Below, piece after piece: positions 1-46,207 of a stretch of DNA of 46,207 bases (the first letter of the stretch is position 1; every line of letters begins with the position of its first letter). The stretch spans positions 1-46,207 of the forward strand of contig CAIJPD010000062.1 in NCBI GenBank assembly GCA_903822495.1. The letters run 5' to 3'. Both the position numbers and the translations under genes were made by a program. The stretch comes from an uncultured Chloroflexota bacterium (GTDB taxonomy: Bacteria; Chloroflexota; Limnocylindria; Limnocylindrales; CSP1-4). The notes under the pieces were generated by a model. It was not told the DNA's origin. It was given only the letters and a program-made list of their open reading frames with translations, and searched no databases.

Positions 1-133
1 GGCCGCGCGGCTGCTGGCCGGGCGGGCGCGGGCCTGGTTCGCTCGACCGCAAGGCAGGTGGCACGGTCCGTCGATCCGCCGCACCCGGGCCCGCATCGGA
101 GTCGGGCTCCGCGTCCCAATCCGTGTCGCTCAC
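1..133 (-). CDS. Possible N-terminus of a protein cut by the left window edge
   Basis: From a GTG at 131-133 an open frame runs leftward off the window without a stop. It would start MSDTDWDAEPDSDAG and is rich in Asp, Pro and Arg, as in disordered N-termini of GC-rich bacteria. There is no clear ribosome binding site and only 44 codons are visible, so no family can be named. In DNA this GC-rich an open frame of this length is weak evidence. If real, it would follow the membrane protein gene at 305-2326 on the same strand after a gap of about 170 bases (134-304) in which I see no other gene or clear signal. Confidence 0.25.
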   Translation of the reverse strand, partial: MSDTDWDAEPDSDAGPGAADRRTVPPALRSSEPGPRPPGQQPRG

Positions 134-304
134 GGGAGCCGGCCCTGTCGGCACGCCGTCGCCCGGGCCAGCCGCGCCACCGCCCCACGCCGGCGCCGCG
201 GGCCTTGGGCGGGACTGACGGCGGGGCTTAGGCCGCAAAGGCATGCGCTGAGACCTCGATCTGGCTGATTGGCGGGCGGGGCTGCGCCGGCGGGCGACAG
301 GTGC

Positions 305-2326
305 TCACTGTGACACTTGCAGGAGCCGGTACGCACCGACTTCGACGACCACGGGGAAGCGGGCCAGGAACTGATCGCTGGGCTTGACCTCGGCCCGCTC
401 CTGCGGACCGACCACGATGTACCCGATCCCGGCGCGCAGGAGCAGATCCTCGGCGCCCGCGCCGCCGGTGTACATGGTTCGAACGTCCTGCTCACGCTGG
501 GCGTAGGGCAGCCCGTTGGCGAACAGCCAGCCCGAGTAGCCCATGTACACCGGGCGCCCCGCCAGGAGGACTGGCGAGTTGTACGTGGGGTCGGCGAGGA
601 TCACGGCCCCGCTGGGCGTCTCCGCCCGGATCCGCGCGGCGAAGGCCACCGCGTCGGCGTCCCACTCGCGGAAGGTGCGGGGGCCAAGGGTGGCCCGGCC
701 GATGTCGAGCGCACCCGAGAGGGTGACGATCACCAGCAGCACGGCGGCCCCGGCCCGTCCTGCTGCACCCCGCTCCTGCCAGAGTCGGGTCAGCAGCAAC
801 GCCACGACGGGCGCACCGCCCAGCCACCAGAAGAGCAGCACCTTGATGTTGTCCCAGATCCAGGGCGCCAGGCGGAGCACGTTGGCCAGCACGAACCAGA
901 ACAGGAACACCGCCGAATAGGCGAACAGCTTCCGGCCCAGGAGGCGCGTCTCCCGGTCCGCCAGGTAGGCGACCACGAGCAGGGCGATGAACACCCCGGC
1001 ATTGGCGGCCCAGAAGACCAGCAGGTTGTGATCGCCGCTGTCCCAGCCGGGCTTGATGTCCAGGAACGCCGTGAAGCTGGCCTGGCTGCCCCGCGCGGTC
1101 CACAGCAGCGCGGGCACGGACAGCGCCACGGCCGCCAGGACGTACACGACCCAGGCGCGCCAGCGCGCCTCGCGCCACTGGCGGAACACCACACCCAGCA
1201 GGAATGCGGTCCCGAAGACCACCGCCCACGAGTGGATGTGGACGATCGGCAGGACGCCGGTGAGGAGGCCGGCGACCAGGACCCGCTGCCAGCCCGGGAT
1301 CGAGGTCAGTGGCCGGAGGCGCGCGGCGAGGCCCGCGGCGGGCGCCGGGGCCGCCGCCATCCGGGTGTCGACCTGGCGCCAGAGCAGCGTGAAGACGATC
1401 ACCGCCAGGCCAAAGCCCAGGAGCAGGCCGCGTTGCGGGATGAGGAGCGTGGTGATCGCGTTGCCGAAGCGATAGAGCCCGTCGGCGTCGCCGATCGTGT
1501 AGCGGGCGTCGCCGGCGAGGTACGCCGCCACGACCGACGTCCCCGACGCCTTCGCCTGGTCCACCAGCGTCACCCAGCCCAGGCCGCCGCTCCCGAGCAC
1601 GATGAGCGGCACCAGGCGGGCCGCCCCCACACTCCCCGTCAGCTCGCGGGCCCAGCGATGCAGCGTGGCCGCCAGCGCCAGGAGCAGGCCCACCGTGATC
1701 AGGAACCAGGCCTGCACCAGCGAGGCGCCGGCGACGATCGGCAGCGCGGCCAGGAAGTCGGACATGTAGTGGTACGAGAGCCCGCTCCCGGCGTAGACCG
1801 GGTTGCCGGGCGGGAAGTTGTCGCCGAAGGCGAAGCCGGCCGTGATCGAGACGTGGTACGGCAGGTCGCCGAGGTTGTTGACGTTCCCGATGGACAGGCC
1901 GCCCGGCTCGGCGAAGAACGTCCGCGCGGCGACGAACCAGAGGACGAGGCCCACACCTGCGACATACGCCGTCTTGACGAGGTCGCCGGGGGTGATCCCG
2001 CCGGCGACCAGGCCGTGTGCGAGCCGACCGATGACCTGCCCAGCGCCGCGGCGGCCCCCCTCGGCGTCGGCCACGATCCGGCCGCGCACCCCGGGCCGAG
2101 CCAGCGCGAGGGCGGGGAGCAGCGAGACCCCGGCCGCCACGAGCAGCGTGGCGGCACCCATTCCCACGATGGACGCGCTGATGAACCCTCCGAACGCCAG
2201 CAGCGTCCAGCCGATGAACGTGCCCCAGGCGACCCGCGCGTAGCCGGCGAGGCGCGGCGCGAAGAGCCAGGTGGCCACCGTCCCGCCCGCCACCCCGGCC
2301 CCGAGGAGTGCCAGCGCCGCGATCAC
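305..2326 (-). CDS. Large polytopic membrane protein, GT-C-glycosyltransferase-like
   Basis: The 673-residue product is hydrophobic almost throughout, with roughly 12-14 predicted membrane segments. The loop near residues 145-190 (NVNNLGDLPYHVSITAGF, NFPPGNPVYAGSGLSYHYMSDF) has acidic and aromatic residues at the end of an early membrane segment, as in GT-C fold sugar transferases using polyprenyl-phosphate donors. The C-terminal 120 residues look soluble (LADPTYNSPVLLAGRPVYMG, then IGYIVVGPQER), like the periplasmic tail of such enzymes. The GTG start overlaps the stop of the upstream FAD oxidoreductase by four bases (GTGA at 2323-2326), so the two genes are probably translationally coupled. 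I cannot assign a substrate or exact family. The pairing with an oxidoreductase and the many GT-C genes elsewhere in the window suggest a role in cell-surface glycan or glycolipid synthesis. Confidence 0.75.
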   Translation of the reverse strand: MIAALALLGAGVAGGTVATWLFAPRLAGYARVAWGTFIGWTLLAFGGFISASIVGMGAATLLVAAGVSLLPALALARPGVRGRIVADAEGGRRGAGQVIGRLAHGLVAGGITPGDLVKTAYVAGVGLVLWFVAARTFFAEPGGLSIGNVNNLGDLPYHVSITAGFAFGDNFPPGNPVYAGSGLSYHYMSDFLAALPIVAGASLVQAWFLITVGLLLALAATLHRWARELTGSVGAARLVPLIVLGSGGLGWVTLVDQAKASGTSVVAAYLAGDARYTIGDADGLYRFGNAITTLLIPQRGLLLGFGLAVIVFTLLWRQVDTRMAAAPAPAAGLAARLRPLTSIPGWQRVLVAGLLTGVLPIVHIHSWAVVFGTAFLLGVVFRQWREARWRAWVVYVLAAVALSVPALLWTARGSQASFTAFLDIKPGWDSGDHNLLVFWAANAGVFIALLVVAYLADRETRLLGRKLFAYSAVFLFWFVLANVLRLAPWIWDNIKVLLFWWLGGAPVVALLLTRLWQERGAAGRAGAAVLLVIVTLSGALDIGRATLGPRTFREWDADAVAFAARIRAETPSGAVILADPTYNSPVLLAGRPVYMGYSGWLFANGLPYAQREQDVRTMYTGGAGAEDLLLRAGIGYIVVGPQERAEVKPSDQFLARFPVVVEVGAYRLLQVSQ

Positions 2327-3615
2327 GTGCCCGGCTCCAGGTGGCGGACCAGCCGCTCCGCCAGGGCGATCGAGTAGTTCTGGCCGCGGTCATACGGGTA
2401 GACCTGGAACATGTTGGCGACGTACAGCCCGGCCAGCGGCGTGTCGAAGCCTGGGATGCTCCGCGCAAAGTCGGTGGTCACCACCGGCTGGGCGAAGGGC
2501 GCCGCGAACGACCACGAGTCGCGGATCCACGACGGGTCGAAGGCGGGGTTCAGGCGGCGGAGCCCGGGCGTGAACGCCTCGACCAGCTGCCCCTTCGACA
2601 TCGCGAAGACCGGGTCGTCGTGATGCCGGTAGTTGCCCAGGTAGACCAGGTGTCGGCCGCCGTACTCGGCCTCGGGGACCATGTTCGTGTGCTCAACCGC
2701 GGCGAGGAACGGCAGCCCCGGGTCGTTGACGCCGATCCAGTACACGTCGGTCAGCCGGCGGTCCAGCGAGAGCACCAGGCAGTGGGCACCCAGGGCGCGC
2801 GGGGCCGGGTGCGCGGCGGCGTAGTCGGGCGGCAGGTCGGGGGCCAGGCGGACGGTCAGGCCGGTCGGCAGGGTGGAGATGACGCGGTCGAAGGCTTCGC
2901 CGGCCTCGCCTGCGCCGCCCGACCCGAAGGTGACCGTCAGCCCGCCGTCGGGGCTGGTCCGGATCGCCGTGACGACCGCCCCGTACACGATCCGCCCGCC
3001 GCGCTCCTCGAGGCGCGCCGCCAGCGTCGTGTACAACCGTGCGAACCCGCCCCGCAGGTAGCCCAGGTCCGCGGTCCGGCAGTGGATCCGCGCCCAGAGC
3101 CAGGCCATCGTGATCTCCGGCGCCGCATCGCCGAACTTCCCGCGCAACAGGGGCTCCCAGACCGTCTCGTAGGCCGATCGACCCATGATCCGCGGGAGCC
3201 ACTCGCTGGCGGTGGCCCGCTCCAGGGAGCCGGCGGAGGGCAGGAGCCGGAGCCAGGCCAGGCCCGCGGCCAGGCGGAGCCGATCCGGAACGGCCAGCGG
3301 GTCGAACTGGAGCACGCTGCGCGGGGAATCCAGCTGGCGGGCTCGACCGCCCACGAAGACCGTGGTGACCGGTCGGTGCCAGCGCAGGTCGTCGCCCAGG
3401 CCCAGCTCGCGGATCAGCGCCACCGCGTGCCGGTCCGTCCGGAAGATGTGGTGGTAGAACTTCTCCAGCCAGGCGCCGGGAGCCACTTCGAACGAACCGG
3501 CCAGGCCGCCCGGGAGGCGGTCACGCTCCAGGACCGTGACCTGGTGGCCGCGCTCCACGAGGCGCAGGGCGGCGGTGAGGCCCAGGACCCCGGCGCCGAT
3601 CACGCCATAGCGCAC
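2323..3615 (-). CDS. FAD-dependent oxidoreductase (protoporphyrinogen oxidase / UDP-galactopyranose mutase-like)
   Basis: The protein opens with a dinucleotide-binding fold, YGVIGAGVLGLTAALRLVERG ending in the acidic residue of VTVLERD, followed by the GGLAGSF stretch typical of amine-oxidase-type flavoproteins. A second FAD-contact segment near the C-terminus (PGFDTPLAGLYVANMFQVYP) completes the pattern. Length is 430 residues. I place the start at GTG 3613-3615 because GGGAGGGG lies five bases upstream and the GxGxxG motif then begins at residue 4; a longer in-frame ATG start would add 21 unconserved residues. Relatives often sit in polysaccharide loci beside membrane glycosyltransferases and are called NAD(P)/FAD-dependent oxidoreductases without a proven substrate. 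Here the stop overlaps the start of the membrane protein gene that follows, which supports a shared pathway. The substrate is unknown. Confidence 0.85.
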   Translation of the reverse strand: MRYGVIGAGVLGLTAALRLVERGHQVTVLERDRLPGGLAGSFEVAPGAWLEKFYHHIFRTDRHAVALIRELGLGDDLRWHRPVTTVFVGGRARQLDSPRSVLQFDPLAVPDRLRLAAGLAWLRLLPSAGSLERATASEWLPRIMGRSAYETVWEPLLRGKFGDAAPEITMAWLWARIHCRTADLGYLRGGFARLYTTLAARLEERGGRIVYGAVVTAIRTSPDGGLTVTFGSGGAGEAGEAFDRVISTLPTGLTVRLAPDLPPDYAAAHPAPRALGAHCLVLSLDRRLTDVYWIGVNDPGLPFLAAVEHTNMVPEAEYGGRHLVYLGNYRHHDDPVFAMSKGQLVEAFTPGLRRLNPAFDPSWIRDSWSFAAPFAQPVVTTDFARSIPGFDTPLAGLYVANMFQVYPYDRGQNYSIALAERLVRHLEPGT

Positions 3616-3747
3616 GCACCCCTCCCGAGCCTGTGGTGGATGGGGGCCATTCTGCCCGATCGGAGGGCGCGCGACCACCGCGGCCGGTGACCGGCGCTGA
3701 TCATGGGGCTCGCCGGATCACCCGGAGTGGCGCGGCGCGCCCGATGG

Positions 3748-3767
3748 GCCGGGGGCCGAGCCCCGGC
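3748..3767. terminator. GC-rich hairpin downstream of rplI
   Basis: A perfect 7-bp inverted repeat (GCCGGGG ... CCCCGGC, 6-base loop) lies 17 bases past the rplI stop, between rplI and the FAD oxidoreductase gene on the same strand. No U-run follows on either strand, so it would be a weak or Rho-assisted terminator at best. Confidence 0.35.
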
Positions 3768-3783
3768 AATGTGGGGCGCCGGG

Positions 3784-4230
3784 TCAGCCCTTGGGCTCGA
3801 CGATGACGGTGACCTCGGAGATGATGCCCGGCAGGACCTTGATGGCCACCTTGTAGGTGCCCAGGCTCTTGAGGGGCTCATCCAGGTCGATCTTGTGGCG
3901 GTCCACCACGATGCCGCGGCGACCCAGCGCGTCGGCGATGTCCTTGGTGGTGATGGAGCCGTACAGCTTGCCGCCATCGCCCACCTTGACGCCCATCGTG
4001 AGCGTGGTGGAGCCGATGCGGGTCGCGGCGATCTCCGCCTCCTCGCGCTCGCGCTTGCGCTTGTCTTCACGGCTGGCGATGTCGTGCTGCCACGCGCGAT
4101 ACGCGCCACCTGCCGCCGGAACGGCAAACTTCTGGCGGATCAGGAAGTTCTCGGCGAAGCCATCCGCCACGTCCTTGATCTCACCGGACTTGCCGAGCTT
4201 CGGAACGTCCGTCGTCAGAATGACCTTCAC
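3784..4230 (-). CDS. rplI: 50S ribosomal protein bL9
   Basis: The 148-residue product matches bL9 in length and domain order. It has the N-terminal RNA-binding domain (MKVILTTDVPKLGKSGEIKD, then VADGFAENFLIRQKFAVPA), a long charged connecting helix (about residues 45-75, rich in E, K and R) and the C-terminal domain (KLYGSITTKDIADAL, IDLDEPLKSLGTYKVAI). It binds 23S rRNA in the large subunit. The start is the GTG at 4228-4230: AAGGAGG sits 11 bases upstream and conserved MKVIL begins there. That GTG overlaps the TGA of the upstream DUF1232 gene (GTGA), so the ribosome binding site lies inside that gene and translation is probably coupled. In many bacteria rplI directly precedes dnaB; here lexA lies between them and rplI points away from both. 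Confidence 0.97.
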   Translation of the reverse strand: MKVILTTDVPKLGKSGEIKDVADGFAENFLIRQKFAVPAAGGAYRAWQHDIASREDKRKREREEAEIAATRIGSTTLTMGVKVGDGGKLYGSITTKDIADALGRRGIVVDRHKIDLDEPLKSLGTYKVAIKVLPGIISEVTVIVEPKG

Positions 4231-4769
4231 GCGAGCGAATCCTCCTTGGTGATCCAGGTCCGCAGTCGGGGACCAAGACCTGAGCGATGCCATGCCTCGT
4301 CGGCCAGATCGACCACGGCGGGGAGACGGCGGATCAGACGTCGGAGCGGACCGGGCGTCAGCCGGCGAATCTGGGCGATATCGCGATCATACGCCTCGCG
4401 CGGGATGTCAAGTTCGGCAAGCTTCTCGGCGAGCACCAGATCGGGTGCGCATTCGAGGAAGAGATCCACCGCCAGGGCCACCACGACGAGGTCGTCGAGG
4501 CCGCCCAGCAGGGGCAGGTCATCCGGGAGGAGGTCCCGCCCAAGCAGCACGTAGCCCGTCGCGACGGCCAGCGCCGCCTTGCCGCCGGCCGGCATCCGCT
4601 CGTCCCGGGCAAGGCTCCAGACCAGCCGCGCGTAGAGTGGGGCGCGGCCCGCGACCGGCAGGAGCGCGACGACACCGAGGGTGCGCGCCAGCGTGGACGC
4701 GCCGCGCCGGCGTCGCTTCGGCGCGGATCCTGAGCGTGCATCGCGCGTGTCGCGCGCCTCACGTGCCAT
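4227..4769 (-). CDS. YkvA family protein (DUF1232)
   Basis: The core, TGYVLLGRDLLPDDLPLLGG followed by LDDLVVVALAVDLFLE (about residues 70-107), is the DUF1232/YkvA signature (Y-x-x-x-x-D-L-L-P-D-x-x-P-x-x-G-x-x-D-D), a small helical domain often membrane-associated. The family has no defined biochemical role. A basic, probably disordered N-terminus (KRRRRG) precedes a hydrophobic stretch, and the C-terminal third is Arg-rich and helical. The ATG at 4767-4769 fits the domain position. The gene ends in the four-base GTGA overlap with rplI, an unusual partner for this family. Upstream on this strand a TAGACT hexamer (complement of 4855-4860) could be the -10 of a promoter for both genes. Confidence 0.8.
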   Translation of the reverse strand: MAREARDTRDARSGSAPKRRRRGASTLARTLGVVALLPVAGRAPLYARLVWSLARDERMPAGGKAALAVATGYVLLGRDLLPDDLPLLGGLDDLVVVALAVDLFLECAPDLVLAEKLAELDIPREAYDRDIAQIRRLTPGPLRRLIRRLPAVVDLADEAWHRSGLGPRLRTWITKEDSLA

Positions 4770-4889
4770 GTGTGCCTGGTCCGCCTCGAGGTTCCGGGGC
4801 TCTCCGCCCGCTGCGCTCCCGCGCGGCGCGCTGCAGCGGCGCCGGGGGATGCGGAGTCTAGCAGCCCCTGCCGGGGCGCTCGCCTGTGC

Positions 4890-4917
4890 TTGACATCGAA
4901 CGTGCGTTCGGTATCAT
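4890..4917 (+). promoter_or_regulatory. lexA promoter with perfect LexA operator (SOS box)
   Basis: The -35 hexamer TTGACA (4890-4895) and -10 TATCAT (4912-4917) are separated by 16 bases, and the spacer carries CGAACGTGCGTTCG at 4897-4910. This exactly matches the Gram-positive/actinobacterial LexA operator CGAAC-N4-GTTCG. Bound LexA would cover the promoter of its own gene, which starts at 4938, giving the standard negative autoregulation of the SOS response. Confidence 0.93.
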
Positions 4918-4937
4918 GGCGGGCAAGGAGGCGCCAG

Positions 4938-5603
4938 TTGACCAGGCACGACGCCGAACGCAAACAGAAGATCCTCGACTACATCGCCGCCACGCTGAGG
5001 GCTCGCGGGTTCCCGCCCTCCGTGCGGGAGATCGCTCGCGCCGTGGGGCTCTCCTCGCCGTCAGCCGTCCACCACCACCTCCAGGTCCTGGAGCGAGACG
5101 GCTACCTGGAGCGCACCAAGGGAGACGGGGACGCCGCACTGTCGCGTGCCATCCGGCTCACGCCAACCGCCGCCATCCGCCTCGGTCTCACCAGCGAGCT
5201 GGTGCCCCAGGCCACCACGGCGCAGTCGTACGTGCTGCCGGTCGTCGGGGAGATCGCCGCCGGCGGCCCCATCGAGGCGTATCAGGACACATCGGAGACG
5301 CTGTCCATCCCGGACATGCTGGCGCCCGGTGGGGACGCCTACGTGCTGCGCGTGCGCGGAGACTCCATGATTGACGCGCACATCGCGGACGGGGACTTCG
5401 TCCTGATCCGGCCGCAGACCACGGCCCGCAACGGGGACATCGTTGTGGCGCAGGTGGAGGAGAACGGCGTCACCCTCAAGACGTTCTTCAAGGAGAAGGA
5501 CAAGGTCCGCCTCCAGCCGGCCAACGCCAACTACCCGGCCATGTACTTCGACGACGTGCGCATCCAGGGCAAACTCATCGGGGTCATCCGCCGGCTGGAC
5601 TGA
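4938..5603 (+). CDS. lexA: LexA SOS repressor and self-cleaving peptidase (S24)
   Basis: The 221-residue protein has an N-terminal winged helix (residues 1-65; FPPSVREIARAVGLSSPSAV is the recognition helix region) and a C-terminal S24 peptidase domain. The scissile Ala-Gly is seen at residues 108-109 (VVGEIAAGGP), the catalytic serine in GDSM at 143 and the catalytic lysine at 181 (VTLKTFF). LexA represses DNA-damage genes and cleaves itself when activated by RecA filaments. The start is TTG 4938-4940: AAGGAGG lies six bases upstream and the protein then begins TRHDAERKQKILDYI, aligned with the family. The upstream operator indicates autorepression. A hairpin overlaps the stop codon. Confidence 0.97.
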   Translation: MTRHDAERKQKILDYIAATLRARGFPPSVREIARAVGLSSPSAVHHHLQVLERDGYLERTKGDGDAALSRAIRLTPTAAIRLGLTSELVPQATTAQSYVLPVVGEIAAGGPIEAYQDTSETLSIPDMLAPGGDAYVLRVRGDSMIDAHIADGDFVLIRPQTTARNGDIVVAQVEENGVTLKTFFKEKDKVRLQPANANYPAMYFDDVRIQGKLIGVIRRLD

Positions 5604-5620
5604 CCGGGGCCGCACCGGTC
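5602..5620 (+). terminator. Hairpin at the lexA stop codon
   Basis: GACCGG and CCGGTC flank a 7-base loop, starting inside the lexA stop codon. The stem is only six base pairs with no U-run, so this is a possible weak terminator separating lexA from dnaB. Confidence 0.35.
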
Positions 5621-5658
5621 CGGGTGGGCGTGAGCCAGGATCCGGTGGATTCGGGCGG

Positions 5659-5777
5659 TCGTCCACAGCCTGTCCACAGCGCGGCGGGTGCCACGGGAAG
5701 TGGTGGACATCTTCGTGGATTGGCCCCTAGGGCCTCACGGGTTCGGACCGCCAGACTGACGGCCGTGCTTGTCCACC
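5659..5777. promoter_or_regulatory. Cluster of DnaA-box-like 9-mers upstream of dnaB
   Basis: Four near matches to the high-GC DnaA box TTGTCCACA lie in the 199-base gap between lexA and dnaB: TCGTCCACA (5659-5667), CTGTCCACA (5670-5678), ATGTCCACC on the minus strand (5702-5710) and TTGTCCACC (5769-5777). Each differs by one or two positions. They could let DnaA regulate dnaB or be chance in CCAC-rich DNA. No AT-rich unwinding region is present, so this is not an origin. Confidence 0.35.
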
Positions 5778-5802
5778 CTGCGCCTGACCAGTTGCGAGAC
5801 CC

Positions 5803-7146
5803 ATGATCGATCGCCTGCCACCCCAGAGCCTCGAGGCGGAGCAGTCCGTCCTCGGCGCCATCCTCATCGACCGCGATGCCGTCGTGGAGGTCGCCGAGTT
5901 TCTGCGCCCGCAGGACTTCTACCGCCAGGCCAACGCCCGGATCTTCGCCGGCATCCTGGACCTGTTCGAGCGCCGTGAGCCCATCGACATCGTCACGGTC
6001 GCGGAGGTCCTGGAGCGGGACGGGGACCTGGAGGGCGTCGGTGGCCGCGCCTACCTGGCCAGCCTCACCAGCAGCACCCCCACCGCGGTCCACGCCGTCC
6101 AGTACGCGCGGATCGTGGAGCGCAAGTCGGTGCTCCGGAACCTGATCGCGGCGGCCGGCAAGATCGCGGGGATCGGCTACGAGGATCCGGCGGAGATCCA
6201 GGAGGCCATCGACCGGGCGGAGTCGGAGCTCTTCAACGTCAGCAGCCGCCGCATCACGGCCGGCTTTGCGCCCCTCAAGGACCTGCTCCATGCCGCGTAC
6301 GACCGGCTGGACTACCTCCACGCGCATCGCGGGGAGATCCTGGGCGTGCGCTCCGGGTTCCCGGACCTGGATCAGCTCACCACTGGCTTCCAGAAGTCGG
6401 ACCTGATCATCCTCGCCGCCCGGCCGTCTGTCGGCAAGACCAGCCTGGCGCTGAACATCGCGGAGCATGCCGCGGTCCGCGACAAGCGGTCGGTCGGCAT
6501 CTTCTCGCTGGAGATGAGCAAGGAGCAGCTGGTCCAGCGGCTGCTCTCCAGCGTGGCCAACATCGACGCCGACCGGCTGCGCACCGGCTTCCTGGAGGAG
6601 ATGGACTTCACCCGCCTGGCGCCGGCGATGAACGCCCTCTCGGAGGCCCAGCTCTACATCGACGACACGCCGAACATCTCCACCATGGAGCTGCGCACCA
6701 AGGCGCGCCGACTCCAGGCGGAAGCGGGCTTGGACCTGGTGGTCGTGGATTACCTGCAGCTGATGCAGGGCTCCAGCTCCACGAAGGACGCCAACCGCGT
6801 CCAGGAGGTCTCGGAGATCTCCCGTGGGCTCAAGGGTCTCGCCCGAGAGCTGGACGTCCCGGTGATCGCGCTCTCGCAGCTCTCCCGCCAGCCGGAGATG
6901 CGCAACGAGAAGGAGCCGCGCCTGTCGGACCTCCGCGAGTCCGGGGCCATCGAACAGGACGCGGACCTCGTGCTGTTCCTCTGGCGCGAGGCAGAACGCC
7001 AGGGCGATTCGCACGCGGCGGAGCAAGAGGAGATCAAGCTCAAGCTGGCCAAGCACCGGAACGGACCCACGGGCGAGATCGCGCTGGAGTTCCGCAAGCG
7101 CCAGACACGCTTCGTCTCCTCCACCGCGGGGCGCTTCACCAGCTAG
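5803..7146 (+). CDS. dnaB: Replicative DNA helicase DnaB
   Basis: The 447-residue protein has the DnaB N-terminal helical domain (residues 1-105, beginning PPQSLEAEQSVLGAILID), a linker, and a RecA-like ATPase domain from about residue 175. Walker A is ARPSVGKTS at 206-214, Walker B VVVDYLQLM at about 313-321, followed by LSQLSRQPEMR (357-367) and SGAIEQDADLVLFLWR (380-395), all typical of DnaB helicase subunits. It unwinds DNA ahead of the replisome as a hexamer. Length is normal and no intein interrupts the usual insertion sites. The ATG at 5803 fits the conserved N-terminus; no strong Shine-Dalgarno precedes it. The gene lies near rplI, as in many bacteria, but with lexA between. Confidence 0.97.
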   Translation: MIDRLPPQSLEAEQSVLGAILIDRDAVVEVAEFLRPQDFYRQANARIFAGILDLFERREPIDIVTVAEVLERDGDLEGVGGRAYLASLTSSTPTAVHAVQYARIVERKSVLRNLIAAAGKIAGIGYEDPAEIQEAIDRAESELFNVSSRRITAGFAPLKDLLHAAYDRLDYLHAHRGEILGVRSGFPDLDQLTTGFQKSDLIILAARPSVGKTSLALNIAEHAAVRDKRSVGIFSLEMSKEQLVQRLLSSVANIDADRLRTGFLEEMDFTRLAPAMNALSEAQLYIDDTPNISTMELRTKARRLQAEAGLDLVVVDYLQLMQGSSSTKDANRVQEVSEISRGLKGLARELDVPVIALSQLSRQPEMRNEKEPRLSDLRESGAIEQDADLVLFLWREAERQGDSHAAEQEEIKLKLAKHRNGPTGEIALEFRKRQTRFVSSTAGRFTS

Positions 7147-7203
7147 ATCGGCAGAGGCGGAGTGTCGTCAGCGGCGGAGTCATCCGCGGCTACGATGCGC
7201 TCC

Positions 7204-8139
7204 ATGCCCACCCCTGTCGCGCACCGCCGTCGCGGCGTCCTCGAGGTCCTCGCGGCCGCGGTCCTGTTCGGCACCACCGGCACCAGCGCCCACTTCGCGC
7301 CGCCATCGGCCACGCCGCTCGGCATCGGCGCCGCGCGGCTGTTCGTGGGCGGCGTGGCCCTCCTCGCCGCGGTCCCGCTGCTTGGCGGACGACGGCGGTC
7401 GGCACTCGGCTACTGGCGCACGCCCTGGGGGATCTCCGGCGGGCTCGCCACGGCCGCCTATCAACTCTGCTTCTTCGCGGCGACGCGGTGCGCCGGGGTC
7501 GCCGTTGCCACGCTGCTCACCATCGGCAGTGGGCCCGCGCTGGTGGGCCTCCTCTCGTGGCTCCTGTGGCGCGAGCGACCGGGCCGCGCCTGGTGGGCCG
7601 CAACCAGCATCTGCGTCACGGGCCTCGCCCTGCTGGGCCTTGATGGTCTGGCACAACCGGACGTGCCGGCCCTGGGGCTGCTGCTCGCGCTTGGCTCCGG
7701 GTTGTCGTACGCCGGCTACACCGTGGCCGCCAAACGCCTGCTCACCGGCGGCGGGCAGGCGCCCGAGGTGATGGCGGCCCAGTTCGCCCTCGGCGGATGC
7801 GTCATGGTCCCGGTCCTCCTGGTATCGGGGTCGACATGGCTCGCCCAACCCGCGGGCCTGGCCGTGGCCCTGTGGCTGGGCCTGGTCACCATCGGCGCCG
7901 CCTACGTCCTGTTCGGGCGCGGCCTCAGCGTCCTCGAGGCGGGTGCGGTGGCGACGCTGGTGCTCGCGGAGCCACTCGTCGCGACCCTCCTCGGCGTGCT
8001 GGTCCTGGGGGAGCGGTTTGGCCTTGCGGGGCTTGTCGGGGCCGCCCTCATCACCGCGGGACTGGTCACCCAGGGCGTCGTCAGCTCACGGGCCCAGCGA
8101 CATGAGCCCGCCGACGTGCTCCAGGCGCCGCCCGGCTGA
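7204..8139 (+). CDS. EamA/DMT-superfamily transporter
   Basis: The 311-residue protein consists of two homologous halves with five hydrophobic helices each, the 10-TMS drug/metabolite transporter plan. Family landmarks include LEVLAAAVLFGTTGTSAHFA in helix 1, ATRCAGVAVATLLTIGSGPA and LLSWLLWRER in the first half, and SVLEAGAVATLVLAEPLVAT with LLGVLVLGERFG in the second. Such proteins export amino acids, metabolites or drugs at the cytoplasmic membrane; the substrate cannot be read from sequence. I choose ATG 7204 because TACGAT lies seven bases before it, matching the leaderless promoter pattern elsewhere in the window; two upstream in-frame starts exist. The C-terminal tail is short and polar. 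Confidence 0.88.
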   Translation: MPTPVAHRRRGVLEVLAAAVLFGTTGTSAHFAPPSATPLGIGAARLFVGGVALLAAVPLLGGRRRSALGYWRTPWGISGGLATAAYQLCFFAATRCAGVAVATLLTIGSGPALVGLLSWLLWRERPGRAWWAATSICVTGLALLGLDGLAQPDVPALGLLLALGSGLSYAGYTVAAKRLLTGGGQAPEVMAAQFALGGCVMVPVLLVSGSTWLAQPAGLAVALWLGLVTIGAAYVLFGRGLSVLEAGAVATLVLAEPLVATLLGVLVLGERFGLAGLVGAALITAGLVTQGVVSSRAQRHEPADVLQAPPG

Positions 8140-8164
8140 TCGCCGTGGCCGCACAATGCGCTTG

Positions 8165-9769
8165 ATGTCCCTGCCCGCGCCGACCGCCCCCGTGCACCAA
8201 CCAACCCAGCCCGGCGCCGCCGCGCGCCTCGCGGCCGCGTGGCCCGGCCTGCTGATCCTCGTGCTGGGCGTCTTCTACACGTGGCTCCACCTGCCCGACC
8301 TGGGGCGGGAGAGCCTGTGGACCGACGAGCTCGTCTCCGTGGGCGATGCCACGCACGACCTGGTCCGCATGCTCAAGATCCAGGCGGGGGACATCCACCC
8401 TCCGCTCCACGCGCTTCTCCTCTGGATCCTCATGAGGATCACCAACGATGCCAGCGAGGCGACGGTCCGTCTCCCCAGCCTCATCGCCGTGGGTGTGGGG
8501 CTCACCGGGCTGGCCCTCGCGGCCTGGCGTCGGCTGGGGGTCGGCGCGGCGCTGCTGTTCATGGCGCTGGGCATGGCTTCGCCGCTGATCGCCGGCTTCG
8601 CCGCACAGGCCCGACCCCACCCGCTCACCTTCGGCCTGGTCTGCCTCACCAGCGCCGCGTGGCTCTACGTCCTTCAACCGGGCCCACTGCACCGCCGCGC
8701 CCTGGCGGCCTTCGGGGTGACGGGGCTGCTTGCCTCACTGGCCCAGCACTACGGGGCGCTGGTCTTCGGCCTCGAAGGCGCGGTCGCCGTGGCCTGGCTG
8801 GGGCTCCGGGCCCGAGGCGGGGCCGGAGTCATCGGCTGGCGCGGGGTCGGCCTGGCGTTCGCGACCGTCGCCTTGGCCATGGGGCCGATCCTCGTCTGGC
8901 TGGCGGTCACACGCCAGTGGCAGCACACCTCCGGCACCCCGCCACTCACCCTGGCCTGGGGCACGGAGGTGGCCAGCTGGGCGCTGGAGCCCTTTGCCAC
9001 GGCCTTCCTTGGCGGCATCGATGCGACCGTTGTCGCCATCTGGACCCTGGTCGTGACCGTCGTGGGCGCCCTGGCGCTGACCGTGGTCGGCCTGCTCCGG
9101 CGGCGCGGCGGCGCCGACTCGACCCAACGATCCAGCGAGACGGGCCGGCTGGCGATCGGCCTCGCGGTGCTGGGGTTGCTGAGCCTGGCCGGGACCGCGG
9201 CGGTGGGCCAGTCGCTTGTGGGCTCGCCGACACTCCACTACCGCTCAATCCTCAGCCTGATGCCACTGCTGTACCTGGGCCTGGGTGTCGCCCTGACAGT
9301 CCCGTTCGGCCGGCTGGCGCCGGCCACCGGAGTCGTGCTGGCGATCGTGGTCGGCGCGGTGGCCGTGGGCACGCCGCAGCGCAGCCTGTACGGGACGCTG
9401 GACCAGTGGCGCGAGGCGGCGGCCATCCTCCGCGACCAGCAGGAAGCGGGGCTGCCGGGAGATCGGATTGCGCTGGTCGAGCAGTTCGTGCGTGACGACT
9501 GGATCGTCACGCTGAACAATGCCTACGGGGTCCCGGCACCCACCGAGTCCCTCCCGGCCGAGATCCGTGACCTGCACTGGATCAAGGTCGCAGCCGATGT
9601 CCAGGCGATCCCCACCGGCGGGCCGCTGCTCCTGGTCGCCTTCCACTACTACTCGTTCGACGTGCAGGCATCGATCGTGGACGCCACCCGCGCGCGCTTC
9701 GGCCCGTGCCGAGACCTGAGCGTCCGTGGCATCACGATCCTGCGCTGCGGCGGGACCTCGCCGGGCTAG
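8165..9769 (+). CDS. Glycosyltransferase family 39-like membrane protein
   Basis: This 534-residue protein has about 11-12 membrane helices. After the first helix comes LGRESLWTDELVSVGDATHD, and then DIHPPLHALLLWILMR. An acidic pair in the first periplasmic loop followed by D-x-H-P-P-L-H is the signature of GT39/ArnT-like GT-C transferases, which transfer sugars from polyprenyl-phosphate carriers on the outer face of the membrane. The C-terminal part (about residues 410-530) is a soluble-looking domain (TLDQWREAAAILRDQQEAGL). CACAAT (8152-8157) sits seven bases before ATG 8165, suggesting a leaderless transcript; an in-frame ATG at 8156 would add three residues. Acceptor and donor are unknown. 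Confidence 0.83.
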   Translation: MSLPAPTAPVHQPTQPGAAARLAAAWPGLLILVLGVFYTWLHLPDLGRESLWTDELVSVGDATHDLVRMLKIQAGDIHPPLHALLLWILMRITNDASEATVRLPSLIAVGVGLTGLALAAWRRLGVGAALLFMALGMASPLIAGFAAQARPHPLTFGLVCLTSAAWLYVLQPGPLHRRALAAFGVTGLLASLAQHYGALVFGLEGAVAVAWLGLRARGGAGVIGWRGVGLAFATVALAMGPILVWLAVTRQWQHTSGTPPLTLAWGTEVASWALEPFATAFLGGIDATVVAIWTLVVTVVGALALTVVGLLRRRGGADSTQRSSETGRLAIGLAVLGLLSLAGTAAVGQSLVGSPTLHYRSILSLMPLLYLGLGVALTVPFGRLAPATGVVLAIVVGAVAVGTPQRSLYGTLDQWREAAAILRDQQEAGLPGDRIALVEQFVRDDWIVTLNNAYGVPAPTESLPAEIRDLHWIKVAADVQAIPTGGPLLLVAFHYYSFDVQASIVDATRARFGPCRDLSVRGITILRCGGTSPG

Positions 9770-9784
9770 ACTGCCCGGAACACG

Positions 9785-9801
9785 GGCCGGTGATCCCGGC
9801 C
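9785..9801 (+). terminator. Hairpin between GT39-like gene and dodecin
   Basis: GGCCGG and CCGGCC flank a five-base loop, 16 bases past the stop of the glycosyltransferase gene. It lacks a U-run; it may reduce readthrough into the dodecin gene or merely reflect GC-rich sequence. Confidence 0.3.
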
Positions 9802-9823
9802 GGCGCGGACCGGGAGGAGACTG

Positions 9824-10027
9824 ATGGGCGTGATCATCATTCGGGAAATGGTTGGAACCAGCCCCACATCCTGGAGCGACGCCGCCCGACGGGCGGTGGC
9901 AACCGCCTCCAAGACGGTCCGGAACATCAAGACGGTCGAGGTGGTCCAGTCCACGGCCGTCGTCGAGAACGGCGAGATCGTCGAGTACCGGGTGGAGCTC
10001 AAGATCGGCTTCGAATACGAGGGCTGA
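9824..10027 (+). CDS. Dodecin family flavin-binding protein
   Basis: The 67-residue protein fits dodecin in length and pattern: IIIREMVGTSPTSWSDAARR, AVATASKTVRNIKTVEVVQS, then ENGEIVEYRVELKIGFEYEG. Dodecins form hollow dodecamers that bind flavins, and in some species CoA, and act as flavin buffers in the cytoplasm. The beta-helix-beta-beta layout can be followed by eye, and the W of TSW is where flavin-stacking aromatics lie in the family. GGGAGGAGA ends five bases before the ATG, one of the best ribosome binding sites here, predicting strong translation. A hairpin overlaps its stop codon, and the low-GC region begins just after it. Confidence 0.93.
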   Translation: MGVIIIREMVGTSPTSWSDAARRAVATASKTVRNIKTVEVVQSTAVVENGEIVEYRVELKIGFEYEG

Positions 10028-10035
10028 CGCCCTCG
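10018..10035 (+). terminator. Hairpin overlapping the dodecin stop codon
   Basis: CGAGGGC and GCCCTCG pair across a TGAC loop containing the stop codon. The 7-bp stem has no U-run. It marks the 3' end of dodecin and roughly the left boundary of the lower-GC region. Confidence 0.4.
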
Positions 10036-10048
10036 GCCCTGAGCAGAG

Positions 10049-13000
10049 ATGGCTGATTGGAACCAGTCGGGAGCAGATAAGCCGGCGTTGAGTCGGGCGG
10101 ATCAGGATGAGACCATGTCTTCGTCCCAATCTGACCTGACCGATCTCGCACGCCGTGACTCGACGTCCGGCCTGCCGGTCCGGTCGCCCGCGGCGGCTGC
10201 TGCCGCCGGTCGGGCTGGATCGGCAAGCCCAGGCTCCAATGCGGTGCGCCGCGGCAAGGTGCAACCACCGCCGCTTCGGACGGAGACGCTAGAGCGGCCG
10301 CGGCTGCTGGAGTGGCTCAACTCAAAGATGAACAGCCGGCTCGTGCTCGTTGTCGCGGAAGCGGGCAGCGGGAAGACGACCCTACTAGCCGACTTCTCGC
10401 GGCGGACAAGGCTCCGGACCCTCTGGTATCGGCTCGACGAAACCGACCGAGGGTGGGCTCCGTTCATTACTCACTTGGTCATGGCCGGCCGCCAATACGA
10501 CCCGCAGTTCGCCCCCACAACCACCCAACTACTGCGTGAGCTGGGACCCGGTGGGCCAACGGTTGAAGCAGTTTGCCAGACCTTCCTTCGGGAGCTGTCG
10601 GCGCTGACCGCAACAGGTTCGGTCTTGATAGTTGATGACTTCCACCTCGTCGATGACAGCGACGAGGTCGTCTGGGTCATGCAGCAACTTGTGACGCACG
10701 GTCCGGAGAGATTCGGGATCGTCTTGGCGAGCCGGCGCCTCCCGACATTTCCGATCGCAAGGCTCCGATTGCTCGGTGAGGTCGCCGAACTATCGTCTAC
10801 GGACCTTCGCTTCGACACCGTCGAGACCGCCTCGCTCTTTGCGGATACCTATCGCCGACCTCTGGATGGCGATAGCGTCGCTGAACTGACCCGGCGAACC
10901 GAAGGTTGGGCGGCGTCGCTACAACTAGTTGAAGCTGCGACCCGTGGCAGGACCGGCCGGGAGACTCGCGCGTTCATTCATTCCCTCTCGGCGGCCGAGG
11001 GACAGCTGTACGAGTTCCTAGCCGAGGAGGTAGTTGGCCATCTTCCTGCGGAACTGCAGGACTTCCTCATGAGAGTCTCCTTGGTTCAGACCGTCGACAC
11101 CGCACTCGCGTCAGTTGCATCCGACCAGGATCCGCAGACCGCTCGACACCTCCTCCTTGCCGCCGAACGATCCGGACTCTTGAGTCGAAGCACGAAGGAC
11201 CGCAGGAACTATCGGTTTCATCCTCTCGTGCGGGACTTCCTGCAGGCTCGTCTTCGCCGGGAACTCGGTGATCCTGCGATTCGCGAACTACATCGGCTAC
11301 TTGGCGATTCCTGCGTGCGAACCGACTGGCAACGTGCGGCTTTCCACTTTGGTCAAGCTGGCGAGGCCGGGCGAGCCATTGCAGTCATGACAGATGCGCT
11401 AGGGATCATCTTGGCCGGCGGGTCATTCGAGAGCGCCGAGTTGGTGGCGACGGGGCTCGCGTTCGACCACGCGCCAGCCCCCATGCTGGTGGTGTCGTCG
11501 CGATCCGCCTACCGGAGCGGACATGACGACGCTGCCCTCGTGTTTGCCCGTGAGGCGATCGAGGCCGATCCAAAATCTGAGTACGCTCTGCTGAACCTAA
11601 TGTCGTTGTCGTACTCAACGGGAGACCTAGGTCTCGCCTCGGATCTTGCTAACCGCCTCGCAATTGCAGCGCGGGAAACCCCCGTTCGTCGCGTCGCCGA
11701 ACTCCAATTGGAGCTCCTTGGGGCGTCGCTCAAGGGCTCCCTGCCCGGTGCCGTTCGAAAGTTCCTTCAAACCGCCGGGGACAGTCATCGACAGGGGCAC
11801 CCCCATTACGAAGGGATTGCCCTCGTCAATGCCGCGGTCATCCTGCGTTCGATGGGAGAAGCCCGGGAAGCCGCAGATTGCGCCACGAGGTCACTCGGGG
11901 CGCTTGAGGCCAGCTCAGCGGGACCCGAACGAGCATCAGCGCGAATGGTGCGTTCCTGGGCTTTGGCCCACGACGGAAGCCTCGAAGAGGCACGAACCGA
12001 AGCAGGCTTGGCAGTCATTGATGGCGGGCTCTCGGCACACTCCGAGATCTTCCTTGAGTTGTGCGACATCGAGACGTGGTACGGGGAGGCATCGGCCGCG
12101 CACCGAGCGCTTGAGGCCGTTGCAGAGCCCGATAGCCTGCCCGCGGATCAAGCCGAGCAGAGGTCCCTATCAGAGTTGGCCCTCGCGCTGCGACTGAGCG
12201 ATCTGCATCGAGCTGCTGAACTGGTGGGCCAGGTACGGCTGGGCCAAGCAAGTACGGCCGCAGCGATGGAGTGCAGGAGGCTAGCCCTACTCGCCCAGTT
12301 CAGTTTGGCCACGAGAGACGACGCCAGCACCAGAGCCCTTGACCTGGCCGTCGCCCAAGCATCCGTCCAGGGCGCCGGGCTGTGGTCAAGGTTCCTCCAC
12401 ATGGCGGCATCAGTCTACGGACCGCCCGTTCAGGCGAATAGCGCGATTCGGATTGCACTCCAGCAGCGGCCCACCGAGGTCGGAGTTCACGCGGAACAGG
12501 TCATACGGCGCCTCGACGAGTTGGACCAGGACGTTCGGGACGCCCTGGAGAATGAGATTCGTAAGAGACCGGATCGATGGCGCGAATGCATCAGATCCAT
12601 CATCCAAGCGAACTCAGTTGAGCGTTCGGCCCGTCTCTGGGCAGGCCGCATCTTGGATCAGATCGGGACCAAGGCCGACGTCCCGATCCTTCGAAAGCTC
12701 GTGCGCACCGTCCGCGCCACTGGAGGCGCAGGCAGTCTCGGCAGGGGACTCGCGAGGCGGCTCGCGGACCCCGTGTTCATCCACGATATGAATCGAGTCT
12801 CGCTTGCGATAGGGGCCCGCCACCTACAAGGCGGGCAAGTTCGCCGAAAGGCTCTGGCTCTGTTGTGCTTCCTGATTAGCCGGCGGGACTTCGCGGCAAC
12901 CCGCGACGAAGTGATTGAAGCACTCTGGCCCGACTCAGATCCAACGTACGCGCTCAACTCGTTGAACCAAACGGCCTACTTCCTTCGGCGCGTTCTGGAG

Positions 13001-13483
13001 CCAGATTTCGCTGAGGACCAGTCCCCTGGCTACATCTCGTATCAGGCCGATGTCGTGTGGCTTGATCAGAGCCTTGTCCGGTCGGCGACGGCGGGTGTCC
13101 AAGAGTTGATTGCGAAGTCGGGGCTGAGCGCCTCGCCGGTGGATGTCGAAGCGCTCAGCAAGGCCTACCGAGGCAGATTTGCTCTCGACTTCGCCTACGA
13201 GGACTGGGCAACCGATTACAGAGAGTCGCTCCATGCCGGCTACTTGTCCGTCATCGAGGGATCAATTGCCGGGGACTTGGCGAGTGGCCACTTCGGCCGA
13301 GGGGTCACCCTTGCCCGCAAGGCTCTGGAGGTCGACGCTGCCGCACACCAAATCGAGCTACTGCTCGTCCGGCTGTATCGGTTGATGGGTGCTCATGCCG
13401 CTGCTGCGGAGCAATACCAACATTACGCCGCATTCATGCGCGAGGAACTCGGAGTCGAGGTGGAGGCCCTCGATGCTCTCTAG
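10049..13483 (+). CDS. Giant ATPase-TPR-BTAD transcriptional regulator (MalT-like STAND with C-terminal SARP-type module)
   Basis: The 1144-residue protein begins with a low-complexity Ala/Ser region (1-75) and a MalT-like P-loop ATPase: Walker A AEAGSGKTT at 103-111, Walker B LIVDDFHLV at 193-201, then VLASRRLPTFPIARLR and TEGWAASLQL, as in MalT/STAND regulators. A long helical-repeat region (about 430-900) follows. At the C-terminus is an OmpR-type winged helix (about 910-1010: GGQVRRKALALLCFLISRRD, ATRDEVIEALWPDSDP, LNQTAYFLRRVL) and a bacterial transcriptional activation domain (about 1010-1140, ending AEQYQHYAAFMREELGVEVE). SARP regulators usually carry the DNA-binding and BTAD parts at the N-terminus; here they are last. 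Base composition is distinctly lower in GC than its neighbours, suggesting transfer. ATG 10115 is an alternative start; neither has a strong ribosome binding site. It probably activates transcription in response to a ligand bound by the repeats or ATPase. Confidence 0.88.
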   Translation: MADWNQSGADKPALSRADQDETMSSSQSDLTDLARRDSTSGLPVRSPAAAAAAGRAGSASPGSNAVRRGKVQPPPLRTETLERPRLLEWLNSKMNSRLVLVVAEAGSGKTTLLADFSRRTRLRTLWYRLDETDRGWAPFITHLVMAGRQYDPQFAPTTTQLLRELGPGGPTVEAVCQTFLRELSALTATGSVLIVDDFHLVDDSDEVVWVMQQLVTHGPERFGIVLASRRLPTFPIARLRLLGEVAELSSTDLRFDTVETASLFADTYRRPLDGDSVAELTRRTEGWAASLQLVEAATRGRTGRETRAFIHSLSAAEGQLYEFLAEEVVGHLPAELQDFLMRVSLVQTVDTALASVASDQDPQTARHLLLAAERSGLLSRSTKDRRNYRFHPLVRDFLQARLRRELGDPAIRELHRLLGDSCVRTDWQRAAFHFGQAGEAGRAIAVMTDALGIILAGGSFESAELVATGLAFDHAPAPMLVVSSRSAYRSGHDDAALVFAREAIEADPKSEYALLNLMSLSYSTGDLGLASDLANRLAIAARETPVRRVAELQLELLGASLKGSLPGAVRKFLQTAGDSHRQGHPHYEGIALVNAAVILRSMGEAREAADCATRSLGALEASSAGPERASARMVRSWALAHDGSLEEARTEAGLAVIDGGLSAHSEIFLELCDIETWYGEASAAHRALEAVAEPDSLPADQAEQRSLSELALALRLSDLHRAAELVGQVRLGQASTAAAMECRRLALLAQFSLATRDDASTRALDLAVAQASVQGAGLWSRFLHMAASVYGPPVQANSAIRIALQQRPTEVGVHAEQVIRRLDELDQDVRDALENEIRKRPDRWRECIRSIIQANSVERSARLWAGRILDQIGTKADVPILRKLVRTVRATGGAGSLGRGLARRLADPVFIHDMNRVSLAIGARHLQGGQVRRKALALLCFLISRRDFAATRDEVIEALWPDSDPTYALNSLNQTAYFLRRVLEPDFAEDQSPGYISYQADVVWLDQSLVRSATAGVQELIAKSGLSASPVDVEALSKAYRGRFALDFAYEDWATDYRESLHAGYLSVIEGSIAGDLASGHFGRGVTLARKALEVDAAAHQIELLLVRLYRLMGAHAAAAEQYQHYAAFMREELGVEVEALDAL

Positions 13484-13508
13484 GTCGGCTGGTGGAGTGG
13501 GGTCTTGT

Positions 13509-13559
13509 GGGGATAGGGACATATGCGTATTGACCCTCGTCCGCGCTTCTTCCTAGAGT
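13509..13559 (+). promoter_or_regulatory. Promoter element of the micro-peptide/HD-GYP unit, similar to the Flp pilin promoter
   Basis: TTGACC (13530-13535) and TAGAGT (13554-13559) with an 18-base spacer make a plausible -35/-10 pair. The element also has GGGGATAGG (13509-13517) and GACATATGCG (13518-13527) upstream of the -35. The same ordered blocks occur before the Flp pilins at 45582-45631 (GGGGTTAGG, GACTATTGCG, CTGACC, CTTCCTAGAGT), suggesting the same regulator or sigma factor acts at both. Confidence 0.6.
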
Positions 13560-13669
13560 GACCCAGTCTTCCGGGCATCTACATGCCGTTGAAGACGAAA
13601 CAACGGACGCGCTGAAGCCGGACCTGAAATGGGCACTTAGGGTCTTGGCTGAGCGACTAGTGCAACCGA

Positions 13670-13688
13670 CCGACCCACGTCAGGTCGG
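13670..13688 (+). other. Hairpin upstream of the first micro-ORF
   Basis: CCGACC and GGTCGG pair across a 7-base loop and are followed by CTTTC. Lying in the presumed leader 38 bases before the first micro-ORF, it could be an attenuator or a stabilising 5' structure. Confidence 0.3.
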
Positions 13689-13726
13689 CTTTCGTGGTTT
13701 CACGGGAGCCACCAGGAGGAACGGGC

Positions 13727-13759
13727 ATGCGGCCGGATTCAAGCATCAAGGGCTTCTAG
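13727..13759 (+). CDS. Micro-ORF 1, 10 residues ending SIKGF
   Basis: ATG 13727 is preceded at six bases by AGGAGGA, a perfect Shine-Dalgarno sequence. The product would be MRPDSSIKGF. The last five residues are the same as those of the 29-residue micro-ORF that starts 18 bases after this stop, and both are encoded in the same frame by similar DNA (ATCAAGGG-STTCTAG). It may be a translational leader or a duplicated remnant of the peptide gene. It is far too short for homology-based support; the evidence is the ribosome binding site and the shared ending. Confidence 0.45.
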   Translation: MRPDSSIKGF

Positions 13760-13777
13760 GGCTCCGGGGAGACTCCG

Positions 13778-13867
13778 ATGAAGTCGCAACTCATGCGAAT
13801 CGCCACGGCCCTATGTACGGTCGCGGCGATAGCGCTCGCAGGTGGAGCATCGATCAAGGGGTTCTAG
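13778..13867 (+). CDS. Micro-ORF 2, 29-residue secreted-peptide-like precursor ending SIKGF
   Basis: ATG 13778 follows GGGGAG at six bases. The product starts MKSQLMRIATALCTVAA and ends IALAGGASIKGF. It has a charged N-terminus (K2, R7), a hydrophobic core (residues 8-21) and a small-residue segment ALAGGA that fits signal peptidase I, so export could release GGASIKGF or SIKGF. Its form resembles short signal-sequence-bearing pheromone precursors of Gram-positive bacteria, but I recognise no family. It lies between the BTAD regulator and a membrane HD-GYP protein in the lower-GC region. The identical C-terminal SIKGF in micro-ORF 1 argues against chance. A 10-bp hairpin follows 29 bases later. 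Function as a signal is inference. Confidence 0.55.
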   Translation: MKSQLMRIATALCTVAAIALAGGASIKGF

Positions 13868-13895
13868 GTACCCTAGTGCTAGTCCGACGCCTCTC

Positions 13896-13919
13896 GTTCG
13901 GAGGCAGTGGCCTCCGAAC
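13896..13919 (+). terminator. 10-bp hairpin between micro-ORF 2 and the HD-GYP gene
   Basis: GTTCGGAGGC and GCCTCCGAAC pair perfectly across an AGTG tetraloop. There is no U-run. It could end or attenuate the micro-peptide transcript, controlling how much reaches the HD-GYP gene, whose ATG lies 24 bases downstream. Confidence 0.5.
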
Positions 13920-13942
13920 CCGGTCGAATTAGTAGGGCACCA

Positions 13943-15325
13943 ATGCCTAGGTCGCTCAAGCTCTACATCATTGGGCTCGTGGCAGGAAGCGCGATAGCGC
14001 TTCTGGCCGCGAGCCTTGCCTTTTCCGTAAACCCTCGAATTGCCATCGAGGTCGACGGGGACCCAGGTTCGAGCGGAGCGGAACTGCTGCTCGGAGTGGG
14101 GTTCTGGACCCTTGTCGCACTACTGGCATCTGCGATGCCAGTACGAATGCCGCGGGGAATGATGGTCACCGTGTCCATCGCACCTCTCATCGCCGCAACA
14201 AGCCTCGGGGGACCTGCGGCAGGGGGCATCGTCGCTCTCATCGGAACTACTGAGATGAGAGAACTCCGAGGCAAGGTTCCTGCTCTCGGAACGCTCGCCA
14301 ATCATGCCGGCCTAGTGCTCTGTGCCATTGCGTGCGGCTTGGTGATCGAAGCCATCAACAGCCTCGGCCAAGGCTACCCGTTGGACTTCGGAGCGACCGT
14401 ACTTGGTGCGATGACCTATTTCTTCGTGAACCTGGCGATCGTCTCGGGCATTCTTGCCCTGCGGTATGGCGAGCGGTTTCAAGACCTGCTGGTGAGCGAT
14501 GCGCGTGGCTTCGGCGTGAGTCTGCTCGGCCTTTCGCCCGTGGCGTGGGTCATGGCGCGGATGTACGACCTCCCCAACGCCGGCTGGTGGACCACCCTCC
14601 TGTTCGCCCTCCCGCTGTACACCACCCGCGTGGCCTACCACCGGTTCGTGGAGATGCGCGACATGTTCACCCAGACCATCGGCGCCCTGGCCGAGGCCGT
14701 GGACAAGCGCGACCCGTTCACCAGCAAGCACAGCTGGCGCGTGAAGCAGATCGCCGTGGACATCGGGCGCGAGCTGCGCCTCTCACCGGATGACCTGGAA
14801 GCCCTGGAGTGGGGCGGCCTGCTCCACGACGTGGGCAAGATCGGCGTCCCGGACGCGGTCCTCCTGAAGCAGGACCGCCTGACGCGCGAGGAGCGGATCC
14901 TGATGAACGCCCACCCGGTGCTGGGCGCCCAGATCATCGCCCCCGTGGAGAAGCTGGCCCCCGAGCTTCCGATCATCCGCCACCATCACGAGTGGTACAA
15001 CGGCTCGGGCTATCCGGACCGCCTGGTGGGCGACGAGATCCCTCGGCTGGCGCGGATCCTCCACGTGGCGGATGCCTTCGAAGCCATGACGGCCGCCCGA
15101 CCGTACCGGATGACCCCCCTGACGGCCGAACAGGCGCTGGGCGAGCTCAGGAAGTTCGCCGGGGTCCAGTTCGACCCGGTGGTGGTGGACGCCTTCGTCA
15201 AGACGAGCTGGGCCGAGGACGTCCCGGATGCAGGACGCAAGATGGAGCCCAAGCCGATCCCGCTGATCGGCCAGGCGGCCGCGCGGATGGTGGACCAGCA
15301 GCCGGGTGATCCGAAGCCCAACTAG
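13943..15325 (+). CDS. Membrane-anchored HD-GYP phosphodiesterase-like protein
   Basis: The N-terminal half (residues 1-230) has about six hydrophobic helices and resembles a membrane sensor domain. The C-terminal half is an HD-GYP domain: KRDPFTSKHSWRVKQIAVDI, GGLLHDVGKIGVPD with the HD pair, HPVLGAQII, HHHEWYNGSGYPDRL with the GYP motif, and ILHVADAFEAMTAARPY. HD-GYP proteins hydrolyse cyclic di-GMP in the cytoplasm, and the metal ligands look intact. Total length 460. The ATG at 13943 is favoured; a GTG at 13907 is in frame but lies in a hairpin. Codon use changes sharply near 14520: upstream codons often end in A or T, downstream almost all end in G or C, suggesting a recombination joint inside the gene. 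It probably lowers c-di-GMP, linking to motility and pili. Confidence 0.9.
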   Translation: MPRSLKLYIIGLVAGSAIALLAASLAFSVNPRIAIEVDGDPGSSGAELLLGVGFWTLVALLASAMPVRMPRGMMVTVSIAPLIAATSLGGPAAGGIVALIGTTEMRELRGKVPALGTLANHAGLVLCAIACGLVIEAINSLGQGYPLDFGATVLGAMTYFFVNLAIVSGILALRYGERFQDLLVSDARGFGVSLLGLSPVAWVMARMYDLPNAGWWTTLLFALPLYTTRVAYHRFVEMRDMFTQTIGALAEAVDKRDPFTSKHSWRVKQIAVDIGRELRLSPDDLEALEWGGLLHDVGKIGVPDAVLLKQDRLTREERILMNAHPVLGAQIIAPVEKLAPELPIIRHHHEWYNGSGYPDRLVGDEIPRLARILHVADAFEAMTAARPYRMTPLTAEQALGELRKFAGVQFDPVVVDAFVKTSWAEDVPDAGRKMEPKPIPLIGQAAARMVDQQPGDPKPN

Positions 15326-15460
15326 CCCAACCGCCACGCGTTCCCGCGGCGATGGGCACTCTCTCCAGGTTGAGCAGGACCGCACCGCACCCCATCATGT
15401 CCCGATGCACCGCCTGGGCTCGCCAACGCGCACTGGAGCACCATACCGGACCGCAAAGCC

Positions 15461-17599
15461 GTGCTGATCGGCGGCATCATCGCGGGCCTGGCCCTGGGGC
15501 TCCTGGCCGGCGGTGACATCCTCAACCTCGCCCGCATCCGCCTGCGCTGGACCGCGCTGATCTTCGCGGCCCTGGCTGGCCGCTACGTGACCGAAGCGGC
15601 CCTCGCGGCCGGCATTGGCATCGTGGAGGCGCTGCGGCTCCCGCTCTACCTCTTCTTCTTCGGCCTCCTCCTCACCGGCCTGTGGGCGAACCGCCGCCAC
15701 CCGGGCATGACGCTCGCCTTCACGGGCATCGCCAGCAACACACTGGTCGTGCTCATCAACGGCGGCCACATGACGGTCTGGGCGTCGGCGCTGGCCGCGG
15801 CCGGATTCACGCCCGGCGACCTGGGCCCGGCCTTCCACGTGATCCTCCCCGCCCAGCTGGACGGCTCGTTCATCACGCGGCTGGGCTTCCTGGGCGACGT
15901 CATCCCGATCCCGCTGCCGTTCATCCGCAACGTGGTCTCGCTGGGCGACATCTTCCTGACATCGGGGCTGGCGCTCTTCCTGTTCGGCACGGTGCTGGGC
16001 CGGGGCCGCACGAACCAGGCGATCCGGGCAACGGTCTGGCGGCGCCGACGCCCATCCGGCAGCGGCCTGGCGGCGGGGCTGTCGGAGGCGTCCACGCTCG
16101 AGCGCTCGCTGGTCCTGGGGGCGGGGGCCTCGGGCTCGGCGGTCCCATCGCGCAGCCTGCCGGCCGGGCCAGGCGCGGCGCCTTCGGCTTCGGCCGGGCT
16201 TGGGGCCGGCGCGGCGGCCCCCGCGTTCCCCACGTTGGCGCAGATCAGCGAGCGCATCCGCGACCACCCGTACGTCAAGCTCAGCCTCAACAGCTCGTTC
16301 TCGGCGCTCTGGGCGGGCCAGCTGATCAGCCTCTTCGGTGACCGCGTCCACCAGGTGGCGCTCCTCTTCCTGGTGCTCCAGCTGACTGACTCGCCCATCG
16401 CGGTGGCGGCCGTCCTGGTGGTGACCACGCTGCCCAACCTCTTCCTGGGCCCCATCGCCGGTGCGTTCGTGGACCGCTGGGACGCCCGCGAGGTGATGAT
16501 CGTGAGCGACCTCCTGCGGGCCGCACTGGTCATGGCGATCCCGATCGCGGCGGTCACCAACCTGCTCCTGGTCTTCCCGCTGGTCTTCCTGGTGACGGCG
16601 ATCAGCATCTTCTTCCGACCCGCACGGGTCTCGGTGCTCACCCGGATCGTCGACGAGGACGACCTCCTGGCCGCCAACAGCGCGCTCTGGGTGGGCGAGA
16701 CGATCGCGGACATCGGCGGCTACCCGCTGGCGGGGCTGTTCGTCGCGTTTCTTGGCCGCTCGCTCCCGCTGGCGTTCTGGATCGACGGCGCGACGTACGC
16801 GGCCAGCGCGCTGCTGATCTTCTCGATCGTGGTCCGACCGCTGGTCCGGACCCTCTCCACGATGCGGAGCGCATCACGCGGTTCGGTCGATGCTGCCGGC
16901 CGCGACGGCGGGGCGGTCGAAGCCGGGCGGGTCGTCTCCCCCGAACATGGCGTCCCCGTCCCGGTCGATGCCCAACCCCGTCGGCGTTGGGCGGTCCTCG
17001 ACGAGGCGGAGGCCGGCTGGCAATTCCTGCGCGGCGAGACCGTGCTCCTCGCCAACACCATCCAGGCCGTCGTGGGCCAGGTGATGATCGGGATCGTCCT
17101 GACGCTGTTGCCGCTCTATGCGCGCGACACGATCAGCGGCGTGACGATGGGTCCCGAGGCGATCTACTCGTTCCTCGAGGCCGGGATCGGCGTGGGCAAC
17201 CTCTTCGGCGGGTTCGCCGTGGGCCTGATCGGCGCCCGGATGGGGCTGGGGCGAATGGTGATCGTGGGCTACATGATCACGGGAGCCCTGGTGGCGGCCA
17301 TGAGCCTGACGGGCAACCTGGGGTTGGCCCTGGGCCTGATCTTCGGGGTTGGGATTGGAAACCTGATCTTCGTGATTCCCAGCCAGACGCTCTTCCAGCA
17401 GCGGACCCCACCCGAGCTGATGGGCCGGGTCATCGGCCTGCGCTACTCGCTGACGTTTGGGGCGATGACGCTGGGGATCGCCCTCGCCGGGATCCTGGGC
17501 GAGGTGCTGGGGCCGGCGATGGTCATCGGGCTGTTTGGCCTGCTGACGTTCTGGTCAGGTGTCGCGGGGCTGATCTTCCCGGTTGTCCGGGACGCCTGA
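15461..17599 (+). CDS. DUF5317 domain fused to an MFS transporter
   Basis: Residues 1-185 form a five-helix membrane domain like DUF5317 (GGIIAGLALGLLAGGDILNL, ANRRHPGMTLAFTGIASNTL, VVLINGGHMTVW, ISLGDIFLTSG-type end). A polar Ala/Ser/Pro-rich linker (about 190-265) follows, then a 12-helix major facilitator domain beginning SSFSALWAGQLISLFGDRVH with PIAGAFVDRWDAREVMIVSD as the loop 2-3 motif, typical of MFS proteins formerly called enterobactin exporter-like. The MFS half contains a further polar loop around residues 470-510. Total length is 712. The GTG at 15461 begins just before the first helix; no clear ribosome binding site is visible. DUF5317 proteins are mostly stand-alone and uncharacterised, so the fusion is notable. 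Substrate unknown. Confidence 0.85.
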   Translation: MLIGGIIAGLALGLLAGGDILNLARIRLRWTALIFAALAGRYVTEAALAAGIGIVEALRLPLYLFFFGLLLTGLWANRRHPGMTLAFTGIASNTLVVLINGGHMTVWASALAAAGFTPGDLGPAFHVILPAQLDGSFITRLGFLGDVIPIPLPFIRNVVSLGDIFLTSGLALFLFGTVLGRGRTNQAIRATVWRRRRPSGSGLAAGLSEASTLERSLVLGAGASGSAVPSRSLPAGPGAAPSASAGLGAGAAAPAFPTLAQISERIRDHPYVKLSLNSSFSALWAGQLISLFGDRVHQVALLFLVLQLTDSPIAVAAVLVVTTLPNLFLGPIAGAFVDRWDAREVMIVSDLLRAALVMAIPIAAVTNLLLVFPLVFLVTAISIFFRPARVSVLTRIVDEDDLLAANSALWVGETIADIGGYPLAGLFVAFLGRSLPLAFWIDGATYAASALLIFSIVVRPLVRTLSTMRSASRGSVDAAGRDGGAVEAGRVVSPEHGVPVPVDAQPRRRWAVLDEAEAGWQFLRGETVLLANTIQAVVGQVMIGIVLTLLPLYARDTISGVTMGPEAIYSFLEAGIGVGNLFGGFAVGLIGARMGLGRMVIVGYMITGALVAAMSLTGNLGLALGLIFGVGIGNLIFVIPSQTLFQQRTPPELMGRVIGLRYSLTFGAMTLGIALAGILGEVLGPAMVIGLFGLLTFWSGVAGLIFPVVRDA

Positions 17600-17623
17600 G
17601 GCGTCGCGCGGCGCCCGTCGAAC

Positions 17624-19795
17624 CTAGTCGACCCGCGCCCGGAGGAGCCGCGCGGAGTTGAGCATGATCGCCACGTCGGGCAGCGACTGCGCGGCCGCGG
17701 CCCAGACCGGCGGCAGGATCCCCACCGCGGCCAGGCTGATCCCAACCACGTTGTAGACCGCCGCGAAGCCCAGGTTCTGGCGGATGGTCCCGGCGCCCCG
17801 ACGGCCCAGCCGGATGGCGGCCGGCACCAGCGACCAGTCGTCGCGCAGGAGCGCCACGTGGGCCGCCTCGATCGCGACGGCCGACCCGGCGACGCCCATC
17901 GCCACGCCAACGTCCGCCTGGGCCAGCGCCGGCGCGTCGTTCACGCCGTCGCCCACCATCATCACCACGCGGCCCCGGGCCTGGAGGTCGCGGACCGCGG
18001 CGATCTTGTGCTCGGGGAGGAGCTCCGCCCGGAAGTCGATCCCCAGCTCGGCGGCCACGGCGCGGGCGACGGCGGCGTTGTCGCCGGTGAGCAGGATCAA
18101 TTCCTTCACGCCCAGCCGGCGGAGTTGCGCCAGCGCTTCGCGCGCCTCCGGGCGGACCGTATCGGCGAGCGCCACCAGGCCCACCACGGCGCCGCTGGCG
18201 ACCACGAAGAAGACCGTCTTGCCCTGGGACTCGAGGTCGCCCGCCCGGCCTTCGACCCCCTCGTTGGCTTCGATGCCCCAGGCCGCCAGCAGGCGGCGGT
18301 TCCCGACGGCGACGTCCTGGCCCGCGGCCACGCCGGTCACGCCCTGCCCCGGGACCGGGGTGAACGCGTCGGGCTGCGTGATGGAGAGCCCTCGCTCGCG
18401 CGCCGCCGTCACGATGGCCCGCGCCAGCGGGTGCTCGCTGCGCGTCTCGATCGTGGCCACCATCGCGAGGAGGTAGTCCTCCTCCGCGCCGTCCGTGGGC
18501 ACCACGTCGGTGACCACGGGCCGGCCGAACGTGACCGTCCCGGTCTTGTCGATCAGCACCGCATCCACGCGGGCCAGTTGCTCCAGCGCCGCCCCGCCCT
18601 TGACCAGGAGCCCGCGCCGCGCCGCGTTCCCGACGCTGGCCAGCACCACCACCGGCGTCGCCATGGTGATGGCGCAGGCGCACGCGACCACGATCACGGC
18701 CACCGCATTCACGACGTTCTGCGTCGCGAGGTACGTCACCAGCCCAATGCCGAGCACCGTGGGCAGGTAGATCCCGGCGAACCGGTCCGCGAAGCGCTGG
18801 ACGGGGGCTCGATGCGCCTCCGCCTCCTCGACGAGGCGGACGATCCGCGCGAACGTGGTGTCACGTCCGACAGCGGTGGCTCGAAGCCGGAGGTAGCCGG
18901 CCTGCGCGACCGTGGCGGCGAAGACATCGTCGCCCACGGCCTTGTCCACCGGCACGCTCTCGCCGGTGATGGCCGCCTGGTCCACGGGGGCGGCGCCCTC
19001 GACGACCTCGCCGTCCACCGGGACTCGTTCGCCCGGGCGGACGATGACGGTGTCGCCGGCGCGGACCTGGCCAACGGGGATCTCCACCTCATCCGCGCCG
19101 CGGAGGACGCGCGCCGCGGCGGGCTGCAGGCCCACAAGCGCCTGGATCGCGGCGCGGCTGCGCTCGGTGGTGAGCTCCTCCAGGTAGTCGGCGAAGCGCA
19201 TGAAGAAGACGATCAGCGCCGCGGTGGTCCACTGGCCGATGGCGGCCGAGGCGACCACGCCCACGGTCATCAGCGTGTGACCGGTGACCTCCAGGCGACG
19301 GGCCGCCCGGGCAACGCCGCGGAACACCTTCCATCCGCCCAGCACGATGGCGGCAGCCGGGACCCACCACGGGAGCCGCTCCAGGACCGCATCGAACACA
19401 CCCAGCCGCTCCCCGACCGACGCCAGGATCACCACCGCGGCGACGCCGCCCAGCGCCGCCCAGCCGATGACCTGGCCCACGTCGCGGCGGGAGGAGGCGA
19501 GGCCGGTGCGCGGGTCGCCGGCGTCAGCGGCCGGGGCCCCGTCCGGGCTCGCATCCACGGCCGGAGCCACGCCGCAGCCGGTGGATTCGATGGCCTGCTG
19601 GATGCGCGCGGGCGTCACCCTGGTCGGGTCGAATCGAACGGTGGTCCGATTGGACGACAGGAGCGCGTGGACCTCCAGGACCCCGTCGAGGACGCCGACG
19701 GCCGCCTCGATGTGGCGCACCTCATCCTGGCAATCCATGCCGGTGATGGGCAGGTCGATGATGGCCGGGGACTCCGGGGACGCCGAAGAGCTCAT
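17624..19795 (-). CDS. Heavy-metal-transporting P1B-type ATPase with CAC instead of CPC
   Basis: This 723-residue protein has an N-terminal HMA-like metal-binding domain (residues 10-75, TGMDCQDEV), membrane helices, the actuator loop (ITGESVPVDK, 276-285), the phosphorylation site DKTGT at 416-420, an HP motif (SEHPLARAI) and the hinge GDGVNDAPALAQADVGVAMG. These define a P1B metal-exporting ATPase at the cytoplasmic membrane. The intramembrane metal site, usually CPC, reads VACACAITMATP: C372-A-C374, lacking the proline, read directly from the codons TGC GCC TGC. The HMA motif GMDCQDE also lacks the second cysteine, as in some Zn/Cd/Pb pumps. The neighbours are arsenic genes on the same strand. 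TACCAT lies nine bases upstream of the ATG, so the gene may have its own leaderless promoter. The metal is uncertain; a zinc, cadmium or lead pump is likelier than copper. Confidence 0.9.
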   Translation of the reverse strand: MSSSASPESPAIIDLPITGMDCQDEVRHIEAAVGVLDGVLEVHALLSSNRTTVRFDPTRVTPARIQQAIESTGCGVAPAVDASPDGAPAADAGDPRTGLASSRRDVGQVIGWAALGGVAAVVILASVGERLGVFDAVLERLPWWVPAAAIVLGGWKVFRGVARAARRLEVTGHTLMTVGVVASAAIGQWTTAALIVFFMRFADYLEELTTERSRAAIQALVGLQPAAARVLRGADEVEIPVGQVRAGDTVIVRPGERVPVDGEVVEGAAPVDQAAITGESVPVDKAVGDDVFAATVAQAGYLRLRATAVGRDTTFARIVRLVEEAEAHRAPVQRFADRFAGIYLPTVLGIGLVTYLATQNVVNAVAVIVVACACAITMATPVVVLASVGNAARRGLLVKGGAALEQLARVDAVLIDKTGTVTFGRPVVTDVVPTDGAEEDYLLAMVATIETRSEHPLARAIVTAARERGLSITQPDAFTPVPGQGVTGVAAGQDVAVGNRRLLAAWGIEANEGVEGRAGDLESQGKTVFFVVASGAVVGLVALADTVRPEAREALAQLRRLGVKELILLTGDNAAVARAVAAELGIDFRAELLPEHKIAAVRDLQARGRVVMMVGDGVNDAPALAQADVGVAMGVAGSAVAIEAAHVALLRDDWSLVPAAIRLGRRGAGTIRQNLGFAAVYNVVGISLAAVGILPPVWAAAAQSLPDVAIMLNSARLLRARVD

Positions 19796-19840
19796 GTGAC
19801 CAGCATGGTAGTCCAGCGCCGAGGGCGTGGCCCGCGCGCC

Positions 19841-19868
19841 GACGACCCGGGCGACGACGACCCGGGCG
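19841..19868. repeat. Short direct repeat in the P-type ATPase / ACR3 gap
   Basis: GACGACCCGGGCG occurs twice, at 19841-19853 and 19856-19868, each centred on the palindrome CCCGGG. It lies in the 99-base gap between the ACR3 stop and the promoter of the ATPase gene. It may be a small slippage duplication; no function is evident. Confidence 0.4.
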
Positions 19869-19894
19869 GCGACGATCCGTTCAGCGCCGTCGCC

Positions 19895-20986
19895 TCAGGG
19901 ACGGACGACCGGAAGCATCCGCGACATGGATTCGGGATAGAACCGCCGGCCCAGCCAGAGCGCCACGTTGACCAGGCCGATCAGCGCGGGCACCTCCACG
20001 AGCGGTCCGATGACCGCGGCGAATGCCGCCCCACTCCCGATCCCGAAGGTGGCCACGGCCACGGCGATCGCCAGCTCAAAGTTGTTGGAGGCGGCCGTGA
20101 ACGAGAGCGCCGCCGTCTGTCCGTACGTGGCGCCGGCCCGCACGCTCATCAGGAACGTGACAAGGAACATGACGACGAAGTAGAAGAGCAGCGGGATGGC
20201 CACCCGGACCACGTCCAGCGGCAGCGCCACGATGTTCTCGCCCTTGAGCGAGAACATGACGACGATGGTGAACAGGAGGGCGATCAGGGTCAGGGGGCTG
20301 ATCCGGGGCACGAACACTTCCTCGTACCAGGCCCGGCCGCGACGGGCAATCAGCACGCGACGCGTCAGGAATCCGGCCAGGAACGGGACCCCGAGGTAGA
20401 TGGCGACGCTGCCCGCGATCTGGCCGATGGTGATGTCGATGGCCAGCCCGGGCAGGCCCAGCCACGTCGGCAGGACCGTGATGAAGACGTAGGCGAAGAC
20501 CGAGTAGAAGAGCACCTGGAAGAGCGAGTTGAAGGCGACCAGGGCGGCGCAGTACTCGGGGTCGCCGCGGGCCAGGTCGTTCCAGACGATGACCATGGCG
20601 ATGCAGCGCGCCAGGCCAATCATGATCAGGCCCACCATGTACTGCGGCTGGTCGCGCAGGAAGAGCACCGCCAGGCCGAACATCAGCAGGGGCCCGATGA
20701 CCCAGTTCTGGACCAGCGACAGGACCAGGACCCGCGTGTTGCGAAAGACTCGGCCCATCTCCTCGTAGCGGACCTTGGCCAGCGGCGGGTACATCATCAC
20801 GATGAGACCCACGGCGATCGGGATGGACGTGGTACCCACGCTGAGCCGGTCCAGCAGGCCGACGACGCCCGGCACCAGGACGCCGAGCGCCACGCCGATG
20901 GCCATGGCCAGGAAGATCCAGACCGTGAGATAGCGATCCAGGAACCGGAGGCGATGCGGACCGGGGGCCGACGCGGCCACGCTCAT
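19895..20986 (-). CDS. acr3: ACR3-family arsenite efflux permease
   Basis: The 363-residue protein has ten membrane segments and the ACR3 hallmarks: [20 protein letters not shown] at the N-terminus, [14 protein letters not shown], the conserved helix [20 protein letters not shown] with the essential cysteine at 128, and [23 protein letters not shown]3 proteins export arsenite, and some antimonite, using the proton motive force. Its ATG overlaps the stop of the MerR-ArsC fusion gene by four bases (ATGA, 20983-20986), forming a two-gene resistance operon: the fused reductase makes arsenite and ACR3 pumps it out. Length and motifs are intact. Confidence 0.96.
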
Positions 20987-21822
20987 GACCGTGCCGCGCC
21001 CGCGCCCGGGATTCGGCCGGCGGCGCGCATCGCCACCTCGACAAACGGGCGAAGTCGCTGGGTCAGCTCCACGGCCGTGTGGCGAAAGGCCGCCGCCTTC
21101 TGCTCGTCGGTGCCCTGGGCCTCGGCCGGGTCCTCCAGTCCCCAGTGGAGCTTGTTGTGCTCGCCGGGGAAGACCGGGCAGGACTGGCGGGCGCGGTCAC
21201 AGACGGTGATCACGTAGTCCCAGGGCTGCCCCACGAAGTCCATCGTGGACTTGCTGGTGGCCGCCGACCAGTCGATGCCCTGCTCCGCGAGGACGCGGAT
21301 GGAGTACGGGTGCACGCCCTTGGGCTCGGTGCCCGCGGAGGCCACCTCGAAGTCGGCGCCGCCCATCCGGGCGAGCAGGGCCTCGGCGAGCTGGCTCCGG
21401 GCGGAGTTTCCGGTGCACACGAAGAGAACGCGGATGGGCTGGGCGGGCATGGGTCGCTCCTGTGCGGCGGCGCGGCTGGCAGCCGCGATGGTGTCCTCGA
21501 GATCGGTGAGCTCGGCGTCGAGGCGGTCGAGATCCGCGCGCTGGCGGGCGATGGCGTCGCGCTGGGCGGCCAGCAGCGGCGCGAGGTCGGGGTCCACGGC
21601 GCCGCGTTCCAGGCAGAGTCGGGCGAGGCGGCCGGCATCGGCGGGGGCCAGGCCGAGGCGGCGCAGGCTCGATACGAGCCTGACGCGCGCCACGTCGGCC
21701 TCGCCGTACTCGCGGTAGCCGTTCGGCCTGCGGGGCGGGCGCGGCAGGACGCCGGCCGACTCGTACCAGCGCACGGCGGACGGGGCGATCCCGGCGCGGC
21801 GGGCAAGCTCGGCGGTTCTCAC
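20983..21822 (-). CDS. MerR-family regulator fused to thioredoxin-type arsenate reductase (ArsC)
   Basis: Residues 1-75 are a MerR winged helix ([20 protein letters not shown], then [20 protein letters not shown]), followed by a dimerising coiled coil (about 80-122). From residue 128 the protein is a low-molecular-weight-phosphatase-type arsenate reductase: [20 protein letters not shown] carries the CX5R loop (C136-R142), and [14 protein letters not shown] supplies the two further cysteines (208 and 215) of the thioredoxin-coupled mechanism. It should reduce arsenate to arsenite. The MerR half has only one cysteine (C70), so a classical metal site is unclear and the reductase half may be the sensor. 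Length is 279. The MerR-type promoter just upstream predicts autoregulation of this gene and acr3. A frameshift artefact is unlikely, as the frame is continuous. Confidence 0.93.
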
Positions 21823-21828
21823 GACGAG

Positions 21829-21859
21829 ACCCTACACCTTGAAGTGGCTCGAAGGTCAA
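21829..21859 (-). promoter_or_regulatory. MerR-type promoter/operator of the arsenic operon
   Basis: On the minus strand TTGACC (21859-21854) and TAGGGT (21834-21829) are separated by 19 bases, the over-long spacer that MerR proteins correct by twisting DNA. An inverted repeat in the spacer region, ACCTT ... AAGGT, spans 21837-21857. The start codon lies six bases beyond the -10, so the transcript is likely leaderless. Confidence 0.85.
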
Positions 21860-22037
21860 GCGGGCGCGGCGGTTGGCGATCGATCGTCGGTCGTGAGGCT
21901 GCCGGCCGGCGGCCCAGGGCAGGCAGGCGACCCGAGACGAACCGGGCGCGCGCGTGATTCGCCCCTTCGGTACACTTCGCGCGCCAGCCGGGCGCCCACA
22001 GAGCGGGGGCCGGCCGCGAGGGAGTGACCCCGACCGC

Positions 22038-22523
22038 ATGAGCGACAAGCCGCGCGACGATTTCGACGACGATTTCGACGACTCCGACGCCGACCAGGGC
22101 GACAGTGACCAGGAGATGGCGCGGCCCGCGAAGGCCGCGGGCTCCGGCAGCCGTCCGGGCAAGGGCCCGCGTGGCGGCCTGGGCCGCAACGACGCGGCGA
22201 CCGCCGGGAGCGGTGGTGGACCCACCGAGGGGGCCATCCACGTCACGGACCGGGCCTCCAAGGTGTTCGTGCTGGCGGCCGTCGCAGTCTTCGTGCTCAT
22301 CCTGTTCAACGGCCTGCTGCTGGGCGTTGGTGGCACGCTGACGCCAATCCCCACGCCCGCGCCCGTGGTCACCGCCGCGCCCACGCCCAAGCCCAGCATC
22401 ACGGCCAAGCCGTCGGCTTCGACCGCTGCCAGCGTCGCCCCGTCGGCTTCCGCTGCGGCCAGCGCCGCCCCGTCGGCTGCGGCCAGCACGGCCCCGTCGA
22501 CCGCGCCCAGCCCCAGCAAGTAG
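22038..22523 (+). CDS. Single-pass membrane protein with acidic N-terminus and Ala/Ser/Pro-rich tail
   Basis: The 161-residue product begins with an Asp-rich segment (residues 6-32, DDFDDDFDDSDADQGDSDQE), continues through a Gly/Arg-rich region, crosses the membrane once (about 78-100, VFVLAAVAVFVLILFNGLLL), and ends in about 60 residues of low complexity built from PTPAP, PKPS and (A)PSA repeats. The tail would be outside the cell under a positive-inside reading, as a wall-spanning spacer. I recognise no family. ATG 22038 has GGGAG 15 bases upstream, a loose fit, and a promoter-like TACACT at 21971-21976. Codon composition matches the host. Confidence 0.6.
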   Translation: MSDKPRDDFDDDFDDSDADQGDSDQEMARPAKAAGSGSRPGKGPRGGLGRNDAATAGSGGGPTEGAIHVTDRASKVFVLAAVAVFVLILFNGLLLGVGGTLTPIPTPAPVVTAAPTPKPSITAKPSASTAASVAPSASAAASAAPSAAASTAPSTAPSPSK

Positions 22524-22611
22524 GCGTCCAAACGGCCTGTCCTCAGCCGGTGTCGCCGGGCCCGTCGTCGGCCGCCCTCGCGCTCGCTGGGGTCGGTATA
22601 CTCGCCCGGCC

Positions 22612-23694
22612 ATGACCCATGTGTTTCTCGCCCCGCACCCGGATGATGTCGCCCTGTCCTGCGGTGGCCTGGTGGCCACGCTGCGCGAGCTTGGGCAGAA
22701 CGTCACGATCATCACGGTCTTCTCGGGCGCCGGCAACGTCGCCGGGCTGACCGGTTATCAGCGCGAGGCCCTGGGCTTCGGCAACAAGGCCATCTGGCCG
22801 GCGGGCGAGGCGTTCAACCGCGCCGACATCCGCGCCGACTGGCCGACGGATGAGCACCCGGGCGCCACCCCGCCGTGGGCCGCCACCACGGATCGCCTGA
22901 ATGCCACGCAGGAGGACGCCGACGCGGCGGCCAAGCGCTTCTGGCAGCGCTCGTCCTGGTATCGGCGCGCCAGCATCCGCAACAAGGCGCTCGCCGGGCA
23001 GCCGCTGATCGACAACGTCCCCACGCAGGGCGCGGTGATGACCGACGGGATCATGGAGGCTGCCGCCGCGGGCGACGTCATGGCGCGCCGCCGGATCGAG
23101 GACGAGCGCTTCGCGTACTTCGCGGAGGCGTCGGTCGTCTTCCTGGACCTCCCGGACGCGGTCTTTCGCGGCTACGAAGGCGACGAGCAGCTCCTGGGCA
23201 AGGTCCGCGAGGACGATCTGGACGTCACGGCGATCCTGCGCCGCGAGATCGCGCGCCTGGAGCCACAGCAGGTCTACGTCCCGCTCGCCATCGGCAACCA
23301 CGTGGACCACCAACTGGTCCGGAACGCGGGCATCAGCCTCCTGGCAGAGGGCCGCAAGTGGGTCATGCCGGGGCCGGACTACGCTGGCCGGGTGCAGTTC
23401 TACGAGGACTTCCCGTACGCCTGGTGGGGCAACTTCGACGCCATCGGTGACCTCCCCGCCGACGCGCTCACCGGGATCCCGGCGGATCTTGCCCTCGTCC
23501 CCGAGTTCGCCGATATCTCCGACACGCTGGAGCGCAAGATCACCGGCATCACGCTCTACGAGAGCCAGATCGATCGGCTCTTCGGCAGCACGCTGGAGAT
23601 GGCAGATGCGGTCCGCGGCAACGGCCAGAAGATCGGCGCGCTGGGCGGCGTGAATGGCTCCGCCGAGCGCTACTGGGCCGCTCGCCGGGCCTGA
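22612..23694 (+). CDS. PIG-L family (LmbE-like) deacetylase
   Basis: The 360-residue protein starts MTHVFLAPHPDDVALSCGGL, whose HPDD supplies the zinc ligands and catalytic acid of the PIG-L/LmbE fold, and later has PLAIGNHVDHQLVRNAGISL with the H-x-D-H motif. Family members remove acetyl groups from N-acetylglucosaminyl substrates such as mycothiol or glycolipid precursors. It is longer than typical stand-alone enzymes (about 230-280), with an insertion near residues 75-150. TATACT (22597-22602) lies nine bases before the ATG, a strong leaderless promoter. The GT-C gene follows 22 bases downstream, so the pair may modify a glycan. Confidence 0.88.
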   Translation: MTHVFLAPHPDDVALSCGGLVATLRELGQNVTIITVFSGAGNVAGLTGYQREALGFGNKAIWPAGEAFNRADIRADWPTDEHPGATPPWAATTDRLNATQEDADAAAKRFWQRSSWYRRASIRNKALAGQPLIDNVPTQGAVMTDGIMEAAAAGDVMARRRIEDERFAYFAEASVVFLDLPDAVFRGYEGDEQLLGKVREDDLDVTAILRREIARLEPQQVYVPLAIGNHVDHQLVRNAGISLLAEGRKWVMPGPDYAGRVQFYEDFPYAWWGNFDAIGDLPADALTGIPADLALVPEFADISDTLERKITGITLYESQIDRLFGSTLEMADAVRGNGQKIGALGGVNGSAERYWAARRA

Positions 23695-23716
23695 GATTGG
23701 ACCGGCGACGGGACCG

Positions 23717-25057
23717 GTGCCCAACTCGCCCGCCGTTCTGGACCCACGGCACGCTGCCGCACGCGGCGGGACCGCCGCGGCTCCGCCTGCGGCCCGCCTC
23801 CCTTCCGGCATCCCCCTGCCCGTCGCGCTGCTGCTCCCGGTCGTCGCCGGGCTGCTGATCCGCGTCGCGCTGCTGCCCGTCCCCGGGCTCCTGCCCGACC
23901 TGGAGGGCTTCGCGCGCTGGGCGCACGGGATCGCGACCGGCGGCTTCACCACCATCTACGACGACGGGCTGGTCTACCCCGCCCTGGTGCCCTGGATCTG
24001 GGGGGGCCTCAGCCTGGTGCAGCCGGCTCTCCGCGCCTCGGCTGACATGTCGGATCCAACGGTGTTTGGGGCGCTCAAGGTGCCGGGCGTGGTCGCCGAC
24101 ATCGGGCTGGCGCTGGCCGTTGGCTACGGGCTGCGCGCGCGACCGCGCTGGGCCTTCGCCGCCGCGGCAGCACTCCTCCTCCACCCGGCGCTGATTCATA
24201 TCTCGGCCTGGTGGGGCCAGTTCGATTCGATCTATGGGCTGGCCGCCGTGGTGGCCTGGCTCCTGATCTCGGCGGGCCGGCCCGGCTGGGCGGCGGTGGC
24301 GCTGGCGGCGATGGTCACGACCAAGCCGCAGGCGGTGGTGCTGCTGGTGCCGTACGGGGCCTGGTACCTGGGGCGCCTGGGGCCGCGCGGGCTGGTTCGG
24401 CCGGTGGCGGCGGGCCTGCTGACCATCGTGGTGCTGTGGCTGCCGTTCCTGGCGGCCGGCGGGCCGCAGGCGTGGCTGGCTAACCTCGCCGCGAACCAGG
24501 ACGGGCCGTTTGGGGTGCTCTCGCTCCGGGCCTGGAACCCGTGGTGGATCATCCAGGTGGTGGCGTCCAACGGGGAGTTCGCCATCGACAGCGACACGGT
24601 TGGCGGCCTGCTCACGTTTCGCCAGATCGGGCTGATCCTGGCGGTCCTGTTCGAGCTGCCGATCTTCCTGGCGGTCCTCCGCTCGCCCACGCCGCGGACG
24701 CTGGCGTGGGGGGTGGCGGCGGCGCAGCTGGCCGCGTTGATGACGCTGACCACGATGCACGAGCGCTACGCGTTCGTGGCGGTGGCGATGCTGCCGCTGG
24801 CCTTCCCGGACCGCCGCGCGGTGGGGCTCTGGCTGGCGCTCTCGGTGGTCTTCACGCTGAACGTGCTGGCCGCGGTGCCGCCGACGCCGGAGGTCGGGGC
24901 GCTGCTGCCGGTGGGCGGGGTGCTGGGGGTTGTTGGGTCCTACGCGATGGCGCTGATCACGATCGCGACGGTGCTGGTCCTGGCCCGCGGGGGCGGGGGC
25001 GGGGATGATGGGCGGGCGAGGGCGGCGCGGGTGGCCTCGACCGCCGGCCGTCCCTAG
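23717..25057 (+). CDS. GT-C-fold mannosyltransferase-like membrane protein
   Basis: After a polar N-terminus of about 35 residues, about ten hydrophobic helices follow. LLPDLEGFARWAHGI provides the acidic residue of the first outside loop, HISAWWGQFDSIYGLAAVVA resembles the WxQ-D-S helix of PIG-M/B-type mannosyltransferases, and MVTTKPQAVVLLVPYGAW supplies a Lys-Pro-Gln pattern common in this group. It probably transfers a hexose from a lipid-phosphate donor outside the membrane. The start is uncertain: GTG 23717 lies between genes, while an in-frame ATG at 23654 would overlap the PIG-L gene by 41 bases. The stop overlaps, tail to tail, that of the RibD-like gene on the other strand. Confidence 0.8.
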   Translation: MPNSPAVLDPRHAAARGGTAAAPPAARLPSGIPLPVALLLPVVAGLLIRVALLPVPGLLPDLEGFARWAHGIATGGFTTIYDDGLVYPALVPWIWGGLSLVQPALRASADMSDPTVFGALKVPGVVADIGLALAVGYGLRARPRWAFAAAAALLLHPALIHISAWWGQFDSIYGLAAVVAWLLISAGRPGWAAVALAAMVTTKPQAVVLLVPYGAWYLGRLGPRGLVRPVAAGLLTIVVLWLPFLAAGGPQAWLANLAANQDGPFGVLSLRAWNPWWIIQVVASNGEFAIDSDTVGGLLTFRQIGLILAVLFELPIFLAVLRSPTPRTLAWGVAAAQLAALMTLTTMHERYAFVAVAMLPLAFPDRRAVGLWLALSVVFTLNVLAAVPPTPEVGALLPVGGVLGVVGSYAMALITIATVLVLARGGGGGDDGRARAARVASTAGRP

Positions 25058-25614
25058 CGCACCACGCGGTGGCGCAGGTAGACCACGCCCGAGCTGAAGG
25101 TGCGGCTCTCGACCAGCTCCAGGTCAACCCGGCGCTCGCTCCGGGGGAAGTACGGAATCCCGCCGCCGACCAGCACGGGGTAGACCATGGTCCGGTACTC
25201 GTCGATCAGGCCCAGCGCGGCCGCCTCGGCGGCCAGCGTCGCGCCGCCGATCGCGATCTCGCCCTCCCCGGACTCGGCGCGCAACCGCTCGATCTCCTCC
25301 GCCAGCCCGCCCGAAGCCAGGCGGGCCTTGCCCGGGACCGCGGACAGCGTGGTGGAGAACACCACCTTCGGGAGCGGGTTCCACAAGTCGGCCCACTCGA
25401 TCTCCGCGTCGTCGAACGAAGACCGCTCGGCCGTCTCCCAGTACAGCATCGTCTCGTACAGCTTTCGGCCCATCAGGTGGACGCCCACCTGCCGAATGTC
25501 GTCGATCCAGAAGCGAAAGACCTCCGGGTTGGGGGCCGCCCAGTCGAAGCCGCCATCCGGCCCGACGATGTAGCCGTCGAGCGAGACGCCCATGGAGTAG
25601 GTCACGCGGCGCAT
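25054..25614 (-). CDS. RibD C-terminal/dihydrofolate-reductase-like protein
   Basis: The 186-residue protein starts MRRVTYSMGVSLDGYIVGPD, then GVHLMGRKLYETMLYWE, PKVVFSTTLSAVPGKARLAS, and GEGEIAIGGATLAAEAAALG. This is the pattern of the RibD_C/DHFR-like family, stand-alone NADPH-binding reductases mostly of unknown substrate. The ATG at 25612-25614 is preceded by GGGAGG at eight bases, which decides the start over longer in-frame alternatives. It is convergent with the GT-C gene, overlapping by the two stop codons only. Relation to the glycan genes is doubtful; it may be an independent housekeeping or accessory gene. Confidence 0.9.
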   Translation of the reverse strand: MRRVTYSMGVSLDGYIVGPDGGFDWAAPNPEVFRFWIDDIRQVGVHLMGRKLYETMLYWETAERSSFDDAEIEWADLWNPLPKVVFSTTLSAVPGKARLASGGLAEEIERLRAESGEGEIAIGGATLAAEAAALGLIDEYRTMVYPVLVGGGIPYFPRSERRVDLELVESRTFSSGVVYLRHRVVR

Positions 25615-25758
25615 GGAGAATCCCTCCCAGGTAGCGGTCTCGACCCGACGACCCTCGAACGCCGCAGGACGCATCCCGGCTCGCGGGAGCTGCTGTGGCG
25701 GGATTGTGGACCAACCGGGCGACATGTCGCGGCTCCTCGAGCCCGGCCCGTCCGTCGC

Positions 25759-26028
25759 TCAGCTCAGCGACGACATCGGGTACCAGACTCCCCGCCATGT
25801 GGGCGGCAGCATGTTCGGAAGAACGTGGCCGGGATCCAGGGTGGATACGTCGACGTCTTCGATCACTCGCGCGATCGGCGGCGGTGGCGTTCGACGTCGG
25901 TCGCCCAGCCAAGCGTCGATGAGCCGCAGGGCGTCGGCAAGGTCGAGCGCGGTCACGCCGAAGCGCTGAGGCAAGGGCGACGGCGTCTCGAACTCGATCC
26001 AGAACTGATGCAACAGCGGGTCAGACAT
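25759..26028 (-). CDS. Small hypothetical protein (89 residues)
   Basis: From ATG 26028 the product runs MSDPLLHQFWIEFETPSPLP, then FGVTALDLADALRLIDAWL, and ends near VLPNMLPPTWRGVWYPMSSL. It is soluble, acidic, and not repetitive; a pattern of Trp and Pro with hydrophobic helix argues for a real folded domain rather than a shadow frame. I do not recognise the family. A TTG at 26055 would add nine residues. A perfect 13-base palindrome lies 58 bases upstream at 26086-26098 and could be an operator. Confidence 0.55.
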   Translation of the reverse strand: MSDPLLHQFWIEFETPSPLPQRFGVTALDLADALRLIDAWLGDRRRTPPPPIARVIEDVDVSTLDPGHVLPNMLPPTWRGVWYPMSSLS

Positions 26029-26085
26029 GCCAGTCGACGAGTCCAGCTCGAGCAAGGTACTGGCTGCGGTCTCGCACGCGGCGCT

Positions 26086-26098
26086 GTGATCTGATCAC
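26086..26098. promoter_or_regulatory. 13-base perfect palindrome GTGATC-T-GATCAC
   Basis: The palindrome sits in the gap between the membrane protein gene (stop at 26128) and the small hypothetical gene (start at 26028). Its symmetry fits a dimeric repressor site such as GntR-type operators, but no regulator gene is adjacent. Confidence 0.3.
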
Positions 26099-26127
26099 CG
26101 AAGACGGCCCAACGTCTGCCACCTGGT

Positions 26128-27711
26128 CTATGGCGTCGCGGAACGGGTCGTGACGAAGACCGTGCCGGTCGCGTCGCCGCCCGGGATCTCGCGCCAGCCG
26201 GCGTCGGAGCGGGCCGCGGCGAGCAGCGCCTCCTGCGTGCCGGCGACCACCAGGAGCGTCGCCTCGCGACGCTCCAGGATCGCCTGCCATCCCGGGCGCG
26301 CATCGGCGACCGTGTCGTAGTCCGCCCACAGGTCGGCCGGGAAGAGCTCGATCCGGCTGTCGACCGCGACCGGCAGGTCTGGCACGGCCAGCTCCAGCCA
26401 CGATCCCCACGTCTGGGGCGCCCACGCCTGTGGCGTCCAGGCCATCGAGCGCATCTGCAGATCCTCCCCACTGTGCATCCACTCGCGCAGCACCCCGGTC
26501 ACCGCGGCCGGCGCCTGGCCCAGGAGCCCCGCCGGCGCGCCCATGCCCAGCTTCGGATCCGCCGGCGCCCCCACGCGCAGCAGTGGGATCAACACCACGA
26601 CCAGCAGCACCAGGATCAGCGTGTTCAGGGCGTTGACGCGAGGCGCGCGGCGGAACGGCGAATACGGTGCGGCCCACGGGACCAGCGGCGCCACCATGGT
26701 CACCGCCGCCGCCGGCCACCACGCCACGCCGCGCGCGGCGATCAGCCCCAGCGCCGCGAACAGCGCCAGACCGGCGACGGTGGGCCAGCGGACCACGCCG
26801 CGGCGCAGCACCACGATGACGGCCACCAGCACCACGGAGCCGAAGAAGAGCAGCCCGGTGGGATCGGCCGGGCTGGGCGGCTGCCACTCCGAGATCCGCG
26901 CCGCCAGCTCGCGGTTCGACGAGAGCGTCAGCGCGTAGGCCAGCGCGCCGGGGCCGAACGGCGTGACCAGCGTCGCCAGCCCGGTGACGACCGCCAGCGC
27001 CAGGCCGCCGAGGGCGAGGTCGAACGGCCGACCCCCGCTTCGGGCGCTTCGGCCGGCCAGGCCCCGGCCCAGCCCGCCCAGTCGGACGTCCTCCAGCCAG
27101 CCCAGCCCGGCCAGCGCCGGCCCCAGGACGAAGCTGCCGTGCACGTTGGCCCAGGCCAGCACCACCAGCGGGACGGCCCAGGCCAGCCTCGGATGCCGAT
27201 GGCGGCCGGCGAGGAGCGCCAGCACCAGGCAGAAGAGCAGGATGCCCACCAGTTGCGGCCGCAGCGCCATCGCCGGGGCGGTGACCATGAAGGCCAGCAG
27301 GGCCAGGGCCGCCACGGTGCGCGCTCCCAGCCCCGGCGCCCGCTGGCGGATCGCCACCACCAGGCACGCCCAGGCGGCGGAGATGAGCACCGCGCGGAGC
27401 AGCACCAGCCCGGACCATCCGAGCGCCCGCCACCAGGCGGCGAAGAACACCTGCGCGCCCCACTGCTGGTCGAGCCAGGGCTGGCCGGCCACGGTGAAGG
27501 TGTACGTGTCGGTCCGCGGAATCCCCGCACCGTCCAGGATCTCGCCGCCGGCGCGGAGGCCGTAGGCCAGGTCGACGGTGGACAGCACGGACAGCAGCGA
27601 CGCGAGGCCGGGAAGCAGCACCGCCAGCCCCAGCCAGAGCTGGGGCAGCGAGATTCGCGGGAGCCCGATCCGGGGCCCGCCGCGTGCAGGCGCCATGCGT
27701 GGTGGTGTCAT
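26128..27711 (-). CDS. Polytopic membrane protein, GT-C-like
   Basis: The 527-residue protein has about 11 hydrophobic helices. The first outside loop reads GAGIPRTDTYTFTVAGQPWL followed by DQQWGAQVFFAAWW, a pattern of D-x-Y-x-x-T ... W-x-x-Q-W seen in a bacterial GT-C group usually annotated as hypothetical. The last 100 residues are soluble (DLPVAVDSRIELFPADLWAD), probably periplasmic. TAGCAT (complement of 27721-27726) lies nine bases before the ATG, suggesting a leaderless transcript independent of the GT4 gene upstream. The gap 27712-27819 holds only this promoter. Substrate unknown. Confidence 0.75.
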   Translation of the reverse strand: MTPPRMAPARGGPRIGLPRISLPQLWLGLAVLLPGLASLLSVLSTVDLAYGLRAGGEILDGAGIPRTDTYTFTVAGQPWLDQQWGAQVFFAAWWRALGWSGLVLLRAVLISAAWACLVVAIRQRAPGLGARTVAALALLAFMVTAPAMALRPQLVGILLFCLVLALLAGRHRHPRLAWAVPLVVLAWANVHGSFVLGPALAGLGWLEDVRLGGLGRGLAGRSARSGGRPFDLALGGLALAVVTGLATLVTPFGPGALAYALTLSSNRELAARISEWQPPSPADPTGLLFFGSVVLVAVIVVLRRGVVRWPTVAGLALFAALGLIAARGVAWWPAAAVTMVAPLVPWAAPYSPFRRAPRVNALNTLILVLLVVVLIPLLRVGAPADPKLGMGAPAGLLGQAPAAVTGVLREWMHSGEDLQMRSMAWTPQAWAPQTWGSWLELAVPDLPVAVDSRIELFPADLWADYDTVADARPGWQAILERREATLLVVAGTQEALLAAARSDAGWREIPGGDATGTVFVTTRSATP

Positions 27712-27819
27712 CAGGCGCGGATGCTACAGGCCGGGCCGGGCCGCGGCGAGGGGTTCGGGCGCGAGGAACCGCGAGGATGTCGCGACGGGCCAGACGACGG
27801 GGCCGGGCCCCGGGCCGCC

Positions 27820-29031
27820 TCAGGCCGTGGTGGCCCGCCGGGCGCCGGGCACGCGCGCGTCGTCGTACAGCGCCTCGATGGCGTGGACCATGGCCTCCAC
27901 ACAGAAGCGGCGGTGGACCAGGTCGTGGCCGGCGCGGGCCAGGACGTCCGCGAACGGGTGATCGGTGAGCAGGCGGACAATCGCGGCGGCCAGCGCGGCG
28001 GGCTGATGGGGCGGGACCAGCAGGCCCGTGACCCCGTCCTCGACCATCTCCGGGATCCCGCCCACATTCGAGGCCACCACCGGCCGCGACAGCGCCATCG
28101 CCTCCAGGATGGTCAGGCCCTGCGCCTCGCGGTACGAGGGCAGCACGGCCACGTCCAGGGCGGCGGTCACGGCGGGGACATCATCGCGCCGGCCCGTGAA
28201 GACGATGCGTCGATCCACCCCCAGATCGCGGGCCTGGGCCTGGAGCGACTCCAGGCGCGAACCCTCGCCCACCACCAGCAGGTACGCCGTGGGTACCTCC
28301 GCCAGCACCAGCGGCCAGGCGTCGATCAGCGTGGGGTGGCCCTTCTCGGACTCCAGTCGCCCCACCACGCCCACGATCGGCGATCCCGGCTCCATGCCGT
28401 ACTCCTCGCCGAGCGTGCAGCACGCCTCCTGCTGCGAGTAGCGCTCGAGGTCCACGCCGTTGTGGATGAGCGTGACCGGCGCGCCGACGCGTCCCTCCTC
28501 GGCGATCTTGGCCACGATCGCCTGCGAGACCGCGATCAGGTGGTCCATCTGGGGCGTCAGCGCCCGCATCAGCTCCCGATCCTCGTGGGGCCGGATCCGG
28601 CTGGAGTGGACGGTGGCGATCACGAGCGGCCTGGGCCGTCCCGTCGCGGCGACGGCCAGCGCGGCACGGGTGCCCACCACCTCCGCGCGGTACATGTGGT
28701 TGTGGACGACCTGCGCGCGCGTCGCAATGAGATGGGCTGCGAGGTCGGCGACGGCCGCGTCATCGTCGTCTTCGTGGTCGATGACGCAGACCGGCACGCC
28801 GGTCCGCTCCAGCTTCCGGACGGCGCTGCCGTGGCTGAGCGAGACGACGCTGACGTCATACCGGGAGCGATCGAGCCGCGACACGATGTTGAAGACGTGT
28901 TCCTGCGCTCCGCCGTTGGTGCCGGTGGCGAGCAGCTCCACGACCCGGATCCGGTCCTGGCCCGGCCGAAGCGTGCGCGGCGGCTCCCAACACGGGTCAG
29001 TGGCGTGCGGGACGGGCCGCTCGGCCGTCAT
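27820..29031 (-). CDS. Glycosyltransferase family 4 (GT-B fold)
   Basis: The 403-residue enzyme begins its GT-B fold with RIRVVELLATGTNGGAQEHV, the N-terminal glycine-rich loop, and has the C-terminal donor domain PIVGVVGRLESEKGHPTLID, YLLVVGEGSRLESLQAQA, RRIVFTGRRDDVPAVTAALD and YREAQGLTILEAMALSRPVV, with the EX7E acidic pair (E of REAQG and E of LEAM). Such retaining enzymes use nucleotide sugars at the cytoplasmic face, for instance in polysaccharide repeat synthesis. The ATG at 29029-29031 overlaps the stop of the GNAT/FemAB-like gene (ATGA); a longer frame upstream is not credible. The two are coupled and probably act on the same glycan. Confidence 0.94.
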   Translation of the reverse strand: MTAERPVPHATDPCWEPPRTLRPGQDRIRVVELLATGTNGGAQEHVFNIVSRLDRSRYDVSVVSLSHGSAVRKLERTGVPVCVIDHEDDDDAAVADLAAHLIATRAQVVHNHMYRAEVVGTRAALAVAATGRPRPLVIATVHSSRIRPHEDRELMRALTPQMDHLIAVSQAIVAKIAEEGRVGAPVTLIHNGVDLERYSQQEACCTLGEEYGMEPGSPIVGVVGRLESEKGHPTLIDAWPLVLAEVPTAYLLVVGEGSRLESLQAQARDLGVDRRIVFTGRRDDVPAVTAALDVAVLPSYREAQGLTILEAMALSRPVVASNVGGIPEMVEDGVTGLLVPPHQPAALAAAIVRLLTDHPFADVLARAGHDLVHRRFCVEAMVHAIEALYDDARVPGARRATTA

Positions 29032-30281
29032 GCGTCGGGCCCCTGTCGGCGCACCAGCAGCCGCCGGATGGGCTCGTCCACGGCGCCCCACTGGTACTTG
29101 TACCCCTCGTCGCCGCGGAGGAAGTCCAGCCGGTGCCGGCCCTGGCTGATGGCCAGCCGCACGTAGGCCGCGACCAGCAACACGCCCGGCGAGAGCGAGG
29201 ATGCGCCGGGATCCACCCCCGCGTTGTAGTACAGGAAGCCGTCCGGCACCTCGAGGTGGATGCCGGCGCCGATCCGCCGCTCCCCGACCGAGAGGAATGT
29301 CAGCCGAACGGGCCCCTCGGGGCCAAACAGCTCGAAGAGCCGGCGGATGAACCGGCGGCTCTGGTCTCCGCCTTCGGTTGGCGGGAAGAGCCCGTCGGCG
29401 CCCCAGCGGGCCTGGTGCAGGTCGATGAAGTCGTCCAGCTCCGCCAACGGATTGGCAGCGTACGTCAGCCGAACCTCACCCTCACCCTCGGCGCGCCGGA
29501 CCTTGCGCCGGATCTCGTGGCGCTCCTTCTTGTCGAGGGTGGCCAGGAAGCCATCGAAGTCGGCGCCGTCGGGGATGGTGGCCACCGGGCAGACGTCCTC
29601 GCGCTCGACGGTGACGGCCCAGCCGTGGTCGGGGGCCAGGGCCTGGAACGCCGCCACGAGTCCGTCGCCCGCCGGGTCGCCGCAGCGGAGGCGGCGGAGG
29701 TCGATGACGTCCCACGCGGCGAAGTCGGCGAGGCGGTCCGGCGTGGCGGGTGCGGCGCCGGGCCCCGACTCGTGGCCGGCGAGGTGGGCGGCGATGGCGC
29801 GGCTCGCGTCCGCGAGGTCCGCCGGCGCGGCGAGCAACGTCGCGTAGTCGGCGTGGTACGAGGCACCCATGAACAGCGTGCTGGCCTGGGCCGGGACCGG
29901 AATGAGCGGTGCCTCGTGACCGTGGCGCAGGGCGGTGTGGACGGCCTGGTCGCCGGGCTCCACGGCGTGGCGGCGCATCAGCGGGAGGATCGCGACGAGG
30001 CCGGCTTCGGGGGCCGTGCGGTCCAGCACGATCAGCGTCTCGTCGTGGGCGTTGGCCCCGTAGGCGTCCCACCAGGCCCGCTGAAACGCGGCCGCGGAGA
30101 AGGGCGTGGCCCACGGGTTGGCGGCGACGAGGGTGTCCCACTGGCCGGGATCGATGGCCTCGACCGTCCGGCGTTCGACACCCAGGTCCCGGTTGGACGC
30201 GACAACCTGCTGTGCGCCTCCGGGCCCGGGCTCGGAGGCGATGGGACAGGCGGCGTCAGCCACGCCGGAAGCAACGGTCAC
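29028..30281 (-). CDS. GNAT/FemAB-like acyltransferase (BioF2-like)
   Basis: The 417-residue protein has an N-terminal domain (about 20-160: AANPWATPFSAAAFQRAWWD) and a C-terminal GNAT-like domain with KKERHEIRRKVRRAEGEGEV, FIDLHQARWGADGLFPPTEG, GAGIHLEVPDGFLYYNAGVD and HRLDFLRGDEGYKYQWGA. The LDFLRGDExYKxxW ending is characteristic of the BioF2/CelD-like group found in exopolysaccharide clusters; family members may attach acyl groups or amino acids to glycans. I favour GTG 30281 because TATGCT (complement of 30288-30293) lies six bases upstream, the leaderless pattern. ATG 30296 is an alternative. It is translationally coupled to the GT4 gene. Confidence 0.85.
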   Translation of the reverse strand: MTVASGVADAACPIASEPGPGGAQQVVASNRDLGVERRTVEAIDPGQWDTLVAANPWATPFSAAAFQRAWWDAYGANAHDETLIVLDRTAPEAGLVAILPLMRRHAVEPGDQAVHTALRHGHEAPLIPVPAQASTLFMGASYHADYATLLAAPADLADASRAIAAHLAGHESGPGAAPATPDRLADFAAWDVIDLRRLRCGDPAGDGLVAAFQALAPDHGWAVTVEREDVCPVATIPDGADFDGFLATLDKKERHEIRRKVRRAEGEGEVRLTYAANPLAELDDFIDLHQARWGADGLFPPTEGGDQSRRFIRRLFELFGPEGPVRLTFLSVGERRIGAGIHLEVPDGFLYYNAGVDPGASSLSPGVLLVAAYVRLAISQGRHRLDFLRGDEGYKYQWGAVDEPIRRLLVRRQGPDA

Positions 30282-30355
30282 GGGCCGAGCATACATCGCG
30301 GCCGCGGGGGTGGTTGTGATCGCAACTGCCGCCACGGCCCGCGCCGGCGACCCCG

Positions 30356-31603
30356 TCAGGCGTGGTCGGCGACCACATCGGCGGCGGCACCCGCGCCCCC
30401 CGGACGCGCGGGCGCGCTGCCGGCGCGGCCGCCGACCCAGAGCAGGGCCACCAGGGTGATCGCGAAGAGCACCGGATACGCGGCGAGCGGGGTGAGCCAG
30501 ACGAGCGGCAGCGATGTCGCGAGCGGGATCAGCACGGCCCAGCGGCGGCCGTGGGCCATGAGCCAGGCCACGGGGAGCAGCAACAGGACCGCGTAGTGGT
30601 CCCAGAGGACCGGGGAGATCAGCTGGCTGGCGGTGAGTGCCACCAGGTACGAGACGGCGGGTGTGACGCGCCGGACCGAGACCACCATCGCGAGCAGCGC
30701 CGCCCCGGCCACGGCCAGCTGGACGGCGCCGGCCGCGTCCGCGGACAGCCCCAGGCCGCGCGCCACGAACCCGGGCGTGATGTTGTGCTCCGTTCCAACG
30801 GGGTCCGTGACCTGGCGGATCAGCGTCACGTAGTCGAACCACGCGCCGACCCCCACCGGGATCGTGGCCACCGCCGCGACCGCGACCAGCGTCACGACCC
30901 CGGCCGTCACCGCGCGCCAGCGCCCGCCGAGGAGCGCCCAGGCCAGCAGGAGGCCCGGCTGGATCTTCATCGCCGCACCCAGGGCGGCGGTGACCCCCAG
31001 CACGACGGGAGCGCGCGAGCCCCACCAGCGACCGCGGAGGCCCCGCGCGCCACGGCCAGCGCCGGCGCCTGGGCCGACGCCGGCGCTGGCCCCGGACCGG
31101 GACCCGGGCGCCCGGTCTTCGACCCGCCGGCCGTCTTCGACCGCGCGCCAGCCCAGCACCGCGAGCAGGAAGAGGAGCGGCGTGACCTGGCCCAGCTTCA
31201 GCGTGTACGCGACCGGCCACGAGAGCCCTGCGAGGAGGAGCGTGACCCATCGGACCGTGACCGGCACGGGGAGCAGCCGGATCCCCGCGACCAGCGCCGC
31301 GACCATGGCGGCAACCCAGGCCCAGGTTGCGGCCGCCTGCCCCAGGAGCCCGAACGGGAGGATCACCGGCAGGAAGGTCGGCGGATAGAGGAAGAGCCCA
31401 AAGCCGCCGGCCCGCTGGAATCCAAGGTCGTACACCGCCTGGCCGTCCAGGACCCGGCGCGCCGCGCCGTAGTAGGCCAGGAAGTCGTAGCCCAGCGTGC
31501 TGCCCGCGGCGGCCAGCACCGCCCCCACGAACGTCATGGAGACGGCGATCGCGGCGACCGGGAGGACGGCGCGGCCAAGCCGGGCCGTGTCAGCCCGGGG
31601 CAT
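30356..31603 (-). CDS. GT87-family (DUF2029) membrane mannosyltransferase-like protein
   Basis: The 415-residue protein has about ten to eleven membrane helices. LGYDFLAYYGAARRVLDGQA after the first helix contains the D-F-x-x-Y-x-x-A pattern of GT87 enzymes, followed by LFLYPPTFLPVILPFGLLG; GAAMKIQPGLLLAWALLGGR has the Lys-x-Q-P motif typical of that family. GT87 members are polyprenyl-phosphate-mannose-dependent transferases on the outer face (PimE in mycobacteria). It contains a Gly/Ala/Pro/Arg-rich cytoplasmic loop (about residues 155-195). Its start overlaps the end of the ALG5-like GT2 gene by 14 bases, matching a donor-synthase/transferase pair. Confidence 0.87.
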   Translation of the reverse strand: MPRADTARLGRAVLPVAAIAVSMTFVGAVLAAAGSTLGYDFLAYYGAARRVLDGQAVYDLGFQRAGGFGLFLYPPTFLPVILPFGLLGQAAATWAWVAAMVAALVAGIRLLPVPVTVRWVTLLLAGLSWPVAYTLKLGQVTPLLFLLAVLGWRAVEDGRRVEDRAPGSRSGASAGVGPGAGAGRGARGLRGRWWGSRAPVVLGVTAALGAAMKIQPGLLLAWALLGGRWRAVTAGVVTLVAVAAVATIPVGVGAWFDYVTLIRQVTDPVGTEHNITPGFVARGLGLSADAAGAVQLAVAGAALLAMVVSVRRVTPAVSYLVALTASQLISPVLWDHYAVLLLLPVAWLMAHGRRWAVLIPLATSLPLVWLTPLAAYPVLFAITLVALLWVGGRAGSAPARPGGAGAAADVVADHA

Positions 31604-32474
31604 CGGAGGTGGGGCGCGCGACGCGGCCGACGGAGCGGTGAACCAGGGGGATCCGGAAGAGGTCCCAGGCGACCCGGAGCGCCAGCCCCAGTCGCGCCTT
31701 CATCCGCGAACCACGCCGGTCCTCCCACTGGACAGGGACCTCGACGATCCGGTAGCCCCGTCGCCGGGCGAGGTAGATCACCTCCACGTCGAAGACGATG
31801 CTCAGCACCCGCTGCCGGGTGAAGAGGTCACGGGCCGCCGCGCGGGTGAACCCCTTGAAGCCGCACTGCGTGTCCTTGACCGAGCCCACGACCCACCACG
31901 CGGCGAGGAGGTGGAAGACCTTGCCGATCAGCCGCCGGTAGGGCGGCTGACTCTTGCGCATGTCGATGCCGTCCTGCTGGATCCGGGAGCCCAGGGCGAT
32001 GTCCGCGCTGGCCAGGGCCTCCACCAGGAGCGGGATCTGATCGGGTGGCGTGGCCATGTCGGCGTCGGTGAAGACGATGAGGTCCGATTCGGCGGCCAGC
32101 ATCCCGGCCCGGACCGCGGCGCCCTTGCCCCCATGCGGGACGGTCAGGACGCGCAGCGTGACGCCGGCCAGCCCGTTGGGGCCGGCCTCCGAGCCCGCTT
32201 CCGGGCCTGCCTCCAAGCCTGCCTCCGGGCGGTCACGCACCAGCTGAGCGGTGGCATCGGTGCTGCCGTCGTCCACGACGATCAGCTCGATCCGGTGGGG
32301 AAGCCGGCCGGGGCCGATGACGCCATCGCGACCGGCGCCCGCCGTGTCCGTGTCGCGTCGCCGGAGGTAGCCAAACAGCTCGTCGAGAGCCGGGCCCAGG
32401 CGATCCGCCTCGTTGTACGCGGGCAGGATCACGGCGAGGCTGGTCGACGGGGACGGGCTCGACGGACCGGGCAT
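31590..32474 (-). CDS. Polyprenyl-phosphate glycosyltransferase (GT2, ALG5/DPM1-like)
   Basis: The 294-residue enzyme has the GT2 core: LAVILPAYNEADRLGPALDE, ELIVVDDGSTDATAQLV, LIVFTDADMATPPDQIPLLV with the DAD metal motif, and VKDTQCGFKGFTRAAARDLF, typical of dolichyl-phosphate glucosyl/mannosyltransferases. It should load a hexose from a nucleotide sugar onto polyprenyl phosphate at the inner face, supplying the GT-C enzymes nearby. There is no C-terminal membrane domain. An EAG repeat insert lies around residues 83-98. TAGACT (complement of 32482-32487) seven bases before ATG 32474 indicates a leaderless start. Confidence 0.93.
   Translation of the reverse strand: MPGPSSPSPSTSLAVILPAYNEADRLGPALDELFGYLRRRDTDTAGAGRDGVIGPGRLPHRIELIVVDDGSTDATAQLVRDRPEAGLEAGPEAGSEAGPNGLAGVTLRVLTVPHGGKGAAVRAGMLAAESDLIVFTDADMATPPDQIPLLVEALASADIALGSRIQQDGIDMRKSQPPYRRLIGKVFHLLAAWWVVGSVKDTQCGFKGFTRAAARDLFTRQRVLSIVFDVEVIYLARRRGYRIVEVPVQWEDRRGSRMKARLGLALRVAWDLFRIPLVHRSVGRVARPTSDAPG
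32181..32228 (-). repeat. Four tandem 12-base repeats in the GT2 gene
   Basis: Units of 12 bases encode PEAG, LEAG, PEAG and SEAG in the loop before the TLRVLTVPHGGKG segment. The copies differ at a few positions. The insert falls in a surface loop of the GT2 fold and looks like slippage-prone expansion without effect on catalytic motifs. Confidence 0.75.
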
Positions 32475-32543
32475 GGCGGGCAGTCTAGTCGACAAGCCGG
32501 GGCAGCCGGGTCGAACCACGCCGCGGCCTGGTGCGATCGCGAC

Positions 32544-33788
32544 TCATGGGACCCAGAAGCCCGCGAAGCTGAGCAGGGCGACCAGCGCCATGAGGCCGCT
32601 GCTGAGGACCAGCCAGCCCAGCCGGAACGCGCCCGACGGACGCGTCGCGAGCAGCCAGACATACGGGAAGGCGGTCAGCGTGACCCGGCCCACGGCCTCC
32701 AGCGTCCCGCTCGAGAGTTCCGCGGCGAGATACAGGACCGGGATCAGCAGGTACTCGGGGCGCACCCGGGAGGCGCGGGCGTACACGAACAGGAAGACCG
32801 ACCAGCACAGGGTCAGGAGCAGCGCCCCCTGGTACGCGGTGAACCCGCCGCCGATGGTCTCCGATCCCTCGGACCCGCCGATCCCCAACCGCCCCCATGC
32901 CTGCTGAGCGTCGAGGTAGGCGGTGGTGCTCCCCGACAGCGAGCCCACCCAGAGCAGGAAGAGGGCGGCAGCCACCGGCGCCGGCACCAGCCAGAGCAGC
33001 GAGCGGGTGGGCCGCCATCCGCTCCGCCGGAGCATGAGCAGGCCGAGCGGCAAGACCAGGACCAGGCCCTGCAGGCGCGTCAGGCAGGCCAGCGCCAGGA
33101 GGATGCCGGCCAGGGGCCGGCGGTCGCGCTCGGCGGCCAGGAACGCCGAGACGGTCAGCAGCAGGAAGAGGCTCTCGGTGTAGGACATCGCGTAGGCCGA
33201 TGCGAACGGGTAGACGGCCATCAGGACCGCGGCCCATGCCCCGCGCCGGCGACCCACGTGGAGGGCGCCCAGCAGCGAGAGCTGGCCCAGGGCGAGCAGG
33301 AAGAGGACGTTCGACAGGAGCACCGCCACCAGGCCCGCGGCGTCCGGCCATGGAACGGACAGGAGCCGGACCAGGGCGGGGTAGAGCGGCAGGAACGCGA
33401 CGTCGCGATAGGCACCCGCGACGGCATCCGCGTGGTACCCGTCACGGACGATTCCGAGGTAGTACCAGCCATCCCAGCTGGTCAGGCTGCGCAGGATGGG
33501 GGCGCCATCACCTCTCGTCAGGGCCGGGTTGGCCATCACCAGCTGCTCGGCGGCCACCGCGGCGGCCAGGACCAGGAGGCGCGACAGCACGAACGCCACG
33601 ACAATGCCTCGGCTGAGGCCGAGGGCTCGGCTGAGGCCGAGGGCTCGGCTGAGGCCGAGGGCTCGGCTGAGGCCGAGGGCGGCGCGGAGGCGGGCGGCGC
33701 GGGATGCGGGCGGCCGAGCGGGCTGGACGGTTGGCGAAGCAGCCGGCGAGGCGACCTGGTGCGGGGGCAGGGTGGATGGCTGGGACAC
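32544..33788 (-). CDS. PIG-V-like membrane mannosyltransferase (paralogue 1)
   Basis: The 414-residue protein has about ten membrane helices. SWDGWYYLGIVRDGYHADAV, FLPLYPALVRLL, AYAMSYTESLFLLLTVSAFL and LTRLQGLVLVLPLGLL match the W-D-x-x-x-Y, F-x-P-L-Y-P, S-Y-T-E-S and T-R-x-x-G landmarks of PIG-V (GPI mannosyltransferase 2)-like GT-C enzymes, common in Chloroflexota and Actinobacteriota. Near residues 36-60 the N-terminus carries four 6-residue repeats (LGLSRA). It is divergent from its paralogue at 33811, the two starts being only 22 bases apart with one symmetric hexamer between. It probably adds mannose from a polyprenyl carrier to an extracytoplasmic glycan. Confidence 0.87.
   Translation of the reverse strand: MSQPSTLPPHQVASPAASPTVQPARPPASRAARLRAALGLSRALGLSRALGLSRALGLSRGIVVAFVLSRLLVLAAAVAAEQLVMANPALTRGDGAPILRSLTSWDGWYYLGIVRDGYHADAVAGAYRDVAFLPLYPALVRLLSVPWPDAAGLVAVLLSNVLFLLALGQLSLLGALHVGRRRGAWAAVLMAVYPFASAYAMSYTESLFLLLTVSAFLAAERDRRPLAGILLALACLTRLQGLVLVLPLGLLMLRRSGWRPTRSLLWLVPAPVAAALFLLWVGSLSGSTTAYLDAQQAWGRLGIGGSEGSETIGGGFTAYQGALLLTLCWSVFLFVYARASRVRPEYLLIPVLYLAAELSSGTLEAVGRVTLTAFPYVWLLATRPSGAFRLGWLVLSSGLMALVALLSFAGFWVP
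33608..33679 (-). repeat. Four perfect tandem 18-base repeats
   Basis: The unit CTCGGCTGAGGCCGAGGG occurs four times without mismatch, at 33608, 33626, 33644 and 33662. Each unit contains a CTCGGC-TGAG-GCCGAG hairpin. In frame they encode repeats of LGLSRA at the N-terminus of the PIG-V-like protein. Gain or loss of units keeps the frame (6 residues each). Confidence 0.92.
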
Positions 33789-33796
33789 GATGCGTC

Positions 33797-33802
33797 TAGT
33801 AT
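33797..33802. promoter_or_regulatory. Shared symmetric -10 element for two divergent PIG-V-like genes
   Basis: TAGTAT on the plus strand ends eight bases before GTG 33811; the same bases read as ATACTA on the minus strand also end eight bases before GTG 33788. With only 22 bases between the starts there is no room for separate promoters or leaders, so both transcripts are likely leaderless and compete for one site. Confidence 0.55.
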
Positions 33803-33810
33803 CACGGCTC

Positions 33811-34953
33811 GTGGCAACCGAGCAGGTGGCTCAGGAGTACGGTCCGGAGGGGCACCCAACCGTCCGGACCGATTCGCTTGGCTGGCGCGAGGCGCTGCCG
33901 CGGCTCCTGGCCATCTTCCTGGTCAGCCGCCTCCTGGTGCTGCTGGTCGCCGGATCCCTGCTCGCGATCCCCGTGGGCCATGACCCGGACACCTGGACGG
34001 ACCGCCCCATCCTGGCCGCCTTGACGGGCAGCGACGCCGTCTACTACCTGGGGATCGCCGCCGACGGCTATCACGAGGAGGCGATCCGGGACGGCTACCA
34101 CGACTGGGCGTTCTTCCCGCTCTTCCCGATCGTCGTGCGGGCGGTCTCCCTGGTCACGCTGGGCGACCTGGCGATCGCCGGTGTCCTGGCCTCGAACCTG
34201 GCCTTCCTGGCCGCCCTGCTGGTCCTCCATGCGCTCGCCGTCCCTTACCTCGGCCGGGAGCGCTCGATCCGGGCGCTGGGTCTGCTGGCCCTGGCGCCGG
34301 GCGCGGTCGCCTTCGCCATGGCCTACTCGGACAGCCTCTACCTGCTGCTGGCGGCCGGCGCGTTCCTGGCCGGCGAGCGCAGACGCTGGGGAGTCGCCGG
34401 GATCCTCTACGGCCTCGCCTCGCTGACACGGCTGCCCGGCGTCCTGATCGGGCTGCCGCTGGCGATCCTGCTCCTCCAGTCAAGCGGCTGGCGGCCGGAC
34501 CGGCGGCTGGCGTGGCTGGCGGCCGGACCCGCGGCGCTCGCCGGCTTCGGGGCATGGCAGGGGTGGGCGCTGGGCGATCCGCTGGCGTTCCTGCACGCCC
34601 AGGGCGCCTGGGCGATCGCGCCGCTCGTCGGGGGCGGGTCGCTGCCGGCCCAGCTGGAGGTGCTCCCTCTCCTCCTCATCGCGACCTTGCTCGCCTACAC
34701 GTTCCTGCTGGTCTACCTGCGCCCGGACCGGATCCCGCTCCCGTACGCGGTGTTGACGCTCCTCTCGCTGGGGACCGTGGTCGCTTCACTTCGCCTCCAG
34801 TCCGTGGCGCGCTACCTCGCCGTCGCGTGGCCGTTCGCCTGGATCCTCGCGGGGCGGCGGGGCGCCTGGTTCGTGGACGCCTGGCCGTACCTGACCGCGG
34901 GGCTCTTCGCGCTCCACGCATTCCTGCACTTCACGCAAGCCCTGGCCCCGTAG
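33811..34953 (+). CDS. PIG-V-like membrane mannosyltransferase (paralogue 2)
   Basis: The 380-residue protein shares the plan of its divergent neighbour: DAVYYLGIAADGYHEEAIRD, FFPLFPIVVRAVSLV, AFAMAYSDSLYLLLAAGAFL and LASLTRLPGVLIGLPLAILL. The first acidic loop motif (G-S-D-A-V-Y-Y) and T-R-x-x-G are kept, but S-Y-T-E-S is A-Y-S-D-S. About ten helices are predicted. The start GTG 33811 lies eight bases after TAGTAT; longer in-frame starts would run back over the divergent gene. Divergent duplication with separate evolution is likely, giving two transferases for different linkages. Confidence 0.87.
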   Translation: MATEQVAQEYGPEGHPTVRTDSLGWREALPRLLAIFLVSRLLVLLVAGSLLAIPVGHDPDTWTDRPILAALTGSDAVYYLGIAADGYHEEAIRDGYHDWAFFPLFPIVVRAVSLVTLGDLAIAGVLASNLAFLAALLVLHALAVPYLGRERSIRALGLLALAPGAVAFAMAYSDSLYLLLAAGAFLAGERRRWGVAGILYGLASLTRLPGVLIGLPLAILLLQSSGWRPDRRLAWLAAGPAALAGFGAWQGWALGDPLAFLHAQGAWAIAPLVGGGSLPAQLEVLPLLLIATLLAYTFLLVYLRPDRIPLPYAVLTLLSLGTVVASLRLQSVARYLAVAWPFAWILAGRRGAWFVDAWPYLTAGLFALHAFLHFTQALAP

Positions 34954-35001
34954 CCGCGACGGCGAGCGTTGCTGCGCTGCGAGGTGCGTACCATTAGGCC
35001 G

Positions 35002-35061
35002 ATGCTCCAGTCGATCGCCCTCGAACGCCGCCAACCCGCAGCCGGACCGCCCGCGCTGTGA
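35002..35061 (+). CDS. 19-residue leader ORF upstream of the sugar-phosphate transferase
   Basis: ATG 35002 lies seven bases after TACCAT (34989-34994), the leaderless pattern used by real genes here. The product would be MLQSIALERRQPAAGPPAL, and its TGA overlaps the GTG of the downstream gene by four bases (GTGA, 35058-35061). This spacing suggests that ribosomes loading on the leader re-initiate at the transferase, a simple coupling device. Its protein sequence has no family; the position, not the composition, is the evidence. Confidence 0.45.
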   Translation: MLQSIALERRQPAAGPPAL

Positions 35062-36458
35062 TCCGCCGCCACGCCACCGGCTTCCGGGTGCTCCTCATGG
35101 CGCTGGATGCCGTCCTTGGGGTCGCCATCCTCGTCCTCGCCTCCTATTGGCGATTCGGGGACGACTGGGCGGTGATCTGGCGGGATGTGATCACCATCCC
35201 CGAGGTCTTCCTGGCCGCCTACGCGCTGACCTGGGTCCTGGCGCTGACCCTCAACGGGCTCTACCGCCCGCGGGCTCGGTGGTCGCTCCTGCGCGAGGCG
35301 ATCGACGTCATCCGGGCCACCCTGACCATGGCGGTCGTCACCTTCAGCGTGCTCTTCCTGTTCAAGCTGCCCGACGTCAGCCGCCTCTTCCTGCTGATCT
35401 TCTTCCCGGCCCAGGCGATCGTGACGATTGCCACCAGGGCGGCGCTCCGGGCAGCCTTCGAGCACATCCGCGGGCTGGGCTACAACGTCCGCCACGTCCT
35501 CGTGCTGGGCGCGGGCGTCCGCGGCCAGGCCTTCGCGCACAAGCTGGAAGGCCACCGCGAGCTGGGCCTGCGGATCACCGGCTTCCTCGACGACAACCCG
35601 GAGATCCGGCTGGCCAACGGCTGGGAGGTCCTGGGCGGCGTCGACCAGCTGGAGCGCGTGCTCCACGATCGGATCGTCGACGAGGTCGTCGTCTGCCTCC
35701 CGTTCGCCCAGTGGGACCTGATCGACGCCATCACCCGCCTGTGCGAAGAGGAGGGCAAGATCGTCCGGATCCCGATGGACGTCCTGGACCGGGCCGTGGC
35801 CGTGGGCCGCCTGGAGGACCTGGACGGGACGCCCGTCTTCTCGATCGTGTCCGGGCCGGACCGCGCCCTGGCGCTGCTGGTCAAGCGGCTGTTCGACGTC
35901 GCGGCGACCGTGCTGGGGTCGATCGTGTTCAGCCCGGTGCTGATCGGGATCGCCCTCGCCATCCGCCTCCAGGACGGCTCGCCCGTGCTGTTCCGCCAAG
36001 TCCGGGTCGGCCTCCACGGGCGGCAGTTCGAGGTGGTCAAGTTCAGGACCATGGAGGTGGGCGCCCACGACAAGCTCGCCGAGCTGGCCCAGCAGAACGA
36101 GATCAAGGGTCCGGCCTTCAAGGTCACCAATGACCCGCGCATCACCCCCGTGGGCCGGTGGCTGCGCCGGACCAGCCTGGACGAGCTGCCGCAGCTCTGG
36201 AACGTGCTCCGGGGCGAGATGAGCCTGGTGGGGCCGCGGCCGCCGCTCCCCGCCGAGGTCGAGGGCTATGACCTGTGGCACCGCCGGCGGCTGTCGATGA
36301 AACCCGGGATGACGGGGCTCTGGCAGGTGCGCGACCGGCGCGAGCCTGACTTCGACCGCTGGGTGGCGTCGGACCTGGAGTACATCGACCGCTGGTCGCT
36401 CTGGCTGGACCTCAAGATCCTGCTCCGGACCATCCCGGCGGCCATCGAAGGACGCTGA
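35058..36458 (+). CDS. Polyprenyl glycosylphosphotransferase (exopolysaccharide priming enzyme, WbaP/WcaJ-like)
   Basis: The 466-residue protein has four N-terminal membrane helices (1-115), a CoA-binding-like Rossmann domain (VLVLGAGVRGQAFAHKLEGH, about 150-230), and a C-terminal sugar transferase domain: KRLFDVAATVLGSIVFSPVL as the membrane re-entrant helix, FRQVRVGLHGRQFEVVKFRT, TSLDELPQLWNVLRGEMSLV, GPRPPLPAEVEGY and KPGMTGLWQVRDR. It transfers a sugar-1-phosphate from a nucleotide sugar to undecaprenyl phosphate, starting repeat-unit synthesis. All catalytic signatures, including the D-E pair, are present. The GTG start is tied to the 19-residue leader ORF. The O-antigen ligase gene is convergent 31 bases downstream. 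Confidence 0.95.
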   Translation: MIRRHATGFRVLLMALDAVLGVAILVLASYWRFGDDWAVIWRDVITIPEVFLAAYALTWVLALTLNGLYRPRARWSLLREAIDVIRATLTMAVVTFSVLFLFKLPDVSRLFLLIFFPAQAIVTIATRAALRAAFEHIRGLGYNVRHVLVLGAGVRGQAFAHKLEGHRELGLRITGFLDDNPEIRLANGWEVLGGVDQLERVLHDRIVDEVVVCLPFAQWDLIDAITRLCEEEGKIVRIPMDVLDRAVAVGRLEDLDGTPVFSIVSGPDRALALLVKRLFDVAATVLGSIVFSPVLIGIALAIRLQDGSPVLFRQVRVGLHGRQFEVVKFRTMEVGAHDKLAELAQQNEIKGPAFKVTNDPRITPVGRWLRRTSLDELPQLWNVLRGEMSLVGPRPPLPAEVEGYDLWHRRRLSMKPGMTGLWQVRDRREPDFDRWVASDLEYIDRWSLWLDLKILLRTIPAAIEGR

Positions 36459-36489
36459 GCCGGCGTCCGGGCGATGCCGGGAGGCGCGG

Positions 36490-38829
36490 TCAGACCGCCG
36501 GGACGATCAGGACGAGACCCGGGACCACCAGGTCGCCGAACTCCCGGATGTAGACCGCCCAGGGGTAGTCCGATGGCAACGCCCAGGCGACGTCGCCCGG
36601 CTCGGCCACGCGTGCCGTGAGATCCGTGGCGATCCCGGGCCAGGCGTCGCCCTGGACCATGCGAGCCAGCCGACCGTAGCGGCCCGCGAGCGGGTCCCCG
36701 GTGGAGCGCAGGATCGTCGTCAGCCAGGCGCCCGCCACATAGTCGAGCGGGTTCGCCGCGACGATCGCCTCCAGGCTCACGACCGCGGACGCCGCATCGC
36801 CGCCCAGCCAGGCGCAGCCCGCGATGAGCACGCTGGTCGCGGGCGACGGGGGCAGGGCCTCCAACTCACGGCGGGCGGCCAGCGGGTCCCCCGCGTAGGC
36901 GGTGATGAGCGCCGCCTGTCCCGGTCCGACCAGGGTCCGGGCACGCGCCAGGATGGCGGCGTGGCTCACCCCGGGAACGCCGTCAAGGATCGCCAGGCCG
37001 GCCATCGACGGTCGCAGCGAGACCGCCGACGCAAGCTGGTCGAGCGCGAGCTGGGCGTCGCCCAGGCGCGCCGCGAGCAATCCGGCGTTGAGGCCGACGG
37101 CGAGGTCCCTGGGCGCCCGGCGGACGGCCAGGCGAACGTGGTCGAGGGCCGCCGTGGGATCGCCGACCGCCACGTCCAGGAGCGCCAGGTCCACCAGGTT
37201 GATCCCGACCGGATCCAGGAGGACGGCCCGTGCCAGCTCCGCGCGGGCCTCGGCGGCGCGGCCGAGGCGGGCCAGCTCCCGGGCTCGCTGGATCGTGTAC
37301 AGCGTGACGTCGGGATCGAGGGCGAGGGCCTGGTCATACCAGGCCAGCGCGGCGGCCGGGTCCCGCGGGTCGGCGGCGTTGCCGCGGACCTGGGCGAGCA
37401 CTGCGGCGTCGGTGCGCACGAGCGTCGGCAGCGAGACGAGGAGCGCGGCGAGCGACAGGGCGACCACCGGGAGGGCCAGGCGAGACGAGACGGCGTCCAG
37501 GCGGGCCGTGGCCGCCGCAAGCGTGACTCGCCGACGGGCCGGCGGTGCCGACCCGACAGCCGTCGGCGTGGCGTCCTCCTCGGTCGGCGCCAGGCCCGAA
37601 TCCACCCACGCGACCACGATCAGGAGCAGGGCGCAGATGAACGGCAGGTTGACGAGGTTGTCCACGAGCGACTGGCCCAGCAGCCCGGCGAGCCCGGCGG
37701 CAACGGCGATGGCATGGAGGTCGCCGCCCCTGCGCAGCCCGGACCAGAGTCGGCCGGCGACGGCGACGGCCAGGAGCCCAAGGGCCAGGACCCCGGCGAT
37801 CCCCAGCTCCGCGGCGGCCTGGACGTACAGGTCGTGCGCGTGGGGGAGGATCAGGTTCGCCGCTCCCTCGGGATTGGCCTCCACCTTGAGTTGCACCCAG
37901 GTCCCGGGGCCGCCCCCGAGGAGCGGGTGAGCCGCAAGGATGGTCAGCGCGGACCGCCACAGGTCCAGGCGGAGCGAATCCCCGCCCTGGGCGAACCGGA
38001 TGGCGACGAGGGGCGCCACGGCCAGCGCCAGCGCCATGGCGAGCAGGGCCGGCACCAGGAGGAGCGGTCGGCGGCGGATCGCATCCGTCAGCACCGCCGG
38101 CCGCAGGCCCCGCCGCCCGCCGACCCGCGCCGTGAGCAGCGCCAGCGCGACCACCGCCGCCAGCACCACCCCGATGTAGGCGCCGCGCGATCCGGTGATG
38201 AAGATGGCGGCGAACGCCAGGCCGCCGAGCACGGCCGCGACCCAGGTCCGGCCGCTGCGGCGCCGGAGCGTGGCCACGGCCAGGGGGCCCACGATGAGCA
38301 GCACCGTCGCGATCAAGTTGGGGGACCCCAGGTTGAGGTCCACCCACGACGGGCGGAGGGGCGGCAGGCTGACCTGACCGGTGAGCCGATAGAAGATCGC
38401 CCACTCGAAGGCGACGTTGGCGAGGTAGGCGGCCGTGATGACGATCGCCACGATGACGACGAGGGCGCCCACCCTCGGACGGAACCACCGGTCGCGCAGC
38501 AGCGTGACCAGGAAGAGGTAGGCGAGGGCGATCGACAGGCCGCCGAGGAGCGGCTCAAGGCTCAGGCGCGGACGCTGCGAGCCCAGCGCGGAGAGGGCGT
38601 AGACACCACAGGCGAGGGCGAGTGGCAGGAGGAGCGGCGTGACGGGCCGCCACGCGGGCCGGAAGAGCGCGCCGACCAACCAGGTGCCGAGGACCAGGAC
38701 CACCATCCCCTGGTTCAGGAAGCGGCTCTGGATGGTGCCCATCGAGTCGTACTGCCCGGTGGCGGTGAACAGCAGGGCGACTGCGACCAGCAGGACGCTC
38801 CAGGCCAGCAGGCGGGCGCTCGACGACAT
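36490..38829 (-). CDS. O-antigen ligase-like (Wzy/WaaL) membrane protein with C-terminal TPR region
   Basis: The 779-residue protein has about 12 N-terminal helices (1-450). ITGSRGAYIGVVLAAVVALA is the helix preceding the ligase signature, and GGDSLRLDLWRSALTILAAH, PLLGGGPGTWVQLK and ILPHAHDLYVQAAAELGIAG form the large outside loop with the conserved R and H of Wzy_C proteins. Residues about 500-740 are TPR-like (PAAALAWYDQALALDPDVTL, ARAELARAVLLDPVGINLVD). Ligases and polymerases of this class join polysaccharide units outside the membrane. The start ATG 38829 lies seven bases after TATGAT (complement of 38837-38842). An in-frame ATG at 38838 would overlap the -10. Confidence 0.88.
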   Translation of the reverse strand: MSSSARLLAWSVLLVAVALLFTATGQYDSMGTIQSRFLNQGMVVLVLGTWLVGALFRPAWRPVTPLLLPLALACGVYALSALGSQRPRLSLEPLLGGLSIALAYLFLVTLLRDRWFRPRVGALVVIVAIVITAAYLANVAFEWAIFYRLTGQVSLPPLRPSWVDLNLGSPNLIATVLLIVGPLAVATLRRRSGRTWVAAVLGGLAFAAIFITGSRGAYIGVVLAAVVALALLTARVGGRRGLRPAVLTDAIRRRPLLLVPALLAMALALAVAPLVAIRFAQGGDSLRLDLWRSALTILAAHPLLGGGPGTWVQLKVEANPEGAANLILPHAHDLYVQAAAELGIAGVLALGLLAVAVAGRLWSGLRRGGDLHAIAVAAGLAGLLGQSLVDNLVNLPFICALLLIVVAWVDSGLAPTEEDATPTAVGSAPPARRRVTLAAATARLDAVSSRLALPVVALSLAALLVSLPTLVRTDAAVLAQVRGNAADPRDPAAALAWYDQALALDPDVTLYTIQRARELARLGRAAEARAELARAVLLDPVGINLVDLALLDVAVGDPTAALDHVRLAVRRAPRDLAVGLNAGLLAARLGDAQLALDQLASAVSLRPSMAGLAILDGVPGVSHAAILARARTLVGPGQAALITAYAGDPLAARRELEALPPSPATSVLIAGCAWLGGDAASAVVSLEAIVAANPLDYVAGAWLTTILRSTGDPLAGRYGRLARMVQGDAWPGIATDLTARVAEPGDVAWALPSDYPWAVYIREFGDLVVPGLVLIVPAV

Positions 38830-38936
38830 CCGGGCCATCATAGCCAGCCGGCAGGGCCCCTTCCCCAACCCAACGTCACCATGGTTGCGGCATCCGTACC
38901 AATCCCCGGCCGGTGGGCGGGTGCTACCTTCCCGGC

Positions 38937-40709
38937 GTGCGGACACCGATCCTGCTCTATCTCGTCGCGCTCGCCGTCCGAGGCGGGCTGATTGCGGCAT
39001 TCCCGGATCCTGCCTACCCGGATTCCTCGTATTACGTGGATGTGGCGAGGTCGTTGGCCGCCGGGCACGGCTTCACCACGGACGTCATCTGGATCTTCGC
39101 CGAGGTGGGTAACCGTCTCCCGGCAAACCCGACCCTGCCCATCCCCTCGAACGGGCACTGGCTCCCCCTGGCCTCGCTGGTCCAGGTCCCGTTCATCTGG
39201 CTGCTGGGGCCCACGGCGTTCGCGTCGGCGCTGCCGTCCGCGCTGCTCGGGTCGCTCGCCGCGCCCCTGACCTGGCTCATCGCCCGCGACGCGGGTTCCC
39301 GGCCCACGGTGGCGCTGGGGGCCGGCCTGCTCGCCGCCGCCCCCGCGGCGGGCGCGGTGTTCATGGCCCAGCCCGAGAACCTGGCCATCCTCCTGCCCCT
39401 GGTGGCGGCGACGCTCTGGATGGTCGGCCGGGGCCTGAAGGGCTCTGGCCGCTCGTTCGCGCTGGCCGGTCTCCTGGCGGGTCTCGCCGCCCTCGCCCGC
39501 AACGACGGCGTGCTCCTGGCCGGCGCCATCGGCCTCATCTGGCTGGGCGACCGCATCCGCTGGCTGCGGCGGCGGAGCGGGTCACGGGCCTGGGTCGTCG
39601 CGGAGGCCCGGCCGCCCATCGCGATCTGGGCCGCGGTCGCGGCCGCCATGCTCTTCCTGCTCGCCATCGGCCCGTGGTGGGCCCGCCAACTGACCGTCTT
39701 CGGCTCCATCTCGCCTACGGCCGCGTCCGGGGCGGCGCTCTGGATCCGCTCCATCGACGAGTGGGACTCGATCACGGCGCAGCCGTCGCTGGACCGCTTC
39801 CTGGCCCAGGGCCTGGGCACGATCCTGGCGAGCCGGCTGCTGGGGCTGGGCCAGGCCCTCCTGATCTTCTCGGTGGTCGCCTGCTCGTTGGTGCTGGTCC
39901 CGCCGCTGCTGGTGGGGATCGTGGCCCGCCGGCGGTCGCCCGACTTCGTGCCGTGGCTGGCCTACGCCCCGGTCGTGGTCCTGGGCGCGGCCCTCCTCTA
40001 CCCGGCCCATATTCCGGGCGGGGCACTGGTGCACTCCGCGATCGGCCTCGTGCCCCACACCTACATCCTTGCGCTCGAGGGCGTGGCCGCGCTGGCCGGG
40101 GCCTTGGCCCTGGGACGCGGTCGAGCGCGCGCGTCCGGCCCGGCCGGGGACGGTGCCGGCCTGGTGGGGCCCGGCGGCGGCGATGGTGGCGGGACCGCCG
40201 GCGGCCGGGACGGGCTCCCGATCCGGCTCTTCGTGGGCGTCGCGGTGGCCTTCACGCTGGGCACCGCCTTCCTGTACGCCGGACCAGTGATCGCCGGATG
40301 GGACCGGGTCCGAGCGCCGCGGGTCGCCCTCGCCGCCGAGCTGGATCAGCGGGGCGTGCCGGCCGACGACCGGATCATGTCGCTGGACGCCGCCGGGCTC
40401 AAGTACTGGACGGGCCGACCCGGCGTGGTGACGCCCAACGACCCCATCGACACCATCGAGGCGGTCGCGCGCGCCTACGGGATCCGCTGGCTGGTGCTGG
40501 AAGCCGGCCCGGCCGAGTCCGATGGGCCGGTTGCGGCGCTCCGGCCCATCCTGCGCGGCGAGACGCGTCCCAGCTGGGTCGGCGCGGCCGCGTGGAGCTA
40601 CGGGGTCGGTCCGGCAGGTGGGGCAACAGGTGGAACGGCAGGCGGGACCCCCGCGCTGGTCCTCTTCCCGGTCTGCACGACGATCGCCGACACCCGGTGC
40701 GCCCCGTGA
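38937..40709 (+). CDS. GT39-like membrane glycosyltransferase (tandem copy 1)
   Basis: The 590-residue protein has about 10-12 helices. PDSSYYVDVARSLAAGHGFT after the first helix gives the D-x-x-Y-Y pattern and SNGHWLPLASLVQVPFIWLL a conserved outside loop. The C-terminal part is soluble-looking (DAAGLKYWTGRPGVVTPNDP). These features match GT39-like (PMT/ArnT) GT-C enzymes that glycosylate outside the cytoplasmic membrane. TACCTT (38925-38930) lies six bases before the GTG at 38937. A Gly/Pro-rich loop of about 35 residues near residues 395-425 is likely flexible. The stop overlaps the start of a second GT39-like gene (GTGA, 40706-40709), and the two proteins are clearly paralogous. Confidence 0.86.
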   Translation: MRTPILLYLVALAVRGGLIAAFPDPAYPDSSYYVDVARSLAAGHGFTTDVIWIFAEVGNRLPANPTLPIPSNGHWLPLASLVQVPFIWLLGPTAFASALPSALLGSLAAPLTWLIARDAGSRPTVALGAGLLAAAPAAGAVFMAQPENLAILLPLVAATLWMVGRGLKGSGRSFALAGLLAGLAALARNDGVLLAGAIGLIWLGDRIRWLRRRSGSRAWVVAEARPPIAIWAAVAAAMLFLLAIGPWWARQLTVFGSISPTAASGAALWIRSIDEWDSITAQPSLDRFLAQGLGTILASRLLGLGQALLIFSVVACSLVLVPPLLVGIVARRRSPDFVPWLAYAPVVVLGAALLYPAHIPGGALVHSAIGLVPHTYILALEGVAALAGALALGRGRARASGPAGDGAGLVGPGGGDGGGTAGGRDGLPIRLFVGVAVAFTLGTAFLYAGPVIAGWDRVRAPRVALAAELDQRGVPADDRIMSLDAAGLKYWTGRPGVVTPNDPIDTIEAVARAYGIRWLVLEAGPAESDGPVAALRPILRGETRPSWVGAAAWSYGVGPAGGATGGTAGGTPALVLFPVCTTIADTRCAP

Positions 40710-42355
40710 CACGCCGCGAATCGCCGCCCGTGTCCGCCTGGGCTCCGAGCCGCCGGGAGGCCATCCTGTCCGCCCTGGGGGTCCTGGCGACGGCGCTCCT
40801 CGTCCGGATCTGGGCGGCGTCGATGATCACGTTCCCCGCCCCCGAAGACACCGCCTACTACGTCGGGGTGGCGCGCAACCTGCTGGCTGGCCACGGGCTG
40901 GTCTCCGATGCCCTGTGGAGCTACACGACCCCACCGCTGGTCTTCCCGCGCCCGGCCTTCGAGGTGTGGCTGCCGCTGCCCACGCTCCTTGCCGCCATCC
41001 CGATGGCCCTGCTCGGGAGCTCGTTCTCCGCGGCGCAGTGGAGCGCGGTGATCGTGGGCTCGCTCGTGCCCGTGCTGGCCTGGCGCCTCGGCGCCGATCT
41101 CGCGCTGGAGCGGCGGTTGCCGGCCGGGCGTGGGCGCAGCATCGCGCTCGGGAGCGGCCTCGTCTGCGCCGTCTACCTGCCGCTGGTCCTGCATTCCGGC
41201 CTGCCGGATTCCACCATGCCGTTCGCGGCGCTGGCCCTGGCGACGTGCCTCGTCGTGGCACGGGCCACGCGGATGGCGCGACCCAGCCTGCGCATGCTGG
41301 TGAGCCTCGGCCTGCTCATGGGGGTGGCTGCGCTCGCGCGGAACGAGGCCGCCTGGCTGGCACTCGGCTGGGTGGTCGCGGTCGCCGGCCGCCCGGGGAC
41401 GATGGCCGAGCGCGTGCGCCTGGTGGGCGTGGTTGGAGCCGTGGCGCTGGTCGTGTTCGCACCGTGGGCCGCCCGCGACTGGCTGGTCTTCGGCAACCCG
41501 CTGCCCGGCCAGGCGCTGGCCAACGCGCTGTCGCTCGACGGGCGGGACATCTTCGCCTGGCAGGAGCCTCCCACGCTCGCTCGTTACCTCGCCGCGGGTC
41601 CGGGAGCCTGGATCGGGACCCGCCTCGTGGGCCTCGGCCACAACCTCTTCAGCGTCCTGCTCCTGCCGGGGATGCCCATGTCGCTCATCGGCCTCGCGGG
41701 CCTGGCCGCGGTGGCGCGCGCCCGGGCGCTCCGGCCGCTGGTGCTCCTGGCCGGCGTGACGTTCACCGCCACCACCCTGCTGTTCCCGGTCGCGACAACG
41801 TGGGGCACCTTCCTCCACGCCGCGGGTCCGGTGCACGTCCTGCTGATCATCGGCTGCCTCACGGCGCTCGACTCCGCCATCGCCGCGGTCGGCCGGCGGC
41901 GGGGCTGGTCCAACCCGACCGCGTGGCTGGGACCATCGCTGGGCGTCGCGGCGGGGCTCCTCTTCACGCTGGCGCTGCTCCCGGCGTTCGGGGAGACGGG
42001 CCGCGAGGCCGCCGGCAAGTACGCCGCGCTCCGAACGGTCCTCGCCGACCTGGACCCCGCCGGTGGGCCCGTCATCACGGACTTCCCGATCTGGCTGGCC
42101 GAGGAGACGGGCAGGCACAGCCTGGCCCTGCCCAACGAGCAACCCTCGAGCGTCCTGGACCTGGCCGCCCGCTTCCCCGGGACCCGACTCCTCATCGTGG
42201 ACGACCGGATCGATTCGGGACGCTGGCCGTCGATCCTGGCCGAGGGTCTGCCCGGTTCCGCCTGCTTCCAGCCGGTCTCCCTCCCGGCCTCCACGGGCCA
42301 GGGAGCCATTCGGGCCCTCGAGTCGACCCGCTTGTACCGGATTTCCTGCCCATGA
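40706..42355 (+). CDS. GT39-like membrane glycosyltransferase (tandem copy 2)
   Basis: The 549-residue protein closely resembles its upstream neighbour: EDTAYYVGVARNLLAGHGLV, FEVWLPLPTLLAAIPMALLG, LGLLMGVAALARNEAAWLAL and a soluble C-terminal region (GPVITDFPIWLAEETGRHSL, LIVDDRIDSGRWPSILAEGL). About 11-12 helices are predicted. Tandem duplication explains the pair; the two may share or divide acceptors. The GTG start overlaps the preceding stop by four bases, so expression is coupled. The histidine kinase gene follows 23 bases after its stop with its own promoter-like TATACT. Confidence 0.86.
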   Translation: MTRRESPPVSAWAPSRREAILSALGVLATALLVRIWAASMITFPAPEDTAYYVGVARNLLAGHGLVSDALWSYTTPPLVFPRPAFEVWLPLPTLLAAIPMALLGSSFSAAQWSAVIVGSLVPVLAWRLGADLALERRLPAGRGRSIALGSGLVCAVYLPLVLHSGLPDSTMPFAALALATCLVVARATRMARPSLRMLVSLGLLMGVAALARNEAAWLALGWVVAVAGRPGTMAERVRLVGVVGAVALVVFAPWAARDWLVFGNPLPGQALANALSLDGRDIFAWQEPPTLARYLAAGPGAWIGTRLVGLGHNLFSVLLLPGMPMSLIGLAGLAAVARARALRPLVLLAGVTFTATTLLFPVATTWGTFLHAAGPVHVLLIIGCLTALDSAIAAVGRRRGWSNPTAWLGPSLGVAAGLLFTLALLPAFGETGREAAGKYAALRTVLADLDPAGGPVITDFPIWLAEETGRHSLALPNEQPSSVLDLAARFPGTRLLIVDDRIDSGRWPSILAEGLPGSACFQPVSLPASTGQGAIRALESTRLYRISCP

Positions 42356-42378
42356 GCGGCTCGTATACTTGGCCCACC

Positions 42379-43434
42379 ATGGATGCACCTGGCTCCGGCG
42401 GTTTCCCGCGCGCGGGCGGATTCGATGTGCCGCTCGCCGAGGCGACCGCGGCCATCGGCACCAGCGCCAACACCCTGCGCGCCGCCCGCGAGCGCTACCG
42501 CGAGGCCTACCTGGGCGAACAGGCGGATTGGCGGATCCTGCGCACCGAGCTCGATGAGCTGGAGCTCCACGCGCGTGATGACGGATCGCCCGCGGATGCG
42601 GCCCGGCTTCGCGAGTTGCGCGCCCGGCTGGAGGTGACCGAGACCGAGCTGGGCCGCCACCGGGCCGAGCTGTCCCGGCTCAACCTGGCTCTCGACAACC
42701 TGGAGACCACTTGGCTCTTCCTCGCCCGTAACGACGGAAGCCTGGTGATGGACCCATCCAGCCCCGCGACGACGACGGCCCTCCAGATGCGGATCGTCGA
42801 GGCGCAGGAGGCGGAGCGTTCACGGCTGGCCCAGGAGATCCATGACGGCCCGGCGCAGTCGCTGACCAACGCGATCTTCCAGGTGCAATACGTGCAGCGC
42901 GTCCTGGACCAGGACATCGACGTTGCGCGCTCCGAGCTGCATTACATGGGCGAGCTGCTCCGACGCGAGCTGAGCGACGTCCGGAGCTACATCAGCCAGC
43001 TCCGCCCGCCGCTCCTGGACCAGCTGGGGCTGGAAGGCGCAATCCGGGATACCGTGGAGCACATCACCGCGCTGTCCGGCGTGGAGATCACCACGGAGCT
43101 GACCGCCTCGGCTGGCCTGCTGGGCGAGGCCGAGCAGACCGTGGTGCTGCGCGTGGCGCAGGAGGCGTTGCAGAACGTCCGGAAGCACTCGATGGCGGCC
43201 CACGCCACGGTGGCAACGCTGCTCACCGGTGAGGGCTGGCAGCTGGTGATCACGGACGACGGCCGCGGCTTCGACCTCGGGGCCGTCGTCGCCCGGGGGC
43301 GCCGCAACTTCGGTTTGCAGTTCATGCGTGAGCGCGCAGCGTTGATCGGCGCGCGATTCGAAGTACGATCCGAACCCAACGGCGGCACGACGATAATCCT
43401 GATCATCCCGGTGTCCGCAAAGGAGAGCAGATGA
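42379..43434 (+). CDS. Soluble NarX/DegS-like sensor histidine kinase
   Basis: The 351-residue protein has no membrane segment. An N-terminal coiled-coil region (about 20-115) precedes the HisKA_3 phosphoacceptor helix RLAQEIHDGPAQSLTNAIFQ with His155, a second helix, SQLRPPLLDQLGLEGAIRDT, and an intact HATPase: VAQEALQNVRKHSMAAHATV (N box) and ITDDGRGFDLGA (G1 box), then FMRERAALIGARF. It should autophosphorylate and donate to the NarL-type regulator whose ATG overlaps its stop. The signal is not apparent; without a membrane domain it probably senses an internal state or partner. TATACT (42364-42369) nine bases before the ATG indicates its own leaderless promoter. Confidence 0.94.
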   Translation: MDAPGSGGFPRAGGFDVPLAEATAAIGTSANTLRAARERYREAYLGEQADWRILRTELDELELHARDDGSPADAARLRELRARLEVTETELGRHRAELSRLNLALDNLETTWLFLARNDGSLVMDPSSPATTTALQMRIVEAQEAERSRLAQEIHDGPAQSLTNAIFQVQYVQRVLDQDIDVARSELHYMGELLRRELSDVRSYISQLRPPLLDQLGLEGAIRDTVEHITALSGVEITTELTASAGLLGEAEQTVVLRVAQEALQNVRKHSMAAHATVATLLTGEGWQLVITDDGRGFDLGAVVARGRRNFGLQFMRERAALIGARFEVRSEPNGGTTIILIIPVSAKESR

Positions 43435-44168
43435 GCGCGACGGAGAACAGCGGCGAGCGGCGCCGCGGCGATCGGCGCCCCGCCGACGAGAAGGTGCGGA
43501 TCCTGATCGTGGACGACCACGTCCTCTTCCGCCTCGGCATCTCCAACATCCTGGGCCGTGAGCCGGACTTCGAGATCGCGGGCGAGGCCGACGACAGCCG
43601 GTCGGCGATCGATATCGCCCTCGAGACCTCCCCCGACATCATCCTGATGGACACCTCGCTGCCGGCTCCGGGCGGGATCGAGACCACCCAGCGGATCAAG
43701 CGTGAGCTGCCGTCGTGCGGCATCATCGTGCTCTCGGCCGCCGAGGACGAGGACGACCTGTTCGGCGCGATCAAGGCGGGCGCGGCCGCCTTCATCCTCA
43801 AGGACGTCAGCCCGGCTGACCTCGTCACCACCATCCGCCGCGTCGTCGCAGGCGAGTACCTGATCAACGACGAGGTCTTCACCAAGCCGTCCGTCGCATC
43901 ACGGGTCCTCAAGGAGTTCCGCGAGCTGGCCGTCTACGGCCAGGAGGCGGCGCCCATCTTCGCGCCCCTCTCCCCGCGCGAGGTCCAGATCCTGGACAAC
44001 ATCGCCCAGGGCATGACCAACAAGCAGGTCGCCTACGCGCTGAGCATCAGCGAGCAGACGGTCAAGAACCACATGAGTTCCATCCTCCGGAAGCTCTCGG
44101 TCAACGACCGGACCCAGGCCGTCGTGTACGCCATGCGCCAGGGCTGGATCCGGATGCCGGAGGACTGA
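43431..44168 (+). CDS. NarL/FixJ-family response regulator
   Basis: The 245-residue regulator has a receiver domain (about 22-140: RILIVDDHVLFRLGISNILG, phosphoacceptor D74 in ILMDTSLPAPGG, K124 in FILKDVSPADL) and a LuxR-type helix-turn-helix (about 182-242: LSPREVQILDNIAQGMTNKQ, then VAYALSISEQTVKNHMSSIL). It is translationally coupled to the kinase (ATGA) with AAAGGAGA upstream. It is phosphorylated by that kinase and binds DNA as a dimer; the tandem Flp pilins just downstream are its obvious candidate targets. A basic N-terminal extension of 21 residues (ERRRGDRRPAD) precedes the receiver. Confidence 0.96.
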   Translation: MSATENSGERRRGDRRPADEKVRILIVDDHVLFRLGISNILGREPDFEIAGEADDSRSAIDIALETSPDIILMDTSLPAPGGIETTQRIKRELPSCGIIVLSAAEDEDDLFGAIKAGAAAFILKDVSPADLVTTIRRVVAGEYLINDEVFTKPSVASRVLKEFRELAVYGQEAAPIFAPLSPREVQILDNIAQGMTNKQVAYALSISEQTVKNHMSSILRKLSVNDRTQAVVYAMRQGWIRMPED

Positions 44169-45400
44169 TGTCCCTGGGCAGCGCCATGGGTGGCCTCCCT
44201 GCCCGGCTGGCCGCCGACCTGGCTGCCCTCGACGCCGAGCTCGCCGAGATCGATCTCCTCATCACCCAGGCCACCACCGAGGCGGATCGCCACGAACAGA
44301 AGCGGTCGGCGGCGTCCGACCGGCTGCAGGGCGCCCGGAACATCGGCGAGCCGCCGGCCGGACTCGTGGAGCAGGCCGCTGCCCTGATCATGCTCACCCG
44401 CCGGGCCGGCGTGATGGAGGCGCAGGTCGACGTCCTGGCGGGCAAGCGCAAGGTGCTGGCCCGTTATCGCGAGGCGCTGGCCCTGTACCTGGGCCTCCCG
44501 CCGGGTCAGGACGCAGCCGGCGATTCACCGGTGCTCGCGGCACTCCTCCCGGGCGCCGCCGCCGGCAGGCCCGCGACCGGCGGCGGGCTGCCGGTTGGGG
44601 GCAAGGGCGCCGATCGGCGGGACGCCATCGACCGCGAATCGGCGCGGGTGGCGCTCGCGGCCCAGGAACAGCTCCGCCGCGGGATCGCGCGGGCCATGCA
44701 CGACGGCCCGGCCCAGAGCCTCACCAACATCGTGCTCCAGGCACAGATCGTGGAGCGCATCGCGGCCCGCGACCCACTCGAGGCACGCGAGGAGGTCCGC
44801 CAGCTGATCGCCATGGTCCAGCGCACCCTGGACGCGACCAAGGCGTTCATCAGCGACGTCCGGCCCATGGTCCTCGACGACCTGGGCCTGGTGCCCACGC
44901 TGCGTGGCGCCGCCCGCGACCGCGGCCGGCGGGCGAACGTCCCGGTCGGGTTCGAATCATTCGGCATGGACCAGCGCCTGCCGACCGACGTCGAGAGCGC
45001 GCTCTTCCGTCTCTTCGATGACGCGCTGGCGGCCTACCTCACCCTGCGTCCCGAACAGATCCAGCTCCGGCTCGATTGGTCGGGTCAGCTGGATGCGCGT
45101 GTCACGGCCGGCCGGATCGGGGAGGACGGGACCGTGGCCGTCGCGGCCAATGCCGTCCGACCGGGCGCGCCCACCGATGAGGATCTTCCGCCGGCCCTGG
45201 CCGCCATGATCGCGCAGCGGCGCGATGACGAAGCCGCGGCCGCGGAGACGGCGCGCCTCGCGCACATCGCCACGCTGCCGGATGCGGCATGGCGGGAGGT
45301 CCAGTTCCGGGCCGCCGGGCTGGGCATCGAGGTCCGCCTGGAGGATGGTGGCGGCACGCTGGTGGTCAGCGCCGACCTGGCCGCCCTCTCCGGCCGCTGA
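44168..45400 (+). CDS. Histidine-kinase-like protein with degenerate ATPase domain
   Basis: The 410-residue protein shares its phosphoacceptor helix with the kinase two genes upstream: RGIARAMHDGPAQSLTNIVL with His178; HDGPAQSLTN is identical in both. A coiled coil (about 10-105) and a Pro/Gly linker precede it, and FISDVRPMVLDDLGLVPTLR follows. But the region where the ATPase should be lacks the N box (LFDDALAAYL in place of EALxNVxKH) and has no DxGxG box, so it cannot bind ATP normally; about 90 residues of unrelated, acidic and Ala-rich sequence follow. It may be phosphorylated by the intact kinase or act as its partner, phosphatase or decoy. The ATG overlaps the regulator stop by one base (TGATG). 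Confidence 0.85.
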   Translation: MSLGSAMGGLPARLAADLAALDAELAEIDLLITQATTEADRHEQKRSAASDRLQGARNIGEPPAGLVEQAAALIMLTRRAGVMEAQVDVLAGKRKVLARYREALALYLGLPPGQDAAGDSPVLAALLPGAAAGRPATGGGLPVGGKGADRRDAIDRESARVALAAQEQLRRGIARAMHDGPAQSLTNIVLQAQIVERIAARDPLEAREEVRQLIAMVQRTLDATKAFISDVRPMVLDDLGLVPTLRGAARDRGRRANVPVGFESFGMDQRLPTDVESALFRLFDDALAAYLTLRPEQIQLRLDWSGQLDARVTAGRIGEDGTVAVAANAVRPGAPTDEDLPPALAAMIAQRRDDEAAAAETARLAHIATLPDAAWREVQFRAAGLGIEVRLEDGGGTLVVSADLAALSGR

Positions 45401-45683
45401 GGCGAGGATCTCTTCGTCGCCAGCCCGGGATTGATCCGCCACGACCGGGCATGCGGGCACTCGTCGGCGCCGGAACGCGCCGATCACCCCGGTTGGCCGC
45501 AGAGGTCCTGGGTCCCTACCCGTCCGTACTTGTCCACACCTTCGGTGCCCCCCGGTGAGCCTACCCCGACGGTCGTGGGCAGGGGTTAGGACTATTGCGC
45601 TACTGACCATCCCGGGAAGACTTCCTAGAGTTCAACTCGACATCCGGCTTATCGGATCGACTTGGTAATTGGAGATCCTCGAA
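45401..45683. other. 283-base gap before the Flp pilins
   Basis: The gap holds one perfect high-GC DnaA box TTGTCCACA (45530-45538), probably chance, and the promoter element at 45582-45631, followed by a 52-base leader. I see no gene in it; short open frames in the first half have no support. Confidence 0.6.
45582..45631 (+). promoter_or_regulatory. Flp pilin promoter with extended upstream blocks
   Basis: CTGACC (45603-45608) and TAGAGT (45626-45631) with a 17-base spacer form the -35/-10 pair. Upstream are GGGGTTAGG and GACTATTGCG, and the -10 is preceded by CTTCC. The same order of blocks appears at 13509-13559 before the micro-peptides. Transcription would start near 45638, leaving a leader of about 45 bases before the pilin. 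Confidence 0.65.
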
Positions 45684-45854
45684 ATGGCACTCATCACGTC
45701 GCTCTTTGCTTCCCTCCGTCGAAGCGAAGAGGGTCAGGGTCTGGCCGAGTACGCGCTGATCCTCGCGCTCATCGCCATCGTCGCCATCGTCGCGCTGCTC
45801 TTCCTGGGCGGCCAGGTCTCCGGCATCCTCAACACCGTTGGCACCTCGGTCTAG
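45684..45854 (+). CDS. flp: Flp/Fap-type pilin
   Basis: The 56-residue prepilin has a short leader (MALITSLFASLRRSEEG), the type IVb processing motif G-QGLAEY with cleavage predicted after Gly17, and a hydrophobic assembly helix ALILALIAIVAIVALLFLGG, then a short polar tail. Flp pilins are processed by a TadV-type prepilin peptidase and assembled by the Tad machinery into adhesive pili. GGAG lies nine bases before the ATG. The gene is followed by hairpins and a second, very similar pilin. No tad assembly genes are within the window; they may lie to the right. Confidence 0.95.
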   Translation: MALITSLFASLRRSEEGQGLAEYALILALIAIVAIVALLFLGGQVSGILNTVGTSV

Positions 45855-45872
45855 CTGACCAGCCGGCCTGTC

Positions 45873-45889
45873 GGACCGGCTGCCGGTCC
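45873..45889 (+). terminator. Hairpin after the first pilin
   Basis: GGACCGG and CCGGTCC pair perfectly across a CTG loop, 19 bases past the stop. No U-run follows. It may stabilise the pilin mRNA 3' end or partly terminate transcription so that the first pilin is made in excess. Confidence 0.45.
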
Positions 45890-45930
45890 CATCGGGCCGG
45901 GCCCCAAAGCCGACAACCAGCTACACCTGG

Positions 45931-45949
45931 CGTCGTCCGGCGGACGACG
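45931..45949 (+). other. Second hairpin in the inter-pilin gap
   Basis: CGTCGTC and GACGACG form a 7-bp stem with a 5-base loop, about 100 bases before the second pilin. With the hairpin at 45873 it makes the 192-base gap structured. A TTGACA at 45965-45970 could be a -35, but no good -10 follows. Confidence 0.35.
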
Positions 45950-46046
45950 CGACGAGTCGGACAGTTGACACCTGATGAGGCAACTGCCACGCTCGTTGGG
46001 CCCCTGCTGGCGCAGGGGACTCTGGAGGAAAGGAGGTACTTCACAA

Positions 46047-46207
46047 GTGTCGATGTTCTCTGCTCTTATCGCTTCCTTCCGTCACGAGGAGGAGGGCCAG
46101 GGTCTCGCTGAGTACGCCCTGATCCTCGCGCTGATCGCCATCGTTGCGATCGTTGCGCTCCTCTTCCTGGGCGCGCAGATCTCCGCGATCCTGCACACCG
46201 TTGGAAA
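46047..46207 (+). CDS. flp: Second Flp/Fap-type pilin, cut by the window edge
   Basis: The visible 53 codons repeat the first pilin: leader MSMFSALIASFRHEEEG, processing motif G-QGLAEY, and the assembly helix ALILALIAIVAIVALLFLGA, identical for 19 residues. The leader and the residues after the helix differ. AAAGGAGGT ends nine bases before GTG 46047, a strong ribosome binding site that favours the GTG over ATG 46053 (15 bases away). The frame is open to the edge, so the C-terminus is not seen. Tandem copies suggest major and minor pilins, or dosage. Confidence 0.93.
   Translation, partial: MSMFSALIASFRHEEEGQGLAEYALILALIAIVAIVALLFLGAQISAILHTVG

Follow-up and report, generated by a model that had tools for sequence, protein, structure and literature searches.

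Between a gene for a large BTAD-type regulator and one for an HD-GYP protein, a 46,207-nucleotide stretch of DNA from an uncultured Chloroflexota bacterium (the whole of which is called the window hereafter) carries two very small open reading frames that end alike. The locus raises the question of whether such ORFs are genes and, if so, what a pair of peptides with a common tail could be doing between these two proteins. The initial annotation, made from the sequence alone, had suggested a peptide-signalling module, and the two micro-ORFs, their ribosome-binding sites, their common frame, the 18-base gap between them and their SIKGF-TAG ends were all found as it described. At about 10 and 29 codons, they lie below the size that gene finders usually accept.

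The explanation preferred in this study, tentatively but as a real possibility, is a c-di-GMP-gated peptide signalling loop in which the neighbouring regulator would act as the receptor. The features of the locus are collected in Table 1; the riboswitch, the promoter and the 5' hairpin are additions to the initial annotation.

Table 1. Features of the locus, in window coordinates.
Feature	Position	Strand	Description
TPR-STAND-SARP regulator, 1144 aa	10049..13483	+	MalT-like NTPase, TPR superhelix, C-terminal OmpR-type DNA-binding domain and BTAD
Promoter-like site CGTATTGAC	13526..13559	+	-35 TTGACC 13530-13535, 18-bp spacer, -10 TAGAGT 13554-13559
5' hairpin GTCTTC...GAAGAC	13566..13596	+	Between promoter and aptamer; predicted fold -13.9 kcal/mol
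c-di-GMP-II-class riboswitch aptamer	13596..13679	+	RF01786, 49.4 bits, E 8.3e-10, match 1-84, full-length
Hairpin A, aptamer 3' end ACCGACC with GGTCGG(C)	13665..13689	+	99.0% of cells paired in 36 aligned leaders
Hairpin B, GGCTTTCGTG with CACGGGAGCC	13687..13710	+	Overlaps the 3' arm of hairpin A
sORF1, leaderless peptide MRPDSSIKGF	13727..13759	+	ATG 13727, TAG ends 13759; Shine-Dalgarno AGGAGGA 13714-13720
sORF2, signal-like or single-TM peptide MKSQLMRIATALCTVAAIALA-GGASIKGF	13778..13867	+	ATG 13778, TAG ends 13867
HD-GYP protein with N-terminal membrane domain	13943..15325	+	Pfam HD_5 E 4.4e-40; MASE9 just under cut-off
DUF5317-MFS fusion protein	15461..17599	+	Pfam DUF5317 and MFS_1; possible exporter

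Organization and occurrence of the module

The module runs in the order regulator, promoter, riboswitch, short peptide (mostly 8-10 aa), long peptide (28-32 aa) and HD-GYP gene, and is repeated across two families of a single Chloroflexota class, which we take to be the Limnocylindria; the matches in the class are listed for families f1 and f5 only. Among the 58 riboswitch loci tabulated (18 of the 30 loci from a riboswitch search of relatives and 40 from a class-wide search), the long peptide was found at 51, in 49 genomes, and the short peptide was also present at 47 of these. A homologue of the window's regulator lies upstream at 49 of the 51 long-peptide loci and a homologue of its HD-GYP protein downstream at 50; of the three neighbours missed, two fall at contig ends and the third is at L077, which has no regulator match. 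This constant company, around two conserved coding micro-ORFs, supports the signalling loop. The next gene is a DUF5317-MFS homologue in 16 stretches long enough to show it.

Seven of the 58 loci have no tabulated sORF2. L029 retains the tail without an ATG or GTG start at the expected length, L061 has none because the locus stops at a contig end, and at L078, L083, L084, L088 and L091 neither a regulator nor an HD-GYP homologue was matched. A regular sORF1 is missing at four of the 51 long-peptide loci, which counts against the signalling loop: it is out of frame at L025, replaced by a repeat with N at L043, reduced to MIKSW at L085 and one residue longer at L087.

A DNA-level scan of 84,980 species genomes for the tail pattern AGGA[ST]xKG[FW]-stop, which is blind to KPY, RPF and other tails and whose genomes overlap those of the class-wide riboswitch search, returned 23 sites, of which 22 are this module. 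By record title these 22 are Chloroflexi or Chloroflexota and the other is Leisingera. The riboswitch core and an HD-GYP match accompany all 22 Chloroflexota sites, the regulator 21 and the short peptide 21. The Leisingera site, which has neither riboswitch core nor HD-GYP, regulator or short peptide, was set aside as chance, and that an unbiased scan should return the module and a single chance site argues for the signalling loop. Since the named relatives are Chloroflexi or Chloroflexota (22 of the 23 sites), the comparison with Firmicutes pheromones made in the initial annotation holds as an analogy only.

Two wider explanations of the tail were rejected. It is no general feature of c-di-GMP-II riboswitches, as 12 weaker loci and a second site in the window's own genome are without it, and none of the ORFs listed at 17 c-di-GMP-II loci elsewhere in the phylum carries it. 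Nor does it belong to the regulator family: three short ORFs passed the filter in nine regulator-paralogue stretches scanned and none was tailed, so that the proposed receptor family in general carries no such peptide, a point against the signalling loop.

The two micro-ORFs as genes

In the window, six bases separate AGGAGGA from the sORF1 start codon, and sORF2, whose full product is MKSQLMRIATALCTVAAIALAGGASIKGF, is preceded by GGGGAG and likewise six bases. The two SIKGF tails are written with different Ser codons (AGC and TCG) and differ at 4 of 18 bases, and are therefore not recent DNA copies of each other. Across loci the stop codons vary (TAG 30, TAA 13 and TGA 4 for sORF1; TAG 38, TAA 7 and TGA 6 for sORF2) and the lengths keep within narrow bounds, the long peptide having 29 aa at 40 loci, 32 aa at seven (all in family f5) and 28 aa at four, and the short peptide 10 aa at 35, 9 at nine, 8 at two and 6 at one.

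Loss of the tail or of the ORFs in relatives had been named as the outcome that would speak against the module; ORFs, frames and tail proved conserved in homologous loci. The comparison of synonymous and non-synonymous change, proposed at the same time, showed that both ORFs lean towards synonymous changes. For sORF2, 16 within-genus pairs gave 132 synonymous and 104 non-synonymous codon changes against 54.1 and 186.7 simulated (300 runs of random substitution, with a synonymous maximum of 75 and a non-synonymous minimum of 167). For sORF1, 14 pairs gave 23 and 43 against 12.6 and 60.2 (extremes 20 and 52), the pairs taken singly being too short for a visible synonymous bias. Both micro-ORFs thus evolve as coding sequence, and a chance or non-coding repeat is ruled out by the synonymous bias, the stop-codon variation and the kept frames.

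The long peptide is laid out as a K/R n-region, a hydrophobic core, A-x-A and an eight-residue tail. In the 50 tabulated rows (one shorter-tailed row omitted), counted from the C-terminus, position -9 is Ala, Gly or Ser in all 50, position -11 is Ala in 40 (genus g7 has IIG), and a small -9 residue is joined to A, V, G, S or T at -11 in 42. Gly-Gly occupies -8/-7 in 49, Ala -6 in 50, Lys or Arg -3 in 49, and Gly (38) or Pro (10) -2, while the last residue is Phe in 34, Trp in seven, Leu in six, Tyr in two and Val in one. The end of sORF2 can be read as a signal-peptidase site of the form A-x-A with GGA[S/T/G]x[K/R]G[F/W] after it, and the signal-peptide-like architecture with a cleavage-like segment noted at the outset is accordingly a conserved one; that the site is not universal (the Ala at -11 and the g7 sequence) weakens the signalling loop. 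All 35 short peptides of ten residues have Lys8 and an aromatic residue at position 10 (W 20, F 11, Y 4), and 31 of them have Pro at position 3.

The hydrophobic stretch of sORF2 might equally well anchor it in a membrane, and it is conceivable, though unlikely, that sORF2 is a membrane-resident single-TM regulator of the HD-GYP or MFS protein, with sORF1 as a cytosolic competitor for the tail site. Its uncharged core of 13-17 residues, the N-terminal K/R, the turn of small residues at GGA and the sORF2 versions without an AxA site would all suit such a protein, as would an HD-GYP gene within about 75 bases whose product has a membrane domain. In an AlphaFold2 single-chain model, with sORF2 linked ahead of the HD-GYP protein, sORF2 was left unplaced and unpacked (pLDDT 37-59), which speaks weakly against it given the linkers and the missing membrane; a free twin of 8-10 aa, too, is given no natural reason.

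Co-variation of the two tails

The tails of the two peptides co-vary locus by locus, modestly so outside one genus. Tails from the same locus have 2.15 of the last four residues identical, compared with 1.65 when the partners are shuffled (n=46); none of 20,000 shuffles was as high, which puts p at its floor of 5e-5. The effect is strongest in genus g13 (4.70 of 5 identical versus 3.56, n=10, p 1e-4) and persists without it (1.48 of 4 versus 1.24, n=29; p 0.006 by identity, 0.013 by BLOSUM). Shared ancestry inflates the excess. L023, with the tail SIRL, was omitted from the n=46 test, and its restoration (n=47) left the outcome unchanged. With one locus taken per genus (20 genera) the median p is only 0.036 (range 0.005-0.083) and the last residues are most often paired as W in sORF1 and F in sORF2 (19 of 46), both of which temper the support that the co-variation lends to the signalling loop.

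The last four residues are identical at 12 of 47 loci, as in TLKPY/TLKPY (G013), SLKGY/SLKGY (G118), TLKPF/TLKPF (G114) and SVKGW/SVKGW (G058). That one tail was recently copied onto the other was rejected as the cause, the codons differing at 11 of these 12; at L054 all 18 tail bases are identical and such copying is possible there. Two genomes carry two modules each. Those of G114 (L060 and L072) differ in their tails, KGY/KGF and KPF/KPF, which favours the signalling loop; those of G092 are L085 and L086.

These results also bear on the idea that the ORFs are leader peptides, otherwise functionless, in which ribosome pausing at K-G-F/W-stop couples translation to HD-GYP expression. The position of the ORFs between riboswitch and enzyme gene, their common pre-stop end and the strong Shine-Dalgarno sequence before sORF1 would fit, but purifying selection spans all 28-32 codons and not just the tail, the spacing between the ORFs ranges from 4 to 61 bases, and the tails shift jointly between related genomes (KPY/KPY, KGY/KGY, SVKGW/SVKGW), which a conserved ribosome would not require. 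We consider this idea decidedly unlikely.

Promoter, riboswitch and leader hairpins

The promoter-like sequence CGTATTGAC occurs once in the window, against 0.07 expected. GTATTGA(C), a spacer and a -10-like box were found at 36 of 39 family-f1 loci (the spacer being 18 at 34 of them and 17 at two), where the leaders run from the promoter-like site through a 5' hairpin to the aptamer; where the window has its 5' hairpin, other loci have one that differs in sequence. The strict pattern CGTATTGAC-N17..21-TAYAGT, which leaves out the window's own -10 TAGAGT, gave eight matches in 25 genomes, seven of them at the module and the eighth at another place in G004, and its reversed control gave none.

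Upstream of the -35 element, at 13511-13535, ATAGGGA and ATGCGTA stand about ten bases apart; most relatives have ATAGGTA, and by eye CGTATTGACC is conserved together with an upstream ATAGGTA-like box. The two boxes could form a candidate SARP-type direct-repeat operator. Between sORF2 and the HD-GYP gene (13868-13942) many f1 loci have GTACGTTGGTCC-like and TAGAGT-like boxes (by eye), perhaps a second promoter, in place of which the window has a strong GC-rich hairpin.

The aptamer of the window scores about 4 bits below the Rfam cut-off (49.4 versus 53.5) and a scan of the window at gathering level gave no match, so that on the window alone the call is borderline, a weakness of the signalling loop. 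Orthologous sites reach 73.8 bits. RF01786 sites above cut-off, wherever in the genome they lie, were found in 15 of 41 relatives and in 46 of the 177 class genomes. In the family relatives the riboswitch likewise lies directly behind the homologous regulator gene, and its core GGCACTT...GTGCAACCG is conserved in the alignment. Given the relatives' sites above cut-off and its E-value of 8.3e-10, the window's aptamer is taken as a divergent member. The riboswitch, present at the module in the window, in relatives and in the class, supports the signalling loop. The connection with c-di-GMP is thus firmer than the initial annotation had guessed, but it lies first of all in this riboswitch, which had been missed.

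Hairpin A is nearly invariant and therefore offers no evidence from covariation. In hairpin B (GGTTTTCGTG with CACGAAGGCC and variants) 97.8% of cells are paired and six are changed on both sides, a level of covariation matched by none of 500 shuffles; its 5' arm has seven versions and its longest helix is 10 bp in 37 of 38 leaders. A long-range pairing, P0, joins sequence 5' of the aptamer to the sORF1 start codon. Both halves are present in 29 of 40 leaders and neither in nine, with two discordant (one of them, L073, an extraction artefact with its 5' flank cut off); the Fisher value of 3.6e-7 is inflated because the sequences are related, and the pattern is one of co-loss only, with no compensatory change. 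P0 is missing from the leader of the window itself, whose minimum-energy fold has hairpin B and not A. We infer from these pairings an ON switch, in which the ligand would block A and P0 and favour B. The promoter at 36 of 39 loci and the covariation of hairpin B agree with the signalling loop, whereas the missing covariation of A, the uncompensated P0 and the window's leader without P0 or a folded A do not help it.

Family f5 (L064, L070, L077, L081, L082, L089 and L090) has the sORF1 Shine-Dalgarno sequence inside a conserved hairpin, AGAAGAGGGCACCTTCT, before the ATG, an expression platform unlike that of f1. Weak RF01786 matches are numerous in f1 genomes (14 of all strengths in G002), and several precede apparently secreted proteins. 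All six tested, L131 (G000:C63:178000-178085, minus strand), L044, L045, L078, L083 and L088, are of the c-di-GMP-II-GAG type (RF03169).

That the product is a small hydrophobic toxin-like peptide, or a RiPP precursor, appears highly improbable. KGW recalls the Lys-Trp cross-linked RaS-RiPPs, which would favour a RiPP, but a maturase-type gene was not found among the neighbours scanned. A conserved twin with a common tail is, to our knowledge, no feature of type I toxins. Such toxin genes are described near c-di-GMP riboswitches in Clostridioides difficile, which would favour a toxin, but in the accessible text of that report the riboswitch belongs to class I and stands before the antitoxin RNA rather than the toxin (PMC7699646).

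The regulator as candidate receptor

The regulator, which the initial annotation rightly saw as a TPR-containing ATPase-BTAD protein, combines a MalT-like STAND ATPase and TPR repeats with a DNA-binding/BTAD end that resembles AfsR. In Pfam, BTAD (1034-1139) scores over the cut-off, and AAA_16 and Trans_reg_C (932-987) fall just under it; in NCBIfam, MalT (197 bits, cut-off 537) and AfsR (33 bits) remain under their equivalog cut-offs. Profile comparison with the PDB returned MalT (8bob, E 4.5e-66), AfsR (8jke, E 1.4e-9 over 934-1138) and TPR proteins, and Foldseek with the AlphaFold2 model returned 8bob (3.2e-16) and 6mfv (4.9e-12). The P-loop NOD and TPR-like sensor of MalT-type STAND regulators are present, followed by an OmpR-type DNA-binding domain and then BTAD as in AfsR-type SARP regulators, and this make-up renders the protein a plausible peptide sensor and favours the signalling loop. 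RapH (3q15) matched weakly, at the level of the TPRs (E 0.0029). A receptor of the Rap, Rgg, NprR, PlcR, PrgX or AimR families was not found at the locus, the regulator being a STAND-TPR-SARP protein. With sORF1 linked behind the regulator in a single AlphaFold2 chain no docking was seen (pLDDT about 28), which counts, as weak evidence either way, against the signalling loop.

The HD-GYP protein and possible means of export

The HD-GYP protein is likely a c-di-GMP phosphodiesterase, as its motifs suggest: the HD and HHHEWYNGSGYP residues are largely invariant in 30 rows (H350 D351, H403 H404, G411 Y412 P413), and Foldseek matched the DvhD HD-GYP structure 9rbz. Its membrane domain (13943 to about 14700) has a fold like that of the ECF S-components TmRibU, BioY and ThiT, a weak likeness (target TM about 0.6, Foldseek E 0.011 and higher) which in the model suggests a small-ligand sensor.

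From this likeness and the adjoining genes it might be argued that the octapeptide binds the membrane domain from outside and sets c-di-GMP turnover without re-import. This appears quite unlikely, as ECF S-components bind small vitamins, the linked model of sORF2 and the HD-GYP protein showed no docking, and the cytosolic tail of sORF1 would be left unexplained.

Four Peptidase_S26 matches (three over cut-off) and seven SBP_bac_5 oligopeptide-binding proteins are encoded in the genome, which makes both release and uptake of a peptide possible and to that extent supports the signalling loop.

A proposed c-di-GMP-gated signalling loop

In the preferred signalling loop, c-di-GMP binding would engage the ACCGACC strand in the aptamer, so that hairpin A would be blocked and hairpin B could form, allowing expression of sORF1, sORF2 and the HD-GYP gene. 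The sORF2 product would be exported and cut after AxA to give the octapeptide GGAS[IL][KR]GF, which may re-enter through an oligopeptide transporter, and sORF1 would be the same tail kept inside the cell. The initial annotation had proposed that the peptide might be released as GGASIKGF or SIKGF and sensed either by the regulator or by the HD-GYP membrane domain. Here both peptides would be bound by the regulator's TPR superhelix; the SARP end of the protein would act on the operon promoter, and the HD-GYP enzyme would remove c-di-GMP and close the loop. A leaderless twin next to a leadered one is nevertheless odd for a secreted signal. The more specific proposal, of a riboswitch-gated pheromone system outside Bacillota, with a leaderless and an exported peptide that share a lineage-specific tail, by which a cell compares its own cytosolic peptide with that of its neighbours and resets c-di-GMP through the HD-GYP enzyme, is on the doubtful side.

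If true, the loop would put peptide signalling under a second-messenger riboswitch, connecting it with c-di-GMP in a new way, and MalT/AfsR-type STAND regulators would gain a genetically encoded peptide ligand. For Chloroflexota, the accessible text of the RRNPP survey names no system and contains no mention of Chloroflex (PMC10075063). Should the signalling model prove wrong, there would still be two coding genes, of some 10 and 29 codons, conserved in two families and tied to c-di-GMP control.

Comparison with known systems

Searches of the open-licence literature showed no described system of this make-up. The nearest likeness is to the RRNPPA systems of Bacillota (Rap-Phr, PlcR-PapR, Rgg-SHP, AimR-AimP), in which the gene of a large cytosolic TPR regulator is likewise closely followed by that of a short exported propeptide. 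Rules for detecting such receptor-peptide pairs have been set out (PMC10075063), and sORF2, with its predicted export signal, would be an adjacent short propeptide of the kind sought; tandem or multiple pheromones are also described (PMC11343458). Unlike in RRNPPA, a STAND ATPase with SARP output takes the regulator's place, in Chloroflexota, and the peptides, two in number and one of them leaderless, stand behind their own promoter and a c-di-GMP-class riboswitch. The module may therefore work like the RRNPPA pairs but is not a member, since the receptor family differs. For sORF1 a precedent exists in SIP-RopB of Streptococcus pyogenes, where a leaderless eight-residue signal is read by a TPR regulator (PMC6565748), although RopB is an Rgg protein with neither a leadered twin nor a riboswitch.

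AfsR of Streptomyces is, like the regulator, a SARP with NOD and TPR domains, and activates the promoter of a small-protein gene from a site that overlaps the -35 element (PMC10936776). Its SARP domain is N-terminal, whereas the DNA-binding/BTAD part is C-terminal here. The gene afsS adjoins afsR, but we know of no tail-sharing micropeptide pair in AfsS and of no c-di-GMP riboswitch at afsR-afsS. MalT, whose inducer is a sugar, resembles the regulator in its NOD and TPR sensor, by profile and by fold, and differs in its output domain. In the STAND/MalT type, as described, the NOD opens when an inducer binds to the TPR sensor (PMC6468293). With the c-di-GMP-II riboswitches (RF01786, RF03169), finally, the locus shares a full-length aptamer match, but here the aptamer stands before two micropeptides.
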